Positions 1 through 64,000 of a stretch of 64,000 nt of DNA are shown here, in pieces. Made by a program: the position numbers and the translations under genes. Each line of letters opens with the position of its first letter. Within the stretch, counting starts at the first letter, position 1. The notes below the pieces were generated by a model that saw only the letters and a program-made list of their open reading frames with translations, did not search any database and was not told the DNA's origin. The DNA is from Stenomitos frigidus ULC18. Lineage in GTDB: Bacteria; Cyanobacteriota; Cyanobacteriia; Leptolyngbyales; Leptolyngbyaceae. The stretch lies in assembly GCF_003003795.1 (NCBI RefSeq), contig NZ_PVWK01000031.1:1-64000 (forward strand), written 5' to 3'.

Positions 1-66
1 GGTCACCCAGTTGCAAAACTGGTCCCATACGTTGGCGCTTTCGCGTCTCTGTAAGGTTGTTGTCAT
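1..66 (-). CDS. psbA: Photosystem II D1 protein, N-terminal fragment (partial at window edge)
   Basis: Reading leftwards from the ATG at 66, the 22 codons before the window edge give MTTTLQRRESANVWDQFCNW followed by V-T. This is the highly conserved N-terminus of the D1 reaction-centre protein of photosystem II, which binds P680, the pheophytin and the manganese cluster in the thylakoid membrane. The remaining ~340 codons lie outside the window. The family usually reads N-L-W-E-Q-F here; this copy has V-W-D-Q-F, so it may be one of several psbA copies. A strong promoter sits 56-84 bases upstream of the ATG. No purine-rich ribosome site is obvious. The identification rests on 22 residues, but these are diagnostic. 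Confidence 0.93.
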   Translation of the reverse strand, partial: MTTTLQRRESANVWDQFCNWVT

Positions 67-121
67 GGTAATTATGAGTGCTTGATTTAACGTATTTAGC
101 GGTGTTGCCCGCATGTTTAGT

Positions 122-150
122 AGTATAAACCGAACATTGCTTTTTGTAAA
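122..150 (-). promoter_or_regulatory. psbA sigma-70 type promoter
   Basis: On the minus strand a -35 box TTTACA (150-145) and a -10 box TATACT (127-122) are separated by exactly 17 bases. This matches the usual psbA promoter of cyanobacteria. Transcription would start near 115 and give a leader of roughly 50 bases before the psbA ATG at 66. Seen directly; promoter activity is inferred. Confidence 0.8.
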
Positions 151-488
151 GCAACCGTAACAAAGACTAGCTTGGTTTTGTCCCTTAATGGCCTGTAGAG
201 TCTACGGGTAAAGAGGTTAGCTTTGTAAACACATTTTAAGGATTTGTTTACTTTTATGAGAATGCATCCCCACTACGCCTTGGGCTCTTTTGCAGAGCAT
301 GTCAAAGTCAAAAAAGAGGCTCACAGCATAGCGGCTCATGGTCAGCAGCCAATGAGACCTTCATCGCTGAGTGCTATGGCTTGTTTGCGCTTTGCAGTGG
401 GTTGGTCGCTAAAGACTCGACAACTTTCAGCGATCGCGCTTCCGTTCAAAAAGGGGTGAGATGCTGCCTCAGAGGCTAACAAGCAGTT
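151..488. other. Intergenic region without a supported gene
   Basis: Spacer between the psbA promoter and the 3' end of the next gene. A 71-codon open frame at 244-459 (+) has no recognisable similarity and no ribosome site, so I do not call it. The right part contains a HIP1-like site. I see no RNA gene. Confidence 0.5.
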
Positions 489-1580
489 TTATCGAATGAG
501 ACTTTGCTTCATCGCACTCAACGCTTGCTTAATATCTAGCGCTACGAAGCGATCGAGCGCGAGGTAAACCCAGTGATAAGACCGCTGCGTATCCTGGAAC
601 GTTTTTTGAAAGCCCAACGCTAGACGCAAATCCTCGTAGAGGGGGTGCAGAATCAGGGAGTAAATATCGCAAAGGTTGGGAAAATCCTCCTGCATCTGTA
701 TCAGCGTCTTGCGGCTATCTTCAAGCAGAAGATAGATGTTCTCAGTTTGAAGGTATGGGGTATCAATGACCCAGGAGCGGATATACACAGACGTACAGTC
801 TTGATCGCCGACAACCGCCATTTTAAAGGGATCAACGTCAGCATCCGAGGACAGATAGAAGCTTTTACTCGGCGGTTGAAAGAAGTAAACCTCCGATTCA
901 CTGGTGACTGGATAGAGGACTGAAATACCAACCGGGTTGAGATTGTCAGCCCGACGAAGCACCCTCAGACCCTTGGGATACTGTTGTGCCCAACTGCGTA
1001 GCGCTTTAGCAATTTTGTGAGAGGCTTTGGCAACATCTTTCATCAGCTCTGCATACGTGCGTGCGATGAGGTTGGCGATCGGGATCGTGTCCGTGCGGGG
1101 ATTAAACGCATCTGGAATCAGCGTGATGGGTATTTGCGGCTGGAGACGCGTTTCCAGTTCTGGAATAGAGCGAATCTGGAGGCAAAGAGTTTGTCCATCA
1201 AACTGCTTTTCGAGTAGACCGAGTGCCACAAAGCGATCGATCATCATGCCTGCAGCGCGATCGCTCCCTCGATCCTGGTTGCCATAGAATACATCTGCCG
1301 CTTCTCGATGGGTACAGGCGATCGAGCCGTCCGTCGAATGTAGTTGAGTGAGTGGTTGTGTTAAGCGTCCCCCTGACAACTGCCGTTGCTTGAGCAGAAG
1401 GTATGCCCAAAGGCGCACAAAATATTCCGCCCGGCGACGCGTCAAGCCTCCGCGTCCCATTAGCATTGACATGTAGAGGCGTTGTTGTGCCAACGGGAAA
1501 AATCGATCAAGCGAATCCGGCTCTAAGCGATCGTTAGATTGAGACACGGGCTTCAGAGAACTCATTAATTTGCTAGGCAT
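489..1580 (-). CDS. Conserved hypothetical protein, 363 aa
   Basis: Starts with ATG at 1580 and encodes a soluble protein with no signal peptide or membrane segment. The N-terminal third is basic (an R-R-R-A-E-Y-F-V-R-L-W-A-Y-L-L-L-K-Q-R-Q stretch near residues 48-67). A segment around residues 90-135 (HREAADVFYGNQDRGSDRAA, then MIDRFVALGLLEKQ) looks like a winged-helix or replication-initiator-like helical fold. The C-terminal 150 residues are mixed alpha/beta, ending Y-H-W-V-Y-L-A-L-D-R-F, which faintly recalls an acetyltransferase end. I do not recognise the family with certainty and assign no function. It is monocistronic, with nothing on its strand within 500 bases upstream. Confidence 0.7.
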   Translation of the reverse strand: MPSKLMSSLKPVSQSNDRLEPDSLDRFFPLAQQRLYMSMLMGRGGLTRRRAEYFVRLWAYLLLKQRQLSGGRLTQPLTQLHSTDGSIACTHREAADVFYGNQDRGSDRAAGMMIDRFVALGLLEKQFDGQTLCLQIRSIPELETRLQPQIPITLIPDAFNPRTDTIPIANLIARTYAELMKDVAKASHKIAKALRSWAQQYPKGLRVLRRADNLNPVGISVLYPVTSESEVYFFQPPSKSFYLSSDADVDPFKMAVVGDQDCTSVYIRSWVIDTPYLQTENIYLLLEDSRKTLIQMQEDFPNLCDIYSLILHPLYEDLRLALGFQKTFQDTQRSYHWVYLALDRFVALDIKQALSAMKQSLIR

Positions 1581-2155
1581 GAAGGGAGGGAGGAATAGGA
1601 CACTAGCGATACTTTTTGAGACCTTGACAGCGACTCACTGCTTAAGAACGGTGAAGAGTACCCAAATGGGTGAGTCCTTTTGTCAACGTTGAACCGACAA
1701 TGGGGAGCGTTAGCAGAGTAGATGTGCGGAATCTAGAAGCCGTTGGTGAAGCTAGAAGGTTGGCCATTGGAACAGTACCTCCCGTTTCCCAGGCGAAGCA
1801 GACAAATTCAGCTTGAGCATCTTGTGCAATCTAGCCGATGCAGGTGTGGAAGCAAAGCTAACCCACTTGGTTTCAGCTACGACGCTTCGCTTTACTCCAA
1901 AAAAACATACAGACTTTGGGCTGTGCTTAGATCCTTCGATTTGAATCCATTATTGACTAATTAGACGGTTCTTACAATCCGGAAGTGGAAAAAACTTCAC
2001 CTTACTTCAGATTCGTTCACCCCTCTTCAGACCCATTCCCTTTTCTTCGTCATCAATGAGCGTCCTTCAACCCTTTGTTGTGGGCTGCAGATTGCTCATT
2101 GTGTCTTCATCAGTGAAGCGATCAAAATAGCGGCATCGTTTGTGGAGTCTGATCT
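1581..2155. other. Intergenic region between divergent genes
   Basis: About 575 bases separate the leftward hypothetical gene from the rightward LuxR-type gene, so both promoters should lie here. A short inverted repeat ACCC-AAAT-GGGT occurs near 1664-1675. A 73-codon frame at 1743-1964 has no recognisable features and is not called. I see no structured RNA. Confidence 0.4.
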
Positions 2156-2929
2156 ATGACAGCCCCCCTACTGTTTGCCTCTTTAGAGCCACCTTCTTCT
2201 GGTTCGCCGTTTAGCCCCCGCAGCACTGAAAAAGCTGGCAAAGCCTCGCCCTCACGCCACGCCAGAACCACTTCTAGCCACCTGCAAAAAAGTGCCAACA
2301 CACCATTAAGCGAAGCAGGCACGCTGAACTTGATTCGGAGTAGCCTGCTGGAATCGCTGAATCAAGGTGTTATTGTCACGTCTCGCAGCATGCAACCGCT
2401 TTACTGGAATAGCAAAGCGCGAGTACTTTGCCAACATCTGACAGGCAGTGAATTTCCGCCGCTTGAGTTGCCAGCAGCGGTGTCTGAAGTGTGCCATCGG
2501 CTCATGCGAGAAGAGCCCGTGGGCGATCGCCCGTTTGTGATGGAGTGTCAGGCAGCGGCTGGGCAAACCATCCGCATCAGCGCTCGCTGGCTCGATCTCA
2601 CAGCTCAACGAGACAATGTCATACCCCACGCAGCCGTATCTGGTAGTCTTCAGGCGCCCGAGTTCGGACGACAGCGACAACCCTACATGCTGGTGCTTTT
2701 AGAGAACTGTAATGATCTCTTGCAAGAGGAGCTACGGATCGAGCGGAAAAAATATGACCTGACAGAGCGCGAGGCAGAGGTCTGGATGTTGCTCCGGCAG
2801 GATTATTCTTACCAGGACATTGCCAAGATGCTGCAAATTAGCCTCAATACGGTCAAAACGCACGTTAAGAATGTTTATGCGAAGAAGCGCAGTTGCCAGG
2901 GCCGTGAAAAGTTCTGGTGCTGTGACTAA
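2156..2929 (+). CDS. LuxR-family transcriptional regulator
   Basis: The 257-residue protein ends in a LuxR/GerE-type helix-turn-helix (about residues 193-250). The diagnostic string there is LTEREAEVWMLLRQDYSYQD, then IAKMLQISLNTVKTHVKNVY, with the recognition helix at N-T-V-K-T-H-V. The N-terminal ~60 residues are Ser/Pro/Thr-rich and probably disordered. The middle (about residues 65-185) has the spacing of a PAS-like sensor domain: NQGVIVTSRSMQPLYWNSKA then a later YMLVLLENCNDL. It is expected to bind DNA as a dimer. No receiver domain is present, so phosphorylation control is not expected. The C-terminus after the HTH is short and Cys-containing. cofG follows 111 bases downstream on the same strand and could be co-transcribed. 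Target genes are unknown. Confidence 0.85.
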   Translation: MTAPLLFASLEPPSSGSPFSPRSTEKAGKASPSRHARTTSSHLQKSANTPLSEAGTLNLIRSSLLESLNQGVIVTSRSMQPLYWNSKARVLCQHLTGSEFPPLELPAAVSEVCHRLMREEPVGDRPFVMECQAAAGQTIRISARWLDLTAQRDNVIPHAAVSGSLQAPEFGRQRQPYMLVLLENCNDLLQEELRIERKKYDLTEREAEVWMLLRQDYSYQDIAKMLQISLNTVKTHVKNVYAKKRSCQGREKFWCCD

Positions 2930-3040
2930 ACACGACCGAATGGTGTGGCAGGATGGTCAAGGATAGTACACAGGTTTGGATGCACCATCCCTTCTCTAGT
3001 GGAAAATCCTACGTCCAACGTGACTGGTTGAAAGCCTAAT

Positions 3041-4009
3041 GTGATGGATTTTGCTCAGACTGCGACGTATAGCCCTGCTTATACGTTAGTGCCAACCTAT
3101 GAGTGCTTTAACCGCTGTAGCTACTGTAATTTTCGGACTGATCCAGGCAAAAGCCCCTGGTTATCCCTGGCTGATGCTGAATCAAAGCTGCGATCCCTCC
3201 AACATCAGGGTGTGATCGAAATTTTGATCTTAAGTGGCGAAGTGCATCCCCAAAGCGATCGACGATCGCTTTGGTTCCAACGTCTCTATGAACTTTGCGC
3301 TCTGGCTGTGTCGTTGGGCTTTCTGCCCCATACAAATGCTGGCCCGCTGAGCGTGGCTGAGATGTCTCGCCTGAAAACCGTGAATGTTTCTATGGGCTTG
3401 ATGGTGGAACAGGTGACCCCAAGCCTACTGCAAACTGTACACCGCCACGCGCCCAGTAAACGGCCAGAACGCCGCTTACAGCAACTGGCGCAAGCAGGCG
3501 AACTGCAAATTCCCTTTACAACCGGACTGCTGCTGGGCCTTGGCGAAACAGAGGCCGATCGATGCGAGACTTTGGAGGCGATCGCACAAATACACCAGCG
3601 CTGGCGACACATTCAAGAAGTCATTTTGCAGCCCTATAGTCCTGGGCTGACTGAAACATGGGCAAGTGCAGCTTTTTCTCCCGCGCAATTGCTCGAAACG
3701 ATTGTTGTGGCCCGACGCATTTTACCGACTGATATTACGCTCCAAATGCCCCCTAACCTGGTTTCGCGATCGCAATTGCTGACTTGCCTGGAAGCTGGCG
3801 CAAGCGACCTGGGCGGGATCGGGCCACGTGATGAAGTGAATCCTGATTACCCTCATCCGATCGAGGCTGAGCTGGCAAACAGCCTTGCTTTAGCTGGTTG
3901 GACGCTAGTACCGCGGTTGCCAATCTATCCACAGTACGATCACTGGTTGTCCCCAGAGCTGAGAGGCGCGGTCGATCGTTGGCGAGAGCGACTGGGAAGG
4001 GAGAGGTGA
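3041..4009 (+). CDS. cofG: 7,8-didemethyl-8-hydroxy-5-deazariboflavin (F0) synthase, CofG subunit
   Basis: Radical-SAM enzyme that, with CofH, makes the 5-deazaflavin chromophore F0. In cyanobacteria F0 serves as the antenna cofactor of DNA photolyase. The iron-sulfur motif C-x3-C-x2-C is at residues 22, 26 and 29 (ECFNRCSYCNFR). The family signature near the C-terminus, GIGPRDEVNPDYPHP, is intact. Length 322 aa is normal. The GTG at 3041 is used here; ATG at 3044 is one codon further and equally good. cofH is not in the window. Downstream the gene runs straight into a purine-rich repeat tract. Confidence 0.93.
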   Translation: MMDFAQTATYSPAYTLVPTYECFNRCSYCNFRTDPGKSPWLSLADAESKLRSLQHQGVIEILILSGEVHPQSDRRSLWFQRLYELCALAVSLGFLPHTNAGPLSVAEMSRLKTVNVSMGLMVEQVTPSLLQTVHRHAPSKRPERRLQQLAQAGELQIPFTTGLLLGLGETEADRCETLEAIAQIHQRWRHIQEVILQPYSPGLTETWASAAFSPAQLLETIVVARRILPTDITLQMPPNLVSRSQLLTCLEAGASDLGGIGPRDEVNPDYPHPIEAELANSLALAGWTLVPRLPIYPQYDHWLSPELRGAVDRWRERLGRER

Positions 4010-4095
4010 GAGGTGAGAGTTTTGAGTTTTGAGTTTTAGGAGAGGGAAAGAAGGGGGAGGAAGAGGGAGAAAGGGGGAAGCAGGGGGTTTAAGCT
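4003..4095. repeat. Purine-rich tandem repeat tract
   Basis: Directly after the cofG stop comes GAGAGGTGAGAGGTGAGAG, then three TTTTGAG units, then runs of GGGGGAGGAAGAGGGAG. The same building blocks recur at 19838-19919 and 24130-24350. Non-coding; no terminator hairpin is evident. Confidence 0.75.
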
Positions 4096-4133
4096 TGAGT
4101 GTTTGTCAGCCAGCGGCGTTTGCTTTTCACGCT

Positions 4134-6950
4134 TCAAGCTCCAGGTTTCTCATTCTTTTTAGGGATCGTTGATGCCCGATCGTTGGCTGCCAGTGGTAGT
4201 ACTAAACGACTCAAGATACGATTATCTTCTAGTTTATAGAGATTCAATTCGCCGCCGATGTGCTTCATCAAAGACCGACAGATCTGTAGATGTTGTCCTG
4301 GTGGCTGGTCAAGGGTAGACGGTGCCAGGAGATCAGCGGCTCGTCCAGTTTCTAGTTCACTCAGCAAGCGTGGCTCCATTTCACCACTGTCAGTGATAGA
4401 TAGTTCGAGCCAGTGGCTATCGATCTGGCGGCACCACAGGTCAATGCGTCCACCAATATCAGACCGCTGGCAGGCCGTCAGGAGTAGTTCATGTAGCACC
4501 AGTTCAATCTTGGTAATGTCGCCGCTAATGGTGAGGTTTGTCTCATCATGTACCTGAGACCAGAGTTGGCGTTGCTTGATCAGCCCGTCGACTCGCCCCA
4601 ACGATCGCTTGAGTAAAGTCACCAGCGAGAGCGTACGAGGGTGCGTTCGTAGCTGCCACTGTTCCGCCTGTACAAGGAGAGAGAGCGGTGCCACTGCATC
4701 GTTAAGCTGGCGCACAATTTGCTGGTGCCGCGTGCCAAAGAGCGGGTCTTTGGGATTGCCGAGGTCTTGGAGCCGCTTCAGGTTAGGGAGGAGCGATCGG
4801 TAGAGTTCTTCCAGCGATCGATGCTTATACCAATTCAGCTGCTCTAGCGCTTCACGTTGAGCAGACAGTTTGTGAGTCAAGGTCAGGTAGCGGCGAGACC
4901 AGGCTAGCTGACTGACAAGGGTACCCAAGGCATTGAGATGACGCTCTGACCATTGACGATCAGCAACGTCAGCCACCAGCACAATGCCAGACGGCTCATG
5001 GTCTGGGGCGGTTCGTAATGCTATGGCCAGCAGTTGACCAATGCCAGATCCGGTAAGCCATTGGCGTGTTTCAACGGTCAGGTCAGCGATCGTCAGCGAT
5101 AACACCTCATCACTCGCTAACACCCGCTGAATCAGCGTATCAGTCTGGACGGCGATCTGAGCATCAACGTTGATTGAGAAACGCTCGCTGCTCCAGATCG
5201 GGCTGCTCACATGACCACTGTTTTCACCTGGCGACCAGGTAACCAGCGTCGCCAAAGGTACTTGCAACACTTGAGCAATATGTTGCAACGCCGATCGTTC
5301 CAGGGGCTCCAATTCGTGCATCTGCTGAATCATGGTCAATCCCCGTTGGATGGTTTGATTGACCTTCTGCTGTTGCTCGTTTTGTTTTTGTAGTTGCCAC
5401 TGATGCAAGATCAGCCCCAGTTGCTGACTAACAACCCGCACTAGATCAGCCTCAGTACGACTCCAAGTGCGTGGACTTTCGTGACAGATGACGACTAGCC
5501 CTTCGAGGGGGTGTCCAAGCGAGACATTACAGAGCAGCAGCGATCGCACACCCAGTTCTAGTAAGCGATCGCGCCATGCCAGCAGTCGCAAATCACCATC
5601 CAAATTTTCGATGCCAATGGTGTCACGACTTTTTTCCAAAAATTTCCAGTCAGCATCGCCAAGGTTGCTGAGCGGAGCTGTTAACGGACGACGATTAGCT
5701 GGTTGGCTCTGGTAAGAAATGTCAAACGTTCCCTGCTCTGAGTTGTGAAGCAAGACCAGGAAGCGATCGGCACGCAGGCGTTTGCAAACCTGCTCAGCCG
5801 ACATCGTCAGCGTCGCTTTCCAATCCGACTCGCTGTAGATGGAGTGAGCAATTTCGGCCGTGAGGACGCGATCGCGCTGAATCTGCTCAATGGTGTTTTC
5901 CATTGCATCCAGAGGCGCAATCAAAGCAATAATTTGCGCTGCCCCACGGATGTAACGCTTCTCTTCGTCTTCCCAGATCCGGGGATCATTTCCTTCAACC
6001 GCTAGAAAGCCCAGCAATTCATTCTGAAATAAGATCGGCGCTGCCAGGAGCGATCGCGCCCGCATTTGCTGCATCAGGCGACTGGTCGTATCGGCTTTGA
6101 GCGAACTGTGTGCTTCTCCGATCGCCACCAGTTGGTCTGAGAGCAACGCCTGATAAAAACTGCTGACTTCCTGCGCGGTGATGCCCGAAGCGGGCTGGTT
6201 TGCCTCACTGAACCCAGCTGCCTTTTGGCGATTGCTGATGCGCCGCCAGAAATACCGCCGCTCACGCTCGAACCAGTACACGCTGGTGCGCGTTGGCTGC
6301 ACAAATTTATGCGTTTCTTCGACGACCGCTTCTAGCCGCGCACCCAACCCACTGAGTGATCGCAGCTTGGTCAGCAGAGTCAGCAGCGGTTGATCGGGGT
6401 GTTTGGTTTGCTGCCGCAGCCACTCTGCTTCAATTTGATACAGCGCTGTCGCCAGTCCGCCCAAAATCATTGAAAGCCGTGCTTTTTCATCCGATCGCGG
6501 TGAAGCACCCCATAAAGTTGAGCCCAGTAATGTTACACCAAAACACCGATCCTTGTAGCGAATCGGGAAAATAACCGTTCCTTGAACATCGTGGGTTTGC
6601 GCGGCCTTGCGCCATTCCCCAGCTCGCAGTTCCTGTCGTAAATCAGGCACTGCCAGCGGACGCTGCTGAATCACAACCTGTTCTAATAGATCACCCGGAT
6701 TCAACAAAAACCGCTGCTTGAGTAGCGGTATCTTGCCAGACGGCGTTGCCCCCCCCTTGCCATGTAAACGATGCTCCAACCGATCGTAGAGCCCAATCCA
6801 AATCAGACTATAGTCAAATTCAGCCTCCAAATAGCTGAGGGCGGTATCAATAAGAACATCAGGATTTTCTTCTTCCCGCAAAATTTGCAGGACGCGCCCT
6901 AAGGCAACCAACTGTTTATCGTTGGCGTTTGGCTCTTTTGGGTGAACCAT
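4134..6950 (-). CDS. Multi-GAF sensor protein with degenerate histidine-kinase end
   Basis: A 938-residue soluble protein with about four successive GAF-type sensor domains (roughly residues 30-180, 200-355, 380-535, 555-700). A dimerisation helix follows (YKHRSLEELYRSLLPNLKRL holds a possible phospho-His), then a HATPase-like fold. The ATPase motifs are eroded. The N-box reads ELLLTACQRS without the usual Asn pair, the G1 box is DSGEMEP, and the G2 glycine string is replaced by PGQHLQICRSLMKHIGG. It probably signals allosterically instead of by autophosphorylation. I prefer ATG at 6950 (MVHPKEPNANDKQL) over the TTG at 7022, whose extra 24 residues look unlike the rest. Monocistronic; ligands unknown. 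Confidence 0.85.
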   Translation of the reverse strand: MVHPKEPNANDKQLVALGRVLQILREEENPDVLIDTALSYLEAEFDYSLIWIGLYDRLEHRLHGKGGATPSGKIPLLKQRFLLNPGDLLEQVVIQQRPLAVPDLRQELRAGEWRKAAQTHDVQGTVIFPIRYKDRCFGVTLLGSTLWGASPRSDEKARLSMILGGLATALYQIEAEWLRQQTKHPDQPLLTLLTKLRSLSGLGARLEAVVEETHKFVQPTRTSVYWFERERRYFWRRISNRQKAAGFSEANQPASGITAQEVSSFYQALLSDQLVAIGEAHSSLKADTTSRLMQQMRARSLLAAPILFQNELLGFLAVEGNDPRIWEDEEKRYIRGAAQIIALIAPLDAMENTIEQIQRDRVLTAEIAHSIYSESDWKATLTMSAEQVCKRLRADRFLVLLHNSEQGTFDISYQSQPANRRPLTAPLSNLGDADWKFLEKSRDTIGIENLDGDLRLLAWRDRLLELGVRSLLLCNVSLGHPLEGLVVICHESPRTWSRTEADLVRVVSQQLGLILHQWQLQKQNEQQQKVNQTIQRGLTMIQQMHELEPLERSALQHIAQVLQVPLATLVTWSPGENSGHVSSPIWSSERFSINVDAQIAVQTDTLIQRVLASDEVLSLTIADLTVETRQWLTGSGIGQLLAIALRTAPDHEPSGIVLVADVADRQWSERHLNALGTLVSQLAWSRRYLTLTHKLSAQREALEQLNWYKHRSLEELYRSLLPNLKRLQDLGNPKDPLFGTRHQQIVRQLNDAVAPLSLLVQAEQWQLRTHPRTLSLVTLLKRSLGRVDGLIKQRQLWSQVHDETNLTISGDITKIELVLHELLLTACQRSDIGGRIDLWCRQIDSHWLELSITDSGEMEPRLLSELETGRAADLLAPSTLDQPPGQHLQICRSLMKHIGGELNLYKLEDNRILSRLVLPLAANDRASTIPKKNEKPGA

Positions 6951-7022
6951 TGAGTGCACTGATAGATACGCCAATACAATGAAGGTGAGCGGAGCAGCCT
7001 GCGACGTGCAAACTAGTGACAA

Positions 7023-7465
7023 TTAGCCAGGATCAGGTAAAAAAATATACTGAAATCAGGTGGGCAGTGGAACCAGAGTAGACTGCCGAAACCTGTGGGA
7101 GCGTTATTACACATCCTAGTGTGTTTTAGAGGGTTCAGTGCAAATGCAGAACGTGCCGGCAGGAGGCAGCGCTTGAGGTATGGTAATGCTTACGATCGCA
7201 CAGCACAAATAGTTCGCACACCACTTTGCAAAACTGACGTGATCGCTATCAGTTGTCAGCGGTCAGTGACCAGCGGGTTGGGATCGAGTAGAAAGTTCGC
7301 AGGTAGGGACGCACGGGTCGTGCCGCCTCTACGGGAAATGTGGCAGTGATCCAATGCTTGTTCCTTAAAATTGCTGACCGCTGACCGCTGACTGCTGACT
7401 GCTGACCGCTGGCTCCTGACCACTCCTCTAAAACCACAAATTTCTTTCTTCACCAGCACTAACCT
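7023..7465. repeat. Repeat-filled spacer with heptad repeats and a palindrome
   Basis: Spacer between the divergent GAF-protein and pyrD genes. It holds GTCAGCGGTCAG at 7255-7266. An imperfect palindrome at 7303-7332 has arms GTAGGGACGCACG and TCGTGCCGCCTCTAC. A tandem heptad run at about 7372-7425 is built from GCTGACC and GCTGACT units. The same families recur at 32331, 38479, 41219, 48120, 49097 and 53494. The pyrD promoter must overlap these repeats. Confidence 0.8.
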
Positions 7466-8608
7466 GTGGATATCTATCGGTCTGTAATTCGTCCAGTGCT
7501 CTTCTCCGGGGTCAAGGCCGATCCGGAGTGGCTGCATCAGCAAACGCTGGGCGTTCTAGGTTGGCTTGACTACCATCATCAACAGCCTCTCGCTCGCTGG
7601 CTTCACCATCAGTTAGCCAAAGCCTATTGCCTGAACGACGATCGTCTAGCTCAGTCGCTCTGGGGCTTGCAGTTTAGTAACCCGATCGGGCTGGCTGCTG
7701 GCTTTGATAAAGATGGGGTTGCCTCTGGAGTGTGGTCGAGTTTTGGCTTTGGCTTCGCAGAACTCGGTACCGTGACCTTCACCCCACAGCCTGGCAATCC
7801 ACCGCCGCGTTTGTTTCGCCTGCCCTTAGACAATGCCGCTTTGAACCGCATGGGCTTCAACAATCAGGGGGCAGCGGCGATGGCACACACGTTGCAGCAG
7901 CGATGGGGCAATGCCCTCTCCCCTCTCCCCTCTCCCTTCCCTATCGGCGTCAATTTGGGTAAATCTAAAAGTACGCCCCTGGAGGAGGCCGCGGCAGATT
8001 ATCTAGGCAGCTTTCAGTGGCTCAAGGATTGGGGCAATTATTTTGTGGTGAATGTCAGCTCGCCAAACACACCCGGCTTGCGATCGCTCCAGGCAACTGA
8101 GCAACTCGAGCCCATTCTGGCAGCATTACAGCAAGAAAATGCTGGTCAGAAGCCATTGCTGATCAAGATTGCGCCTGATTTAGAGTGGGAGGCGATCGCG
8201 GCTGTCCTAGAACTTGCCCAGACGTATAAGCTGGCTGGCATTATTGCCACCAACACCACCATTCGACGAGATGGGTTGACCACACAGGTCGTGCGATCGA
8301 CCGGAAAATCAGTCCAAGAAGAAGCCGGTGGCATCAGCGGTGCGCCGTTACGCCAGCGGTCTACTGAGGTCATCCGCTTTATTTGGCAAGAAACGCAAGG
8401 CAACCTACCGATTATTGGGGTTGGCGGCGTGTTTACTCCAGAGGACGCATGGGAAAAAATTACGGCAGGAGCCAGTCTCGTACAAGTCTATACAGGATGG
8501 GTTTACGAAGGCCCCGCGATGGTGCGCCATCTGCTAGAAGGATTGCTCCAAAAAATGGCTGAACGGGGACTGACATCGCTCTCACAGGCGATCGGGCTTA
8601 AAGAGTAG
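7466..8608 (+). CDS. pyrD: Dihydroorotate dehydrogenase (quinone), class 2
   Basis: Fourth step of pyrimidine synthesis: FMN-dependent oxidation of dihydroorotate to orotate with quinone as acceptor, at the membrane. Class 2 features are the N-terminal amphipathic extension ([19 protein letters not shown]), [10 protein letters not shown], the [19 protein letters not shown] loop, NRMGFNNQG, and [13 protein letters not shown] with the catalytic Ser. The FMN-phosphate loops are [11 protein letters not shown] and [10 protein letters not shown]. The start is GTG at 7466. Oddity: residues 150-160 (LSPLPSPFP) are encoded by a CTCTCCC tandem repeat that appears inserted just before the conserved IGVNLGKSK segment. 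The frame stays open and the active-site residues are intact. Confidence 0.95.
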
Positions 8609-8765
8609 CCTCTTAAACCGTTTGGAGGGCAAAAGCCTTTCGCCTCTACAACACATTGGGAAGCATTGGTATTGCCGAACAGTGTTGCGCCAACTGGAGG
8701 ACGGCAAGAGTAGGCAGTACAGGTTAGCTTAAAGTGAACAGCAGCTTTTCGGGAGGCACGACCCA

Positions 8766-9077
8766 ATGAAACGTGTAATCTACGTCTTGGCTAACGCGAT
8801 CGCACTAACATGCATGACCATGAGTGCGTCGCTGGCTCAGTCAGCCCCTCATAGTAATAGCCTCACGCCACTGCAACGTCAGCAATTGTCGCGCGACTTA
8901 ATTCCTTCCAGTGCGCAGGACTTCTTTAAAGCAGGACAGACGCATTTGGAACAAGAGATCCGACTGTTGACACGTCCGCGATCACCGCTCAATGAGCCGT
9001 TGCTGACCGTCCACCAGGACACACAAACCCAGCCACAAACCAAACCAGAGCGCCCCGTTTCCTCGCCACACAGCTGA
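8766..9077 (+). CDS. Small secreted hypothetical protein
   Basis: 103 residues. The N-terminus MKRVIYVLANAIALTCMTMS followed by ASLAQ is a typical signal peptide with cleavage near A-L-A/Q. The mature ~78 residues are polar, Pro/Gln/Thr-rich and without Cys. A GGGAGG ribosome site (8752-8757) sits nine bases before the ATG, which supports a real gene. Family not recognised. It follows pyrD by 157 bases and may share a transcript. The end is compositionally simple (TQTQPQTKPERP). Predicted periplasmic or exported; role unknown. Confidence 0.65.
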   Translation: MKRVIYVLANAIALTCMTMSASLAQSAPHSNSLTPLQRQQLSRDLIPSSAQDFFKAGQTHLEQEIRLLTRPRSPLNEPLLTVHQDTQTQPQTKPERPVSSPHS

Positions 9078-9209
9078 TTGAGTAGAGGAGCATAGTGTTG
9101 CCAACGGATAGGCGTTGGTTTTGCTATTGTTTGATGAGTCAGCCGTTCAAGCAATAGCAAACCCTGTCCCGATTCAGAGGCATCATCTTTCTGGAAAAAC
9201 GCTCAAACC

Positions 9210-10499
9210 ATGAGTTTCTACGCAGGCATTGATTTTGGAACATCGGGAGCACGCCTTGCCGTTATTGATGCAGACGCCCATCTCTGTGCTCAAGCAAGCC
9301 GCACCTTTGACACCGTTGCGGAGTCAGATCTGGTCGCTTGCTGGCAAGCAACCTTGTTCTCACTGCTCAAGGAGATTGATCGCGCAGAACGGCAAACGCT
9401 AAGGGCGATCGCCATCAATGGCACGTCTTCTACCGTGTTGCTGTGTGATGGAGTGGGGCAGCCTCTCACAGTACCGCTCCTCTACAACGATGCGTCTGGA
9501 GCGCCAGAAAGGGAGACCTTGCGCCACCTCTTTGCGCAGGAACGCTATGCCAACGCGCCCTGTCAGCACACCGTGCTGAGTGCAACCTCCAGCCTGGTCA
9601 AACTGCTGTGGTGGAGTCGGCAAGCTGTCTTTTCGCAAGCGCGTTACTTGCTGCATCAAGCCGATTGGTTGGGCTTTCTACTGCACGGTCAACCTGGTAT
9701 TAGCGACTACCACAACAGCTTGAAGCTGGGTTATGATGTGGTACATCTGCGCTATCCAGACTGGTTAACAGAGTTGGCGATCGCGCCCTTACTACCCCAC
9801 GTCGTTGCACCAGGAACGTCGATCGGTCATGTGCAGCCAGCGGTTGCCAGGCAACTCGAATTACCCTTTGATTGTCAGATCTGCGCAGGCACCACCGACA
9901 GCATCGCGGCGTTTTTAGCCAGCAGAGCGACCGTACCAGGAGAAGCCGTGACCTCTTTAGGCTCAACCCTCGTACTGAAATTACTCAGCCAAACGAGGGT
10001 CGAAAACAACACCTATGGTATTTACAGTCATCGACTGGGTAAACAGTGGCTCGTTGGTGGCGCTTCCAATACTGGAGGGGCTGTCTTACAGCAGTTTTTT
10101 ACAGTGGCAGAATTATTGCACTTGAGCGATCGTATCATCACTGACCAAGCAAGCCCACTCGATTACTATCCACTAACGCAAGCAGGAGAGCGTTTTCCAG
10201 TCAACGATCCATCCTTGCTGCCACGCCTGGAGCCCCGACCAGCCGATCCAGTCGCCTTCCTGCACGGACTGCTGGAGAGCATGGCACGGATTGAAGCAGA
10301 AGGCTATCGACTCCTGCAAGCGCTGGGAGCAACGCCACTCAAACGGGTCTACAGCGCCGGTGGTGGGGCAACGAATGCAGCATGGACTGCCTTGCGCGCA
10401 CGTCAGCTTGGCGTGCCGGTAGAGCGATCGCAGCAGCTAGAAGCCGCTTATGGTACAGCTTTATTAGCCCTGGGTATGCACAGACAGCACAAGCATTAG
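9210..10499 (+). CDS. FGGY-family carbohydrate kinase (xylulokinase/D-ribulose kinase-like)
   Basis: ATP-dependent sugar kinase of the FGGY family. The N-terminal phosphate loop is GIDFGTSGARLAVID; the second lobe shows AGTTDSIAAFLAS and the C-terminal adenosine motif SAGGGATNAAWTALRARQLG. At 429 residues it is shorter than bacterial xylulokinases (~480-500). It resembles the short cyanobacterial/plant kinases reported to act on D-ribulose. Substrate is therefore likely D-ribulose or D-xylulose, by family knowledge only. Start ATG at 9210. No sugar transporter or isomerase is adjacent. Confidence 0.88.
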   Translation: MSFYAGIDFGTSGARLAVIDADAHLCAQASRTFDTVAESDLVACWQATLFSLLKEIDRAERQTLRAIAINGTSSTVLLCDGVGQPLTVPLLYNDASGAPERETLRHLFAQERYANAPCQHTVLSATSSLVKLLWWSRQAVFSQARYLLHQADWLGFLLHGQPGISDYHNSLKLGYDVVHLRYPDWLTELAIAPLLPHVVAPGTSIGHVQPAVARQLELPFDCQICAGTTDSIAAFLASRATVPGEAVTSLGSTLVLKLLSQTRVENNTYGIYSHRLGKQWLVGGASNTGGAVLQQFFTVAELLHLSDRIITDQASPLDYYPLTQAGERFPVNDPSLLPRLEPRPADPVAFLHGLLESMARIEAEGYRLLQALGATPLKRVYSAGGGATNAAWTALRARQLGVPVERSQQLEAAYGTALLALGMHRQHKH

Positions 10500-11407
10500 G
10501 AGGCCTGATGCAGTCCACGAAAAATTAGCGGCAGCTGTCAATACCACAGCCTAGCTTCGCCAACCATCTCAAACCTAAACACATCAGTGTTTCATTACAG
10601 ATCGACCTTTAGATCCATACTTAGTACTTTAGTAAATAGATACTTGGTACTTTAGATAGATACTTAAGGGGTATTTCGTGAAATAGGATTTTGAGAAAAT
10701 TTCGGATACGACTCAGCATAATTGCTGAGAAACCCACGGGCACTGTCTTGCCGAACTTCGGTGAATCTACGCATGGGTTTGTCAGTGTATCTTCTGTAAG
10801 CTGATTACAACGTACGATACAAACACTGAAAAACACAAAGGGTTTAAATAGTCAATGATGTATTGGCTGAAGTAGTGAATAAGTCTTTTATTCATCACTG
10901 ATCACTCATTAACCATCAGTGGTTCTTCGGTTATACTCCGTCACGGTAGTCATCATTAGAAATTTATTTATTAGAAATTTATGAGCTTCCAGAAACACCA
11001 TCGTGTCATTTGAAGCCTTGCTTAAGAGAAAAAAGTTAGCGTTGCTACGTAAAGATGCATTGCCATTGATCAATCTTTCAGAGATCATATTCGTCTTGCC
11101 AAAGAGCAGGGGTTAAAGCTTTTTAGTCTCTTTATTGAGAAAGCAATGGGCGAAGACGACTTTATGCTTTATGCACTTAATTTACCAAAGCTTTATGCAT
11201 TTAATTTACCAAAGTCGAAAAGCTGATGCCGAATCGCGGACAAATAAGAGCCGTCATCCTGTATAAAGGCAAGGCATTTGAGAAATGAGCTCTTCAAAGC
11301 TTTTCCAGGCGATCGCTCAAAAGTCTTGCCCTTAAGGAAGACTGAACTTATTTCGTTCTTATTTCTAGGCATCACTAAATAGAGTCAACGTTATTCTTGC
11401 GCCACTA
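10500..11407. other. Decaying intergenic region with short direct duplications
   Basis: About 900 AT-rich bases with no intact gene. Three separate local duplications are visible. ATACTTAGTACTTTAG (10617-10632) recurs as ATACTTGGTACTTTAG (10640-10655). ATTAGAAATTTAT occurs at 10955-10967 and 10970-10982. A 24-base unit (CTTTATGCACTTAATTTACC and AAAG) occurs at 11166-11189 and again with one change at 11190-11213. Minus-strand frames at 10621-10836 and 11193-11375 look like chance. The promoter of the RHH-PAS gene should lie at the right end. Confidence 0.5.
11053..11226 (+). pseudogene. Possible gene remnant, ~57 codons, no start codon
   Basis: One plus-strand frame stays open and reads like protein: IDQSFRDHIRLAKEQGLKLF, then SLFIEKAMGEDDFMLYALNL, before ending P-K-S-K-S-stop. 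It lacks an ATG at the beginning. It also carries an in-frame 8-residue tandem duplication (L-Y-A-x-N-L-P-K) produced by the 24-base repeat. I infer a truncated leftover of a helical protein; family unknown. Confidence 0.3.
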
Positions 11408-12631
11408 ATGACCAGCAAATCGATGACATTTCGGTTTCCGATACCGCTGGCTCAGGCAATCGAAGCCCAGGCAAGAGCAACCGGTAGAGATCGTACGTCC
11501 GTAGTCGCCGACGCCTTGGTACAGGTTTTTGGATTGTCATTGCCAACAAAGGCACCGATCACGATCGACATGCTGCAACAGCAAATAGAGCAGGTTGAAA
11601 GTAGCATCACAGGCCTTGCAGAGCGACTTGCCACGTTGCAGCAAACCACCCCTACAGACAGCCATACACCTTCTCGGCTTGATCTCCTTGAGCAGTTTGG
11701 CTATGCACTAGAAGCGAGTCTCTTGACAGCTTTGAGGGATTCTCAAAGCGATCCAGCACCAGCGAAAGGTCGCATGAGATCCTCTAGTCCAGCAGTCAGC
11801 AGCCTACAGCACACATCAGAACAACCAGATCGGCTGCAGTTCGCTGGTCTGGAACCTCAAACCTGCCTGCTAGAGAGCATTCTAGCAACGATGACAGACC
11901 CCATTTTTGTGTGCGATCGCGCTCAGCGACTGCTCTACATCAATCCTTTAGGTGCACGATCGCTGGGGTTAGAGCAGAACACAGCCCTTCAGCAGACAAT
12001 CCAGGCATTTGCGCTGCCACCAGAACTGAAGGCACAGCTCACCCTCCAGCTTGAAGCTGTGTTTACCACCGGGCGATCGATCACCAGTGAAATTAGTATC
12101 ACAACGCCCTTGTATGGGCTGCGGGACTATGAATATAGCCTTAGCCCCATTCAAGGAAGCATTGAGTACATTGAGGCTGTCCTCTTCAGCACACAAGATA
12201 TTACCAAGCATAAGCAAGTAGAAGCGGTTCTAAAAGCAGCAGAAGCAAACTATCAGAATCTGTTTGAATCGACAAACGACTCGATTTTAATTCTGGATGC
12301 ACTCACATGGCGCCCTTTAAATGCCAATACCAACGCCTCCAATCGTCTGGGGTATACCCGTCAAGAACTACTTCAACTAGAGATTGACACCATCTTCCCA
12401 AGATGGCATGGCGAGATTGTTTTTGATCTCTCTCAACGGTTACAAACGCATGGCAAAAGTGTTTGTGAGCGCTATTTGCGCCATAAAAACGGAACCGATA
12501 TACCCGTTGAAGTCCATAGCCGACTCATTGAATATGGCGATCGGCTGGCGATTCAAAGCTTTATACGCGAACTGAGCAAATTTAGGAGCCCCGATGTCGA
12601 TCGCAGCCAGCGAACAACGGCACAACCTTAG
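11408..12631 (+). CDS. RHH-like N-terminus fused to two PAS domains
   Basis: 407 residues. Residues 1-45 (MTFRFPIPLAQAIEAQARA, TGRDRTSVVADALVQVFGL) have the beta-helix-helix pattern of CopG/MetJ-type ribbon-helix-helix DNA-binding domains. A short coiled coil follows (DMLQQQIEQVESSITGLAER), then a linker. Two PAS domains come next at about 155-275 (ILATMTDPIFVCDRAQRLLY) and 280-395 (NLFESTNDSILILDALTWRP). There is no kinase, GGDEF or receiver, so the protein could be a ligand- or redox-controlled DNA-binding protein. It might instead be a hybrid kinase truncated after the second PAS; nothing kinase-like follows in any frame. Convergent with the chemoreceptor gene. Confidence 0.8.
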   Translation: MTSKSMTFRFPIPLAQAIEAQARATGRDRTSVVADALVQVFGLSLPTKAPITIDMLQQQIEQVESSITGLAERLATLQQTTPTDSHTPSRLDLLEQFGYALEASLLTALRDSQSDPAPAKGRMRSSSPAVSSLQHTSEQPDRLQFAGLEPQTCLLESILATMTDPIFVCDRAQRLLYINPLGARSLGLEQNTALQQTIQAFALPPELKAQLTLQLEAVFTTGRSITSEISITTPLYGLRDYEYSLSPIQGSIEYIEAVLFSTQDITKHKQVEAVLKAAEANYQNLFESTNDSILILDALTWRPLNANTNASNRLGYTRQELLQLEIDTIFPRWHGEIVFDLSQRLQTHGKSVCERYLRHKNGTDIPVEVHSRLIEYGDRLAIQSFIRELSKFRSPDVDRSQRTTAQP

Positions 12632-12848
12632 TGATTTAGGGACAGAAAATACCCCGGCAGAGGATATTGCCATGCTCTGCCAGCATTCGTGGTTGACTGG
12701 TACGTTATTTCTGCGCCTAACCCTTAGCTTCTTGTTAAGGCGTTGCGGCTTCGAGGCATGCCCCTGCTGTAGGGTCGCTATCGCCTTCGGCAGACAAGAA
12801 GCGCGAACGGACCCTGCATGTTAGGTGTCATTACACTTACATGTCATT

Positions 12849-12896
12849 ACACCTAACAACTAGCAGCTAACTACTAGCAGCTAACTACTAGCCGTT
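12849..12896. repeat. Tandem repeat ACTAGCAGCTA
   Basis: Units of AACTAGCAGCTA and ACTACTAGCAGCTA alternate between two convergent genes (RHH-PAS and chemoreceptor). Short intergenic satellite of the same kind as others in the window; no hairpin strong enough to call a terminator. Confidence 0.6.
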
Positions 12897-12910
12897 GGCA
12901 GTCCAGCACA

Positions 12911-15685
12911 TTATTGCATGACAACCTCTTCGTCTGGCATCTCAACCTTGAACGTGCTCACCGACAATTGCAACGCCTGAGCAATCCCGACCGTTTCTTG
13001 CAACGAATCCGTGATTTGCTGAGAGGAATTGGCAGTGCGCTGCGATACCTGAGCAAGATCTTGCATCAGTTGCATCACTGCTTGAGAAATCTGGGTTTGA
13101 GAAATCGTTGCCTCTGAAATGGATTGCACCAGGTGATCAGTCTCTTGAGAGAGCTGGCGCAGTTGCCCCAGATTTTGTTTGGCATCTTCAACCAGTCGGG
13201 TGCCTTCCACCATCTGCACTGTACTTTGCTCCATGGCCTCAATCACCTGACGGGTTTCTAGCTGAATGTCTTCAACCAGTTGCTCAATTTCTTGCGTCGC
13301 AGACGTTGATTGGGCAGCCAGTTCACCAACCTCCTCTGCAACGACTGCAAAGCCCAAGCCGTTTTCACCAGCCCGTGCTGCCTCAATGCCTGCGTTGAGT
13401 GCAAGCATGTTGGTCTTCAGGGCAATTTGGTTGATCAAGGAGATGACTTTTGAGATCGCCTGTGACGATTCGCCGAGCCGTTTCATCTTATGAGCGGTTT
13501 CAGACATCGTCTCGCGCAGTTCAAAGATGCTGTGCACAGTGACGTCGATCGCCATCTGGCTTGCCTCTGCTGTCGTCGAAGCCGTGCGGGTCACGAGTGC
13601 GGCTTGGTGAGCACTCTCTGCCACCGCTTGAATCGAAGCGGTCATTTGGTCGACGGAACTCAACGTTTGGGTAATATCTGCAGATTGTTTAAACGCTTCC
13701 ACCGCAAGTTGCTGAACTGTCGTTTCGTTTTCGCCAAGAGCCATGTTCACTTGAGTGGCGGATTGCTTCACCCGTACTACGATCTGCCGCAGACTTTCGA
13801 CGATCGCATTGAAGAAATCAGCCACCGTACCAATCTCACTGGCAGTCACGTCTGCGCGCACGGTCAAGTTACCAGAGGCTGCCCCTTCGACTTGATCGAG
13901 TAAGGTTAGCAACTGCTGCTGCAACGCTTCTTTCTGGTGGCGTTGCTCCTCTGCCTGCTGACGTTGCTCCTCTGCCGACAATTCTGCTTGCTGGCGCGAT
14001 CGACGTTGCTCCTCTGCTAGCTGCTCCGCTTGCTGGCGGGCATGCTCCAGCTCATGCAACACCCCCACTCGATCGAGAGCCAGCCCAAGTTGAGCCGCAA
14101 CCTCCCTAAAGAAGGTGATTTCTGACGGTTCCCAAAACCGTGTATGGGAGCACTGGTGAGTGACCAGCAGCCCATGTAACGTACTGCCTGCCAGGATCGG
14201 TGCCACCATGTTGGCTTTGACCTTAAAGGGCTCCAATTGCGCTAGATGGCATTCGGTCAAGCCAGCTTTATGGATATCTTCCAAAGCTTGCACTCGACCC
14301 TCCAGATACTTTTCGACATACTTTTCGGCAAAGCAAGGGTCTGCGATCGCGGTGCCGAGAGCAGTAGGATAGCTATGCTCTACCGATTCAGCAACAATCA
14401 TGCCTTTCCAGTCTTTATCAAAAAGGTAGACGACCGCGCGATCGGTTTTCAGAGTTTCCCGCACGCTACGAACAGTCGTGTTATAAATCTCCTGATCACT
14501 CAGCAAATTCCGAATGCCTGAGCTAATTTGGTAAAGCTGCTGCACTCGCTCAATTTCAGTATTTTTCTGTGATAGAAATAAGACTCGATCAAGGGGCAGC
14601 CCAATCTGGACGGCAAGTTCTTTGAGAAAGTTAATTTCACTGGGTTTCCAGCTATGAGGTGCCTCGCAGTGGTGAGCAATGAGCAACCCGTAAAGCTGAC
14701 CGTCTTTCAGAATGGGGGTGACTAAATTAGCTCGGATGCGCAGCTTGTGCATGAGCTTCATGTGATCTGGATGAAACCCTGCATTCAAGACATCGTCTGT
14801 GGCAACTACCCGCCCTTGCCGATAGGCTTCGATCAAATCGCTACTAATGCAGGCGTCTTCGATTTTGTCTCCAAACGCAATCGGCAAGCCGGGTGAAACA
14901 GCTTCAGTAGAAATATAGCCACTCCAATCATGATAGAAGCGGTAAATGACAACGCGATCGACATCCAGCAAGGCCTTCGCATCCTGAAGCGCTTGGTCAA
15001 GCACTTTAATCAGTTCTTGCTCTGTACGCGCCCGCGAACCTGCAACTCGACTGATGAGACGTGCCTGCTTGGCCTCCATTTCTCGTTGGTGAGCTTGGTT
15101 TGAAAGCAGCGACTCAGTGGCAACAGCATCATCCGCCAACAGATTAAACATCTGGGCAATTTTCCCAACTTCATCAGTTGCATTCACTTCAGCACGCACC
15201 TCACGTGCGCCCAATGAGAACATTTGGGTGTCTTGCTGGAGCTGTTTGACTGGTTTAGCGATCGCCCGATAAAGCAGTATCATCACACCTGTATTCGCTG
15301 CCAGTACGAGCGCGATCGTCAAAAGTTGCTGCTGCGAAACCAGTTGCTGCAATGCGGCACTACGGTTCTGCTTCTCAGTCAGCGACTGTCCCATAGCAGC
15401 TCGATCGATCGGTTGTAGTTGATTAACTGTCGCTGCAAACCAGGTGCTAGCAACCGCAATCCCTGCTACCGACAAGACACCTGACGTTAACCAGCCAAGA
15501 ACATACTTGCGTCGCACTGACTGGTTACTAAACCATTGCAGTAAAGACGATTGCTGCCGCTGAGACATTGACTCAATCAAGTCAGCATTCAACTGATGCA
15601 GCTGCGGTTGCTCAGGCACATCCGCTTGATCATCCTCGTTGCCCGTAAGCATTGGTTGCATTTGATTTGTTAGTTGATTCGTCAT
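12911..15685 (-). CDS. Methyl-accepting chemotaxis protein with cyanobacteriochrome GAF (PixJ-like)
   Basis: 924-residue membrane photoreceptor/chemoreceptor: two membrane helices (about 61-83 and 121-141), HAMP (139-193), GAF1 (223-368), GAF2 (388-540), a Gln/Glu-rich coil, a second HAMP-like segment (594-639) and an MCP signalling domain (648-924) with the hairpin tip [23 protein letters not shown]2 has both bilin cysteines of a DXCF cyanobacteriochrome: D-P-C-F (Cys 451) and E-C-H (Cys 479). GAF1 keeps the first (D-A-C-I, Cys 279) but has Asp in place of the canonical Cys (D-H). The architecture equals Synechocystis PixJ1, which drives phototaxis through CheA/CheW-type partners; those are not in the window. 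ATG at 15685 is preferred to the upstream start at 15811. Confidence 0.93.
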
Positions 15686-15967
15686 AGGAGCGACACCTCG
15701 GATCACGTAAATGGTTGTTGCGTGCGTACCAGCACGTTTACAATCGAAAACCATGCCATAGCACAGTGAATACTGACGCTTCACAGCACATTGAGCGGTT
15801 AAAGCAGACATGGAGTGCTATTGCCAAACTCCATCGTCAAACGCTTACTGACACAACACCCTAGACACACAACACCCTGGTAGTCTGACCATTTTGAATG
15901 GATGCACAGGTGTCGTTTTGGGGTTGCTTTTGAAGCTTTTCAGCCCTCAAAAAAGCTTGACAGCCCA

Positions 15968-16312
15968 TTAGCCGCAGTTGCCGCCAAGCACCTGCTGACA
16001 AACGGCACGAGCAGCAGCAGAACCGCCACCCGTTAAAATTTCTAGACTGATCGGTCCTCCCACCGCTTGCGCCGCGATCGCCAGTTCCGCGGTCACCGCC
16101 AAAATGCAATGACTTAGATCAGCTTCCGACTCAGCGGTTGCGTCGGGATGGTCATCCTTCCAGGTCTGCGCTAGGAACAATGCCAATTTTTCTAAATGAA
16201 CATTAAAGTCAAGCGGTTGCACTGCCTCACGAGAGAGGAGGTCAGCATTCGCCACTTTTGACTCACGAAACGAACGTCCATCAACATCTACATTCGCATT
16301 AAAAAAACTCAT
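15968..16312 (-). CDS. Small hypothetical protein with Gly-rich, Cys-containing C-terminus
   Basis: 114 residues from ATG at 16312. The first ~90 residues are leader-like, acidic and helical (LEKLALFLAQTWKDDHPDAT). Then comes a small-residue tail, ILTGGGSAAARAVCQQVLGG followed by N-C-G. No signal peptide is obvious. It precedes the chemoreceptor by about 280 bases on the same strand. I do not recognise the family. The layout recalls precursor peptides with a double-Gly cut site, but no peptidase-transporter or modifying enzyme is nearby, so that reading is speculative. It may equally be an ordinary small cyanobacterial protein. Confidence 0.6.
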   Translation of the reverse strand: MSFFNANVDVDGRSFRESKVANADLLSREAVQPLDFNVHLEKLALFLAQTWKDDHPDATAESEADLSHCILAVTAELAIAAQAVGGPISLEILTGGGSAAARAVCQQVLGGNCG

Positions 16313-17468
16313 TCAACCAGCACCTTAAATGACACCACTGGAAGATGACCCAAGTTTGAAGCGAAAGATAGATAACCCTGCAAGACGTAACTTAAACAAA
16401 TGTGGTAGAAAGCGATTGCTACTGGAGCGACAACTCAGAGAATGAGAGCTGCAATGTAAGACATGTCTTACAGACTCCTTTCTAGAGCCTACAGCGATAG
16501 GTAAATGATTGGCCAGGTTATTCTGTTGAATTCACAAAATCTTTACAAAGATCGTTTTGACAATAAAATAACTTCAATTTTCATAGAATCATTTTAAATC
16601 CCATCTCTCACAAATCCAATTTTCAGGTATTGCTTGAAAACTCATACTTTTATAGTTATGTTGCTAGCAAATCAGCACTCTGGACTGAGTAGAACTTGCT
16701 TAAATAGAACCCTGAAAATAACCGATCAAAACGAATGATGTTAGCTTGTTAGAGTGAAATTCTTAAACTTATAAAGGTTCTGCGCTTTCAAACTTGCCAG
16801 CTTTAGATTCAATTTCACCACCTATAAAGCCCTCTGGTAGAAGCAAGCGAACGTTGAAGCTAGGGAAGTCGTGATCTTGATTGGCTTCTACAGACACAAC
16901 GAACCTTGAGAGCGTCAATGTAGTCGGTCTTAATTATTAACATCTATAAGCTGAATAAAAGCTAAGGGAGATAGCACTTTTTTCATAAGCACAAGCAAGA
17001 AAAACTTATCGTACTTTATACCTGCAAGATTCCCGAAGTCCTGATAATCCTTGCTCAGAGTAAAGATTCTTCAGCTTAATTGCCTAAAGAGCAATTAAGT
17101 TAAGGTTATGCACACTGTTAACGCTTAAACAACACCCAAAAACACCACCCACTACATGCAATTTCAATGGCAGCTTTACTACTAAGTTGCAAGAAAGTTC
17201 TTTACAAAGAAGGACCCCATACTACAACTCTCTATAAGATGCTTAGTCCATCAATGTACACTGCGTCGTTCAGGAAATTCAACACTCTTCGACATAAGGC
17301 TGAATTTTATCCGACATTATGCTGAATTTGGCTGCGTTCTTTGCGTTCCAGAGCGTGAACCGTAGCGAGCCATGTGCCGATGTTGGAGCAGCCCTTTATG
17401 ACCCACTGATTGTCAAGCTTGATAAACCTGAGTCACAGTGAAGTGGGATTTTACAGCATCTCGATGTT
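16313..17468. other. Long AT-rich spacer, no gene seen
   Basis: About 1.15 kb between two leftward genes. Both strands are full of stop codons and show no coding pattern, tRNA or recognised riboswitch. The left part must carry the promoter of the 114-residue gene. A small regulatory RNA cannot be excluded; I see no conserved motif for one. Confidence 0.45.
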
Positions 17469-18803
17469 TTACGGCAGCGCTTTTAGCACACTCGTCAGTT
17501 GCTCAATGAGTTGGTCAATGTGATGGGTTTCGAAGATGAGCGGTGGCGACAGGGCAATAATATCGCCCGTTGTGCGCACTAAAAGCCCCTGTTCAAAGCA
17601 GGTAACAAGGCATTCATAGCCACGGGCACCGGGTTGTTCAGAGGCGGCAAGCTCAACACCAGCCACCAGCCCCAGATTGCGAATGTCAATGACGTGGGGC
17701 AAGCCTTGCAGAGAATGGACAGCCTTTTCCCAGTAGCTTGAGAGGCTGCGTGCCCGATCGAACAGCCCTTCTTCCTCATAGATATCCAGCGTGGCTTCGG
17801 CAGCGGCACAGGCCACTGGGTGCCCCGAATAGGTGTAGCCGTGGAAGAGTTCGATCCCGTTTTCGGGGCCGTGCATGAAGGCATCGTGGATACCTTGCCG
17901 TGCGAACACAGCACCCATTGGGATCGTGCCATTGGTGATGCCTTTCGCCACTGCCACCAGATCGGGCAAGACACCAAAATGTTCCGTTGCAAAACTCGAC
18001 CCCAAGCGACCAAAGCCCGTAATCACCTCATCAAAAATCAGCAGAATGCCATGCTTGTCACAGATGGCGCGTAAGCGTTCCAAATAGCCCTTGGGCGGTA
18101 TGAGCACTCCTGTCGAGCCAGCCATTGGTTCTACAATCACAGCGGCGATCGTCGAAGCGTCGTGCAGCGTGACAATGCGCTCCAGTTCATCGGCTAAATG
18201 CGCGCCCCATTCAGGCTGACCGCGCGTGAAGGCATTGTGTTCAAGGTTGTGGGTATGCGGTAAGTGATCGACACCCGGAATCATGCTGCCAAAGAACTTA
18301 CGGTTGGGCGCAATGCCACCGACCGAAATGCCACCAAAGCCAACACCGTGATAGCCTCGTTCCCGCCCAATAAGCCTTGTACGCGATCCTTCTCCCCTGA
18401 CGCGGTGGTATGCCAACGCAATTTTGAGAGCCGTATCGACCGACTCGGAGCCAGAGTTAGTGAAAAAGACGTGATTGAGGTCGCCAGGCAGCATTTTGGC
18501 AAGGCGATCGGCCAGCGAGAACGGCCCTGGATGCCCCATCTGAAAGGTTGGTGCAAAGTCGAGCTGGGAAACTTGTGCGTGAACAGCAGCGGCAATCTTC
18601 TCGCGGCCATGACCCGCATTGACACACCATAACCCTGCGGTACCATCGAGCACTTCGCGACCATCAACAGTGGTGTAATGTACGCCTTTAGCTGCTGCCA
18701 TCAACCGGGGCTTGGCCTTAAACTGCCGATTGGCGGTAAAGGGCATCCAGAAGGCATCGAGATCGGTAGGGAGCGGGGAGTGGGGAGTGGGGAGTAAGGT
18801 CAT
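17469..18803 (-). CDS. Omega-amino acid--pyruvate aminotransferase (class III)
   Basis: PLP-dependent transaminase moving the terminal amino group of beta-alanine, GABA or related diamines to pyruvate. Conserved blocks: LDAFWMPFTANRQFK, AGLWCVNAGHGR, FFTNSGSESVDTALK, the PLP aspartate in LIFDEVITGFGR (Asp 258) and the PLP lysine in VAVAKGITNG (Lys 287). At 444 aa, length fits the family. The first 13 residues (MTLLPTPHSPLPT) are translated from a GGGGAGT intergenic repeat and have replaced or extended the native N-terminus. It belongs to the leftward block with a glutamine-synthetase-like ligase and an amino-acid permease, suggesting use of amines or omega-amino acids as nitrogen source. Confidence 0.9.
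   Translation of the reverse strand: MTLLPTPHSPLPTDLDAFWMPFTANRQFKAKPRLMAAAKGVHYTTVDGREVLDGTAGLWCVNAGHGREKIAAAVHAQVSQLDFAPTFQMGHPGPFSLADRLAKMLPGDLNHVFFTNSGSESVDTALKIALAYHRVRGEGSRTRLIGRERGYHGVGFGGISVGGIAPNRKFFGSMIPGVDHLPHTHNLEHNAFTRGQPEWGAHLADELERIVTLHDASTIAAVIVEPMAGSTGVLIPPKGYLERLRAICDKHGILLIFDEVITGFGRLGSSFATEHFGVLPDLVAVAKGITNGTIPMGAVFARQGIHDAFMHGPENGIELFHGYTYSGHPVACAAAEATLDIYEEEGLFDRARSLSSYWEKAVHSLQGLPHVIDIRNLGLVAGVELAASEQPGARGYECLVTCFEQGLLVRTTGDIIALSPPLIFETHHIDQLIEQLTSVLKALP
18771..18798. repeat. GGGGAGT tandem repeat overlapping a gene start
   Basis: GGGAGCGGGGAGTGGGGAGT and a further GGGGAG unit form the first codons of the aminotransferase gene. The same unit is in other spacers (59006-59053). 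The repeat therefore contributes coding sequence or the start has been mis-set; no better ATG lies before the conserved LDAFWMPF block. Confidence 0.7.
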
Positions 18804-18962
18804 CGGCTTATCGGTTTGTCTAGCGGTTACTGATGTAAGGCTATCAGCTACCAGCAGTCAACTTCGGCAATATGGCTGATCGCTGACTATTGGCGACTGA
18901 TGGTTCACTCAGGAGTGAGTTTTGTACAGCTGTTCCTTTTATCCTGACACGAACCGCTTGCG

Positions 18963-19814
18963 TTGAGCAGTCGCTTTTTTGTAAGGCTTTTTGTTGAACA
19001 GGTGGAATCGATCGTGCAGCAGTTTAATTTCTCAGTACAGCTACTTCCAGGGATGATCCAGCTGGCTAAAGCCCATCAGTTAGCGGGGCAGCAGCATGAT
19101 AATCTGTGTGGCCCCTATTGGGTTGCCATGCTGTTGCGATCGCGCGGCTTCCATCAGCTTACGCCAGAACAGGTCGCCCAGCTTGCAGGCTCTGTCCTAC
19201 CAACAGGCGATCCTAAAACCTGGCTACCAGAACGTGCTCGCTCTCGACAAGATTATGGCTTAGCGCTACCTGTTGCCGCTGGGTTGGGCGATGCAGGCAC
19301 ATCAGCACAGGGGTTAATTACGGCTGTCACGCAGCTATCGAACGGTGCGTATACTTTACTTCCGATCCAAACTGAGTGGTCAGCAGCACGAGTAGAAACT
19401 ATCCTTGAGCGATGCCACCATCCCGAGTGGAATGCTGTGCCGCTTTGTAATATCAGAACCAAACCCCTCTGGGGTTCAAGCTTGCCAGTGAGTGATGCGA
19501 TCGCCTACCTTAACGGCGCCACCATCACGCCACCGCCGCCTGATTGGAATGTCGGACATTTTTTCGCGCTGGCAGGAACGGTAGAAGGTTCAGCGCGATC
19601 GCTCATCCTCACCTGTGACACCTATCCGAGCTTTGGTTGGCAGGGCTATCATCTCCAACCTTCAGACGCGATCGCCCAGGCACTCAACCGAGGCGATGGC
19701 AATGGCGGCGGCATCCTGCTGTTGATCGCCACTCAAGACAAAGAGGACGTTGAACAAGTCATCAGGGGAGAAGGGTTTGCGATCGGGGCTTGGGACAACG
19801 GCAGTCCCAGCTAA
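18963..19814 (+). CDS. C39-peptidase-like protein (DUF6885-like)
   Basis: The region QQHDNLCGPYWVAMLLRSRG has the Q-x5-C-G-P spacing of papain-fold/C39-type enzymes. A late histidine lies in NVGHFFALAG, and an Asp follows in LILTCDTYPSF, so a Cys-His-Asp triad is possible. The rest (SVLPTGDPKTWLPERARSRQ, DYGLALPVAAGLGDAGTSAQ) resembles a family I recall as DUF6885, of unknown function; I hold this name loosely. The reported start is a TTG at 18963; GTG at 19002 is an alternative, and the true start is uncertain. No signal peptide. It points opposite to the surrounding nitrogen-type genes. Confidence 0.75.
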   Translation: MSSRFFVRLFVEQVESIVQQFNFSVQLLPGMIQLAKAHQLAGQQHDNLCGPYWVAMLLRSRGFHQLTPEQVAQLAGSVLPTGDPKTWLPERARSRQDYGLALPVAAGLGDAGTSAQGLITAVTQLSNGAYTLLPIQTEWSAARVETILERCHHPEWNAVPLCNIRTKPLWGSSLPVSDAIAYLNGATITPPPPDWNVGHFFALAGTVEGSARSLILTCDTYPSFGWQGYHLQPSDAIAQALNRGDGNGGGILLLIATQDKEDVEQVIRGEGFAIGAWDNGSPS

Positions 19815-19837
19815 CGAAGAGCAGTCAGGGGAGACTG

Positions 19838-19919
19838 AAGGCAAGAGAGAGGTGAGAGGTGAGACGGGTCAGAATCAACTCAAAACTCAAAACTTTCCCG
19901 ACTTCCGACTCCCGACTCC
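19838..19919. repeat. Composite intergenic repeat
   Basis: GAGAGAGGTGAGAGGTGAGA, then AACTCAAAACTCAAAACT, then CCGACTTCCGACTCCCGACT: three of the window's repeat types in tandem between convergent genes. The same order of modules is found inside the O-antigen-ligase-like gene at 38479-38590. Confidence 0.75.
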
Positions 19920-21305
19920 CTAATAAATCTCCATATACTCCTGGCGTTCCCATTCCGTAATGTGATCGTGAAAGCGAGCAAGCTCAAAGCGCTTGACTGT
20001 AGTTAACAGGCGCACAAAGTCTTCGCCCAGGAGCGATAGCATTTCTGTATCCGCTGCCAAACCATCCAATGCGGCTTCCAGCGTCTGCGGAAACTTCAGC
20101 AAATCAGGATTATCTTCACTAGGGCCGTCAACCGGAGGCTGCAATTCATACTGATGCTGTATTCCCAACAAGCCTGCTGCTAGCGTTGCCGCGGCGGTGA
20201 GATAGGGATTGCTCAGCCCCGATGCTGCCCGCATTTCGAGATGGGTGTCTTCATCACGAGTCGCTTTGACGCGCACCATTGCCGATCGGTCTTCGATACC
20301 CCAGCTAATGTTAGATGGCGCAAAGGTATGGGGTTTGAGGCGACGGTAGCAGTTAGGCGTAGGTCCAATCATCGGGAACATGGCCGGAGCATGGGTGAGA
20401 ATGCCCTGAATAAAGGAGCGGAACGTTGGGGATAAACCATCAGGATCATCCTGATCAACGCAGATATTCTTGCCTGTGCTGCGATCGAGCAAGCTGATGT
20501 GGAAATGGCAGCAACAACCCGCACGATCGGCAAACGGCTTCGACATAAACGTTGCCAGATAGCCCATCCGATGGGCTATCTCCTTCACCGCATTCTTAAA
20601 CGTAAAGGCTTTATCGGCGCCACGAAGACCCACACCAGGACCAAAGTTGATTTCAAACTGTGATGGCGCATATTCACAGTTGCTGGTGATAACATCTACG
20701 CCAGAACCGCGCAGATAGTCTAAGAGTTGATCGAGCTCAGGGACATACTGATTGCGGATGTTGTTGAAGATATGCAGGCCACCAAACAGGGGCTCCCGCG
20801 TTTCGCCATGTAGGAGGTAAAACTCAAACTCATGCCCCATCATGACGTCAAAGCCCATCTCAGCCGCTTTATCTAACAGGGACTTCAAGACATAACGCGG
20901 TGCCACCGTGAGCGGATCATCAGGGCTCCATTGCGGGTCACAAATTACTTTAGCGGTGCGATCGAGCCAGGGCACCGGAGTCACTGTATCTAAATCGGGA
21001 ATGATCATGTGGTCACGATACTTGCGCTCTTCGTGCAGTCCCGCCCCTGACACCACCATTGAGGCAGTATCCAGCGCCAAGGTCCCACCATAGAAATTCA
21101 AGCCCTTGCGAGTGTAGCCTTCCACTTTATCGATCGGCACCACTTTCGATCGCGAGACACCATGCAGATCAGGCATTTCAAACCGCACATAGGCAATACC
21201 CTGATCTTTTAGTGTTTCGACAAATTGAGTAATGCGATCGGGAGCAACTGACCCTGGAGCTGTACCAGCCGTGTCAGGCGCAACAAATTTCGTGACCATC
21301 GCCAT
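19920..21305 (-). CDS. Glutamine-synthetase-family ligase (gamma-glutamylpolyamine synthetase-like)
   Basis: 461 residues of the glutamine-synthetase fold. It has a beta-grasp N-terminus (VRFEMPDLHGVSRSKVVPID), the metal-binding HEFEFYLL and NCEYAPSQFEINFGP glutamates, a histidine in CCCHFHISLLDR, and the ATP/glutamate arginines in NCYRRLKPHTFAPSNISWG and EDRSAMVRV. It differs from GlnA (MSTP-type tail and Tyr loop absent), so it most likely ligates glutamate to an amine such as putrescine or ethanolamine. It lies 139 bases after the permease gene on the same strand and shares its nitrogen-type promoter region. The C-C-C string beside the active-site His is unusual. Exact substrate not determinable from sequence. 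Confidence 0.85.
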   Translation of the reverse strand: MAMVTKFVAPDTAGTAPGSVAPDRITQFVETLKDQGIAYVRFEMPDLHGVSRSKVVPIDKVEGYTRKGLNFYGGTLALDTASMVVSGAGLHEERKYRDHMIIPDLDTVTPVPWLDRTAKVICDPQWSPDDPLTVAPRYVLKSLLDKAAEMGFDVMMGHEFEFYLLHGETREPLFGGLHIFNNIRNQYVPELDQLLDYLRGSGVDVITSNCEYAPSQFEINFGPGVGLRGADKAFTFKNAVKEIAHRMGYLATFMSKPFADRAGCCCHFHISLLDRSTGKNICVDQDDPDGLSPTFRSFIQGILTHAPAMFPMIGPTPNCYRRLKPHTFAPSNISWGIEDRSAMVRVKATRDEDTHLEMRAASGLSNPYLTAAATLAAGLLGIQHQYELQPPVDGPSEDNPDLLKFPQTLEAALDGLAADTEMLSLLGEDFVRLLTTVKRFELARFHDHITEWERQEYMEIY

Positions 21306-21444
21306 ACCTATGCAAAACGGTTACCAACAAAAGAAATAGCATTGAGGCAAAAAGCGGCACAGAAACTACAGAGAATGCTGGTGCACGCTCGAAGCTTCTG
21401 TGCCGATCATCACTACACGACTTGCACTGTCTCACCTAAGTGAC

Positions 21445-22923
21445 TCAAACCTTCTTCATATCTCTAAAGCGAGTATGAGAGGCTTCGATGTCTGCCTCCA
21501 TTTCTTGAATGATCTGTGGCGATCGTGCCCGCAGCACCAGAAACCACGCAGCGCCAATCACGATGTAAAGCAGGAACCACTTAGGGAAACTGTTATACGG
21601 TGCGGCAGGCACGGGAAACAAGTCGCTCCCAGGAAGCCCAATACTACCCAGCACTGGAATCGCCATAAAACCGATGCCCAAAACAGCGAAGATGATATCA
21701 GTGATACGCAGTTGATGCTCACGGTGAAGATAAACCGGAGCAGCGATCGAAATCAGAATGTAGGCAACCAGAAAGCCATATGTGGCAACTGTACCAAAGT
21801 AGCCGTAAGCATCCAGCACCTTGGCACCGCTAGCAATCGTTAGCGTGGGTGCGATGAAGGCAACAATGGCCGCGATCGTCACTGCAATATGAGGAGTTTC
21901 GTTGCGACCATGCGTCTGACCCACAAAGTTGTGGAAAATGCCATGACGACCCATGGAAAAGAAAATCCGTGCGCCGGCATTGAGACTGGCAAGAGTGCAG
22001 GCGAAGAAGCTAATCATCGCGCCGATCGAAATCAGCACACCGAAAAATTCAACGCCTGAAAACTTAGCCAGGTCATTCAACGGTGCATCGCTCTTGTTAA
22101 AGGCGATCGATGACCCCTGAAAGCCAAGCACTTCTACGTAAGACAGCACAATGAAAAACAGCCCCGAAATGACCGTACTAATAATCACGGCACGGGGGAT
22201 TGTGCGTAACGGGTTTTTCGCCTCATCGCCCAATGTAGTGGCACTCTCAAAGCCGACATAGCTAAAGACTGCCAGCACCAGCCCACTCACAATGCCGCCA
22301 GAGTTTGCACCTTGAAGCGTTAGCTGTGCCGAGTCAATGGGAGTGCCTTTCTTCGCCAGTACAATCAGCCCCAGAATAATGATTAACCCAACAGAAGCCG
22401 CTTCTGTTGCCAGCATCACCACAGTTGATAGTTCAATATCTTTGTAAGCAACATACCAGGCAGACCCAATACAGACTGCGATCAAAAAGATTGCGAGTCC
22501 GGTAGAAGGATTAACGCCCACTGCGCCCAGCAAGACTTCGCCATAGTTGGCAAAGCCACACATCACTGCCATGGCGGTGAAAATGTAGGCCAGAATCAAC
22601 GCCCAGCCTGTAATCACGCCTGCCATCGGCCCTAAGCCTCTGGCAATGTATGCATAGAGCGAACCAGGTGAAGCTGAACGACGTGCAAACTGGTTGATGT
22701 TAATGCCAACAAAAACCAGCCCCGTCGTAGCAAAGACAAAGGTTAACCATGTGCCCACACCCGCACTGGCAAAAACCAATGCCGCATTGACAGTCGGCGT
22801 CAGCGTCGGCGCAATATTGGCGATCGACTGAGCGATCACTTCAGAAAAAGAAAGACATTCGGGGCGTAACCCTGACTGGCTCGGTCGAACCTCTAAGTTA
22901 TTAGCCTTTAGGTTAATAGACAT
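21445..22923 (-). CDS. APC-family amino acid/polyamine permease
   Basis: Inner-membrane importer with about twelve hydrophobic segments. The N-terminal signature SFSEVIAQSIANIAPTLTPT and SASPGSLYAYIARGLGPMAG is typical of the amino-acid/polyamine/organocation superfamily; FSYVGFESATTLGDEAKNPL is the conserved sixth-helix region. I choose ATG at 22923 because AAGG lies eight bases upstream; the longer frame begins with a TTG at 22974. 492 aa. It is the first gene after an NtcA-type promoter and is followed by the glutamine-synthetase-like gene, as in amine-utilisation operons. Substrate unknown. Confidence 0.9.
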   Translation of the reverse strand: MSINLKANNLEVRPSQSGLRPECLSFSEVIAQSIANIAPTLTPTVNAALVFASAGVGTWLTFVFATTGLVFVGININQFARRSASPGSLYAYIARGLGPMAGVITGWALILAYIFTAMAVMCGFANYGEVLLGAVGVNPSTGLAIFLIAVCIGSAWYVAYKDIELSTVVMLATEAASVGLIIILGLIVLAKKGTPIDSAQLTLQGANSGGIVSGLVLAVFSYVGFESATTLGDEAKNPLRTIPRAVIISTVISGLFFIVLSYVEVLGFQGSSIAFNKSDAPLNDLAKFSGVEFFGVLISIGAMISFFACTLASLNAGARIFFSMGRHGIFHNFVGQTHGRNETPHIAVTIAAIVAFIAPTLTIASGAKVLDAYGYFGTVATYGFLVAYILISIAAPVYLHREHQLRITDIIFAVLGIGFMAIPVLGSIGLPGSDLFPVPAAPYNSFPKWFLLYIVIGAAWFLVLRARSPQIIQEMEADIEASHTRFRDMKKV

Positions 22924-23087
22924 GCTCAAACCTTCAGAATTGGTAGTATTGAAGCTATAGCGGTTCTCATTCAAACAAGGAATAGGCTGCTCTTCGGGAC
23001 ATTATTTCTTTAAAGAGCGACCGCTGACCCTGACAATTGCTTTATGTTTATGCACACATTACTGAACAACAATTGTAAATTCGCTTC

Positions 23088-23129
23088 ACACTACGGCACT
23101 TGTTAGAACCGATTCGTAGCAAACATTAC
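23088..23129 (-). promoter_or_regulatory. NtcA-activated promoter
   Basis: On the minus strand a perfect NtcA box GTAATGTTTGCTAC (23129-23116; GTA-N8-TAC) is followed after exactly 22 bases by TAGTGT (23093-23088), which fits the -10 form TAN3T. This is the standard class II arrangement for NtcA, the cyanobacterial nitrogen regulator that senses 2-oxoglutarate. Transcription would begin near 23081 and give a leader of about 160 bases before the permease ATG at 22923. The motif is seen; the regulation is inferred. Confidence 0.8.
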
Positions 23130-23209
23130 TAATGTTGAGCAGAAGAGTTTATCGCTTTCCGCAGAAAAACCAAAAACCAAAAGCAGATTACACATTACGG
23201 TCGACCGCA

Positions 23210-24127
23210 CTATAAGCGATATTGCCGATCAATGTCACTAGCTGCCCGATGCAAAAGCGAGTGACGATAAACGAGCGCCTGCATGTCATCGGCATAACCA
23301 CCACCGATGAGACACGCGATCGGATATCCCTGAGCCACGCAGGTACCTAGAACCTGCATCTCACGACGAAAAAGACCTGTATCGCTAAGGCACAGTTTGC
23401 CCAGGCGATCGCCCATATGTGGATCAACGCCAGCATCATACAGCACCAAATCTGGCTTTACTTTGTCCAGAACCATCGGTAGATAGTCCGCTAGCGTTTG
23501 CAGATACACATCATCCTCAAGTCCTTCTGGTAGAGGCACGTCCAGATCGCTGCGCTGCTTGGTGCCCGGAAAGTTAACGTCACAGTGCATCGAAAACGTG
23601 AACACGCTAGGGTCATCCTGAAAAATGAGGGCAGTGCCGTCCCCTTGATGCACATCCAAGTCAACAATGAGAACAGTTTGCACAAGCTCCAGTTGCTGCA
23701 AGACGCGGGCAGCGATCGCCAGATCATTAAAAATGCAAAACCCCGAACCGTAACTAGGAAACGCATGATGCGTGCCGCCAGCCGTGTTACACGCCAACCC
23801 ATGCTGCAACGCCAAGCGGGCAGTCAACACACTACCACCCACCGCCACACAGGTTCGATTCACCAATGCTGCACTCCACGGCAATCCAATCCGTCGCTGC
23901 GCTTTAGCATCCAGCGTGCCATCACAATACGCCTGCACATACTCTGGCGTATGCACTAATTCAAGCCACTCCTGCGGCGATCGTTCAGGGCGATGAAACT
24001 GCGAAACATCCGCCACACCATCGGCCAGTAGCCGCTCATACAGCAACTGGAACTTCGCCATTGGAAACCGATGTCCTTCTGGCAATGGTGCAACGTAATC
24101 AGGGTGGTAGACGATCGGTAAAGACAC
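23210..24127 (-). CDS. Histone-deacetylase-family amidohydrolase
   Basis: Zinc-dependent deacetylase of the arginase/HDAC fold. Visible active-site parts are the tandem histidines in GGTHHAFPSYGSGFC, the zinc ligands in LIVDLDVHQGDGTA (D and H), the third Asp in YDAGVDPHMGDRLG, and GGGYADD near the end. Bacterial members remove acetyl groups from small amines, polyamines or proteins; the substrate here is not known. GTG at 24127 gives 305 residues beginning MSLPIVYHPDYVAP. The longer frame to 24190 adds residues translated from repeat DNA (TTTTGAG and GGATGAA units) and is unlikely. It precedes the NtcA promoter and the permease on the same strand. Confidence 0.88.
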   Translation of the reverse strand: MSLPIVYHPDYVAPLPEGHRFPMAKFQLLYERLLADGVADVSQFHRPERSPQEWLELVHTPEYVQAYCDGTLDAKAQRRIGLPWSAALVNRTCVAVGGSVLTARLALQHGLACNTAGGTHHAFPSYGSGFCIFNDLAIAARVLQQLELVQTVLIVDLDVHQGDGTALIFQDDPSVFTFSMHCDVNFPGTKQRSDLDVPLPEGLEDDVYLQTLADYLPMVLDKVKPDLVLYDAGVDPHMGDRLGKLCLSDTGLFRREMQVLGTCVAQGYPIACLIGGGYADDMQALVYRHSLLHRAASDIDRQYRL

Positions 24128-24350
24128 GGGAGGGGAAAGGATGAAGGATGAAGGATGAAGGCTAAGTTTTGAGTTTTGAGTTGGAAGCAAGGAATCAGAA
24201 ATTTTGAGTTTTGAGTTTTGAGTTGGAGTTAAAAGCTAGGAGTCAGGAGTTTTAAGTTTTGAGTTGCGCCCTCTGCCTCCCTTGCTCCCCAACTTTTAAT
24301 AACTAAAAATTCCTTTAGCCTTCATCCTTCATCCTTTCTTCCCCCACCCC
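24128..24350. repeat. Dense composite repeat block
   Basis: GGATGAAGGATGAAGGATGA, repeated TTTTGAG runs (at least eight units in three clusters), AGTCAGGAGTTTT, and then the inverse orientation CTTCATCCTTCATCC at 24322-24336. The opposite-facing GGATGAA blocks bracket the spacer between two leftward genes, and the left end of the MEKHLA gene (its last codons, ERMKDEG) is built from them. Confidence 0.8.
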
Positions 24351-24815
24351 CTCCCACCGATCGAACGTTGCCGCTTGTCCACAGCGCTGGTTTTGCTCAT
24401 CCAGCACGTCCCAGATGATGACATCTTGAATCCAAAAGCGTCGCCCGGTGCTAGAAATACGGATACCTTTGTAGTCACTGATGTAGCCGTGCGCTTTGGC
24501 TTGAGCGAGAAGCCGATCGCGCTCCTCGCGTTCCATATGTTCTGCTGTCAAACGCGATGGCGTCTGGGTAAACTGCGCCCACTCCATTTCCCACAGTGCT
24601 AAGGCTTGGCGATTGCCGTAATTGAGGATGGGATCTGCCTGCATATCATGCGAAACAACAACAAAGGAAGCGTGAAACAATGCCTCAGCGATGTCTGTTG
24701 GCGATCCGTTGACTGTCAACAGAGGGCGATCGAGCCAATGTTGAAAGCTGTATAAGAGGCGCTGAGTGTGCTGAATGGCGTTGGGATGCTGCCAGGAAGG
24801 TACCGTTCTTGCCAC
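24315..24815 (-). CDS. MEKHLA-domain (PAS-related) protein
   Basis: 166-residue soluble protein of the MEKHLA family. Motifs: DPILNYGNRQALALWEMEW, then SRLTAEHMEREERDRLLAQA, then GIRISSTGRRFWIQDVIIWD. MEKHLA proteins are PAS-like and are thought to bind a small ligand; in plants the domain is at the C-terminus of HD-ZIP III factors. The start is GTG at 24815. The C-terminal tail (GEERMKDEG) is encoded by the GGATGAA repeat, so the native end has probably been replaced. Divergent from the alpha/beta hydrolase, with promoters presumably within the first codons and 24816-24862. Confidence 0.85.
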   Translation of the reverse strand: MARTVPSWQHPNAIQHTQRLLYSFQHWLDRPLLTVNGSPTDIAEALFHASFVVVSHDMQADPILNYGNRQALALWEMEWAQFTQTPSRLTAEHMEREERDRLLAQAKAHGYISDYKGIRISSTGRRFWIQDVIIWDVLDEQNQRCGQAATFDRWEGVGEERMKDEG

Positions 24816-24862
24816 GATCGGTGCTAATGCTGCTGAATGGTTGGATGAGCTTACAGAATACT

Positions 24863-25783
24863 ATGATGGATATGTTAAAGATTCTTCATAAAGCTGTGGT
24901 AACTCAACAACTGACTCTACCGCCTCTTGAGACGCTGACCTGGGAGTGGCGAGGTTACCCCATCCAATATACGGTCATGGGGACAGGACGCCCACTGTTG
25001 CTAGTGCATGGCTTTGGCGCGTCGTTAGGCCACTGGCGGCAGAATCTTCCCGTGTTGGCGGCAGGTGGCTATCGGGTGTTTGCGATCGACCTGTTAGGGT
25101 TTGGCGGCTCGGCGAAGCCAGCGCTGGACTACAGCCTGGAACTTTGGCAGGAGTTATTAAAGGATTTCTGGAGCGCCCACATTCAGACGCCGACTGTGTT
25201 CGTCGGAAACTCGATCGGTGGTTTGCTGTGCTTGATGATGTTGGCAAATCATCCCGAAACCGCGTCTGGAGGCATTCTGCTGAATTGTGCGGGTGGCATG
25301 AATCATCGTCCTGGTGAATTGAATCCACCACTGCGGCTAATGATGGCAGCCTTCAATACGCTGGTGCGATCGCCCCGTTTTGGTGCTTTCGTGTTCAACC
25401 AGATTCGTCAAAAACATCGTATTCGTCGCACGCTCACACAGGTCTATCGCAACCGCGAAGCCATTACGGATGAGTTGGTGGATATGCTATATGCACCGTC
25501 CTGCGACGAGGGGGCTCAAAAAGTGTTCGCATCCGTACTAACAGCGCCTCCCGGTCCCAGTCCCGCCGAGTTGTTGCCCAGAGTCACTCAACCGCTGCTG
25601 GTGCTTTGGGGTGCCGCTGATCCCTGGACGCCGATCGCGGGAGCGTCGATTTATCAAGAATTTGCTAAAACGCATCCACTCACGTTTGTCTCGATTCCCG
25701 ACACGGGGCACTGCCCTCACGACGATCGCCCCGAGCTGGTCAACCCGCTCATCCTTGAATGGCTGCAAGAATCCGGAGTGTAG
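24863..25783 (+). CDS. Alpha/beta hydrolase
   Basis: Alpha/beta-hydrolase fold with oxyanion region LLLVHGFGASLGHWRQNL, nucleophile elbow FVGNSIGGLLCLMML (Ser), an acid in VLWGAADPWTPIAG and the catalytic His in PDTGHCPHDDRPELV. It resembles cyanobacterial hydrolases related to haloalkane dehalogenase/epoxide hydrolase or plant chloroplast esterases; substrate unknown. The start is probably ATG at 24863 (MMDMLKILHK); the longer frame from a TTG at 24809 would overlap the divergent MEKHLA gene. The phosphopantetheinyl transferase starts three bases after its stop, so the two are likely co-translated. Confidence 0.87.
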   Translation: MMDMLKILHKAVVTQQLTLPPLETLTWEWRGYPIQYTVMGTGRPLLLVHGFGASLGHWRQNLPVLAAGGYRVFAIDLLGFGGSAKPALDYSLELWQELLKDFWSAHIQTPTVFVGNSIGGLLCLMMLANHPETASGGILLNCAGGMNHRPGELNPPLRLMMAAFNTLVRSPRFGAFVFNQIRQKHRIRRTLTQVYRNREAITDELVDMLYAPSCDEGAQKVFASVLTAPPGPSPAELLPRVTQPLLVLWGAADPWTPIAGASIYQEFAKTHPLTFVSIPDTGHCPHDDRPELVNPLILEWLQESGV

Positions 25784-25786
25784 AGC

Positions 25787-26515
25787 GTGAAGTATGACGG
25801 GGAGCCAGCGTACCCAGCGCTGCCAGACACAGAGATTCATATCTGGCAAGCCAGTCTCGCTGTTTCGTCTAGGGCACTACGGCAATTTGCGCTCACGTTG
25901 TCGCTGGATGAACAAAAACGAGCCGATCGCTTCCGCTTCCCACGCGATTCTCATCGCTTTATAGCCAGTCGCGGCATCCTGCGTTCTCTCCTGGGACGCT
26001 ACGTGCAGACCCCACCCGAACAGCTTCAGTTTTGCTACGGCGCGAACGGCAAACCAGCGTTAGCAAACGAGTTAGCCAATGGGTTAGCGTTCAACATTTC
26101 CCACTCAGAGGATTTGATGCTCTGTGCGATCGCCCGTTGCGGTGGCGTTGGCATTGATTTGGAGCATCTTCGTCCAATCAGCCATTTAGACGCGTTAACA
26201 GAGCGTTTTTTCTCATCCGAAGAGCATGCCGCTATTCATGCCCTGCCGGATGAAGCACGGTTACGATCGTTCTTTCAACACTGGACGTGTAAAGAAGCGC
26301 TAATCAAAGCAACTGGCGAAGGATTGATGAGCTTGAGTGCCATCACACTCCAAATTAACGATGACGTTGCCAAACTGGTGAGTTGGAATCACGCCGAACA
26401 TGCAGCTGGCTCATGGTTTTTAGAACTATTCACACCGACGCCAGCCTACATTGCAGCGATCGCTGCCGATGCACGAGGGCGATCGCTTGTTTTTTTGCAG
26501 TGGGACGCTGGGTAG
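25787..26515 (+). CDS. 4'-phosphopantetheinyl transferase (Sfp/HetI type)
   Basis: Transfers the phosphopantetheine arm of CoA to acyl- and peptidyl-carrier proteins. The signature residues are present: FNISHSEDLMLCAIA, the Mg-binding GVGIDLEHL, and FFQHWTCKEALIKATGEGL (W-x2-K-E-A). At 242 residues it is of the longer Sfp class, which in cyanobacteria serves fatty-acid, polyketide and heterocyst-glycolipid synthases. The GTG start at 25787 is three bases after the hydrolase stop. No PKS or NRPS gene is in the window. Confidence 0.93.
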   Translation: MKYDGEPAYPALPDTEIHIWQASLAVSSRALRQFALTLSLDEQKRADRFRFPRDSHRFIASRGILRSLLGRYVQTPPEQLQFCYGANGKPALANELANGLAFNISHSEDLMLCAIARCGGVGIDLEHLRPISHLDALTERFFSSEEHAAIHALPDEARLRSFFQHWTCKEALIKATGEGLMSLSAITLQINDDVAKLVSWNHAEHAAGSWFLELFTPTPAYIAAIAADARGRSLVFLQWDAG

Positions 26516-26523
26516 GTTTTCGT

Positions 26524-26555
26524 CGGGACATTTGTAACGTCCCCAACGAACGGCC
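26524..26555. repeat. Imperfect palindrome between convergent genes
   Basis: Arms CGTCGGGACATT and AACGTCCCCAACG form a hairpin in the 44-base gap between the phosphopantetheinyl transferase and glycosyltransferase stops. The core is a degraded copy of the GTAGGGAC palindrome family (32331, 49097, 53494). It may act as a bidirectional terminator; no U-tract is clear. Confidence 0.5.
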
Positions 26556-26559
26556 TCTC

Positions 26560-27855
26560 TTAGGCACTGGCTTGGGCCAGTTTTTTGGACGACTGCTCCT
26601 GAGAGGCCTCTTGAGATGCTTCTTCCAGCAGTACTTCATAGAGCTTTCCAAGCTGAGTGGCAACGCCGTCCCAGCTAAACGTAGTTTCAACGCGCTTTCT
26701 GGCCGCCTGTCCCAACGTATGGCGCCAGGTAGGATTCAGTAACAGGCGATCGATCGATGCCGCAAACGCCGCGACATCTTTAGGTGGCGCCAATAGCCCT
26801 GTGCGCTCTGGTACAACTGTAAACTGCAGTCCACCAACATCGCTGCCAACAACAGGCGTACCACAGGCCATTGCCTCGATCGTCACCAGCCCAAACGGTT
26901 CATAGTGACTGGGAACAACACAAACATCGGCGGCTGCATAATAAGACGGCAGGTCATCTTGACTGAGTCGACCAGCGAATTGAGTCACGCCTTCAAGACC
27001 CAATTCCGACACAATACTCTCGATTCGCTCACGCTCATCGCCATCACTGTGCCCCGGACGACTGCCACCACCAATAATCAGTCGCACATTCTCAGTCTTT
27101 CTCGCCTGACAGGCATCAACAGCTCGCAAGAGCGTTTCAATCCCTTTACGAGGATCAAAGCGCCCGACATACAGAACGACTTTCTCATCTGGCGCAATCC
27201 CCAATGCTTGACGGGCATCGGCCTGCGTCACTGTACCGAAGTGATCAATGCGCGTACCACAAGGAATGATGTCAATACTGCCCCGAGATGAAACGAGCGA
27301 TCGCATGTGATCACGTTCTTGAGGACTGGTCGCCACCACACGATTTACAGTTTCTAGACATGTTTTTTCGACGGCCAGACGCGTTTTCGCAATGAGCGGA
27401 ATCGTTGAAACAGACTTGTATTTCACGGCTCCCAGCGAATGGTAGGTATGTGCCTGCGGGATTGACAGCTTTTTGCTGAGATCCATACCAACCCAAGAAG
27501 AAAGCCAGTAATTGCTATGAATCAACCGATAAGGAGCATCCAACTGCTTCTGGAAATCTAGGAACCCCTGTACAAACTCTGGCAAAAACTCAAAAATTTC
27601 ATCTCGAGGAATAAACTCTTGCGGGCCAGCAGTCAAGCGAATCGTGCGGCAGTGTGCGTTGTGCTCGACGATCGCTGCTTGATCAGCACTTACACGACGA
27701 GTAAACATATCGACGTGCCAACCCTGATGAGAGAGAGCCTCACCAACATTACGAACGTAGACGTTTTGTCCTCCGGCTTCTTCTTTCCCTACTTCGATGG
27801 CTGGATCACCATGAACAGAGATCAGAGCGAGACGTTTTCGATTTAAAAAAACCAT
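26560..27855 (-). CDS. GT4-family glycosyltransferase
   Basis: GT-B fold retaining glycosyltransferase of family 4. N-terminal RLALISVHGDPAIEVGKEEA then GGQNVYVRNVGEALSHQGW is the pattern of sucrose-phosphate-synthase/MshA-like enzymes. The C-terminal donor site shows VVLYVGRFDPRKGIETLLRA and the E-x7-E motif in VPSHYEPFGLVTIEAMACGT. Donor and acceptor cannot be told; a sucrose-type or glycolipid role is possible. ATG at 27855 (MVFLNRKRL) is preferred to the TTG at 27891. The last ~20 residues are Gln/Ser-rich (SQEASQEQSSKKLAQASA). About 1 kb of empty DNA lies upstream. Confidence 0.88.
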   Translation of the reverse strand: MVFLNRKRLALISVHGDPAIEVGKEEAGGQNVYVRNVGEALSHQGWHVDMFTRRVSADQAAIVEHNAHCRTIRLTAGPQEFIPRDEIFEFLPEFVQGFLDFQKQLDAPYRLIHSNYWLSSWVGMDLSKKLSIPQAHTYHSLGAVKYKSVSTIPLIAKTRLAVEKTCLETVNRVVATSPQERDHMRSLVSSRGSIDIIPCGTRIDHFGTVTQADARQALGIAPDEKVVLYVGRFDPRKGIETLLRAVDACQARKTENVRLIIGGGSRPGHSDGDERERIESIVSELGLEGVTQFAGRLSQDDLPSYYAAADVCVVPSHYEPFGLVTIEAMACGTPVVGSDVGGLQFTVVPERTGLLAPPKDVAAFAASIDRLLLNPTWRHTLGQAARKRVETTFSWDGVATQLGKLYEVLLEEASQEASQEQSSKKLAQASA

Positions 27856-28898
27856 AGTCTTTTGAGCTTTGTTCCTAACTAGAGTTGACAAATACCGAGC
27901 GTGACGAGTGCCAGGCTAGTTATCTTGAAAAGCAAAACCTGCCTTATCTTTAACGATTTCAAATGAACACTAATTCTAAAAGCTGCCGTTGCAATCACAT
28001 CACTCCAAAGAGAGAACATATAGTACTCAATATGGTGAACTAATTAGCTGAACTGAGCGGCTCAAGTCTCTCAAAAGCAGGCTCATAGCACTCATAAAAT
28101 TACAGGCATGCACATCAGGAGTGTGAGACAAAGTCTTATCAGCTACACAAGAGCGTTCTAACGATTGATCAATATTGTTCACTATGCCAGCATCTTACGA
28201 GCCTCATCAGATCTTTCTAGAGAAAACCAAACATTCTTTTGAAAAAAATCTGCCGGACACACACATTACCGACTAACAAAGCCGGAAACAGTTCAAAGGG
28301 CTACAAAAAGAGGTTACGCTAATGAGCATAAATCTTTAACTAGCTGACAAGAACTTTACCATAAGTCAGCGATTAAGGCACCTTAAAAATAAGCAAGAGT
28401 GACATCTAGAAGAGCGTGAGATTGTGCTGCTTGTATTCTCTACGACCTGAGCCTAAGCCGCATAATCAAAGAACACATTGGCAGTACAAAAGCGACCGTT
28501 TAAGAGTTGCAGAGCTTTGACAAGAGAAAATTCGTGACTAGCGGCTAATGTCTCAGTTACGTACTTGTAACAAATGTGACTTTAGCTCGTTCGTTCAATC
28601 TATAACCAAAATCTATTGCCAAAGAAATAAAAATAAACTTTTCTGATATGTCCGTCTATACGTCACCCTAGAGCTTAGAGCACTGGGATCAAAGGTGGGG
28701 ATGGGGGCAACGCCCCCAACTAGAGTCTTCGCCCTTTAGCTAAGGCTTATGGCCGTTTCCAAATGGCGGTAAGTACCTCATTTGGCTTAATGAACGGTTA
28801 AATCACTGTTTACCAGTTGTGGCCTAAGTCCTAGAGGTCAGCCCTAACTTACAGAGTCTCGTCTCATAATGGGAGGAGATGCTTTACATGGCTTCATC
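27856..28898. other. Long spacer between divergent genes
   Basis: About 1 kb with no coding pattern on either strand. It contains a GC-rich hairpin element at 28686-28718 and an imperfect hairpin around 28751-28770. Promoters for both flanking genes are expected. I see no tRNA or known riboswitch. Confidence 0.45.
28686..28718. repeat. Dispersed repeat with TGGGGGC/GCCCCCA hairpin
   Basis: GGGATCAAAGG followed by a perfect 7-bp stem, TGGGGGC (28702-28708) and GCCCCCA (28712-28718), with an AAC loop. A homologous copy, with the same leading GGGATCAAAG and the same stem, is at 59652-59684 some 31 kb away. Non-coding dispersed element. Confidence 0.7.
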
Positions 28899-30410
28899 AT
28901 GACGAGAGACTTACGAGGGTTCATCAAACAGTTAGAGCAACGCGGGCAACTGCGACGGATTACAGCTCTAGTCGATCCAGATTTAGAGATTGCCGAAATT
29001 GCCCAGCGCATGTTGCAAAAAGGTGGCCCAGCGCTGTTGTTTGAGAATGTCAAAGGCTCTCCCTATCCTGTGGCAGTGAATGTGATGGGTACAGTAGAGC
29101 GCGTCTGCTGGGCAATGAATCTAGACCAACCTGCCGAACTAGAAGCATTGGGCAAAAAGTTAGCACTGTTGTATCAACCCAGGCCGCCAAAAACAGTGCC
29201 GCAGGCGATCGCACTCGGACAGGCACTCTTCGATGTCCTCAAAGCCAAACCTAGCCGCGATTTACTGCCGCCCTGTCATCAAGTGGTGCTGAAAGGCGAT
29301 GAGGTTGATCTCACCCAACTGCCGCTGTTGAAGGTTTATCCAGACGATGCCAATAAAGTAGTGACGCTGGGCTTGATGATTACAAAGGACTGTGAAAACA
29401 AAACAATCAATGTTGGCGTGTATCGCTTGCAGTTGCAGTCTAAAAATACGATGACGGTGCAGTGGCTTTCGGTACGGGGAGCAACACGCCATCTCCGCAA
29501 AGCTGCAGAACGGGGACAAAAGCTAGAAGTCGCGATCGCACTGGGCGTTGATCCACTCTTGATCATGGCAGCCGCAACCCCTCTGCCGATCGATCTGTCA
29601 GAGTGGTTGTTTGCAGGACTGTACGCCGGAGAAGGGGTGCATCTCGCTAAGTGCAAAACAGTGGATTTACAGGTGCCCGCCGATGCAGAAATTGTACTGG
29701 AGGGCACGATTACTCCTGGTGAAACGGGCGTGGACGGTCCCGCTGGTGACCACATGGGCTTCTATGGCGGCGTCAACGAAGCGGCCCCGCTGATTCGGTT
29801 TCACTGCATGACCCATCGCAAAAACCCGATCTATCTCACCACCTTCAGCGGTCGTCCACCCAAGGAAGACGCGATGATGGCGTTGGCGCTGAACCGCATT
29901 TATACGCCGATCTTGCGGCAACAGGTGCCCGAAATTGTCGATTTCTTCCTGCCCATGGAAACGTTGAGCTATAAGACCGCGATCCTGGCGATCGACAAAG
30001 CTTACCCGGGTCACGCTCGTCGCGCCGCACTTGCGTTCTGGAGCGCGTTACCGCAGTTTACCTACACCAAGTTTGTCATTGTCGTGGATAAAGACATCAA
30101 CATCCGTGATCCGCGTGCAGTGGTCTGGGCGATCGCGTCCAAAGTTGACCCAGCCCGCGATGTCTTCATCCTGCCTGAAACCCCGTTTGACTCACTCGAT
30201 TTTGCCACCGAGAAAGCAGGCTTGGGCGGACGGATGGGCATTGATGCCACAACCAAGATTCCACCCGAAACCGATCGCGTCTGGAATACGCCGTTGGAAT
30301 CTGATCCGGATACAGCGGCAATGGTCGATCGGCGCTGGGCACAGTACGGCTTGGCAGACCTGAACTTAGGAGAAGTCAACCCGAATCTGTTTGGCTACGA
30401 TATGCGCTAG
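28899..30410 (+). CDS. ubiD: UbiD-family decarboxylase
   Basis: Prenyl-FMN-dependent (de)carboxylase of the UbiD family. The cyanobacterial homologue acts on the 4-hydroxybenzoate-derived head group in plastoquinone synthesis, by family knowledge. The reading runs MTRDLRGFIKQLEQRGQLRR, IAQRMLQKGGPALLFENVKG, TLGLMITKDCENKTINVGVY, and a conserved GPAGDHMGFYGG region. Length 503 aa fits E. coli UbiD (~497). I choose ATG at 28899, which matches the family start; an in-frame ATG at 28869 adds ten residues. The partner UbiX is not in the window. Confidence 0.92.
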   Translation: MTRDLRGFIKQLEQRGQLRRITALVDPDLEIAEIAQRMLQKGGPALLFENVKGSPYPVAVNVMGTVERVCWAMNLDQPAELEALGKKLALLYQPRPPKTVPQAIALGQALFDVLKAKPSRDLLPPCHQVVLKGDEVDLTQLPLLKVYPDDANKVVTLGLMITKDCENKTINVGVYRLQLQSKNTMTVQWLSVRGATRHLRKAAERGQKLEVAIALGVDPLLIMAAATPLPIDLSEWLFAGLYAGEGVHLAKCKTVDLQVPADAEIVLEGTITPGETGVDGPAGDHMGFYGGVNEAAPLIRFHCMTHRKNPIYLTTFSGRPPKEDAMMALALNRIYTPILRQQVPEIVDFFLPMETLSYKTAILAIDKAYPGHARRAALAFWSALPQFTYTKFVIVVDKDINIRDPRAVVWAIASKVDPARDVFILPETPFDSLDFATEKAGLGGRMGIDATTKIPPETDRVWNTPLESDPDTAAMVDRRWAQYGLADLNLGEVNPNLFGYDMR

Positions 30411-30561
30411 CGAAAGCTGAACTTAATGCCCTGAAATGTTTGCTTTGACGGTTTGGCTGTTGCGGGTCTCTTCGGCAACGGGGCGATCGTCTATGGGCGT
30501 AGGGACAAACTGGGGCATACTTTAGCGGTGCCAGAGCCAAGCCGAACAGGATGTAAACCGA

Positions 30562-31344
30562 ATGAAACTCATGTTTTGGCTGGCGACTGCTCTGCTAATC
30601 GCTTGTACCACAGGCTGTACCTGTACAACAGACCATCGGTATAATGAGGAACAGTTACAGCGCTTGCTCACTACCAAGAAATGTCAAGGCTGCGATCTTT
30701 GGCGAGCAAACCTTTTTGAGGCAAATTTAGCCAAAGCCAACCTGCGGGGCGCAGATTTAGTTGGTGCCCAGTTAGAGGCTGCTGATCTACGCGAAGCCGA
30801 TCTCACTGGCGCAAAATTTGCGTTTTATCAGAGTGGTACTAGTATCTACAACTCTTGTACTGGTTTAGACATCACAGGTTCCTTGCTTAGAGCAAACTTG
30901 AGCGATGCAAAGTTAGAAGGGGCAAAGTTGACAGGAGTAAATATGGGTGGTGCCGTCCTCGACCATGCTGTCTTAAGAGGAGCTTCCATGAGTGGCGCAC
31001 AATTGGTTTCTACACAGCTCAACTTAGCCGATCTAAGGCGTGTATATCTCGATCGCGCAATCTTATTTGGGGCAAATTTACAAGGAGCTGATCTTAGAGA
31101 TGCACATTTAGATGCTGCCGAGTTTAATCAAGCCAATTTGAGTGGAGCAAATTTGAGCGGTGCTGACTTAAACAGGGCAGACTTCAGCGGCGCTAACTTA
31201 AGCGGAGCCAATTTGAGTGGCGCTAACTTAAAGTCCGTTAAGTTCCAAAAGGCAAATTTAATAGGCGTTAAGTTAGATGGCGCACAACTCGACGGAGCTA
31301 ATTTCACACAAACAATCATGCCGGATGGCAAGCGTCATCGGTAG
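30562..31344 (+). CDS. Pentapeptide-repeat lipoprotein
   Basis: 260 residues. The N-terminus MKLMFWLATALLIACTTGCT is a lipoprotein signal with Cys after T-T-G (or L-I-A). A short Cys-containing segment follows (TKKCQGCDLWRANL), then about 35 pentapeptide repeats of the A(D/N)LxG type, e.g. GANLSGADLNRADFSGANLS. These fold as a right-handed quadrilateral beta-helix. One repeat run is interrupted at about residues 90-110 (KFAFYQSGTSIYNSCTGLDI). Likely anchored to a membrane facing the periplasm or lumen. Function unknown; such proteins are very common in cyanobacteria. Confidence 0.9.
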   Translation: MKLMFWLATALLIACTTGCTCTTDHRYNEEQLQRLLTTKKCQGCDLWRANLFEANLAKANLRGADLVGAQLEAADLREADLTGAKFAFYQSGTSIYNSCTGLDITGSLLRANLSDAKLEGAKLTGVNMGGAVLDHAVLRGASMSGAQLVSTQLNLADLRRVYLDRAILFGANLQGADLRDAHLDAAEFNQANLSGANLSGADLNRADFSGANLSGANLSGANLKSVKFQKANLIGVKLDGAQLDGANFTQTIMPDGKRHR

Positions 31345-31425
31345 AGGAGATTTTTCTAGTTGCTTTTCAACATCGTCAGTGTTGGCCTCCTAGGCATCAG
31401 TTTTTGAGGAACTAGCTTAGAAGAC

Positions 31426-31680
31426 TTAGCTGCCGGGTGGTGTGCGGTGTACCCCAAAATATTTTTCGCTACGATAGCGCAACCAAACGCGCAACGCTTG
31501 CGGAATCTGGTCTTTCTGTTCTTTTGTCAGAGTGTTGTAGAGTGCCAGTGCTTTCTCACGCTCACCCCGACACGCCGCGTTGTTGTGAGCCTCCCAGTAG
31601 CTACGAGCCACACGAATCCGCCGACAGACTTCTTTGACTAACGCGGCTCCTGTGAGCGGTGGTTCTGGTTTCTGTGCCAT
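31426..31680 (-). CDS. Conserved small cyanobacterial protein, 84 aa
   Basis: Basic, soluble, helical protein from ATG at 31680: LVKEVCRRIRVARSYWEAHN, EREKALALYNTLTKEQKDQI, PQALRVWLRYRSEKYFGVHR. I recognise this as a conserved cyanobacterial hypothetical protein without a known role; the pattern is strong enough to trust the gene. Divergent from arfB, with about 170 bases between the starts. No motif points to a catalytic function. Confidence 0.78.
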   Translation of the reverse strand: MAQKPEPPLTGAALVKEVCRRIRVARSYWEAHNNAACRGEREKALALYNTLTKEQKDQIPQALRVWLRYRSEKYFGVHRTPPGS

Positions 31681-31854
31681 TTGTTTGCATTAAGGCTAAC
31701 TGCTGCGATCGTACCGTGTCTGTTTGTTGAAGCGATCGCCTTCAAACACACTAAAACCTCTGCTTAGTAGAGCCAGCAATGGATCGACTGCTTTATGCTT
31801 GAGTCATATCTACTGCAAAAGCGATCGCGCATCGCCCCATTCCCCGCAAGCACC

Positions 31855-32268
31855 ATGCTACAGATCTCCAACACCGTCAGCATTCCAGAACAAGAGATTG
31901 AGCTAAGCGCCATTCGCTCTCAAGGTGCGGGCGGGCAAAACGTTAACAAAGTGGCAACGGCGATCCATCTTCGCTTTGATGTGGTCAATTCCTCGCTGCC
32001 CGATCGCTACAAAGAACGAGTGTTAAAGCTTACCGATCAACGACTGACTAAAGATGGCGTCATTGTAATCAAAGCTCAGGAGCACCGTAGCCAGGAGCAA
32101 AACCGCGAAGATGCCTTGAAGCGTTTACAAGCATTGATTAAGAGCGCGATCGTGCTACCCAAACCCCGCAAGCCCAGTAAGCCATCCCGGAGTTCTCAAC
32201 GCAAACGACTCGACAACAAAACCAAGCGCGGACAAATCAAACTCTTGCGTGGCAAGGTGACAGATTAA
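31855..32268 (+). CDS. arfB: Alternative ribosome-rescue factor ArfB (YaeJ type)
   Basis: Peptidyl-tRNA hydrolase that rescues ribosomes stalled without a stop codon. The catalytic GGQ is in IRSQGAGGQNVNKVATAIHL. The C-terminal basic tail that enters the mRNA channel is present (KPRKPSKPSRSSQRKRLDNK, TKRGQIKLLRGK). ATG at 31855 (MLQISNTVSIPEQEIEL) gives 137 residues, the usual size; the ORF continues upstream to 31795 with 20 poorly conserved residues. Stand-alone gene. Confidence 0.93.
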   Translation: MLQISNTVSIPEQEIELSAIRSQGAGGQNVNKVATAIHLRFDVVNSSLPDRYKERVLKLTDQRLTKDGVIVIKAQEHRSQEQNREDALKRLQALIKSAIVLPKPRKPSKPSRSSQRKRLDNKTKRGQIKLLRGKVTD

Positions 32269-32330
32269 AGATTCCTTTGACAATTAGCGCCCTTCACAGG
32301 GTCGAATGCCAAATCTGTAGATAGCCTTCT

Positions 32331-32358
32331 GTAGGGACGTTACATGTAACGTCCCTAC
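32331..32358. repeat. Perfect 28-bp palindrome
   Basis: Left arm GTAGGGACGTTACA and right arm TGTAACGTCCCTAC are exact reverse complements with no loop. It lies between the convergent arfB and ycf34 genes and could serve as a hairpin terminator. Variants are at 7303-7332, 26524-26555, 49097-49134 and 53494-53522. Confidence 0.85.
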
Positions 32359-32364
32359 AAACCC

Positions 32365-32389
32365 CTGACCGCTGACCGCTGACCGCTAC
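32365..32389. repeat. GCTGACC heptad repeat
   Basis: About three and a half units of CTGACCG directly follow the palindrome and abut the ycf34 stop codon. Same family as 7372-7425, 38479-38527 and 48120-48160. Confidence 0.75.
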
Positions 32390-32638
32390 CTACGTCGGCA
32401 CTAACTCACCCGGACGCAGTTTTGACCACTTGCCCTTTTCTTCGGCAAAGCTCAGGCAGCCAACCACGTCCCATTCCATCTCAATAATTTCGCCATCCTG
32501 ACGAATGTTGACGTTGATGGTGGGTTCTGTCGCTTCAAAATCTGGCGTTTCAGTCAGGTGCGGCTGTTGATGCTGGTGTTCGACTGCATTGTAGGTAGTG
32601 CAGCGATCGACGTAATGACAGTTGATGCAAATACACAT
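32390..32638 (-). CDS. ycf34: Ycf34 family iron-sulfur protein
   Basis: 82 residues: MCICINCHYVDRCTTYNAVE then EMEWDVVGCLSFAEEKGKWS. The cysteines C2, C4, C7, C13 and the late Cys in V-V-G-C are those conserved in Ycf34, a cyanobacterial and red-algal plastid protein reported to bind an iron-sulfur cluster and to affect photosynthetic electron-transport complexes. Length and start are standard. Single gene, convergent with arfB. Confidence 0.93.
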   Translation of the reverse strand: MCICINCHYVDRCTTYNAVEHQHQQPHLTETPDFEATEPTINVNIRQDGEIIEMEWDVVGCLSFAEEKGKWSKLRPGELVPT

Positions 32639-32870
32639 GGCTTAAACTTCTCGCATCGAAGCGTGAACATTCAGAATGTCAGATGCTTTTCTGTTACTCT
32701 AGCTCAGACGCACTCATCATGCAGCGCTCGCTAGGTTGATTTTCGTTGCCCTGATTTTGGTCGCAACGTGCAGAGAACCGCTAGCAAGGTTAGGCTGTGA
32801 TGAGTGGGTTAGGGCGTTCAGTGGTTTTAACGCCAGATTGTACTATCAGCGATGATTGGATTGAACGGGC

Positions 32871-34298
32871 TTGAATCAGCGTTTGGATTTAAAGTATCAA
32901 CTGAGTGTTCCAGCAGTGTCTTCTGCACTCTCTCCCAAAACATGGCCGTTTAGTCTTGAGTGGCTACCGCACTCAGCCTGTTTAGTGGGTGGTACCGTAC
33001 GCGATGCGTTACTAGAACGAGAGAGCGAGTATCTGGATCTTGATTTTGTGATGCCTGTCGGTGCGGTCGAAACAGCGCAAGCGATCGCCCGACACTACAA
33101 GGCGGGTTTTGTGCTGCTGGATGCCGAACGTCAAATTGCACGTGTCGTGTTTGAGCAGGGTACAGCAGACTTCGCTCAGCAAGTAGGATCATCGCTGGAA
33201 GCTGATTTGGAACGCCGGGACTTCACGGTGAACGCGATCGCCTACAACCCCCATACCGATCAACTCCTCGATCCGCTGCATGGATACGCTGATTTGCAGA
33301 AGCACCAGCTTCGGATGGTGTCTCCCGAAAATTTGCGGGAAGACCCTTTACGTTTATTGCGAGCGTATCGGCAAGCAGCACAACTTGGTTTTACGGTTGA
33401 AGCCGAGACGCGGTTAGTCATCCGTGAACTGGCAGCACTGCTACAACGCATTGCCGCAGAACGGGTGCAATCTGAGCTTAATTACCTGCTGAGTTCAACT
33501 AGAGGCACCACCTGGCTCGCCATGGCATGGCAAGATGCCCTTTTGGGCGACTGGTTTCCCGCTGCGACGGCCCAAAGTTTGGCACTTGTAGCGGCGATCG
33601 ACCAGGCCTCTGTCATGCTCCAAGACACCGTTCCTGCCTTCGCTTGGGAATTATTCAGCCGCATTCGCAATCTACCCAAAAATCAACGTTATCAAGCCTG
33701 GAAGGGGGCGAGTGGGGATCAATCACCCTCACAGAAACTGCCAGAACCGACCGTTTCAGGGTCTACTCGTACCTGGCTAACCACCGCAAAGCTGACAAGT
33801 TTACTGCCCTCCAGGGTGCCTCTGGCAGAACTGCAGCTACGACGGCTGAAATATAGTCGCACGGAGGTACAGGCAGTTAGCACGATTCTGAGATGTTTAC
33901 CACATCTGTGTCCTGCTGCAAAACCTGACGATGCCAATGATGCGACATGGTGTTTTCACCCCGCTCAGCTTAATTTGTCGCTGCGGCAGCAGTACGAATT
34001 CTTTCAAGGTGCCGGGGCAACGTTTCCAGCGATCGCCCTCTTGGCACTGGCTCTTGGCACACCGCTAGAGGCGATCGCTCCGTTAATTCACCGCTTTCTC
34101 ACGCCCGATGATCCCGTTGCTCATGCCACGCCCTTACTCACAGGGCAGGATCTCATGACGGCTTTGCGACTGCCTCCTGGCCCTCGCATTGGGCGCCTAC
34201 TATCCGCTATCCAGCTAGCCAGAGCCGAAGCAAAAATTGGTACAGCGGCTGAAGCACTGCAATTAGCAGCAGAACTCATCGATCGGTGCGAATGCTAA
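32871..34298 (+). CDS. tRNA nucleotidyltransferase / poly(A) polymerase family
   Basis: Class II nucleotidyltransferase that adds C, CC, A or CCA to tRNA 3' ends. The head domain is complete: ACLVGGTVRDALLERESEYL (GG-x-V-R-D), DLDFVMPVG (the D-x-D metal site), RRDFTVNAIAYNP, LLDPLHGYADLQ, and RAYRQAAQLGF. The reported start is TTG at 32871; no ATG fits before the conserved WPFSLEWLPHSACLVGG, so TTG or a nearby GTG is used. The 475-residue length is normal. Cyanobacteria may carry separate CC- and A-adding enzymes; which activity this has is unknown. Confidence 0.9.
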   Translation: MNQRLDLKYQLSVPAVSSALSPKTWPFSLEWLPHSACLVGGTVRDALLERESEYLDLDFVMPVGAVETAQAIARHYKAGFVLLDAERQIARVVFEQGTADFAQQVGSSLEADLERRDFTVNAIAYNPHTDQLLDPLHGYADLQKHQLRMVSPENLREDPLRLLRAYRQAAQLGFTVEAETRLVIRELAALLQRIAAERVQSELNYLLSSTRGTTWLAMAWQDALLGDWFPAATAQSLALVAAIDQASVMLQDTVPAFAWELFSRIRNLPKNQRYQAWKGASGDQSPSQKLPEPTVSGSTRTWLTTAKLTSLLPSRVPLAELQLRRLKYSRTEVQAVSTILRCLPHLCPAAKPDDANDATWCFHPAQLNLSLRQQYEFFQGAGATFPAIALLALALGTPLEAIAPLIHRFLTPDDPVAHATPLLTGQDLMTALRLPPGPRIGRLLSAIQLARAEAKIGTAAEALQLAAELIDRCEC

Positions 34299-34444
34299 AC
34301 GGTAGCCGTTGACCTGGATCGACTGCCTCAAAACCCAAAAGATGCAGGCGCTGTCTCGACCTCACCCATTTTGGTAGCCAGCATGCTCGACAGATTATGT
34401 TAAAGTGATCTTCTCGCTTCTAGAATTTTTGAATCGTTGCTCAG

Positions 34445-34470
34445 CCAGCTTGGATTCAAGCTGGGTTTTT
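34445..34470 (+). terminator. Rho-independent terminator hairpin
   Basis: Perfect 8-bp stem CCAGCTTG (34445-34452) / CAAGCTGG (34457-34464) with loop GATT, followed by GTTTTT. It lies 147 bases after the tRNA nucleotidyltransferase stop and 52 bases before the next start, so it ends the former or attenuates the latter. Confidence 0.8.
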
Positions 34471-34522
34471 GAGCGTTAAGTGATTCGCTGCTCACTCATC
34501 GGTTGTTTTATAAGGGGTACAC

Positions 34523-34708
34523 ATGGCTAAACGCCGCAACCAAAAGAAAGAAAAAGCTCTCCGTAATCAGGCTTACGCCCGGAAGTTTCGCAAGAAAACG
34601 AACACAGGTCGCTTTGGTAGACGACGCACTGATGGCGGAGGCCGTGACGATGCTGAGGGCGATCAAGAGGGCGCAGCTCGGACTGGTGAAGGCGCTGCTG
34701 ACGCTTAA
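34523..34708 (+). CDS. Small, strongly basic cyanobacterial protein, 61 aa
   Basis: The ATG at 34523 follows a good ribosome site (AAGGGG, eight bases upstream). The N-terminal MAKRRNQKKEKALRNQAYAR then KFRKKTNTGRFGRRR is Lys/Arg-rich, as in a conserved small cyanobacterial protein family; the C-terminus is acidic and Gly-rich (DGGGRDDAEGDQEGAARTGE). It probably binds RNA or ribosomes, by charge only. A longer overlapping frame (34503-34811) exists in another phase but lacks the ribosome-site spacing. Confidence 0.72.
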   Translation: MAKRRNQKKEKALRNQAYARKFRKKTNTGRFGRRRTDGGGRDDAEGDQEGAARTGEGAADA

Positions 34709-34875
34709 GCACACTCTTTTTGAGCTAAGAAAAGCACTGCATAGCGCTTCGGTTGTTTGGACTCTCACGGCTCGATCGCATGCCATCACGCTAACAGCAG
34801 AGAGAATGTAACAGTAATTAGACAAGCCCTCGAAGCTGAGACAGCTTTGGGGGCTTGCTTGCTTGGACGTTTCGG

Positions 34876-35970
34876 TCAATTTTGAAGCTGGTGGTTCAGG
34901 TGCTCTGAAACGGCTAACCCTGATAAAAAGGCTTGTTCCGCTTTCATGCCGCCACACCAATCACCCGCGCAAAACAGTGGTGCTCTCGTTTTGGCTGCTA
35001 GATACAGTTCCGTTCGGGGTAACATTGGGACGGCATAGCGCCAACGATGCACTTGGAGCCAGTCTGGTTTTGCCAACCAGGGTACTAACCGTTCTGACGC
35101 TTGCTTAAGGAGTTGGTAGCCTGCTGGCTGAAGGTCGATCGCGTCCAGATATTGCTCCGCAAAGGCGGCTGTACTCTGTACGACAAAAACAGGCTGGGGT
35201 AAACCACTCTGAGACGGCAGAGATCGTTTGCTGCTATCTAACCCAAGCCAGGCAAGGTTTCCATCCTTCACGAAGGACAGCGATCGCACATCGGGATACT
35301 GTGAGAGCCAATCCTGCTGGCGCTCGGACTCATACCCAGCTATAACGCTTAAGCACGGCAGGAAGGCAACCCCTTGCACTTGCTCTAAAAACGCTTCAGG
35401 CAAAACTGCTGCGGACAAGGTTTGCAGTAGCACCGTCGCTTGAGGAGCCGGAATCGTGAGGACGATCGCGCCGACGGTTAACGTCTCAGTTGTTTTAGTA
35501 CGGTCTGGTTCCGTTCTCTGGATTGTCAGTTGCCAATGGTCGTTGACCAACGCTAATGACTGCACCAGATGGTTGAGCCGAATATCCAGAGCGGTAGCCA
35601 GCCATTTGGCGATCGCGGTCATCCCATGCGGAGCAACGTAGCGCGGGTAGCGGTCTGTGGCAGACGACTCGCTGAGCGTACCAGCAAGACTCAGTTCATG
35701 CACCGTATCCGTCCAGGACTGTACCCCCCCTGCCGTTACCAATTGTTCAAGCAACCCTCGAAAAGCCTCTCCTTTTGGCGTAAGGTAGCAGGTGCCATGA
35801 TCCGCCAGCGTCTCATGTAAGCGCCGAGTCGCAAGGCGCCCACCGACACCCCGCGATTTCTCCAGGATGACCACGCGATAGCCTGCCTGCTGAAGTTGCT
35901 GTGCACAGGTTAACCCTGCTATACCCGCACCAACCACAGCAATATCAAAATCAAGAGAAGGGTTGGTCAT
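34876..35970 (-). CDS. FAD-dependent amine-oxidase/renalase-like protein
   Basis: Rossmann FAD site at the N-terminus: DIAVVGAGIAGLTCAQQLQQ, then VVILEKSRGVGGRLATRRL. This is the dinucleotide-binding GxGxxG plus GG-R-x2-T motif of renalase-like amine oxidases. The C-terminal FAD contact is LFCAGDWCGGMKAEQAFLSG. At 364 residues it is complete. Substrate unknown; renalases oxidise dihydronicotinamide isomers, but that assignment is not certain here. Start ATG at 35970. Convergent with the small basic gene. Confidence 0.87.
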   Translation of the reverse strand: MTNPSLDFDIAVVGAGIAGLTCAQQLQQAGYRVVILEKSRGVGGRLATRRLHETLADHGTCYLTPKGEAFRGLLEQLVTAGGVQSWTDTVHELSLAGTLSESSATDRYPRYVAPHGMTAIAKWLATALDIRLNHLVQSLALVNDHWQLTIQRTEPDRTKTTETLTVGAIVLTIPAPQATVLLQTLSAAVLPEAFLEQVQGVAFLPCLSVIAGYESERQQDWLSQYPDVRSLSFVKDGNLAWLGLDSSKRSLPSQSGLPQPVFVVQSTAAFAEQYLDAIDLQPAGYQLLKQASERLVPWLAKPDWLQVHRWRYAVPMLPRTELYLAAKTRAPLFCAGDWCGGMKAEQAFLSGLAVSEHLNHQLQN

Positions 35971-36112
35971 GAAGAGTCTGTTGTCTAAAGCTCCATCGAT
36001 TATATCGAGGGAAGCAAAAGGCTAAAGGCTGAATCGCTTATAAAACCTGCAGAAAGCTGGATTTTTAGGAGCGCAAGCTGACCCAAACTGACCGGAGAGT
36101 TCACTTTATGCA

Positions 36113-36619
36113 TTACAAGGCAACGGTGCAGTAGCCATCGTCTGTCATCTCAAGCAAGATTTGCATACTTTGTAGCCCTGCTAGATGTCTGACGGTGTCT
36201 TGAGCATCAGTAGGCAGCAGCTTATCGTTGATGGTTTGAATCTGATCACGATTCAGTCCTGCTGCTAAAGCGTTGCAAAGGCTCAGTTCTAAAGCTGCTA
36301 AGCCGTTGGGATTTTGATTAGCTTTCTGGGTCAACAGTTTTGCTACAGCTAGATTCTCTAGCAGGGCTACGCGCTTTTTGTAAGCTTGGAGAAAGGATGA
36401 CTCGCTACCACTGCCTTCTGTCGTTGGAGCCTCTGATGCTTCTGATGGAGAAGGATTGATACTTACCGGACAAAGCCGAGCCGTCAAATCAACCACTCTT
36501 CCCGTATTCATCTGCATATAGCACGGGTAGTCAGGCTCTTTTGGCATTGCAGAGGCACTCACAGATGGCAGCATGGAAGCAAGCAAAGTAAGGGCAATCG
36601 TGCGGCTGAGGAATTTCAT
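36113..36619 (-). CDS. Secreted hypothetical protein, 168 aa
   Basis: N-terminal MKFLSRTIALTLLASMLPSV followed by S-A-S-A is a clear signal peptide. The mature part has four cysteines: C33 and C49 in DYPCYMQMNTGRVVDLTARL-C, one in LELSLCNALAAG and one in DDGYCTVAL near the end, which may form disulfides. A Ser/Glu-rich linker (SPSEASEAPTTEGSGSESS) separates two segments. The DYPCYMQ...GRVVDLT...LC pattern recurs in cyanobacterial secreted proteins of unknown role. Single gene with about 275 bases upstream. Confidence 0.75.
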   Translation of the reverse strand: MKFLSRTIALTLLASMLPSVSASAMPKEPDYPCYMQMNTGRVVDLTARLCPVSINPSPSEASEAPTTEGSGSESSFLQAYKKRVALLENLAVAKLLTQKANQNPNGLAALELSLCNALAAGLNRDQIQTINDKLLPTDAQDTVRHLAGLQSMQILLEMTDDGYCTVAL

Positions 36620-36894
36620 GGCAACTGGAGAAAAGGGCTTTCCTCAAAGATTTCCTTCCTTTTAGAAGGCATCCAGACAGGTTTTGTAAAATTCTGAGCG
36701 GAGATTGTAAAGTTTGAGTCAACGATTGGTCAGTGGCGATAGACGATCCGAGGTTTTCAAGCAACCATGCAAGTAAGGTGCAAAGTTTGATCAGTCCCTA
36801 CTCTTACCTTCTCGCCTTAGTCTCCACCCGCTTCCCCTTCCCATTGAGTAGAATAATTGCAGCGAATCAATGTATAGAGCTGGAGGAATGAGGG

Positions 36895-37737
36895 GTGGAT
36901 GAACTGAGAGCCGCGTTGGAGTTGGCAACAGAGGACGAGTTGCAAGATTTGACGGAGATTCTATTTCGCCCCAAGTTTAATCCGATCGATTACATGAATG
37001 CGTCTGACCCACTTGCGGTACAAAGTCAGGAGCGTACGATCTGGCTCAATGCGCTGGAAGAGCGGTTTCGGTTTTTGGCAGCCGATGGGGTGACCGTGTT
37101 AAGTCGCAAAACCCAGCGATTGACGTATCGCCAAATTTTGATTCAAGTCTGTCGGCATCTCAAACTGCCCTATCAAGGATCAATGTCTACAGTGGATCTA
37201 GAGGCAGAGGTCTTTCTTTCGCTGCTATCGCGTGCCTGGAAGCAAATGCCTGTTGCCGAACGGAGCACGTTAACCATTCGGTTGCAGCGATCGCTTACCA
37301 ACTCCCAAATTCTTCCCCAGTTGCCGTTAGCGCTTCAGCGCGATCCTCTGAGCCTGTTGGTCAAAGGTAGCAGCGCGATTGCGATTAGCTCTGTTCTGCG
37401 TCCGCTGCTCATTCAGCAGATTGCGCGTCAATTTGCGCTTCACTTTGCGACGTATCAGGTCGCGCAGCAAGCGGTAACAGTGGGTGGTGCCGTTGCAGCG
37501 ACTCAAGTGCAAAATTACCTGGCCTTACAAACTGCTCGTCGCGGTATGGCATTAAGTGCGGCACGGTTGACTGCTGTTCGCAGCATCTTTGCGGTTGTGG
37601 GGCCAGCCATGTGGGCCTGGTTTCTGGCAGACTTGGGTTGGCGGACGATCGCAACAAATTACGGCCGCATTATCCCTACCATTTATGCTCTCGCCCAGAT
37701 TCGTCTTACTCGTGCTGAATGCTTTGAACTCGCTTAA
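36895..37737 (+). CDS. YaaW-family protein
   Basis: 280 residues. GTG start at 36895 supported by GGAGG eight bases upstream; the nearer ATG at 36888 is followed by a stop. The N-terminal block DELRAALELATEDELQDLTE, ILFRPKFNPIDY, then ALEERFRFLAADGVTVLSRK and DLEAEVFLSLLSRAWKQMP, is that of the YaaW (DUF3944-type) family. The C-terminal half is hydrophobic (about residues 160-260), with Gly/Ala-rich segments that may associate with a membrane. Function unknown. Not obviously part of an operon. Confidence 0.85.
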   Translation: MDELRAALELATEDELQDLTEILFRPKFNPIDYMNASDPLAVQSQERTIWLNALEERFRFLAADGVTVLSRKTQRLTYRQILIQVCRHLKLPYQGSMSTVDLEAEVFLSLLSRAWKQMPVAERSTLTIRLQRSLTNSQILPQLPLALQRDPLSLLVKGSSAIAISSVLRPLLIQQIARQFALHFATYQVAQQAVTVGGAVAATQVQNYLALQTARRGMALSAARLTAVRSIFAVVGPAMWAWFLADLGWRTIATNYGRIIPTIYALAQIRLTRAECFELA

Positions 37738-37882
37738 CCATCTTTGTCTGGCCAAGCTCGGTCTGGTGCGGTACAGCTCGACGGGTAATACGGGAGTTCT
37801 GACCTGCTGTGATGCATTTCATTTGAATGGGAAGAGCTCTACCAACTCGCAACAACACTACAATGTCCATCGGGCTTGAATC

Positions 37883-39307
37883 ATGACATTCAAGCCTTGG
37901 ATAGCCTCCTTAATGCCGAGCCAGCCTCATCCTAACGCTCAACTGCAAACCCACTGGAATGTTGCCCAACTGTCAGTACTACTACTGCCATTTAGTTCAC
38001 TTTTAGGTAGTGCGGGTCTTTTGCTGGTCGCGATCGGCGTTTGGCAAAAGCGGTTTCAGCACGTCGTAAGACGTCCTCTGAACTGGGGCCTTGCCGTACT
38101 GAGCCTGCTGCTACTGCTCAGTACGGCTTTAGCGTTCAAGCAGATTGATGCGCTTTTGGGCCTTTTTAACTTTCTGCCCTTCTTTTTCGTGTTTGCAGGG
38201 TTGAGTGAGCTCATCCAGACTCCCGCCCAGCTCCGGCGACTGGCGTGGCTGTTAGTGATTAGCTCGGTGCCTGTGGTGGCGATCGGGTTAGGGCAACAGT
38301 TTTTTGGGCTAGCAGGGCATGTACAAATTCTATGGATTCTTGTTGATTGGTCGATCGATCCAACGGGCACACCTCCCGGTCGTATGGCATCCATCTTCTT
38401 CTACGCCAATGTACTAGCAAGCTATCTAGCAATCACGCTGACGCTAAGCCTGGGGTTATGGATAGAAGCGTTTTTTGGCGGTCAGCGGTCAGTGGTCAGC
38501 GGTCAGTGGTCAGCGGTCAGCGGTCAGCTTCAACTTAAAACTCAAAACTCAAAAGTTAAAACTTCTCCACCCTCCACTCCCCACTCCCTTCTCACCCGCC
38601 TTTTTATCACCATCGCGATGTTTGGTAATGCGATCGCGCTCATTCTCACCAACTCTCGCAATGCCTGGGCGATAGCGGTCTTTGCGTGCCTTGCCTATGC
38701 GCTTTACCTGGGCTGGCGTTGGCTCTTGCTTGGCGTTGGCGTTGTAGTCAGTAGCGCTCTCGGCGCAGCTTTTGCTCCACCACCGGGACGGGATTGGCTA
38801 CGGGCGATCGTACCTGCATTTTTCTGGGCACGCTTGACTGATCAGCTCTATACCGATCGCCCAGTGGCTCAGCTACGCAGCACGCAGTGGCATTTTGCCT
38901 GGTCGCTTGCCCAGCAGCGTCCTTTGACAGGCTGGGGGTTGCGCAACTTCAGCCCCCTTTATCAAGCCCAAATGCAGTACTTTATCGGGCATCCTCACAA
39001 CCTGTTGCTCATGCTGTCGGCTGAAACTGGGTTCCCATCTGCCCTGCTGTTCTTTGGTTTAGTGGGCTGGGTTGTCGTCCAGGGTAGCCTCCTGCTGTAC
39101 GACCAAATGCCGTTAAGCATTTCTACAACAAGCCATCATGATGGTAACGATCGCCTGGTCTACTTCAGCTACCTCGTTGCCTTCACAGGTTGCGCTCTTT
39201 TCAGCTTCTTAGACATTACGCTGTTCGATGTGCGCATCAATCTACTCGGCTGGCTTTTGCTGGCAGCGATCGCAGGAGTGGTGTACCAGGGTAAGGGCAA
39301 GGGTTGA
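37883..39307 (+). CDS. O-antigen ligase / IctB-like membrane protein with repeat insertion
   Basis: Polytopic protein (about ten membrane helices) with the Wzy/WaaL-type loop TGWGLRNFSPLYQAQMQYFI and the H-P-H-N-L motif characteristic of O-antigen ligases and the related cyanobacterial IctB family. Likely role: polymerising or ligating a surface glycan; IctB-like membership is also possible. Striking oddity: residues ~199-236 (from GGQRSVVSGQWSAVSGQ to the PPSTPHS segment) are encoded by the window's intergenic repeat modules (38479-38590), lying in frame between two helices. The C-terminal Q-G-K-G-K-G also comes from a repeat. Start ATG at 37883; 474 aa. Confidence 0.85.
   Translation: MTFKPWIASLMPSQPHPNAQLQTHWNVAQLSVLLLPFSSLLGSAGLLLVAIGVWQKRFQHVVRRPLNWGLAVLSLLLLLSTALAFKQIDALLGLFNFLPFFFVFAGLSELIQTPAQLRRLAWLLVISSVPVVAIGLGQQFFGLAGHVQILWILVDWSIDPTGTPPGRMASIFFYANVLASYLAITLTLSLGLWIEAFFGGQRSVVSGQWSAVSGQLQLKTQNSKVKTSPPSTPHSLLTRLFITIAMFGNAIALILTNSRNAWAIAVFACLAYALYLGWRWLLLGVGVVVSSALGAAFAPPPGRDWLRAIVPAFFWARLTDQLYTDRPVAQLRSTQWHFAWSLAQQRPLTGWGLRNFSPLYQAQMQYFIGHPHNLLLMLSAETGFPSALLFFGLVGWVVVQGSLLLYDQMPLSISTTSHHDGNDRLVYFSYLVAFTGCALFSFLDITLFDVRINLLGWLLLAAIAGVVYQGKGKG
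38479..38590 (+). repeat. Composite repeat inside a coding region
   Basis: Seven GGTCAGC/GGTCAGT heptads, then TTAAAACTCAAAACTCAAAA, then CCACCCTCCACTCCCCACTC. The same three modules fill spacers at 19838-19919 and elsewhere. Here they are inside the O-antigen-ligase-like gene, open in frame, about 112 bases, placed in a loop between membrane helices. Confidence 0.85.
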
Positions 39308-39400
39308 GGGTTAAGGGTTGAAGTTTAGAATTAACCACTAACCACTAACCACTAACCACTAACCACTAACCGCCGACCACTAAACACTAGCCACTGACTT
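39295..39400. repeat. AACCACT tandem repeats
   Basis: GGGTAAGGGCAAGGGTTGAG followed by at least five AACCACT heptads and degenerate units (ACCGCCG, AACACTAG). It overlaps the last codons of the O-antigen-ligase-like gene and fills the gap to the J-domain gene. Confidence 0.75.
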
Positions 39401-39501
39401 TCACCCTGGTTCCGAACCTGTAACCTCGCTACAATAAGCAAAAGCCAGTCAAACTTGTTCAACGCTAAATTGTTCAACGCTAAAGAAAGCAGGATTCTCG
39501 C

Positions 39502-40206
39502 GTGACTCAGGATCGGGCGACTCCACAAAACGAGAAAGAGGCAAAGGCATCACAGCAACAGGTGTTGGCTGCAAGCTACTACGGTTTGTTGGGCTTACAC
39601 CCCTCGGCGTCCGTGCGCGAAATTCGCCAAGCCTACCGTGATCTGAGCAAGCTCTATCATCCTGATACGACTGCGCTCGCAGCCGCGATCGCTATCACAA
39701 AATTCCAACAGATCAACGAGGCGTATGCCACGCTCAGTAGTCCAGAGCGACGAACAGCGTATGATCAAAAAATTGGCTACTCGTCTGTTCCAGTGGTGCA
39801 GCGTTCACTGCGAGTTGAGCAAGCGAATGCATCAACCCGTACGGTTCAGTCGTCCTCTGCCTACCTCGACTCGACCGATCGACCGCTGTCGCCTGGAGAA
39901 ATTTTTGCCCTGTTTATTCTTGGGATTACGTTCGTGGGCTGTTTGGTGCTGGCGATCGCGATCGGTATCACTAGAGGTGAAGCTGTCTTTCAGCCACTCA
40001 CTGCCCATCTGAGTGCCCCCCAGCAGGAGATCACTAGCGCACCTAACGCGCCTCAGTTGAGTGCCCCTCAGCAGGAAGCCACTGTCGCACCTAGCACGCC
40101 TCGGCAAGACGTCACTATGCCCACAAACGCTCACGAGCAGCCTCTAACGAATCAAGCAGATGTTCCGGCTGCGTCACCGCCAGCTAGCCCAGAGTCGGAA
40201 ACCTAG
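39502..40206 (+). CDS. J-domain protein with C-terminal membrane helix
   Basis: 234 residues from GTG at 39502. An N-terminal J domain (about 26-92) with ASYYGLLGLHPSASVREIRQ and the H-P-D tripeptide in KLYHPDTTALAAA recruits an Hsp70 (DnaK). One membrane helix follows (about 132-158, IFALFILGITFVGCLVLAIA), and then a Pro/Ala/Gln-rich tail with two copies of LSAPQQE. It is probably a membrane-tethered co-chaperone. The tail repeats (LSAPQQEITSAP / LSAPQQEATVAP) come from a direct DNA duplication at 40009-40100. Confidence 0.88.
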   Translation: MTQDRATPQNEKEAKASQQQVLAASYYGLLGLHPSASVREIRQAYRDLSKLYHPDTTALAAAIAITKFQQINEAYATLSSPERRTAYDQKIGYSSVPVVQRSLRVEQANASTRTVQSSSAYLDSTDRPLSPGEIFALFILGITFVGCLVLAIAIGITRGEAVFQPLTAHLSAPQQEITSAPNAPQLSAPQQEATVAPSTPRQDVTMPTNAHEQPLTNQADVPAASPPASPESET

Positions 40207-40264
40207 CTCTGGGCGATGCCAATCAACGTGCGATTCAATGTTCTCTATTCCTCCTAACTCCTCA

Positions 40265-40537
40265 ATGCCACTTCCCGCTGCTGATACGCCTCTTTATAAC
40301 CACCCCCTCCCTGACATTGAGCAGTGGCTCTTGACTAAAGGGTGCGAACAAAATCGCTCTGAACGGCATTGTTGGCACATCCAGCAGCCTGATTGGAAGG
40401 CAGAGCTATGTCTAGACATTGATCAACTAACAGTGCGTTATAAGCAGCCTCACGAGAGTGACTACAGCATTCAGCGATCGTTCAAATACTCGCTGAGCCG
40501 ACGAGACATTGAAGATGCTGTTTTTGCTGGACCGTGA
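40265..40537 (+). CDS. DUF3143-family protein
   Basis: 90 residues: MPLPAADTPLYNHPLPDIEQ, WLLTKGCEQNRSERHCWHIQ, then SFKYSLSRRDIEDAVFAGP. This is a small cyanobacterial family (DUF3143) without known function. The start at 40265 matches the family N-terminus; ATG at 40238 would add nine residues. In many cyanobacteria it neighbours a J-domain gene, as here, which hints at a shared task. It ends 163 bases before psaC. Confidence 0.85.
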   Translation: MPLPAADTPLYNHPLPDIEQWLLTKGCEQNRSERHCWHIQQPDWKAELCLDIDQLTVRYKQPHESDYSIQRSFKYSLSRRDIEDAVFAGP

Positions 40538-40654
40538 AACTATTACAATCTTTGAAGTTTTGCAGCCTTTTCCCAGAGAGGGTTCCAGCGGTGATGTAAA
40601 CTTGGCGTTGACTCTGAAGCTTTCAGCGGCTAAATCTGCCGCTAGGTTAGCTGA

Positions 40655-40945
<291 letters not shown>

Positions 40946-40989
40946 AAGCGCTGTTGTCACGTCCGTTTTATCCATGTGGGTTCAAAACT

Positions 40990-41021
40990 AAAAAGGGGGA
41001 GCGATCGCTCCCCCTTTTTTT
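40990..41021 (+). terminator. psaC rho-independent terminator built on a HIP1 octamer
   Basis: The perfect inverted repeat AAAAAGGGGGAGCG / CGCTCCCCCTTTTT has the HIP1 octamer GCGATCGC (41001-41008) at its centre and ends in seven T. A strong terminator 45 bases after the psaC stop; symmetrical enough to work on both strands. Confidence 0.92.
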
Positions 41022-41266
41022 GAACTCTTTTGAGTGATCATTTCTGCCGTGACAAGAGTGCTTTCGGTCACCGACTCTTAGATGGATTAGCCACAGTGCG
41101 TAAAGCCTTGCGGCATACAAGAAACACGGAGCGAGTGCTTTGTACTTACATCTTGCGCGCGCGTGAGCGAGACGCTCACACTCAATTGCTGTGGCTTATT
41201 CAAACGAAAATTGCTGTAATAGCTGACCACTGACTGCTGACCGCTCATTATAATGTCGATCGCCCA
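41022..41266. other. Spacer with small hairpin and heptads
   Basis: Between psaC and the convergent hemJ. It contains a 7-bp hairpin GTGAGCG-AGA-CGCTCAC (41163-41179) beside a GCGCGCGC run, and GCTGACCACTGACTGCTGAC heptads at about 41221-41244. No gene. Confidence 0.55.
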
Positions 41267-41854
41267 TTAAGAACTAGCATTGCCCACTAAACCGTCTGAC
41301 TCAGCTGCTTCACGCTCCCTCGCTAAGCGGCGCTTTCTGGCGTAAAGCTGAATGGCGATCGCGAACACGATCACCATTGCCACAATGCCCCAGACGGTCA
41401 AATCAGTCGGCAAATTGTTCTTGAACACCGCTAGCAGCACCACCACCACAAAAAAGACGGTTGGCACTTCGTTGAACCAGCGAAAATGCTGTGCGTTCAG
41501 CTTGCACTCATCTGCCGCTAGTTGTTTCATGAGACGCTTGCAGTAGTGGTGATAGCCCAGCAGAAGCGCGACGCAGGCAAGCTTGACATGCATCCACGGC
41601 TCCTTGAGAACGTCGGGTTCTGTCGTTACCAGCCCGATCGCCATGGCTACGGTCAACAGCATGGCAGGAGTCATGATGATGCTGTAAAGGCGCTTCTCCA
41701 TGATCTGATACTGGCTTTTCAGGATGCTGCGAGCGGGCTCTGGTTGTTCACTCGCTTCAGCATGGTAGACAAACAGTCGCGGCAGATAAAACATGCCTGC
41801 AAACCAGCACACGATGCCAACAATGTGAAACGCTTTGAACCAGTAATAAGCCAT
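41267..41854 (-). CDS. hemJ: Protoporphyrinogen IX oxidase HemJ
   Basis: Membrane protein of 195 residues with four to five helices, MAYYWFKAFHIVGIVCWFAG then MFYLPRLFVYHAEASEQ, matching HemJ. HemJ oxidises protoporphyrinogen IX to protoporphyrin IX in heme and chlorophyll synthesis in most cyanobacteria. The conserved histidine in helix 1 (A-F-H-I-V) and the K-L-A-C-V-A-L-L-L-G-Y-H-H segment are present. AGGAG six bases before the ATG fixes the start. The C-terminal ~25 residues are charged and soluble. Confidence 0.92.
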   Translation of the reverse strand: MAYYWFKAFHIVGIVCWFAGMFYLPRLFVYHAEASEQPEPARSILKSQYQIMEKRLYSIIMTPAMLLTVAMAIGLVTTEPDVLKEPWMHVKLACVALLLGYHHYCKRLMKQLAADECKLNAQHFRWFNEVPTVFFVVVVLLAVFKNNLPTDLTVWGIVAMVIVFAIAIQLYARKRRLAREREAAESDGLVGNASS

Positions 41855-41990
41855 ACATAACTCCTAAAAGGCCTAGATCCTGTGAGAATTCAGAGCTTCG
41901 ATCGCAGCTAGAGCCCTAAAGCTAAGCTCTTCAATCCAATGGTTCTGGAAGCTAACGACAATCTAAAAACCCACAATCAAGCGACAACGC

Positions 41991-42191
41991 CTAAACTGCC
42001 TGTTTGAACAGTGCATCCAGGTAAACACGTGCAGCACGGCGATCGCAATCTCCATTTTGCAACAAAAAGAGGGACACTGCTGCTGCAAAAACGCGATCTT
42101 GGTCCCAGTCGGGATGCGATTCGAGATAGAGGGTAATTGCCGTGTGAAGTTCTTCAGGAATTTCTGCCAGAATGCTAACGGTCGTGGTCAT
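41991..42191 (-). CDS. DUF2811-family small protein
   Basis: 66 residues from the internal ATG at 42191: MTTTVSILAEIPEELHTAIT, LYLESHPDWDQDRVFAAAVS, LFLLQNGDCDRRAARVYLDA. It matches the small cyanobacterial DUF2811 family, predicted helical with a ribbon-helix-helix-like layout; function unknown. The open frame extends upstream to 42398, but those residues are not conserved. It lies just left of the DnaA-box array, pointing away from it. Confidence 0.8.
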   Translation of the reverse strand: MTTTVSILAEIPEELHTAITLYLESHPDWDQDRVFAAAVSLFLLQNGDCDRRAARVYLDALFKQAV

Positions 42192-42597
42192 GAGAACCTC
42201 AGTTGATGCTAAAAGCACGTTGATAATGAAGCGGGGAGAAGCAGTTCGACTTTGCACCCTGTAGAGAAAAAGCCGATGAGAATTTGGTGCTGCAGCGCTA
42301 ACACTGAGGCACATGCACCACAATCGCTTGATTCTCCAGAAGCAAACAGTCCTGTTGGCGTGGGTTTCAGAACGGTCGTGTGGGGATAAGCCAATCATTG
42401 TGCCTAGAGGTCGGTTTGCTTGTCAATGCTGCCCATCCCCGTTGGCGCGTTCATGCTAAAACGGCCTAACGAAAGAATCGGTATTTACACGTGATCCCCG
42501 AAATATTGCTTAACATTTCGCGGCGTTTTCTCAGAATAGAGGCGCGATCGCCTGGATGGAACTCAACCCACAGAAGACCGATTCTACCGTTCAGTAC

Positions 42598-42681
42598 TGT
42601 GGAAAACAGCCGCTAATCTGTGGAAAACCGTGATATATCTGTGGAAAACCTGTGGAAAGTCTGTGGAATCAATGGGGAAAA
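42598..42681 (+). other. Phased DnaA-box array, candidate replication origin
   Basis: TGTGGAAAA, the reverse of the cyanobacterial DnaA box TTTTCCACA, occurs perfectly at 42598-42606, 42619-42627 and 42640-42648. Near matches follow at 42651 (TGTGGAAAG), 42662 (TGTGGAATC) and 42673 (TGGGGAAAA). Start-to-start distances are 21, 21, 11, 11 and 11 bases, i.e. whole helical turns, all in one orientation. An A-rich stretch follows (42690-42720), suitable for unwinding. The region is non-coding, between DUF2811 (leftward) and a permease (rightward). No dnaA or dnaN is in the window, so origin function is inference. Confidence 0.65.
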
Positions 42682-42933
42682 CTCTGGTGAAGGATAAGAA
42701 TTGCAAAAACTCAAAAAAGTCAGGATTTGTGGTCTTTTGGGCTCACCGTCCGCTTCCACTTGGAACACATGTTCTCCTCTCGTCTTTTGTCTCATGCCGA
42801 TGTTACGTTCGACCAGGTTAAGTGAAGCGGATTCAGAGTACGATTCTACAAAGCTGATTACCACTTAACGCTCTCTTGTTTACCGCTTTCTTGTAACGCT
42901 CTCTATCCAACTCCTTAGCCCCCGCGCTGCGAT

Positions 42934-44070
42934 ATGAACTGGTGGCAACGACTCAAAAACAATCCCCTGGCTCGGTTTGGCGCGATTCTGTTGCTGCTAT
43001 TTTATGTGGCCGCGATCGCTGCTGAGTTTGTTGCTCCTTATGATCCTTATGGGTCACAGCCCGACGGTGCACTGTTGCCACCCACTCAAATTGCCTGGCA
43101 GAATCAATCTGGAGCATTCGTTGGCCCGCATGTCTATCCCACCACACAGGGGCCAGTCGATCTGAATACTGGCGATCGTCAACTAGTGGTCGATCGCAGC
43201 AAACCATCTCCTCTACGTCTGTTTGTTACGGGGGATGAGTATCGCCTGTTTCAACTGAAGTTGCCGCTTCCCACCCAGTTCTCTTTAACAGACCCCAAGT
43301 TTGATGAAGTGGAACTCTTTGGGGGCATTCCGGGCAACTGGCATTTATTTGGCACCGTTGGGGCGGGTAAGTTTAACCTGCTGGGCACCGACGAGCAAGC
43401 ACGCGATCAGTTCAGTCGCTTGCTGTATGGCGCGCGCATTAGCTTGAGCATTGGTCTCGTTGGCATCATTATTTCGTTTCCGCTGGGGATGCTGGTCGGC
43501 GGGATCTCCGGCTACTTCGGTGGCTGGATCGATAGCGTTCTGATGCGCCTAGTTGAGGTGCTGATGACCATTCCCAGTATTTATTTACTGGTCGCGTTAG
43601 CTGCCGTACTGCCGCCGGGTCTTAGTAGCGCCCAACGATTCTTACTCATTATTCTGATTACGTCCTTTATCCGCTGGGCCGGTTTGGCGCGCGTCATTCG
43701 TGGGCAAGTGTTGTCAATTAAAGAGCGCGAGTTTGTCCAGGCAGCACGGGCTATGGGTGGGCGATCGCTCTACATCATCATCCGCCATGTGTTGCCTCAA
43801 ACCGCCAGCTATATTGTGATTTCGGCAACGCTTTCGATCCCAGATTTTATTGTGGCAGAATCAATCCTCAGTCTGATTGGGTTAGGCATTCAGCAGCCCG
43901 ACCCATCCTGGGGAAACATGCTTTCCTTGGCGACGAATGCGTCCATTTTGGTGCTGCAACCGTGGTTGATCTGGCCGCCAGCATTACTCATTATTCTCAC
44001 GGTACTGGCATTTAACCTACTTGGTGATGGACTGCGGGATGCGCTCGATCCACGTAGTGTGTCACGGTGA
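42934..44070 (+). CDS. Peptide/nickel-type ABC transporter permease (OppC/DppC)
   Basis: 378 residues. The N-terminal helix (NPLARFGAILLLLFYVAAIA AEF region) is followed by a ~115-residue soluble insert holding GNWHLFGTVGAGKFNLLGTD. The permease core has five helices and the EAA loop REFVQAARAMGGRSLYIIIR. This matches the OppC/DppC subunit that pairs with OppB in the membrane. No oppB, ATPase or binding protein is adjacent; in cyanobacteria these are commonly scattered. Start ATG at 42934. Confidence 0.9.
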   Translation: MNWWQRLKNNPLARFGAILLLLFYVAAIAAEFVAPYDPYGSQPDGALLPPTQIAWQNQSGAFVGPHVYPTTQGPVDLNTGDRQLVVDRSKPSPLRLFVTGDEYRLFQLKLPLPTQFSLTDPKFDEVELFGGIPGNWHLFGTVGAGKFNLLGTDEQARDQFSRLLYGARISLSIGLVGIIISFPLGMLVGGISGYFGGWIDSVLMRLVEVLMTIPSIYLLVALAAVLPPGLSSAQRFLLIILITSFIRWAGLARVIRGQVLSIKEREFVQAARAMGGRSLYIIIRHVLPQTASYIVISATLSIPDFIVAESILSLIGLGIQQPDPSWGNMLSLATNASILVLQPWLIWPPALLIILTVLAFNLLGDGLRDALDPRSVSR

Positions 44071-44105
44071 CATGTTTACTAACAACATGGTGAGGCTTGG
44101 CACAC

Positions 44106-44750
44106 TCACATCGTCACAGGATGCTGTCCGTAAAACGGCAGTGCCTCTGACCAATGGGGTCTTAGTCCCTGTTGCCAGTGCTCATGAGCAAGGGCCAAAA
44201 CGCTAAAAACCGTGCTTCCCAGACCGCCGTCTGCCTGTATTAGCTGGTAAGGGGCTGTCCAATCGGTGAGGGTTTGCTGCCAGGTTGCTAAGCTCAGCAC
44301 AGAGTCTGGGAGAAGCGTGTGTAGCCCGGCAGGGGAGAGTTGATAAATTGCACCAAAGACTTCGCCTCGTTGGGCAGGCATTTGAACCGCAATGTGAGAT
44401 TGACCGTCTGGAGCAGCACCATTCGCCAAGGATGCGTGTGCCAATGCTGCCAATGTCGAAACGGCAAAGAGCGGCATGTTTAACTGCTGCGCCAGGGTGC
44501 GTGCAGTGACTACTCCAAGACGGGTACCAGTGAAACCACCAGGGCCTTTGGCTACAGCAATAAACGCCAGATCGGTCCAGGTTTGGGGCTGTAGAAAGTC
44601 GGCAAGATGAACGTGTAGATGTGTCGAGAGATCACGTCCTAAAGGCCACACCTGAGCACGATCGTCCCCTGCAAAATTGTCGATCGCCAGGCCCAGATCA
44701 GGACTGGCTGTGTGGATGGCTAAACCGTACTGAGTGGAATCCAATTTCAA
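44106..44750 (-). CDS. tsaB: tRNA N6-threonylcarbamoyladenosine factor TsaB
   Basis: 214 residues of the ASKHA-like TsaB fold. N-terminal YGLAIHTASPDLGLAIDN, then the conserved AVAKGPGGFTGTRLGVVTAR and TLAQQLNMPLFAVSTLAALA. With TsaD and TsaE, TsaB installs t6A at position 37 of ANN-decoding tRNAs. The start appears to be TTG (44750), as no ATG precedes the conserved block. Convergent with the ABC permease, 35 bases between stops. Confidence 0.9.
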   Translation of the reverse strand: MKLDSTQYGLAIHTASPDLGLAIDNFAGDDRAQVWPLGRDLSTHLHVHLADFLQPQTWTDLAFIAVAKGPGGFTGTRLGVVTARTLAQQLNMPLFAVSTLAALAHASLANGAAPDGQSHIAVQMPAQRGEVFGAIYQLSPAGLHTLLPDSVLSLATWQQTLTDWTAPYQLIQADGGLGSTVFSVLALAHEHWQQGLRPHWSEALPFYGQHPVTM

Positions 44751-44775
44751 CCGAGGAACCTAGTGCGCGTGTTTT

Positions 44776-44893
44776 GGAGCGATCAGCTTTCAGCGATCAG
44801 TCATGGGCATTTGGAGCTTTTAGCTTTCAGCGATCAGCGATCAGTCATTGGCGATCGCACTGACTGACCACTAACCACTGATCACCAACCACT
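44776..44893. repeat. Heptad/decamer repeat spacer
   Basis: AGCTTTCAGCGATCAGTCAT, TTTTAGCTTTCAGCGATCAG, CGATCAGTCATTGGCGATCG and then ACCACTAACCACTGATCACC: overlapping CAGCGAT and ACCACTG units between two leftward genes. No gene. Confidence 0.7.
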
Positions 44894-44915
44894 GAACCGT
44901 CTTGTTTGACAACCC

Positions 44916-45596
44916 CTAAATTTGACTTGCTGGCAGCGATCGACGATCGATAAGCCCCTGCCGAAAACCCAACACCACCAGAATGTTTGACAGCGTGAGC
45001 AAGGATTCTGCGCCACCATGCAGCCAGTCTACATCGGCCAAATTTGCACCATAAGCGGTTTTGGCATAAATCCCTGCTGGGATGGTCACTGCGACAAACA
45101 CAAGGAGGGCGTAAAACCCAATCAACGCCAGGCGTGGTGTTTGTTTAGAGCGTGTGAGAAACCAGAGGAAGCCAAGGTAGGGAAAGAGCGAAGCTGCAAA
45201 CAGCGTTTCTTTGGCGATCGGGAAAACCGATGGTAGCAGCAGGAGCAGCACTGGCAGTGGCAAAAGTACATTCAGCGACAGTGGTTTAGGCTCAGTCGTT
45301 GTTGCACTCGTCGATCGCCAGATCCACCAGGCTGCTGCCATTTGGGTACAGTTTCCAACGACCGTCATCGAGGCTTGCAGGGTCACGAGCCACTCTAACG
45401 AAGCAGCATTATCGAAGAAGTGCCAGGTGCAAGCACACATCGCGCTGACCAGAGCCGGCAGCATGGCGATCGACAATCCCCACCAGGCATGATTGCGGCT
45501 GACGTCGCCGTACGTCCAGATGAGCCAGATGGCAGCCACCCACTCAACGACGCTGGAGATATGAATCACCCAGGTGGGAATTGAAAGGGCGTGCAT
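44916..45596 (-). CDS. DUF2499 (Ycf49-like)-DUF3593 fusion membrane protein
   Basis: 226 residues with about six helices. The N-terminal half (1-95; MHALSIPTWVIHISSVVEWV, then MLPALVSAMCACTWHFFDN) is Ycf49-like (DUF2499). The C-terminal half (105-226; LFAASLFPYLGFLWFLTRSK, then AVTIPAGIYAKTAYGANLAD and VDWLHGGAESLLTLSNILVV) matches DUF3593. I know these as separate adjacent cyanobacterial genes, so a fusion implies they work together. Its ATG overlaps the prxQ stop by one base (TG-A-TG), indicating translational coupling. Function unknown; likely thylakoid or plasma membrane. Confidence 0.83.
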   Translation of the reverse strand: MHALSIPTWVIHISSVVEWVAAIWLIWTYGDVSRNHAWWGLSIAMLPALVSAMCACTWHFFDNAASLEWLVTLQASMTVVGNCTQMAAAWWIWRSTSATTTEPKPLSLNVLLPLPVLLLLLPSVFPIAKETLFAASLFPYLGFLWFLTRSKQTPRLALIGFYALLVFVAVTIPAGIYAKTAYGANLADVDWLHGGAESLLTLSNILVVLGFRQGLIDRRSLPASQI

Positions 45597-46045
45597 CAGG
45601 CACCCATCTCCGCCAGAATATCGCTCGCGTGAGTGTCTGTCTGGATTGTGGTGTAGACTTTAGCAATTTTGCCATCGCTGCCAATGACATAGGTTACTCG
45701 CTGGGCATATGGTGTACCATTGCGTTCGGTCAAAACATCGTATGCTTTGGCGATCGCGCCATCCACATCGGCAAGCAGCGGAAAGGGCAGATTGAACTTT
45801 TCGGTAAACTGCTGGTGAGAGGCTTCATCATCCAGGCTTACACCAAACACCGTGATACCCTGGCTCAGATATTGCTCGTAGTTGTCCCGAAAGCTGCAGG
45901 CTTCTTTGGTGCAGCCAGGCGTATCGTCTTTGGGGTAGAAATACAGTACAACTGGCTTGCCTGCGTACTCAGACAGCGAGACGGTTTTGCCAATCGTATC
46001 TTTGACGGTGAAGTTTGGAGCAGTATCACCCACAGATAAGGGCAT
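45596..46045 (-). CDS. prxQ: Peroxiredoxin, BCP/PrxQ type
   Basis: Thiol peroxidase of 149 residues. The peroxidatic Cys is in LYFYPKDDTPGCTKEACSFR, with the resolving Cys five residues on (C-x4-C), as in the PrxQ/BCP class, which reduces H2O2 and organic peroxides using thioredoxin. N-terminal MPLSVGDTAPNFTVKDTIGK is standard. An AAGGAA ribosome site lies eight bases before ATG 46045. First gene of a two-gene unit; the Ycf49-like fusion starts on its stop codon. Confidence 0.93.
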   Translation of the reverse strand: MPLSVGDTAPNFTVKDTIGKTVSLSEYAGKPVVLYFYPKDDTPGCTKEACSFRDNYEQYLSQGITVFGVSLDDEASHQQFTEKFNLPFPLLADVDGAIAKAYDVLTERNGTPYAQRVTYVIGSDGKIAKVYTTIQTDTHASDILAEMGA

Positions 46046-46304
46046 AAGTTAAGTTCCTTGCTGATGCGAGATTATTACGGATTGTAATACCGATTGAAAG
46101 CCTTTGGTGCGTCTTAAAGCGCACATAACGTTCTAAAACGAAAAGATACATAAACGCCATAATTTTTTGTAGCATAGAATACGAAATCAATTTTTGCGTC
46201 TTGATTTCCATCGTGAAGCTGTCTGTAATTGCCGTCGTGGATGTGTCGATCGCGGCTCATTTGCAGCATTACTCAGCGCACACGGCCTGGCGCAGTTGCA
46301 AGCC

Positions 46305-46595
46305 ATGAGACTCGAAACAGAATTCCGGTTTTGCCTTCAGCGGCAATCGTTAGAGTGGGCATTCCAGCAGGCTTCCACTGCTCCTGCTCACATTGATATC
46401 GCTGCTCCCACCCTGGCGGACTTGAAACAGGCGATCGCGCCATCAATGTGGGTTAAGCTCGTACAATCGCCCAGCGCCTATAGCTCTGATGAAGCTCTCC
46501 TGCTTTGCCAAGGTGGCGATCGGCAGTGGCTGGTTTGGGTTCCTGACTATGGCGAGATTATGCTGGAGCGCGAGCAATTCGACCCGTTTTCCTGA
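46305..46595 (+). CDS. Conserved small cyanobacterial hypothetical protein
   Basis: 96 residues from ATG at 46305 (MRLETEFRFCLQRQSLEWAF). The C-terminal half, ALLLCQGGDRQWLVWVPDYG then EIMLEREQFDPF, resembles a conserved cyanobacterial family of unknown role, giving some support. The open frame reaches back to 46194, but its first residues are Cys/Arg-rich and look non-coding. Stop 10 bases before the convergent Nudix stop. Confidence 0.65.
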   Translation: MRLETEFRFCLQRQSLEWAFQQASTAPAHIDIAAPTLADLKQAIAPSMWVKLVQSPSAYSSDEALLLCQGGDRQWLVWVPDYGEIMLEREQFDPFS

Positions 46596-46604
46596 GGCAG
46601 AGGT

Positions 46605-47048
46605 TTAAGCGTGCTCACGCGTCTGTAGATAGCGCTGTACGTCCCTTAAAACCTGCTTCGCACCGTCAAAGCTCAGTCGGGCGATCGCTTGCTCATAATC
46701 CGCCCAAACGTATGCCTGAATTTCTTTCTCCTGGCAATGCACCGTTGCTGAATGCACCCAGGCTGGGAAGTAAATCACCGTTTTCTCAAACTTCCGTCCG
46801 CTCCGTGTGAAGGGATACTGCTCTGAAAACGAGACGCCCTCGATCAAGACATAGTCTGAGATGCCCGTCTCTTCAACAAACTCGCGGCAGGCTGCTTGCA
46901 AAGCGGACTCACCTGGATCAGCGTGCCCTTTAGGAAATCCCCAGTGCCCAGCATGGTGCTGAATCAAAAGGAACTGATACACATCATTGGTGGGCAAAAT
47001 TGGCACGATGCCGAAGGCTTCATCCCTGGCAATAGTTGACTTAGCCAT
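46605..47048 (-). CDS. Nudix hydrolase (Ap4A-type)
   Basis: 147 residues from ATG at 47048 (MAKSTIARDEAFGIVPIL). The Nudix box is perfect: GHADPGESALQAACREFVEE then T-G-I (GX5EX7REUXEEXGU). The GHWGFPKGHADPGE context is that of diadenosine-tetraphosphate hydrolases (MutT/NUDT2-like), which remove dinucleotide polyphosphates. The open frame extends to 47156 with unsupported residues. Single gene. Confidence 0.9.
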   Translation of the reverse strand: MAKSTIARDEAFGIVPILPTNDVYQFLLIQHHAGHWGFPKGHADPGESALQAACREFVEETGISDYVLIEGVSFSEQYPFTRSGRKFEKTVIYFPAWVHSATVHCQEKEIQAYVWADYEQAIARLSFDGAKQVLRDVQRYLQTREHA

Positions 47049-47238
47049 GCGATTCCGATTGAACGTAGTGAGGCAGTTATAGCAATTTGTGACGTTATGT
47101 GCATTACAAAGGGATGACCGGTCGCTAGTAACCCGATCGCAACACAACGCATCCACCTCAACTGTTAGCTAAGAGGTGATCAAGCAAACCTTGATTGAGA
47201 AAATTTAAGCTTGAGAAGATTTACTTATAATAATCCGG

Positions 47239-48015
47239 TTAAGCGGCTACAGCTACGGCTTCTTGTCCATGTCTCCGCAACAGTTCCATTAGTTCGTCTC
47301 GGTAGTCTTGAAAAACAGGGTGCCGTTTGACCGCATGACCACGTTCGGGTAGTCTGACCACAATTTCTTTTCTGACGGTACCTGGACGTGCACCAAGGGC
47401 ATAGATCCGATTAGAGAGAAAGACCGCTTCTTCAACATCATGGGTGATCATAAACACCGTGATGTTGGTGCGTTGCCAGAGGTCAAGCATAAACCCATGC
47501 ATCGCTTCCTTCGTGTGTACATCCAGTGCGCCAAAGGGTTCGTCCATCAGCAAGACTTTTGGCTCAGAGGCGAGAGCCCGCGCGATCGCCACTCGTTGTT
47601 TCATCCCACCCGACAGTTCCTTCGGTAACGCTTTGGCAAAGCGCGACAAACCGACAACACTCAAATAATGGCTCGCTTTCTCGCGCCGCTCCTTTTTGGC
47701 TAGCCCTTGCAGCTTTAAGCCAAACTCGGCATTTTCCTGCACATTCATCCAGGGATACAGAGTGTAATGCTGGAAAACCATGCCGCGATCGGGGCCTGGT
47801 CCTGTCACCAATTGATTATCAATTTTGACTTCTCCAGTCGTGGGGCTGTCTAGTCCTGCAATCTGCCGCAAGAGCGTCGACTTTCCTGACCCCGATGCCC
47901 CCACCGCACAAATAAACTCACCTCGCTCAATCAGCATATTGATATCTTGAAGCACCACTAACGTACCCTGCTGAGTCTTAAAATTCTTGTGCAGCTTGTT
48001 GACTTGTAAATACAT
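47239..48015 (-). CDS. ABC importer ATPase (nitrate/sulfonate/taurine type), guanidine-regulated
   Basis: 258-residue ATPase with Walker A (VGASGSGKSTLLRQIAG), Q-loop, LSGGMKQRVAIARALASEPK signature, Walker B (VLLMDEPFGALD) and H-loop (ITHDVEEAVFL). Same family as SsuB/TauB/NrtD. Third gene, after the binding protein and the permease, of a leftward operon headed by a guanidine-I riboswitch, so it likely energises uptake of guanidine or a guanidine-derived compound. It is separated from the permease gene by ~170 bases of repeat DNA, which may weaken coupling. Confidence 0.92.
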   Translation of the reverse strand: MYLQVNKLHKNFKTQQGTLVVLQDINMLIERGEFICAVGASGSGKSTLLRQIAGLDSPTTGEVKIDNQLVTGPGPDRGMVFQHYTLYPWMNVQENAEFGLKLQGLAKKERREKASHYLSVVGLSRFAKALPKELSGGMKQRVAIARALASEPKVLLMDEPFGALDVHTKEAMHGFMLDLWQRTNITVFMITHDVEEAVFLSNRIYALGARPGTVRKEIVVRLPERGHAVKRHPVFQDYRDELMELLRRHGQEAVAVAA

Positions 48016-48034
48016 AGTTGAACCTGTTATAGGG

Positions 48035-48165
48035 CTTGGAGCTGACGGTTGAGGGAGCTTGCTGAGTGTTGAGTTTGAGGCGTGGGGATGGTTCCTTAAC
48101 TCTCAACTCCCTCCTTCCAGCTGACTACTGACCACTGACTACTGACCACTGACTACTGAGCCTTG
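48035..48165. repeat. Repeat spacer within the ABC operon
   Basis: TTGAGTTTGAGG and GTTCCTTAACTCTCAACTCC, then ACTACTGACCACTGACTACT units (48124-48160). It has inserted between the permease and ATPase genes of one operon without an evident terminator. Confidence 0.7.
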
Positions 48166-48188
48166 AATCGCTGCTGGCTTCTACACCT

Positions 48189-49043
48189 TTACCGCTTCTG
48201 GCTTGCCCAACGGCAGGAAATCCGTAAGGCGTATTGGAACAGGAGGTCAAACGCTAAGCCGATGACACCAATCACAATCAATCCGACAAAAATTTCGTCG
48301 GTTCTGAGAAAGCGACCAGCGACACTGATCCGACGACCTAAGCCTTCAGTGGCAGCAATCAGTTCCGAGACAATCACCAATTGCCATGCGGCTGCCAGGT
48401 TGATCCGGCAGGCATCAATAATACCAGGCAAGACATAGGGAGAGATGACCTGCAGCAGAGCCTGCAAGCGGTTCCCACCCAACATGTACGTTGCCTCAAT
48501 GAGCTCCTTGGGGACAAATTTAACGGTGTCCATGACCATCAGGGAGTTGAAGAAGAAAACGCCAATGAAAATGAGCATAATCTTGGGTTCTTCGCCAATG
48601 CCCAAATACAGAATGAGCAGCGGAATGAAAGCAGGCGCAGGCATATAGCGCACGAGACCGAACAGTGGTTCCAGCAAGGCGCGAATGCTGGCAAAGCTGC
48701 CCATCAACACCCCAACGGGAATGGAAACCAGTGCGGCCAAGAAAAAGCCGACGCCCACCCGCCAGAGACTTGCTACGGTGTCTTTCTGTAAGTCGCCCGT
48801 ACTCCACAACCGCTGAAAGGCAGCAATCACGTTAGCGGGAGACGGTAAGAACTTGGGGTCGATCGAGCCAACCGTTGTGATCAGCCACCACAGCATCAGC
48901 GGCACCAAAATCGAAGCTCCCATCAGAGCCCAGTTCATAGAGGATGGGATGTCCTCAGCGAGTCGCCAAAACACGGTTGCTCGCAATGTTTTCGCTGATC
49001 TGCTAGAGCGGTCAGTGTCAAGGGTGCCGCTGGGTTGAGTCAT
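48189..49043 (-). CDS. ABC importer permease (nitrate/sulfonate/taurine type)
   Basis: 284 residues, about six helices, of the SsuC/TauC/NrtB permease family. The coupling loop ELIEATYMLGGNRLQALLQV is present. N-terminal ~35 residues are cytoplasmic and polar. Middle gene of the riboswitch-controlled operon: the binding-protein gene ends 99 bases upstream, with a palindromic element in between. A homodimeric permease is expected. Start ATG at 49043. Confidence 0.92.
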   Translation of the reverse strand: MTQPSGTLDTDRSSRSAKTLRATVFWRLAEDIPSSMNWALMGASILVPLMLWWLITTVGSIDPKFLPSPANVIAAFQRLWSTGDLQKDTVASLWRVGVGFFLAALVSIPVGVLMGSFASIRALLEPLFGLVRYMPAPAFIPLLILYLGIGEEPKIMLIFIGVFFFNSLMVMDTVKFVPKELIEATYMLGGNRLQALLQVISPYVLPGIIDACRINLAAAWQLVIVSELIAATEGLGRRISVAGRFLRTDEIFVGLIVIGVIGLAFDLLFQYALRISCRWASQKR

Positions 49044-49096
49044 GATGTGATGGTGTATGAAGGATGGTAAGCGATCGCGTAACCGTACTTAGCGTT

Positions 49097-49134
49097 CGTC
49101 CGTAGGGATGTTACAGGTAACGTCCCTACGGACG
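49097..49134. repeat. GTAGGGA palindrome between ABC genes
   Basis: Arms CGTCCGTAGGGATGTTAC and GTAACGTCCCTACGGACG pair over 18 bases with one G-T wobble and an AG loop. It is a variant of the 32331 palindrome with an extended stem, located between the binding-protein stop and the permease start, where it could stabilise or partly terminate the operon transcript. Confidence 0.8.
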
Positions 49135-49142
49135 GTTAACGC

Positions 49143-50192
49143 TCAGACTTTCTTCGCTTTAGCGGCATGGGCTTTGACAAAGCGATCGTCAAAAATTTTG
49201 CTCAAATTCGGCTTGGTTTTCGTCAGCCCTACCTCGGTCAAAAACGTTGACATCTCCTGTGCCGCAAAGCTTAGCGAGCTCATGTCTTTACCAGGCTGAA
49301 AGGCTTTCAAATTCTCTTCGACCGTAAAAATTTTGGTGCCGTTTGCGTAGTCTTTGTATTCAGCAACCGAAACACCCCCCCGCTTCGCCATAATTTCGAT
49401 GGTTTTCTCTGCATTTGCCTTGATGTAGTCTTGAGTTTCAAACCAGGTGTCTACCATTGCTTGTACTTGATCGGGGTGAGCCTCCACAAACTTACGCGTG
49501 AACACCAGGTGATCAGGAATGGCTCCCGGAAATTCTTTCGAGCTGAACAACTCTTTACTCTTCGGTCGCTTAAGCGCTTGAGTCGTGAAGGGGGCAAAAA
49601 CGCCTACCGCATCAACTTGGCCGGCAACAAACGCCGCGGCTGCTTTGCCCGTCTCCAGCGGTTGAAAATTGATGTCTTTGGGTGTTAAGCCAGCCTTCTT
49701 CAACCCCAGAAGCAGTAAAAAGTGATCGACCGTCCCTTCTTCTGCCGCAACCTTTTTGCCCTTTAAGTCGGCGATCGAGTTAATGCCATCGCGCACAATA
49801 ATCTTGTCGTTGCCCGTAGAATTGTCATTCACTAGCACGATGACCTGGTCAGCACCACCGGCTACCGCACTAATCGTGTCATTCAGAGTTTGCGAATTTG
49901 CATCGATTTGTCCAGCCGTCAGAGTACTAATGGATTCTAAATAGCCATCAAACCATTTCAGGTCTACAGAAAGGTTATTCTTTTCAAAGAGCTTTGCGTC
50001 TTGAGACACTTGCCAGGGAAACCAACCAGGCCACGCACTAAAGCCTAACCGCACAGTGATCGCCGTACCGGATGGTGACGGCGCACTACTGGATTGAGTA
50101 GACATTTGGCTGGCTGGGTTGGCACAGCTCACAACCAACATCATGCTGACCAGGAAAAGCCCTGCACTAGCAAGTAACGATCGAACTTTCAT
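49143..50192 (-). CDS. ABC substrate-binding lipoprotein, predicted guanidine-responsive uptake
   Basis: 349 residues. Signal peptide with lipobox L-V-V-S-C (Cys 23) makes it a membrane-anchored lipoprotein. The fold is NMT1/SsuA-like: TVRLGFSAWPGWFPWQVSQD, GQIDANSQTLNDTISAVAGG, VAAEEGTVDHFLLLLGLKKA, AGQVDAVGVFAPFTTQAL. The Trp-Pro-Gly-Trp motif early in the chain is shared with nitrate/taurine/guanidine-linked binding proteins. The start is ATG at 50192 (GAGGA seven bases upstream); the longer GTG frame overlaps the riboswitch terminator. First gene after the ykkC riboswitch. Confidence 0.9.
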   Translation of the reverse strand: MKVRSLLASAGLFLVSMMLVVSCANPASQMSTQSSSAPSPSGTAITVRLGFSAWPGWFPWQVSQDAKLFEKNNLSVDLKWFDGYLESISTLTAGQIDANSQTLNDTISAVAGGADQVIVLVNDNSTGNDKIIVRDGINSIADLKGKKVAAEEGTVDHFLLLLGLKKAGLTPKDINFQPLETGKAAAAFVAGQVDAVGVFAPFTTQALKRPKSKELFSSKEFPGAIPDHLVFTRKFVEAHPDQVQAMVDTWFETQDYIKANAEKTIEIMAKRGGVSVAEYKDYANGTKIFTVEENLKAFQPGKDMSSLSFAAQEMSTFLTEVGLTKTKPNLSKIFDDRFVKAHAAKAKKV

Positions 50193-50225
50193 TGTGCGTC
50201 CTCGCAAGGGAATCGATAATTGATG

Positions 50226-50279
50226 AAAAAAACCCGGAAGTACAGTCACTACTAATCATAGTGGACTGTTCCTCCCGGG
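50226..50279 (-). terminator. Riboswitch expression platform (terminator)
   Basis: On the minus strand the end of the aptamer (CCCGGG, 50279-50274) can instead pair with CCGGG (50237-50233), extended by GACTGT/ACAGTC and CACTA/TAGTG inner stems. This terminator is followed by seven U. The aptamer and terminator share the CCCGGG strand, so guanidine binding should prevent termination and turn the operon on. Confidence 0.85.
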
Positions 50280-50402
50280 CTTTTATCCCGCCGTGTAGCT
50301 GGCAGATTGCTTAGATATGACGGAGTCACTCAATCCAGAGCAGCTTGCTCCTCTCGGACCGAGCACCCACACTCAAAGCATAGGCTGGAACCCTAGAAGC
50401 GT
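50268..50402 (-). promoter_or_regulatory. Guanidine-I (ykkC) riboswitch aptamer
   Basis: Reading the minus strand, the conserved ykkC elements occur in order: CTAGGGTTCC (50396-50387), GGTCCGAGAG (50360-50351), and ACACGGCGGGATAAAAGCCC followed by GGG (50296-50274). These are the hallmark strings of the class I guanidine riboswitch. The aptamer lies 76 bases before the ABC lipoprotein ATG and abuts a terminator. ykkC aptamers are known to govern guanidine exporters, guanidine carboxylase/hydrolase genes and NMT1-type ABC importers, the last of which fits here. Confidence 0.93.
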
Positions 50403-50780
50403 TTAAGTTGTTTAACAATGTGACTGTTACTTAACGGTTTAGAGGCAGTGCTTAAGGTCTTACATAAGCTTGACAAAAAAGGCAAGCCTTAGAATCTGAC
50501 ATAGACCACTCAAGATCATCACCTTCCGGCATCGGCAGAAACCATCAGCAGGAACATCAATGTTGCTAGTTTTAGCGTTGCAAATGCAGAAAAGATGTAT
50601 CAAAAGCAACGAAATCTCTTGCGATCGCGTAGATTATGCGCCAAATTTACGGAGCTGAGCCGGTACACTCATGCGTAACCAAAATAAAACGCATAATATG
50701 TAAGCTAGGCTCGGTTACAAATGCTTAATTTGCGTCCGCTTTTGGTTGCGCCCACTGCCGAATCTAAATTTTTAAACGTA
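50403..50780. other. Divergent promoter region
   Basis: Spacer between the riboswitch and the rightward Npun_F0494-like gene. The riboswitch transcript must start just right of 50402; a TTGTCA-like -35 is visible on the minus strand at 50476-50471, but the -10 is weak. No canonical GTA-N8-TAC NtcA box is present. The inverted word GCATAATATG at 50691 is noted only. Confidence 0.4.
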
Positions 50781-51191
50781 ATGACTGCCCATTCCAGCAC
50801 TCGCCAAACCATTGATTACCCTGCTAGAACTGTACAGCGGGCAGAGCAGGCAATGCGATGTGCGCCATTTCGGCTTGCCTTGTTCACTACAATGGTGCAG
50901 CAGAGTGTTTCCCTCGCTGCGATCGCGGGGAATGCTGGAGTCGAGCACCAGTACACCCCAAAGCCCCTCTCAGAATTAATTGCAGAAGCCGAGCTACTTT
51001 GGTTGATTCAGGTGGGTCTCTTGCGGCGGGAAGTGGATGGACAAGGGCTAACCGATAGTTTTCGGGTCACGCCACTGGGCCGACAACTGGCACAGAAATG
51101 GCAAGAACAGGGTCACGCACTACGTACGGCACCTACGCTCGGCGATCGCCTACAGCACGCCTGGAGTCGTTGGTTCCGGTTGCCCATCTAG
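50781..51191 (+). CDS. Npun_F0494-like conserved cyanobacterial protein
   Basis: 136 residues from ATG at 50781. RTVQRAEQAMRCAPFRLALF, then MVQQSVSLAAIAGNAGVE, and ELLWLIQVGLLRREVDGQGL TDSF make a compact winged-helix-like pattern: three helices then a wing before LTPLGRQLAQKW. I associate it with the Npun_F0494 family of unknown function; the recognition is moderate. It may be a small DNA-binding protein. The ORF extends upstream to 50721. GGATGAA repeat DNA follows its stop. Confidence 0.72.
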   Translation: MTAHSSTRQTIDYPARTVQRAEQAMRCAPFRLALFTTMVQQSVSLAAIAGNAGVEHQYTPKPLSELIAEAELLWLIQVGLLRREVDGQGLTDSFRVTPLGRQLAQKWQEQGHALRTAPTLGDRLQHAWSRWFRLPI

Positions 51192-51195
51192 GTAA

Positions 51196-51250
51196 AAGAT
51201 GAACGATGAAACAAAGGATGAAGGATCAAGGATGAAGGATCAAGGATTAG
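51196..51250. repeat. GGATGAAGGATCAA repeat
   Basis: AAGGATGAAGGATCAAGGAT repeated with GATGAACGATGAAAC: the GGATGAA unit family also found at 24140 and 24322. It lies between the Npun_F0494-like gene and cobQ. Confidence 0.75.
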
Positions 51251-51356
51251 GTGAAACCGATGGAGCCTTTAGCCTACTCCTAGCCTTTTTAGGGCGACTG
51301 TGCCAACGGAGGCACGAGCTACAGCCTTTAGCCAGCCTGTTGAGTGAGGGTTTTGC

Positions 51357-52832
51357 ATGAAAGCCATTATGGTTGTGGGAACCACCTCCCACGCAGGAAA
51401 ATCGCTGCTGACGGCTGCTATCTGCCGCATTCTCAGCCGTCGTGGCTGGCGCGTAGCGCCCTTTAAAGGGCAGAACATGGCGCTCAACGCGTATGTCACT
51501 GCTAGCGGTGGTGAAATTGGTCATGCTCAGGCAGTGCAGGCATGGGCGGCTGGTATCGCACCCTGGGTAGAAATGAACCCGATTCTGCTCAAGCCGCAAG
51601 GGGATATGACCTCTCAGGTCATCATCAAAGGTAAAGCAGTTGGAAAGGTCGGTGCTGCCGAGTATTACGAACAGTATTTTGATGTCGGTTGGCAGGCGAT
51701 CGAAGAGTCTCTCCGCCGTTTAAGTGAAGAATTTGACCTTCTGGTGTGCGAAGGTGCTGGCAGCCCAGCCGAGATTAATCTTAAGCACCGCGATCTGACC
51801 AATATGCGGATCGCCAAACACTTAAATGCCCCCACGATCTTAGTCGTAGACATCGATCGCGGGGGTGCTTTTGCTCACGTAGTGGGCACACTTGAGCTCC
51901 TCGATCCAGATGAACGCGCCCTCATCAAAGGGGTCGTCATTAATAAGTTTCGTGGACAGCGATCGCTGCTGCAGTCCGGCATTGATTGGCTGCAAGAGCG
52001 CACCGGGATTCCTGTCATTGGTGTTATCCCCTGGCTAGACCAAAGTTTTCCAGCAGAGGATTCCTTGAGTCTGATCGATGGTCGCTCCAGCAACCCAACT
52101 GGTGACCTCAACATTGCTGTCATCCGTTTGCCTCGCATTTCTAACTTCACCGACTTTGACCCACTCGAATCCGAAGCGACTGTCTCGGTCAAGTACATCA
52201 GCCCCAAACAATCGTTAGGGCATCCCGATGCAGTTATTATTCCGGGCTCCAAGACGACGATCGCGGATCTCATCGTGCTACACAAAACAGGCATGGCAGA
52301 AGAGATCCAGAACTACGTGGCAGCCGGAGGGACAGTGCTGGGCATTTGCGGTGGCTATCAGATGTTGGGTAAGATTCTGGCAGACCCAGAAGGCATTGAG
52401 GGTCATGAAGGCCGCTACAAAGGGTTGGGGCTACTGCCGCTCAAAACTGTCATCGCTGGACAAAAAGTCGCCCGCCAACGCCTCGTCACGTCTAACTTCC
52501 CGCAAGAAGGGCTACCTGTCGCTGGGTACGAAATCCACCAGGGCAGAACGCGCTTGATTGAGGGCGAAAACATTCAGCAACTGTTCGATGATCCTCATTT
52601 GGGCGTTGTGGATGACACACAATCGGTTTGGGGTGCCTACCTGCACGGGCTCTTTGACAACGGGCCGTGGCGACGTGCGTGGCTCAATCGGCTCCGCCAG
52701 CAACGTGGCTTAAAATCTCTGCCGACTGGCGTTCCCAACTACCGGGAACAGCGCGAACTGATGCTCAATGCCCTTGCCGATGCGGTTGAGCCACACCTCA
52801 ATCTCACGACTGTCTTACCACCCAGCAGTTAA
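51357..52832 (+). CDS. cobQ: Cobyric acid synthase
   Basis: Glutamine-dependent amidation of the corrin side chains (b, d, e and g) of adenosylcobyrinic acid diamide in cobalamin synthesis. The N-terminal P-loop-like TTSHAGKSLLTAAICRILSR and DRGGAFAHVVGTLELL form the synthetase domain. The C-terminal class I amidotransferase has the catalytic Cys in LGICGGYQMLG and the His in WGAYLHGLFDNGPWRR. 491 residues, full length. ATG at 51357 with TGAGGG nearby. No cobalamin riboswitch is seen upstream. Confidence 0.96.
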   Translation: MKAIMVVGTTSHAGKSLLTAAICRILSRRGWRVAPFKGQNMALNAYVTASGGEIGHAQAVQAWAAGIAPWVEMNPILLKPQGDMTSQVIIKGKAVGKVGAAEYYEQYFDVGWQAIEESLRRLSEEFDLLVCEGAGSPAEINLKHRDLTNMRIAKHLNAPTILVVDIDRGGAFAHVVGTLELLDPDERALIKGVVINKFRGQRSLLQSGIDWLQERTGIPVIGVIPWLDQSFPAEDSLSLIDGRSSNPTGDLNIAVIRLPRISNFTDFDPLESEATVSVKYISPKQSLGHPDAVIIPGSKTTIADLIVLHKTGMAEEIQNYVAAGGTVLGICGGYQMLGKILADPEGIEGHEGRYKGLGLLPLKTVIAGQKVARQRLVTSNFPQEGLPVAGYEIHQGRTRLIEGENIQQLFDDPHLGVVDDTQSVWGAYLHGLFDNGPWRRAWLNRLRQQRGLKSLPTGVPNYREQRELMLNALADAVEPHLNLTTVLPPSS

Positions 52833-53226
52833 GCGATGCAGCGGTCAGCGGTCAGCTATCAGTAGCGTTAGATTTTGTAGGGTACGCGGTTGCCGCCTAA
52901 CGCATCACACTTTACAGCGCCGCTTTTTAACGTTAGACAGGGCTCAACGATCGCCCACTTATGTGACTTTAGCTAGCCTATAAAATAAGCGCGTCCTTAT
53001 GCTGGCGCGCTTATAATCCCTAACCCTTTCGGTGCAACGTACCCGTTTATCCTTAGATTAAAGAGTACAGGGCAATTTCCTCTGGAGCCCCAGACGTTTA
53101 GATATTCTTTAGAATCGGCATTAAAGACGGGGTGAGCCAGGCAGGAGCTAGAATCCAGAAGGGGTATAATTCTTCGAGCAATGGAATTATCGTCCAACGC
53201 CTACGGTTGTCAGGAGATCTCTACTT
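52833..53226. other. Spacer with heptads, hairpin and ferredoxin promoter
   Basis: Contains GCGGTCAGCGGTCAGC heptads (52840-52855) and a 9-bp hairpin ATAAGCGCG (52985-52993) / CGCGCTTAT (53006-53014). A TATAAT-like word at 53164-53169 could be the ferredoxin -10. A 66-codon minus-strand frame at 52997-53197 is not supported. Confidence 0.5.
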
Positions 53227-53466
53227 ATGAGCGTTCGTATTCACTTTTTGCCTGACGATGTGAGCATTGAGGCAGAACCTGGAGAGTCGTTACTGAGAGC
53301 AGCTAATCGTGCTGGAGTCTCGATTCCTACGGGCTGTCTGATGGGTTCTTGCCATGCCTGTGAAGTCGAACTGGATGGCGAAGAGTCCGTTTGTAGCTGC
53401 ATCAGCGCTGTGCCGGAGGGTCGATCGCAACTCACTGTCAATCTGTATGCCGATCCAAGCTGGTAG
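53227..53466 (+). CDS. Plant-type [2Fe-2S] ferredoxin-like protein
   Basis: 79 residues with the ferredoxin cluster motif C-x4-C-x2-C in PTGCLMGSCHACEVELDGEE (Cys 36, 41, 44). A fourth Cys lies in ESVCSCISAVPEG, some 12 residues on. The usual plant-type fourth Cys is ~29 residues away, so this is a compact variant, as in the C-terminal ferredoxin domains of reductases. Electron-transfer role inferred; partner unknown. GGAG at 53213-53216 before the ATG supports the start. Confidence 0.9.
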   Translation: MSVRIHFLPDDVSIEAEPGESLLRAANRAGVSIPTGCLMGSCHACEVELDGEESVCSCISAVPEGRSQLTVNLYADPSW

Positions 53467-53493
53467 AGAAAACTTTGCTGGCAGCATGCCCAC

Positions 53494-53522
53494 GTAGGGA
53501 CATTGCAGTGCAATGCCCCTAC
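53494..53522. repeat. GTAGGGACATTGCA palindrome
   Basis: Arms GTAGGGACATTGCA and TGCAATGCCCCTAC around a central G, one mismatch. It lies between convergent ferredoxin and response-regulator genes, so may terminate both. Member of the dispersed palindrome family. Confidence 0.8.
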
Positions 53523-53570
53523 AAAAGAGTGGCTACCCTTTAGTCTTCAAGTGAGGCGATGGGCTACGCA

Positions 53571-54302
53571 CTACTCATCTTGCGCGATGGTGTCAGGCGC
53601 TTCAAATTTGTAGCCAACACCTCGCACCGTATGGATCAGCGTTGGTTGACTGGTATCGGCTTCAATGTGGCTGCGAATCTGGCCAATGTGGACATCGACC
53701 ACACGGGGATCGCCAACAAACTCGTGTCCCCAAACCTCGCGAATGAGTTCAATCCGAGTCCATACGCGACCGGGATGGCTTGCTAGAAAATGTAGCAGGT
53801 TAAATTCTAAAGCTGTGAGCCGCACATTTTCGCCGTTGAGCTTCACTTCACGTCGGGGCGGGTCGATCGCCAGCGTCCCAAAGATCAGCGACTTTTCCTG
53901 AAGCGACGTGCGTTCCCGCATGCGTCGCAGTACCACTTCAACTCGCACTGCCAGTTCTTCCAAATCGAACGGCTTTGTCATGTAGTCATCTGCGCCCTCA
54001 GCCAGCACCTTAAGTTTGCTCGCCTGATCGGTAGAGCTCGTCAACATCAGGACACAAACATTGGTCGCAGCTTGCATATCACGACAGAGCTGATAGCCGT
54101 TACTATCTGGCAGGTTAATATCTAAAATCACCAGGTCTGGATCAAACTCCTTGAAGCTAGCGATCGCGCTCTTACCATCGCCGACAGACTTTACCTGATA
54201 GGTTTGTTTGCTGCTGAGAAACCGTTGAATTAAATTACGAATGGCAGCATCATCCTCGACCACCAAAATTTTTTTGGCATCCGTTACAGCCACGTTAGTC
54301 AT
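53571..54302 (-). CDS. OmpR/PhoB-type response regulator (second of tandem pair)
   Basis: 243 residues: receiver domain (KKILVVEDDAAIRNLIQRFL, phospho-Asp in DLVILDINLPDSNGYQL, Thr/Lys switch in VLMLTS and DDYMTKPF) plus winged-helix output (LTALEFNLLHFLASHPGRVW, VVDVHIGQIRSHIEADTSQP, TLIHTVRGVGYKFEAPD). I start at ATG 54302; the frame is open to a GTG at 54308. Very similar to the next gene (by eye about two-thirds identical), pointing to tandem duplication. No histidine kinase is adjacent, so both are orphans here. Confidence 0.93.
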   Translation of the reverse strand: MTNVAVTDAKKILVVEDDAAIRNLIQRFLSSKQTYQVKSVGDGKSAIASFKEFDPDLVILDINLPDSNGYQLCRDMQAATNVCVLMLTSSTDQASKLKVLAEGADDYMTKPFDLEELAVRVEVVLRRMRERTSLQEKSLIFGTLAIDPPRREVKLNGENVRLTALEFNLLHFLASHPGRVWTRIELIREVWGHEFVGDPRVVDVHIGQIRSHIEADTSQPTLIHTVRGVGYKFEAPDTIAQDE

Positions 54303-54326
54303 AGCCACATTACCTGAAACTCGTTA

Positions 54327-55049
54327 CTAGGCGCTGGCTTCTGGCTTTCCACTGCCAGGTGCCTCAAACTTATAACCGACACCCCGAACTGTCTGAATGA
54401 GAGCTGGTTGACTGGTATCAATCTCAATCTTTTTCCGAATCTGGCCGATGTGCACATCAACGACCCGCTGGTCGCCAACATACTCATAGTCCCAGACTTC
54501 TTGAATCAGCTCTGCTCGCCGCCACACGCGACCAGGATGACTTGCTAGAAAATGAAGCAAGTCAAACTCCAGCGCTGTCAACGGAATAATGTCATCGTTA
54601 AACTTCACCTCACGACGAACCGGGTCAATCATCAGCTGGTCGAACATGAGGCATTGCTGCTCAGCTGAGGTAACTGGGCGTTGGCGCTTCAAGATTGCCC
54701 CCACTCGTACACCCAGCTCTCCCAGGCTAAAGGGCTTGGTGATATAATCGTCAGCGCCCTGCGAGAAGCCTTTAATTTTATCGGCCTCATCCGTACGGCT
54801 GGTCAGCATGAGAATGAAGACGTTCGTTCGACTTTGCATCTCCTGGCAAAGGTTGTAGCCATTGGCATCGGGTAGATTCACGTCCAGAATGACTAAATCC
54901 GGATTGAATTGCTCAAACGTTGCCAAAGCACTCTTGCCATCTTCGGCTGACTCCATCTGATAGTTCTGCTTAGTTAAAAAGCGATGAATGAGATTCCGGA
55001 TTGCAGGATCGTCATCAACTACGAGAATCTTGGCTGGAGCTATAGCCAT
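54327..55049 (-). CDS. OmpR/PhoB-type response regulator (first of tandem pair)
   Basis: 240 residues from ATG at 55049 (MAIAPAKILVVDDDPAIRNL). Receiver with phospho-Asp in DLVILDVNLPDANGYNL and KPF loop (DDYITKPFSLGE); winged helix with VVDVHIGQIRKKIEIDTSQP. Located 24 bases upstream of its paralogue on the same strand, so the two are co-transcribed. The paralogues may bind related operators and compete or heterodimerise; this is inference. Confidence 0.93.
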   Translation of the reverse strand: MAIAPAKILVVDDDPAIRNLIHRFLTKQNYQMESAEDGKSALATFEQFNPDLVILDVNLPDANGYNLCQEMQSRTNVFILMLTSRTDEADKIKGFSQGADDYITKPFSLGELGVRVGAILKRQRPVTSAEQQCLMFDQLMIDPVRREVKFNDDIIPLTALEFDLLHFLASHPGRVWRRAELIQEVWDYEYVGDQRVVDVHIGQIRKKIEIDTSQPALIQTVRGVGYKFEAPGSGKPEASA

Positions 55050-55493
55050 AACCTTGCGTTTGGAGGAGAAATGGGACTGGACGAGTAGAGTAACCGTGAA
55101 GCAGCACGAGAAAGATAGCGACACAACGCTAACAAGCAATTATGCTAAGTCAAGTGATGCATCCAACATTCTAGACAATTGTTGATGCAATGCTTGATCT
55201 TGATGATTAAGTATGCCCTGCGAGGTGCGTTCCGCAACAACGCGGCTTTGTTGTCTACCTAATTTGCTATTACAGAGCATACATCCTCTAATCAGTACTC
55301 TTATCAGCAATAGTATGGCTCAGCTTTCATGGGACTGTCTTGGACAATCGTTACGTTCGCTAAAGAACTGGGCAGTTTATGAAGCGATCACTAGCCAAGC
55401 TCGACATGAATAAGATTGTGCGATCGATGCTAAAAATGCTTGTGGACATGTATCAGACTACGTTAGCTTGGAATAGAGGTGGAGACGCAAACC
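55050..55493. other. Spacer upstream of the response-regulator pair
   Basis: About 440 bases between divergent genes, no supported gene. A 66-codon frame (55213-55413) has no recognisable family and no ribosome site. The promoters for both sides should be here. Confidence 0.4.
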
Positions 55494-56114
55494 ATGAGTA
55501 GCCAAAGTCCATACGAACAGCTTGGGGTAACAGAGGCTTCCAGCTTTGAGGAAATTCAAGATGCTCGTAATCAGTTGTTTGCGCAACATCAGGACGATCG
55601 CAAACAGCTAGAAAGCATTGAGGCCGCTTACGACGCCGTTTTAATGGATCGCTTGCGTCTACGGCAAGAAGGCAAAATCAAAGTGCCCGATCGCATTCGG
55701 TTTCCGGAAAAAGTGGTGCCGTTGCCATCCAGCCTCCCGCCCGCGCCCACTAAACAGGGCACGGCGTGGCTACAGCGCTTGATTGACACTCCCAGCCGTA
55801 CAGATATCCTGATGCCAGCTGGAGTGCTTACAGCGCTTGGTGCCCTCGTGGTGCTTGCGCCCGCCGCTAACGTGGTGCAAATGGCGTTGATTCTGGGGAT
55901 GGGTGCGAGCTTTTACTTCCTTTACCGGAAGGAACGCAAGCTCGGCAGAACAGTCCTACTGGGTCTCTTGGGGTTGGTCAGCGGCTTTTTAGTCGGTGGC
56001 TTGTTAGCTCAGTACTTACCCATTCAAATCACTAGCGTGATTCCAAATCCAAACGTCCTCGTTAGTGTGGTGACGTTCTTCATCCTCTGGTTGGTGAGCA
56101 GCTTTTTGCGCTAA
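55494..56114 (+). CDS. CPP1-like (DUF3353) membrane protein
   Basis: 206 residues from ATG at 55494, which has GGAG ten bases upstream (an in-frame GTG at 55479 is less likely). A J-like N-terminus (SPYEQLGVTEASSFEEIQDA, then YDAVLMDRLRLRQEGKIKV) without the HPD tripeptide is followed by about four membrane helices from residue 110 on. This is the CPP1/CDF1 family, whose plant member is a chaperone-like factor for protochlorophyllide oxidoreductase. Cyanobacterial role not established. Its stop overlaps the convergent hppD stop by four bases. Confidence 0.88.
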   Translation: MSSQSPYEQLGVTEASSFEEIQDARNQLFAQHQDDRKQLESIEAAYDAVLMDRLRLRQEGKIKVPDRIRFPEKVVPLPSSLPPAPTKQGTAWLQRLIDTPSRTDILMPAGVLTALGALVVLAPAANVVQMALILGMGASFYFLYRKERKLGRTVLLGLLGLVSGFLVGGLLAQYLPIQITSVIPNPNVLVSVVTFFILWLVSSFLR

Positions 56115-57265
56115 AGATGGTTCTGTAAGCTGCCTCGTCTCATCTGCTCGCGTTCGATCGCTTCAAACAAGGCACGAAAATTGCCTTCACCAAACCCTTG
56201 AGCGGGTTCTGAGCGCTCGTCGTCATGGCTTGGCTGTCGTTGAATGAGCTCGAAGAAGAAAGTGGGCTGAGGAAAAATCGGTTGGGTAAAGGTTTGCAGC
56301 AAAACCGCTTGAGGCGTGTCCGGTTGCCAATCGGCTAAAATTTGCTGCTGCTCCAGTTGTTGGACAATATTGTCTGGTATGGCTAACCCAGAGCGCGCCC
56401 GTAACGCTGCATAGTAGGTTGCAGGGACATGGATGAGCGGCAAGTGACGCTGCCTTAGCTGTGCGATCGCCTGCACCAGATTGGTAGTTTTGAGTGCAAT
56501 ATGCTGGATACCCGGACCGTGATTGACATTCAAAAACTCTTGAATCTGCGAGTTTGGCGAAGCGGGTTCGTTAATCGGCAACTGTACCCCGCCGGGCGAA
56601 GGATGCCGCATCACGCGACTGCATAGGGCTGAATATGTCGTCTGAATGGCAAAGCCCTGCTGAGGCTGAAGCCCTAAGATTCTTTCATACCAGGCAACCG
56701 ATCGCTCCAAATCACCCGCTGCCACATTCAAGACAACGTGATCGATGGTTGTAAACAGATCAAGATGACTCGCCTCGCCCCGCCCAACAGGTCTGGTAGA
56801 ACCACCGCCAGAAACAGGTTGAGCGATCAACACGTCGTCCAACATGGCAGTGGACTGGGGTAGCAGGGAGGTAGCACCAGAGCGTTCCATAAGGGTATGC
56901 ACGAGATCACCCTCTGCGGCTAGCGTTGCCCACTTGAGGGTTCCGTGCACCTGCACTTCGGTTTGTAGGGGCCGCAGCAAGGTAGCTCCGTGCTGCACCG
57001 CATGGGCGATCGTTGCTTCAAGGTTCTCAACACAAAAGGCAACATCGGCAACACCAGGAGGGTGTCGCTGCAAAAAAGTAGCGATCGGGCTACTGTCTAC
57101 AAGCGCAGCACAAAGCACAAAGTAAATTGCACCCATGTTAACCACTTCAATGGCGCGATCGGCACTGACATCACTGCCTACGGAGCGAAACCCTAATTGC
57201 TGGATGAACCAGTCACGAGAGGCGATCGTGTCGTCAACATAGAAACAAACGTGGTCAACCTTCAT
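56111..57265 (-). CDS. hppD: 4-hydroxyphenylpyruvate dioxygenase
   Basis: Fe(II)-dependent, two-VOC-domain enzyme converting 4-hydroxyphenylpyruvate to homogentisate, the head group of tocopherols. Metal ligands are visible as His in TIDHVVLNV, His in GIQHIALKT and Glu in TFFFELIQR. The substrate region shows FLNVNHGPGIQHIALKT. Length 384 aa is normal. ATG at 57265. The tail overlaps the convergent CPP1-like gene by four bases, so each transcript extends into the other. Confidence 0.95.
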   Translation of the reverse strand: MKVDHVCFYVDDTIASRDWFIQQLGFRSVGSDVSADRAIEVVNMGAIYFVLCAALVDSSPIATFLQRHPPGVADVAFCVENLEATIAHAVQHGATLLRPLQTEVQVHGTLKWATLAAEGDLVHTLMERSGATSLLPQSTAMLDDVLIAQPVSGGGSTRPVGRGEASHLDLFTTIDHVVLNVAAGDLERSVAWYERILGLQPQQGFAIQTTYSALCSRVMRHPSPGGVQLPINEPASPNSQIQEFLNVNHGPGIQHIALKTTNLVQAIAQLRQRHLPLIHVPATYYAALRARSGLAIPDNIVQQLEQQQILADWQPDTPQAVLLQTFTQPIFPQPTFFFELIQRQPSHDDERSEPAQGFGEGNFRALFEAIEREQMRRGSLQNHL

Positions 57266-57570
57266 AAAACTTGAACTTAAGCAAATAACACGTCCGGTGT
57301 CAATTTTCTCTGGTTATCCGCGCGTTCAAGTCTTTCTTTAGTATGGAAAGTATGGAAGTTGGGGGCAGGCAGCCACAGAGTTTAAAGTTAATGGCTAATC
57401 AACAACCTTCTTATTCCATTCGCTTTACATTTCTTCACCAACATCTCTATCATACTGGCCATGACAGACTTTACAGCAACCCTTTGATAGCTGCGGGTTT
57501 ACGCATCGCCACCAGCCTGCTTTACTAACATCAGAGCCAACATGAGTTTTAAGGACTGTAAGGAAGATCA
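57266..57570. other. Spacer between divergent genes
   Basis: About 305 bases between hppD and the RodZ-like gene; a 61-codon frame at 57343 shows no family and is not called. Nothing else seen. Confidence 0.35.
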
Positions 57571-58491
57571 ATGAAGGAGCTCGATGCCACTCAGGTGGAG
57601 CAACTCAAAACGATTGGGGCTTATCTCGGTCGAGAGCGTCAGGAACGAGGCGTTTCTTTGGACACAATCGCTGTCAAGACTTACATTCCGCTGCGTCTTC
57701 TGCAAGCGCTAGAAGAAGGGCAAGTTGAGCGGCTACCAGAACCCGTCTTTGTGCAAGGCTTCATTCGCCGCTTTGCAGACGCGATCGGGCTGGATGGGAT
57801 GACGCTGTCAAAAACCTTTGCGCCACAAGAGTCGTTTATGGTTGAGCGCCAAGCAAAGGGCCTAGACCATTCCCATCCGGTAGCACAGCCGAGTGTAGAG
57901 CAGCCAAGCCAAACTGAGATGGCACCTGTAGAGCCCATTGACTTACCGCCTCAGTTTATTCAGCACGATCGCCCCCCTCGTGCTGAGCGATCGTTTCTGC
58001 CGTGGATTTTGCTAGGCACTGCCGCTGCACTTATAGTCGGCGTTGGGTTAGCCAGTTTGCTGAATCGCCCCAAACCAGCGATCGAAGCACAACCATCTGA
58101 AACGACAGCCAGTCCAGTGGCCCCACCACCAGGAGTCTCAACAGCCCCCAACGCGCCCTCTCCGCAAGCGTCAAGCAACCCCTCGCCGATCGCTTCCACT
58201 GAGGCCCCAGCAGCGGCGAACTCACCCATTCAGGTAGCAGTTAACCTGACAGATGAATCCTGGTTTCAGGTGATTACAGATGGCAAGACTGCGTTTGAAG
58301 GCATCTTGAAAAAAGGCGAACAGAAAACGTGGACGGCTCAGAAAAAACTGGTGCTGCAAGCAGGTAATGCTGGCGCAGTGTCGGTTTCTTACAACCAGGG
58401 CGAATCAAAGCGTCTGGGTGACCCTGGTGAGGTGAAGGATGTCACGTTTCCTCCTCCCAGTGACAAACCAAAACCAGCTTCAGCGAACTGA
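57571..58491 (+). CDS. RodZ-like cell-shape protein (HTH, membrane helix, DUF4115)
   Basis: 306 residues. N-terminal RodZ-type helix-turn-helix (GAYLGRERQERGVSLDTIAV, KTYIPLRLLQALEEGQVERL, PEPVFVQGFIRRFADAIGLD). One membrane helix follows (about 142-165, LPWILLGTAAALIVGVGLA), then a Pro/Ala/Ser-rich periplasmic linker and a C-terminal DUF4115 domain (VNLTDESWFQVITDGKTAFE, GILKKGEQKTWTA). RodZ links MreB to the wall-synthesis machinery. AAGGAAGATCA before the ATG fixes the start. Single gene. Confidence 0.92.
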   Translation: MKELDATQVEQLKTIGAYLGRERQERGVSLDTIAVKTYIPLRLLQALEEGQVERLPEPVFVQGFIRRFADAIGLDGMTLSKTFAPQESFMVERQAKGLDHSHPVAQPSVEQPSQTEMAPVEPIDLPPQFIQHDRPPRAERSFLPWILLGTAAALIVGVGLASLLNRPKPAIEAQPSETTASPVAPPPGVSTAPNAPSPQASSNPSPIASTEAPAAANSPIQVAVNLTDESWFQVITDGKTAFEGILKKGEQKTWTAQKKLVLQAGNAGAVSVSYNQGESKRLGDPGEVKDVTFPPPSDKPKPASAN

Positions 58492-58545
58492 TGTAGCAAG
58501 GCACGATCGCCTAGCAAAAAGCTATCAGTCGTCAGCCAGCCATCT

Positions 58546-58592
58546 TACCCTGATAGCTGATAGCTGATAGCTGATAGCTGATAGCTAATTTT
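58546..58592. repeat. TGATAGC tandem repeat
   Basis: Five to six TGATAGC heptads run from 58550 to 58587 between the convergent RodZ-like and HU genes; another heptad satellite of the window. Confidence 0.8.
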
Positions 58593-58609
58593 TCGACAAC
58601 GCCTAAGTT

Positions 58610-58891
58610 CTATGCCTTTTCAAGCACCTTCTCTTTAAAGACCTTGCCAGCACTGAAGGCAGGTACTCTGGTTGCTGGAATTTGGATGGGCTTGCCCGTG
58701 GAGGGATTACGTCCTTCTCGCGCTTGACGATCGCGCGCTTCAAAGGTACCAAACCCAACCAGGGTAACTTTGTCGCCAGCCGCTACGGTTTCGAGAATGA
58801 CCTCTAGCGTCGCGGTTAAGAGGGCATCGGCATCTTTTTTGGTTACGTTTGCATTTTCCGCGATTTTGTCGATCAATTCACCTTTATTCAT
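58610..58891 (-). CDS. hup: HU-family DNA-binding protein
   Basis: 93 residues. N-terminal MNKGELIDKIAENANVTKKD, then ARDRQAREGRNPSTGKPIQI and PATRVPAFSAGKVFKEKVLE. The beta-arm GRNPSTG and the family length are exact. HU dimers bend and compact DNA and help open the replication origin. ATG at 58891. Single gene, convergent with the RodZ-like gene. Confidence 0.95.
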   Translation of the reverse strand: MNKGELIDKIAENANVTKKDADALLTATLEVILETVAAGDKVTLVGFGTFEARDRQAREGRNPSTGKPIQIPATRVPAFSAGKVFKEKVLEKA

Positions 58892-59005
58892 GTCCTAAAA
58901 TCCCTCACAATGTTTGCTGTGATTATACTTGAGGGTTTTGAAAGTGCAAGAGTTTAATTACTCAGGCAGCGATAGTCGGGCAGTGATGGCTGGAGGAAAA
59001 GGGCT

Positions 59006-59053
59006 GAGATGGGTGTGGGGTGTGGGGTGTGGGGTGTGGGGAGTAGGGAGTGA
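59006..59053. repeat. GGGGTGT/GGGGAGT tandem repeat
   Basis: Four GTGTGGG-type units, then GGGGAGTAGGGAGT, directly before the broken AAA-like gene. G-rich on the plus strand. The unit is shared with 18771-18798. Confidence 0.75.
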
Positions 59054-59058
59054 ACATT

Positions 59059-59489
59059 ATGGCTGAACAGTGGTACGCTGGCGTTGCCCGCATTCTGGTG
59101 AGCGGCTTTAACCTGACCGACACGATCGCCCTCCGTGTCTGGTGGCGCGATCGCGATGAACTCTCGTGCAGCGCCTGAGCGAGTTGATCGAAGCACTGTT
59201 GCGGCTGGTGGATGCCAAGCTGGTGATTTTTCTAGACGAAATCGACACGGTGCTGTATCTGAGTTTCTCGGTGGACGACTTTTTTGCATTCATTCGAGGC
59301 TGCTACAACGATCGCGCCGATAACCCCACCTACAACCGCCTGACCTTTGCCCTGCTGGGCGTTGCTACCCCCTCCGATTTGATCCGCGACAAGCGCCGCA
59401 CGCCGTTTAATGTGGGACGAGCGATCGCCCAGACCGCAAACTTGAGCCATCCCTGGGGAATCTGCTCGCTCTGGCTGACACGCTTTTGA
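59059..59489 (+). pseudogene. AAA-like (AAA_35) ATPase remnant with frameshift
   Basis: Two reading frames together resemble the middle of large cyanobacterial AAA-like regulatory ATPases. From 59059: MAEQWYAGVARILVSGFNLT, DTIALRVWWRDRDELS. Then, after a one-base frame loss near 59162-59166, VQRLSELIEALLRLVDAKLV, IFLDEIDTVLYLSFSVDDFF, TFALLGVATPSDLIRDKRRT, PFNVGRAIAQT. The Walker B-like FLDEID is kept, but the P-loop region and the C-terminus (after R-A-I-A-Q-T) are absent. A decayed fragment of a gene once several times longer. Confidence 0.8.
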
Positions 59490-59983
59490 CTAGACCTGAA
59501 GCTATTAACATAGGACAAAGACCGTGTGCAGCGACATTAAGCAACCTTCATCCGACTCATGCACCAAGAATCTCAATTTCTATCACTGGTGCAGAGGTTT
59601 TTGAGAGTCTGAAGCGCGATTCTATAGCTGTCGCCAGATAGTTTAGGACATGGGATCAAAGGGGGTGTGGGGGCGTTGCCCCCAGCCAGGGGTTCCACCC
59701 CTACACCCCGTCCTAACCAACATGGCTATGGCTATACCAACAAATAAGCGTGCCTGGTCCTCCTTTTCAAAACGGTCATGGCTCCAGCGCAAGCGACGGC
59801 TTTTGTTAGTCGTAAGTGTTTGAATAGCAGTCAAAGGCAAGAAACGACTCGCTATGAAAGCGGTTTGTCAGCCTCAAGGGGTTTGTTGCCATAAATTTTT
59901 AATAGTTTAATTAAGGCATACTCCTCGTGTAATCCCTCTAAAGTAGAGTGATTAGCTGCGAAAAACTGCGGTAACAAGCTTTA
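59490..59983. other. Spacer upstream of the giant hybrid kinase
   Basis: About 490 bases. It contains the dispersed hairpin element at 59652-59708 and AT-rich DNA from 59880 on that should hold the kinase promoter (e.g. TTTAATTAAGG near 59905). No gene. Confidence 0.4.
59652..59708. repeat. Dispersed repeat with TGGGGGC/GCCCCCA hairpin (second copy)
   Basis: Same GGGATCAAAG lead and 7-bp stem TGGGGGC (59668-59674) / GCCCCCA (59678-59684) as at 28686-28718. It is followed by a second small hairpin AGGGGT-TCC-ACCCCT (59688-59702). A homologous dispersed element. Confidence 0.7.
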
Positions 59984-62900
59984 ATGACCTCTGACCCATC
60001 CTCTGCGCAAGCTCGCTCTGAAACAACGTTGGATGTACTCGACTCCATGCCGTCAAACCGGGTTGAAGCCCCTTTTCCGATCGTGGGTGTAGCCGCCTCT
60101 GCGGGAGGGTTAGAAGCCTTTACACAATTACTGAGCCATCTGCCCCTGGATACGGGCATGGCGTTTGTGCTGATTCAGCATTTAGCGCCGGACCACGAAA
60201 GTATGCTGACCGAGATTCTGAGTCGAACGACCCAAATACCGGTGCGCGAGGTGCAAAACGGCATAACGGTCGAGCCAAACCAGGTGTATGTGATTCCGCC
60301 CAATACCAAGATGATTTTGTCTGGGGGCATGCTGCAATTGTCGCCCCGCGAGAAAGTGTTGGGCAAATATATGCCGGGTGATGCCTTTTTTACCTCCCTC
60401 GCCGCCGATCGCGGGCACAAAGCGATCGCGGTGGTGTTATCGGGAGGCGATGGCGATGGCTCACTAGGGCTGACTGCCATCAAGGCAGCGGGCGGTGTCA
60501 CCTTTGCTCAGTGTGAAGAGACAGCACAATTCGACAGTATGCCTAACACTGCCGTAGCGACGGGGAAGGTCGATTTTGTGCTGCCGCCCGCCAAAATTGC
60601 TGAGGCACTGGCAGACCTGAGCCGCAGCCCCATGCTGGTTTGCCCGGTGCCGCTGATCGATACGGAGGCCGCACCCCAAGCGGGCAATGCTCTGACGAAC
60701 ATTTTTGCACTGCTGCGATCGAACATGGGCGTTGACTTTAGCCGCTACAAGATCAATACGATCGAGCGGCGGATGCAGCGACGCATGCTGCTTTACAAGC
60801 TGGAAAAATTGGACGACTATGCGACCTACTTGCAGGAACATCCGGTGGAAGTCAAGGCGTTGTATGAAGAAATTCTGATCCACGTCACCAGCTTTTTCCG
60901 CGATCCCGAAGCGTTTGACCTGTTGAAAACACGAGTCTTCCCAACGATCGTGGAACATAAGTCGGCAGAGGCTCCCATTCGCATCTGGGTGGCGGGTTGC
61001 TCGACGGGCGAGGAGGTTTACTCGATCGCCATCTGCCTGCTGGAGTTTTTGGCAGAGCAAGCGACCGCACTGCCGCTCCAGATTTTTGCGACCGATATCA
61101 GCGAACAGGCGATCAACAAAGCCAGAGCGGGTTTTTATCAAGAAAATCAAATGGTGGAGGTGTCGGCAGAGCGCCGCCGCCGTTTCTTTTATGCCCTGGA
61201 GGGCGGTGGCTACCAAATCAGTAAGGCGGTGCGCGAACTCTGTGTGTTTGCCCGTCAAAACCTGGGCAGCGATCCGCCGTTTTCTAATCTCGACTTGATT
61301 AGCTGCCGCAATGTGATGATTTATTTGGGCGACACGCTGCAAAAGCGCATCATACCCATCTTTCATTACAGCCTCAACCCCACTGGCTTTTTGCTGCTCG
61401 GCACGTCCGAAGGCACGGGACAAGCGTCAGACCTGTTTACACTCATCGAGAAAAAGTACAGAATTTATACCAAAAACCCCACTACAACGCGTTCCACCTT
61501 TTCGTTTGCCCCTAGCAGCTACCCAATCGCTAAGGTGAGCGAACTGCCGCTGCCGAACCCCTCAGAAGGGTTTGACCTCCAGAAAAAGGTTGATCAACTG
61601 ATTGCCAACCACTACGCGCCCGTCGGGGTGGTCATTGACGACCAGATGCAAGTGCTGCAACTGCGGGGAGACATCGATCGCTACCTGAAGCTGGTGTCTG
61701 GGGTCGCTAACCTCAATCTCTTCAACCTGGTGCGGGATGGCTTACTGGTCGAGTTACGGGCTGCCGTTTATCAGGCGCAGCGGCAAGGCGTTCCCTGCCG
61801 CAAAGACGGACTGCGTTTGGAAGAAGGCGATCAAGCGCGCCTTGTTAATCTTCAGGTGATCCCGTTTAAGGGACCGACGGCTGAGGGATACCGCTTTTTA
61901 GTCATGTTTGAAGACGCGCCACTCGTGAGTAGCCTTGATTCCATTGATCCAGCCCGCCCCCAGGTTGATTTAGAGCAAGAGATCGCCCGACTGCGGCAGG
62001 AGCTTGCCGCTGCGATGCAGGAACGAACGGCAACGCAGGAGTATTTGCAGGCGGTTATTCAAAAGCAGGAAGACAGCAATCAAGACCTCAAAGTTGCCAA
62101 TGAAGAAATTTTGTCGAGCAATGAGGAACTGCAAAGCACGAATGAGGAGCTAGAAACTGCTAAGGAAGAGATTCAGGCAACCAACGAAGAACTAAGCACC
62201 ACGAACGAAGAACTCCGCAGCCGCAATGCCGAGTTGCACCAGGTCAACAACGATCTGACCAATCTGCTTGCCAGCATCAACATCCCGATTCTGATGTTGA
62301 CTAACGACCTCCGCATTCGCCGTTTCACGCCGATGGCACAGCGGTTATTCAGCTTCATTCCCACCGATACTGGGCGACCGTTGAGCGATATCAGCACCGA
62401 TCTCAATCTGCCAAATTTGGAGGTGCTGCTGTTGGAGGTGCTGGAAACCCTCAGCGTGAAGGAATTAGAGGTGCAAACTCAGGACGGACATTGGTACATG
62501 CTCCGCATTCGCCCCTATCGCACGACCGAAAACCAGATTGATGGTGTGGTGCTGGTGCTGCTCGATATTGATGCCCTGAAGCGCAGTGCTGCCACAATCG
62601 AAGCGGCTCGCAACTATGCGGAAGCGATCGTCGAAACGGTGCAAGTGCCGCTCGTGGTGCTGGAGTCTGATCTGCGGGTGAACAAAGCCAATCGCGCGTT
62701 CTACGAAACCTTTCAGGTGGCACCGCCTGAAACCACGCAAGCCATCCTGTTTGATTTGGGCAATGGGCAGTGGAACATTCCCGGACTGCGATCGCGGCTG
62801 GAGGATGTGTTTAGCCATGATGCGGTGCTGCAAAACTTTGAGGTCGAGCATCGGTTTGAGCAGATTGGGCAGAAAACCATGCTGCTGAATGCGTTGAAGC

Positions 62901-64000
62901 TGCTGGAAGCCGGGGAATCGCCACGGTTGTTGCTGTCGATCGAAGATATCACCGCGCGCAAGCAGTTTGAAACCGAGCGATCGCAGCTTTTGACTCAGGA
63001 GCAGTCTGCCCGCCAGTCAGCGGAGACTGCCAACCGCGCCAAAGACGAATTTCTCTCGAACCTCTCGCACGAACTCCGCAACCCGCTCAATACGATGCTG
63101 GGCTGGGCGCAAATGCTCCGCCGCAGACAGTTAGATGAAACAGCCGTCAGTCGTGCGCTAGAAGTCATTGAGCGGAGTGCGAGGGCACAAGCGCAACTGA
63201 TTGAGGACATGCTCGATCTTTCCCGCATTACCAGCGGCAAGCTGCACCTCAACGCGCATTTGCTTGATCTCGTTTCAGTGGTGGCTCCGGCGATCGAGTC
63301 GGTGCAACTCGCCGCCGAAGCAAAAGCCATTCAACTCGTGTCGCAGCTCACCTCTACAACCGTTGTGGGCGATGCCGATCGCTTGCAGCAAGTGCTGTGG
63401 AATCTCTTGTCTAACGCTATTAAGTTCACGCCAGCCGGAGGGCGAGTTGAGGTGAGACTGGAGCAGGTAGGAGATGGGGGCGCTGGGGCAGCAGGGGAAG
63501 CTTTTTCTGCCTCCTCTGCTCCCTACGCCCAAATCACCGTCAGCGATACCGGGCAAGGCATGAGCGCAGAGCTACTGCCCTACGTGTTCGATCGCTTTCG
63601 GCAAGGCGATTCCAGCACCACCAAAGGCAGTCAAGGGCTAGGGTTGGGCTTGTCGATCGTCCGGCAGCTAGTGGAACTGCATGGCGGCACGGTGCAGGCA
63701 GAAAGCCCCGGCGAAGGGCAAGGTTCTACGATGACTGTACGGTTGCCCTTGCAAGCGCCGCCAGCGACACCAGCGAGTGTCGTACCCACGGCGGCAGAAC
63801 CTCTGGAGGCTGTGAGTCAGGCGAGGCTGGCGCTCACAGGGTTACGCCTTCTGGTGGTGGATGATGATGTGGATAGCCTTGAGCTGATGCAATATATGTT
63901 GACAGATGCGGGGGCAACCGTCGCGGTTGTGACCTCGGTGCGAGAGGCGATCGCAGCCCTGACAGCAGCTCCCGGTAGCTATGACGTGCTCCTGGCAGAT
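59984..64000 (+). CDS. CheB-CheR-PAS hybrid histidine kinase (partial at window edge)
   Basis: An open frame of 1339 codons from ATG 59984 that runs off the window. Domains in order: CheB methylesterase (~33-215; Ser 39 in GVAASAGGLEAF, His in IQHLAPDH, Asp in VLSGGDGDGS); CheR methyltransferase (~235-500; VAGCSTGEEVYSIA, LDLISCRNVMIYL); a heptad coil (EEILSSNEELQSTNEELETA); two PAS-like domains; HisKA with His 1029 in FLSNLSHELRNPL; HATPase with NLLSNAIKFTPAGG and GLGLGLSIVRQLV; and a receiver starting near 1286 (LRLLVVDDDVDSLELM). The last codon in the window is the predicted phospho-Asp of L-L-A-D. A CheB/CheR/kinase/receiver chain in one protein suggests signalling away from classical chemotaxis. 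The HATPase holds a repeat-coded insertion (~1163-1183). Confidence 0.93.
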   Translation, partial: MTSDPSSAQARSETTLDVLDSMPSNRVEAPFPIVGVAASAGGLEAFTQLLSHLPLDTGMAFVLIQHLAPDHESMLTEILSRTTQIPVREVQNGITVEPNQVYVIPPNTKMILSGGMLQLSPREKVLGKYMPGDAFFTSLAADRGHKAIAVVLSGGDGDGSLGLTAIKAAGGVTFAQCEETAQFDSMPNTAVATGKVDFVLPPAKIAEALADLSRSPMLVCPVPLIDTEAAPQAGNALTNIFALLRSNMGVDFSRYKINTIERRMQRRMLLYKLEKLDDYATYLQEHPVEVKALYEEILIHVTSFFRDPEAFDLLKTRVFPTIVEHKSAEAPIRIWVAGCSTGEEVYSIAICLLEFLAEQATALPLQIFATDISEQAINKARAGFYQENQMVEVSAERRRRFFYALEGGGYQISKAVRELCVFARQNLGSDPPFSNLDLISCRNVMIYLGDTLQKRIIPIFHYSLNPTGFLLLGTSEGTGQASDLFTLIEKKYRIYTKNPTTTRSTFSFAPSSYPIAKVSELPLPNPSEGFDLQKKVDQLIANHYAPVGVVIDDQMQVLQLRGDIDRYLKLVSGVANLNLFNLVRDGLLVELRAAVYQAQRQGVPCRKDGLRLEEGDQARLVNLQVIPFKGPTAEGYRFLVMFEDAPLVSSLDSIDPARPQVDLEQEIARLRQELAAAMQERTATQEYLQAVIQKQEDSNQDLKVANEEILSSNEELQSTNEELETAKEEIQATNEELSTTNEELRSRNAELHQVNNDLTNLLASINIPILMLTNDLRIRRFTPMAQRLFSFIPTDTGRPLSDISTDLNLPNLEVLLLEVLETLSVKELEVQTQDGHWYMLRIRPYRTTENQIDGVVLVLLDIDALKRSAATIEAARNYAEAIVETVQVPLVVLESDLRVNKANRAFYETFQVAPPETTQAILFDLGNGQWNIPGLRSRLEDVFSHDAVLQNFEVEHRFEQIGQKTMLLNALKLLEAGESPRLLLSIEDITARKQFETERSQLLTQEQSARQSAETANRAKDEFLSNLSHELRNPLNTMLGWAQMLRRRQLDETAVSRALEVIERSARAQAQLIEDMLDLSRITSGKLHLNAHLLDLVSVVAPAIESVQLAAEAKAIQLVSQLTSTTVVGDADRLQQVLWNLLSNAIKFTPAGGRVEVRLEQVGDGGAGAAGEAFSASSAPYAQITVSDTGQGMSAELLPYVFDRFRQGDSSTTKGSQGLGLGLSIVRQLVELHGGTVQAESPGEGQGSTMTVRLPLQAPPATPASVVPTAAEPLEAVSQARLALTGLRLLVVDDDVDSLELMQYMLTDAGATVAVVTSVREAIAALTAAPGSYDVLLAD

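Follow-up and report, generated by a model that had tools for sequence, protein, structure and literature searches.

What does a regular row of DnaA boxes do at a genomic site that has neither dnaA nor dnaN nearby? The question is raised by the window, that is, the whole 64,000-nucleotide stretch of Stenomitos frigidus ULC18 DNA analysed here; the genome, of 6.98 Mb, is in 167 contigs, of which this is C125. A preliminary description had listed three perfect and three near boxes at this site, and our recount reproduces their positions and their start-to-start spacings of 21, 21, 11, 11 and 11 bp (Table 1). Its view that such a row is not expected by chance is also borne out: the window contains a single set of three perfect boxes spanning no more than 60 bp, and 0 of 1000 dinucleotide-preserving shuffles contained even a close perfect pair on one strand. 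Isolated boxes with at most one mismatch number 19 in the window against an expectation of 18.35, which is no enrichment; it is the clustering, and not the count of single boxes, that exceeds chance. The flanking genes do point away from the array, as had been described, with DUF2811 to the left on the minus strand and an OppC-type permease to the right on the plus strand. For DUF2811 the ATG at 42191 was picked as the start by similarity to relatives, the mechanical open reading frame extending to 42398. By OppC, the closest named relatives are Stenomitos rutilans HA7619-LM2 (93 percent) and Lyngbya sp. HA4199-MV5 (92 percent).

Table 1. Features in and around the box array, in window coordinates.
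Feature	Position	Strand	Remarks
DnaA-box array	42598..42681	+	six boxes; reads TTTTCCACA on the - strand towards DUF2811; conserved in relatives
Perfect boxes TGTGGAAAA	starts 42598, 42619, 42640	+	
Near boxes	starts 42651 (1 mismatch), 42662 (2 mismatches), 42673 (1 mismatch)	+	
Conserved far-end motif	42693..42707	-	gene strand TTTGCAATTCTTATC; from alignments of relatives
HLR1-like (RpaB-site-like) element	42500..42517	+	14 of 18 positions here; better in relatives at the same place
Predicted DUF2811 promoter, TTGACA-18 bp-CACAAT	42397..42426	-	-35 starts 235 bp before the ATG
DUF2811 gene, 66 aa	41991..42191	-	PF10929, E 3.2e-28
OppC-type permease gene	42934..44070	+	neighbour only

Cyanobacterial oriC usually adjoins dnaN or dnaA. 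In this genome dnaN is on contig C26 and dnaA on contig C147, in keeping with the earlier remark that neither is near the array. Upstream of dnaN there are six perfect boxes, divided into two groups of opposite orientation; one box pair is followed directly by GCCTCTACTACTACTG, a DnaA-trio-like (CTACTACTA-type) run followed by A+T-rich DNA. When a strict CTA-type run was required within 35 nt 3' of a box on either strand, a test more stringent than the published pattern, it was found at five of nine dnaN loci, that of this genome included, and in 0 of 74 DUF2811 upstream regions, that of the window included; CTACTA hexamers are present in nine of the 74, in no case 3' of a counted box at a distance of 35 nt or less. 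As the remaining four dnaN loci likewise have no strict run, its absence alone is not decisive. However, the opposed boxes and the trio-like run taken together place the origin of this chromosome most likely at dnaN on C26.

The preliminary description had proposed the array as a candidate chromosomal origin, a reading that the number and phasing of its boxes favour, as does the replication of some cyanobacteria from multiple origins (stated in the portion consulted of PMC7198777). The array does have the box cluster of an oriC, but neither the adjacency to dnaN or dnaA nor the strict trio run. Similar rows of boxes, moreover, stand before DUF2811 elsewhere, on plasmids as well as on other chromosomes, and also at second copies of the gene. 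The proposal is therefore unsupported: the window array is probably not oriC, and we regard a role as the true or a second origin as highly improbable. GC skew, computed over the window, has no sharp minimum at 42.6 kb.

Genome-wide there are 72 perfect boxes, compared with 37 matches to the reversed control pattern, and perfect boxes lie close together at three places: before dnaN on C26, 3' of guaA on C7, and in the window array. The C7 array (G000:C7:52441-52501, locus L165) consists of three perfect boxes with spacings of 31 and 21, just 3' of guaA. On C129, upstream of a second copy of DUF2811, lies a fourth and weaker array: one perfect box and four near ones in a row, the nearest standing 183 bp from a promoter of the form TTGACA-18-CACAAT. 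An abundance of comparable arrays elsewhere would, according to the preliminary description, have spoken against an origin; few others were found in this genome.

In relatives, array positions were taken from pattern searches, among the matches listed, and 80 stretches, nearly all around such positions, were read. Clustering of the open reading frames in these stretches puts the arrays in three settings: at dnaN, 3' of guaA, and hundreds of bases upstream of DUF2811. The opposite flank of the DUF2811-linked arrays varies among relatives. As a candidate for the regulated gene, oppC was rejected: a cluster of at least three boxes occurs at only 2 of 80 OppC loci, both from the closest relatives (L039, L040), so that the link of the array is to DUF2811 and not to oppC.

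Loci were also chosen by gene, ignoring the array, as the best 30 matches from each of two DUF2811 searches (n = 60, L229-L288). An array was scored where at least two same-strand boxes, at least one of them perfect, lay within 100 bp. Forty of the 46 upstream regions scored first (45 loci and the window) have an array by this rule; in 30 rounds of dinucleotide shuffling of the 46 regions, the mean number with an array was 0.1 and the maximum 1. The 15 loci initially left out (duplicates, short upstream DNA, or a protein not matching the pattern) were re-examined, giving 11 with an array, two without, and two that the script could not locate. Of the two without, L256 has only 280 bp of upstream DNA and L282 belongs to G178, a genome without dnaA; at the two unlocated loci, L249 and L288, boxes are visible in spite of the script. 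In total, 50 of the 58 located loci, the window apart, pass the array rule, and eight fail it, some of them from dnaA-bearing genomes. In a harder set of second copies and small-genome families the figure is 9 of 20: five divergent DUF2811 copies lack an array altogether, and at several more loci only near boxes occupy the usual place. Over both sets a box cluster is thus kept upstream of one gene, as at a DnaA-controlled promoter. The divergent extra copies without arrays (L346, L347, L351, L352, L353) have possibly escaped a DnaA-type control.

Rows of boxes precede six second copies of DUF2811 in three genera (G000, G002, G003, G006, G010, G019). DUF2811 is also present on 13 plasmid records, all cyanobacterial; in the six of these copies that were read, boxes stand in line at a similar distance in four (one with near boxes only), three of the six passing the strict rule. 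A phage collection gave no DUF2811 match at E 0.01. The dnaA-bearing genus g60 (L281/G102, L284/G237, L285/G272) has TCCCCA-type repeats where others have TCCACA boxes, and in L281 a CTACTACTG run and CTACTA lie amid such repeats upstream of DUF2811; the box rule ignores repeats of this type.

How the array is placed relative to the gene was seen by aligning 74 upstream regions, loci fetched for their arrays among them. Read on the DUF2811 strand, a TTTGCAATTCTTAT motif and TTTTCCCCA come first, then weaker TTCCACA boxes at steps of 11-22 bp and strong TTTTCCACA boxes at 21-bp steps; after a stretch that varies come the HLR1-like element, GCATTGACA and, after 17-19 bp, mostly CAnAAT. Both a box and a promoter are present in 68 of the 74, the promoters being predictions chosen by consensus score. 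From the -35 element the nearest perfect box, skipping any less than 100 bp away, is at 182-183 bp in 40 of the 68 regions and at 180-184 bp in 50; in the gene-chosen subset the corresponding figures are 21 and 27 of 42. The distance from promoter to ATG, in contrast, ranges from 63 to 445 over the 68 regions, with a standard deviation of 81 against 18 for the distance from box to promoter, and from 63 to 407 in the 42 gene-chosen ones. The geometry relative to the predicted promoter is thus near-fixed, as is expected of a DnaA-controlled promoter. Since the array keeps its spacing to the promoter but not to the reading frame, transcriptional control is favoured over titration by a bystander.

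That the array is a site for DnaA titration or for adjusting DnaA activity, of the datA/DARS kind, and merely lies beside DUF2811, nevertheless deserves consideration. Several strong boxes in one orientation would suit such a site, as would the finding of multiple arrays in a genome, that 3' of guaA having no obvious promoter role. Less easily reconciled with such a site is the array's position, which keeps a nearly constant distance to the DUF2811 promoter in different genomes and at second copies. Arrays 3' of guaA recur in a number of relatives, yet were found in only 4 of 49 genomes in a set rich in other families, which indicates that the guaA and DUF2811 arrays behave differently. We consider simple titration unlikely, although titration and promoter control could coexist. 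The fallback reading of the preliminary description, a regulatory or titrating DnaA site outside the origin, therefore survives, with its regulatory half, as control of the DUF2811 promoter, preferred to plain titration on account of the near-fixed spacing.

Other elements accompany the array and the promoter. The consensus of the far-end motif, allowing at most three mismatches, is found in 52 of the 74 upstream regions, a count made without shuffle control. At the dnaN origin of this genome, AATAAGAATTAC, with three mismatches to the far-end motif, comes after the trio-like run. Directly before TTGACA, aligned relatives have the consensus AACATTTCGCAGCA, of which the window has only the last part, GCAGCA; this is possibly the site of another regulator. 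An inverted box 44 bp from the last box was rejected as a general feature, as it occurs in 14 of 42 regions (at most three mismatches) compared with 5 when a control offset is used.

HLR1 is the consensus of the RpaB site (PMC13421787, PMC11633204, as given in the extracts consulted). HLR1-like elements were scored out of 18, with two positions free. Between -130 and -20 relative to the -35 element, the best score is at least 15 in 42 of 68 regions, compared with about 5 percent in mononucleotide shuffles, and in 38 of the 68 no place in the upstream region matches better than that at -91/-92 from the -35, on the opposite strand. This conserved placement suggests RpaB (light/redox) input at the DUF2811 promoter. 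Activation is, however, reported for positions -45 to -66 from the start, and the element lies farther upstream than these; since the match in this genome is poor (14 of 18), RpaB input is put forward here as a suggestion only.

If the array serves DnaA, its fate and that of DUF2811 may be expected to depend on dnaA. DUF2811 is present in nearly all dnaA-bearing cyanobacterial genomes searched. Our survey covered 388 genomes of the class, of which 334 were good, that is, with completeness of 90 percent or more and contamination of 5 percent or less. Across the 388, by complete per-genome tables, 19 have no DnaA match and 13 no DUF2811; among the 334, dnaA is missing from 13, DUF2811 from 12, and both from 10. 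DUF2811 is thus missing from 10 of 13 good genomes without dnaA compared with 2 of 321 with it, namely G067 and G179 (Fisher 4.5e-15, with kinship ignored). The dnaA-less good genomes with a DUF2811 match are G178 and G383, where the gene is intact, and G353, where it has two stops. Outside the 334, six dnaA-less genomes that are 62-83 percent complete all have DUF2811, and dnaA may be absent from them merely as a consequence of assembly; G289, 69 percent complete, has dnaA and no DUF2811. A guaA tree of 49 genomes (a single-gene tree, with G042 as root for display) scatters the double losses over distinct parts: family f36, which under this rooting does not form one clade, near the base; G341 among dnaA-bearing genomes of f31; and G356 and G365 inside f32. 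Outside this tree, G172 may be a further case of double loss; it is dnaA-less, nominally 99 percent complete, and has no guaA match above the cut-off.

The boxes themselves follow a similar pattern. Close box pairs are present in 28 of 30 genomes with dnaA and in 4 of 13 without, compared with 3 of 30 and 4 of 13 for the reversed control, so that the pairs in the dnaA-less genomes are background; three of those four genomes have no DUF2811, and in the fourth, G353, the pair is far from it. In the dnaA-less G178 DUF2811 is intact, and both the TTTGCAATTCTTATT motif and the DUF2811 promoter, GCATTGACAAG...GACAATAG, are retained, with no box (at most one mismatch) between motif and promoter, whereas its congener G327, which has dnaA, has one near and three perfect boxes. 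This single case looks like the remnant that would be expected after loss of the binding protein. In G383, also dnaA-less, one perfect and two near boxes are still present upstream. The observations that bear on a possible dependence on DnaA are evolutionary: the co-loss of DUF2811 with dnaA, and the loss of boxes in one dnaA-less genome.

The boxes could alternatively be recognized by DUF2811 itself, should it be a DNA-binding protein, which would then regulate its own gene or compete with DnaA. A conserved promoter architecture in front of a small conserved protein would agree with this, as would the sequence pattern of DUF2811, which may resemble that of a ribbon-helix-helix protein. Structural modelling counts against it: an AlphaFold2 model from 52 sequences is too weak for a fold to be assigned (mean pLDDT 63.8), with three helices at 13-25, 31-45 and 51-63, and gives no convincing PDB match. 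The best Foldseek match has E 5 and the best VIA-align match Z 4.1 among 13 chains, with no ribbon-helix-helix protein among the matches, and profile searches had no significant hit other than DUF2811 itself, reaching E 0.43 at best in PDB, E 0.016 at best in other Pfam families, and nothing in NCBIfam. The boxes are, furthermore, identical to those of cyanobacterial oriC, a type of box that DnaA domain IV of Cyanothece binds in vitro (in the available part of PMC4674748), and G178 keeps DUF2811 without a box. Self-recognition by DUF2811 is accordingly very unlikely. No mention of DUF2811 or PF10929 was found in the literature searched; in the cyanobacterial DnaA-box literature, no title or abstract opening refers to a DUF2811-linked array, while a mention deeper in a text is possible.

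Our preferred explanation, which we consider probable, is that DUF2811, a proposed gene of the DnaA pathway, is driven by a composite promoter region in which the array is the part bound by DnaA. DnaA would bind the strong, promoter-proximal boxes and extend from there onto the weaker distal ones, and the bound array, some 180 bp ahead of a conserved promoter of sigma-70 type, would tie DUF2811 transcription to the level or nucleotide state of DnaA. A distance of about 180 bp is far for direct contact. The HLR1-like site between array and promoter may add a light/redox input, and DUF2811 would act in the DnaA pathway, probably in feedback on replication initiation. What the sequences show is the array, a predicted promoter, the near-fixed spacing between them, the linkage to DUF2811 and its co-loss with dnaA; from these we infer DnaA binding, the direction of regulation, the RpaB input and the function of DUF2811. 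More tentatively, and with less confidence than we attach to the promoter itself, we speculate that DUF2811, which tends to be lost together with dnaA, might be an unrecognised DnaA regulator or box competitor, in a feedback loop through a DnaA-controlled promoter that with RpaB light/redox input might couple replication initiation to photosynthesis.

For cyanobacteria able to replicate in the absence of DnaA, Ohbayashi and colleagues describe its function as unclear and name transcription as a possible role (PMC7198777, in the portion consulted). A widely conserved promoter array, together with a gene that tends to disappear along with dnaA, provides a concrete candidate target of DnaA and a candidate partner protein, both of which can be tested in laboratory strains.

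Among known systems, the datA and DARS loci of Escherichia coli are non-coding and work with IHF or Fis, whereas the window array is tied to a promoter. What the array shares with datA, DARS1 and DARS2 is being a cluster of DnaA boxes outside the origin, clusters that in E. coli affect DnaA activity, as far as the excerpted sources go. In Bacillus subtilis, DnaA-box clusters outside oriC were reportedly described by Ishikawa in 2007. Like the array, these are intergenic boxes, from which DnaA is said to regulate nearby genes (via the available part of PMC7198777). Unlike them as they are presented in that source, the array accompanies a single gene family across the genomes of a class, with a near-fixed spacing to the promoter, and its gene tends to be missing where dnaA is. 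With the cyanobacterial oriC upstream of dnaN (PMC4674748, in the part available) the array shares the same TTTTCCACA boxes, but it has no dnaN beside it, no opposed groups and no trio-like run, and it recurs instead at DUF2811.
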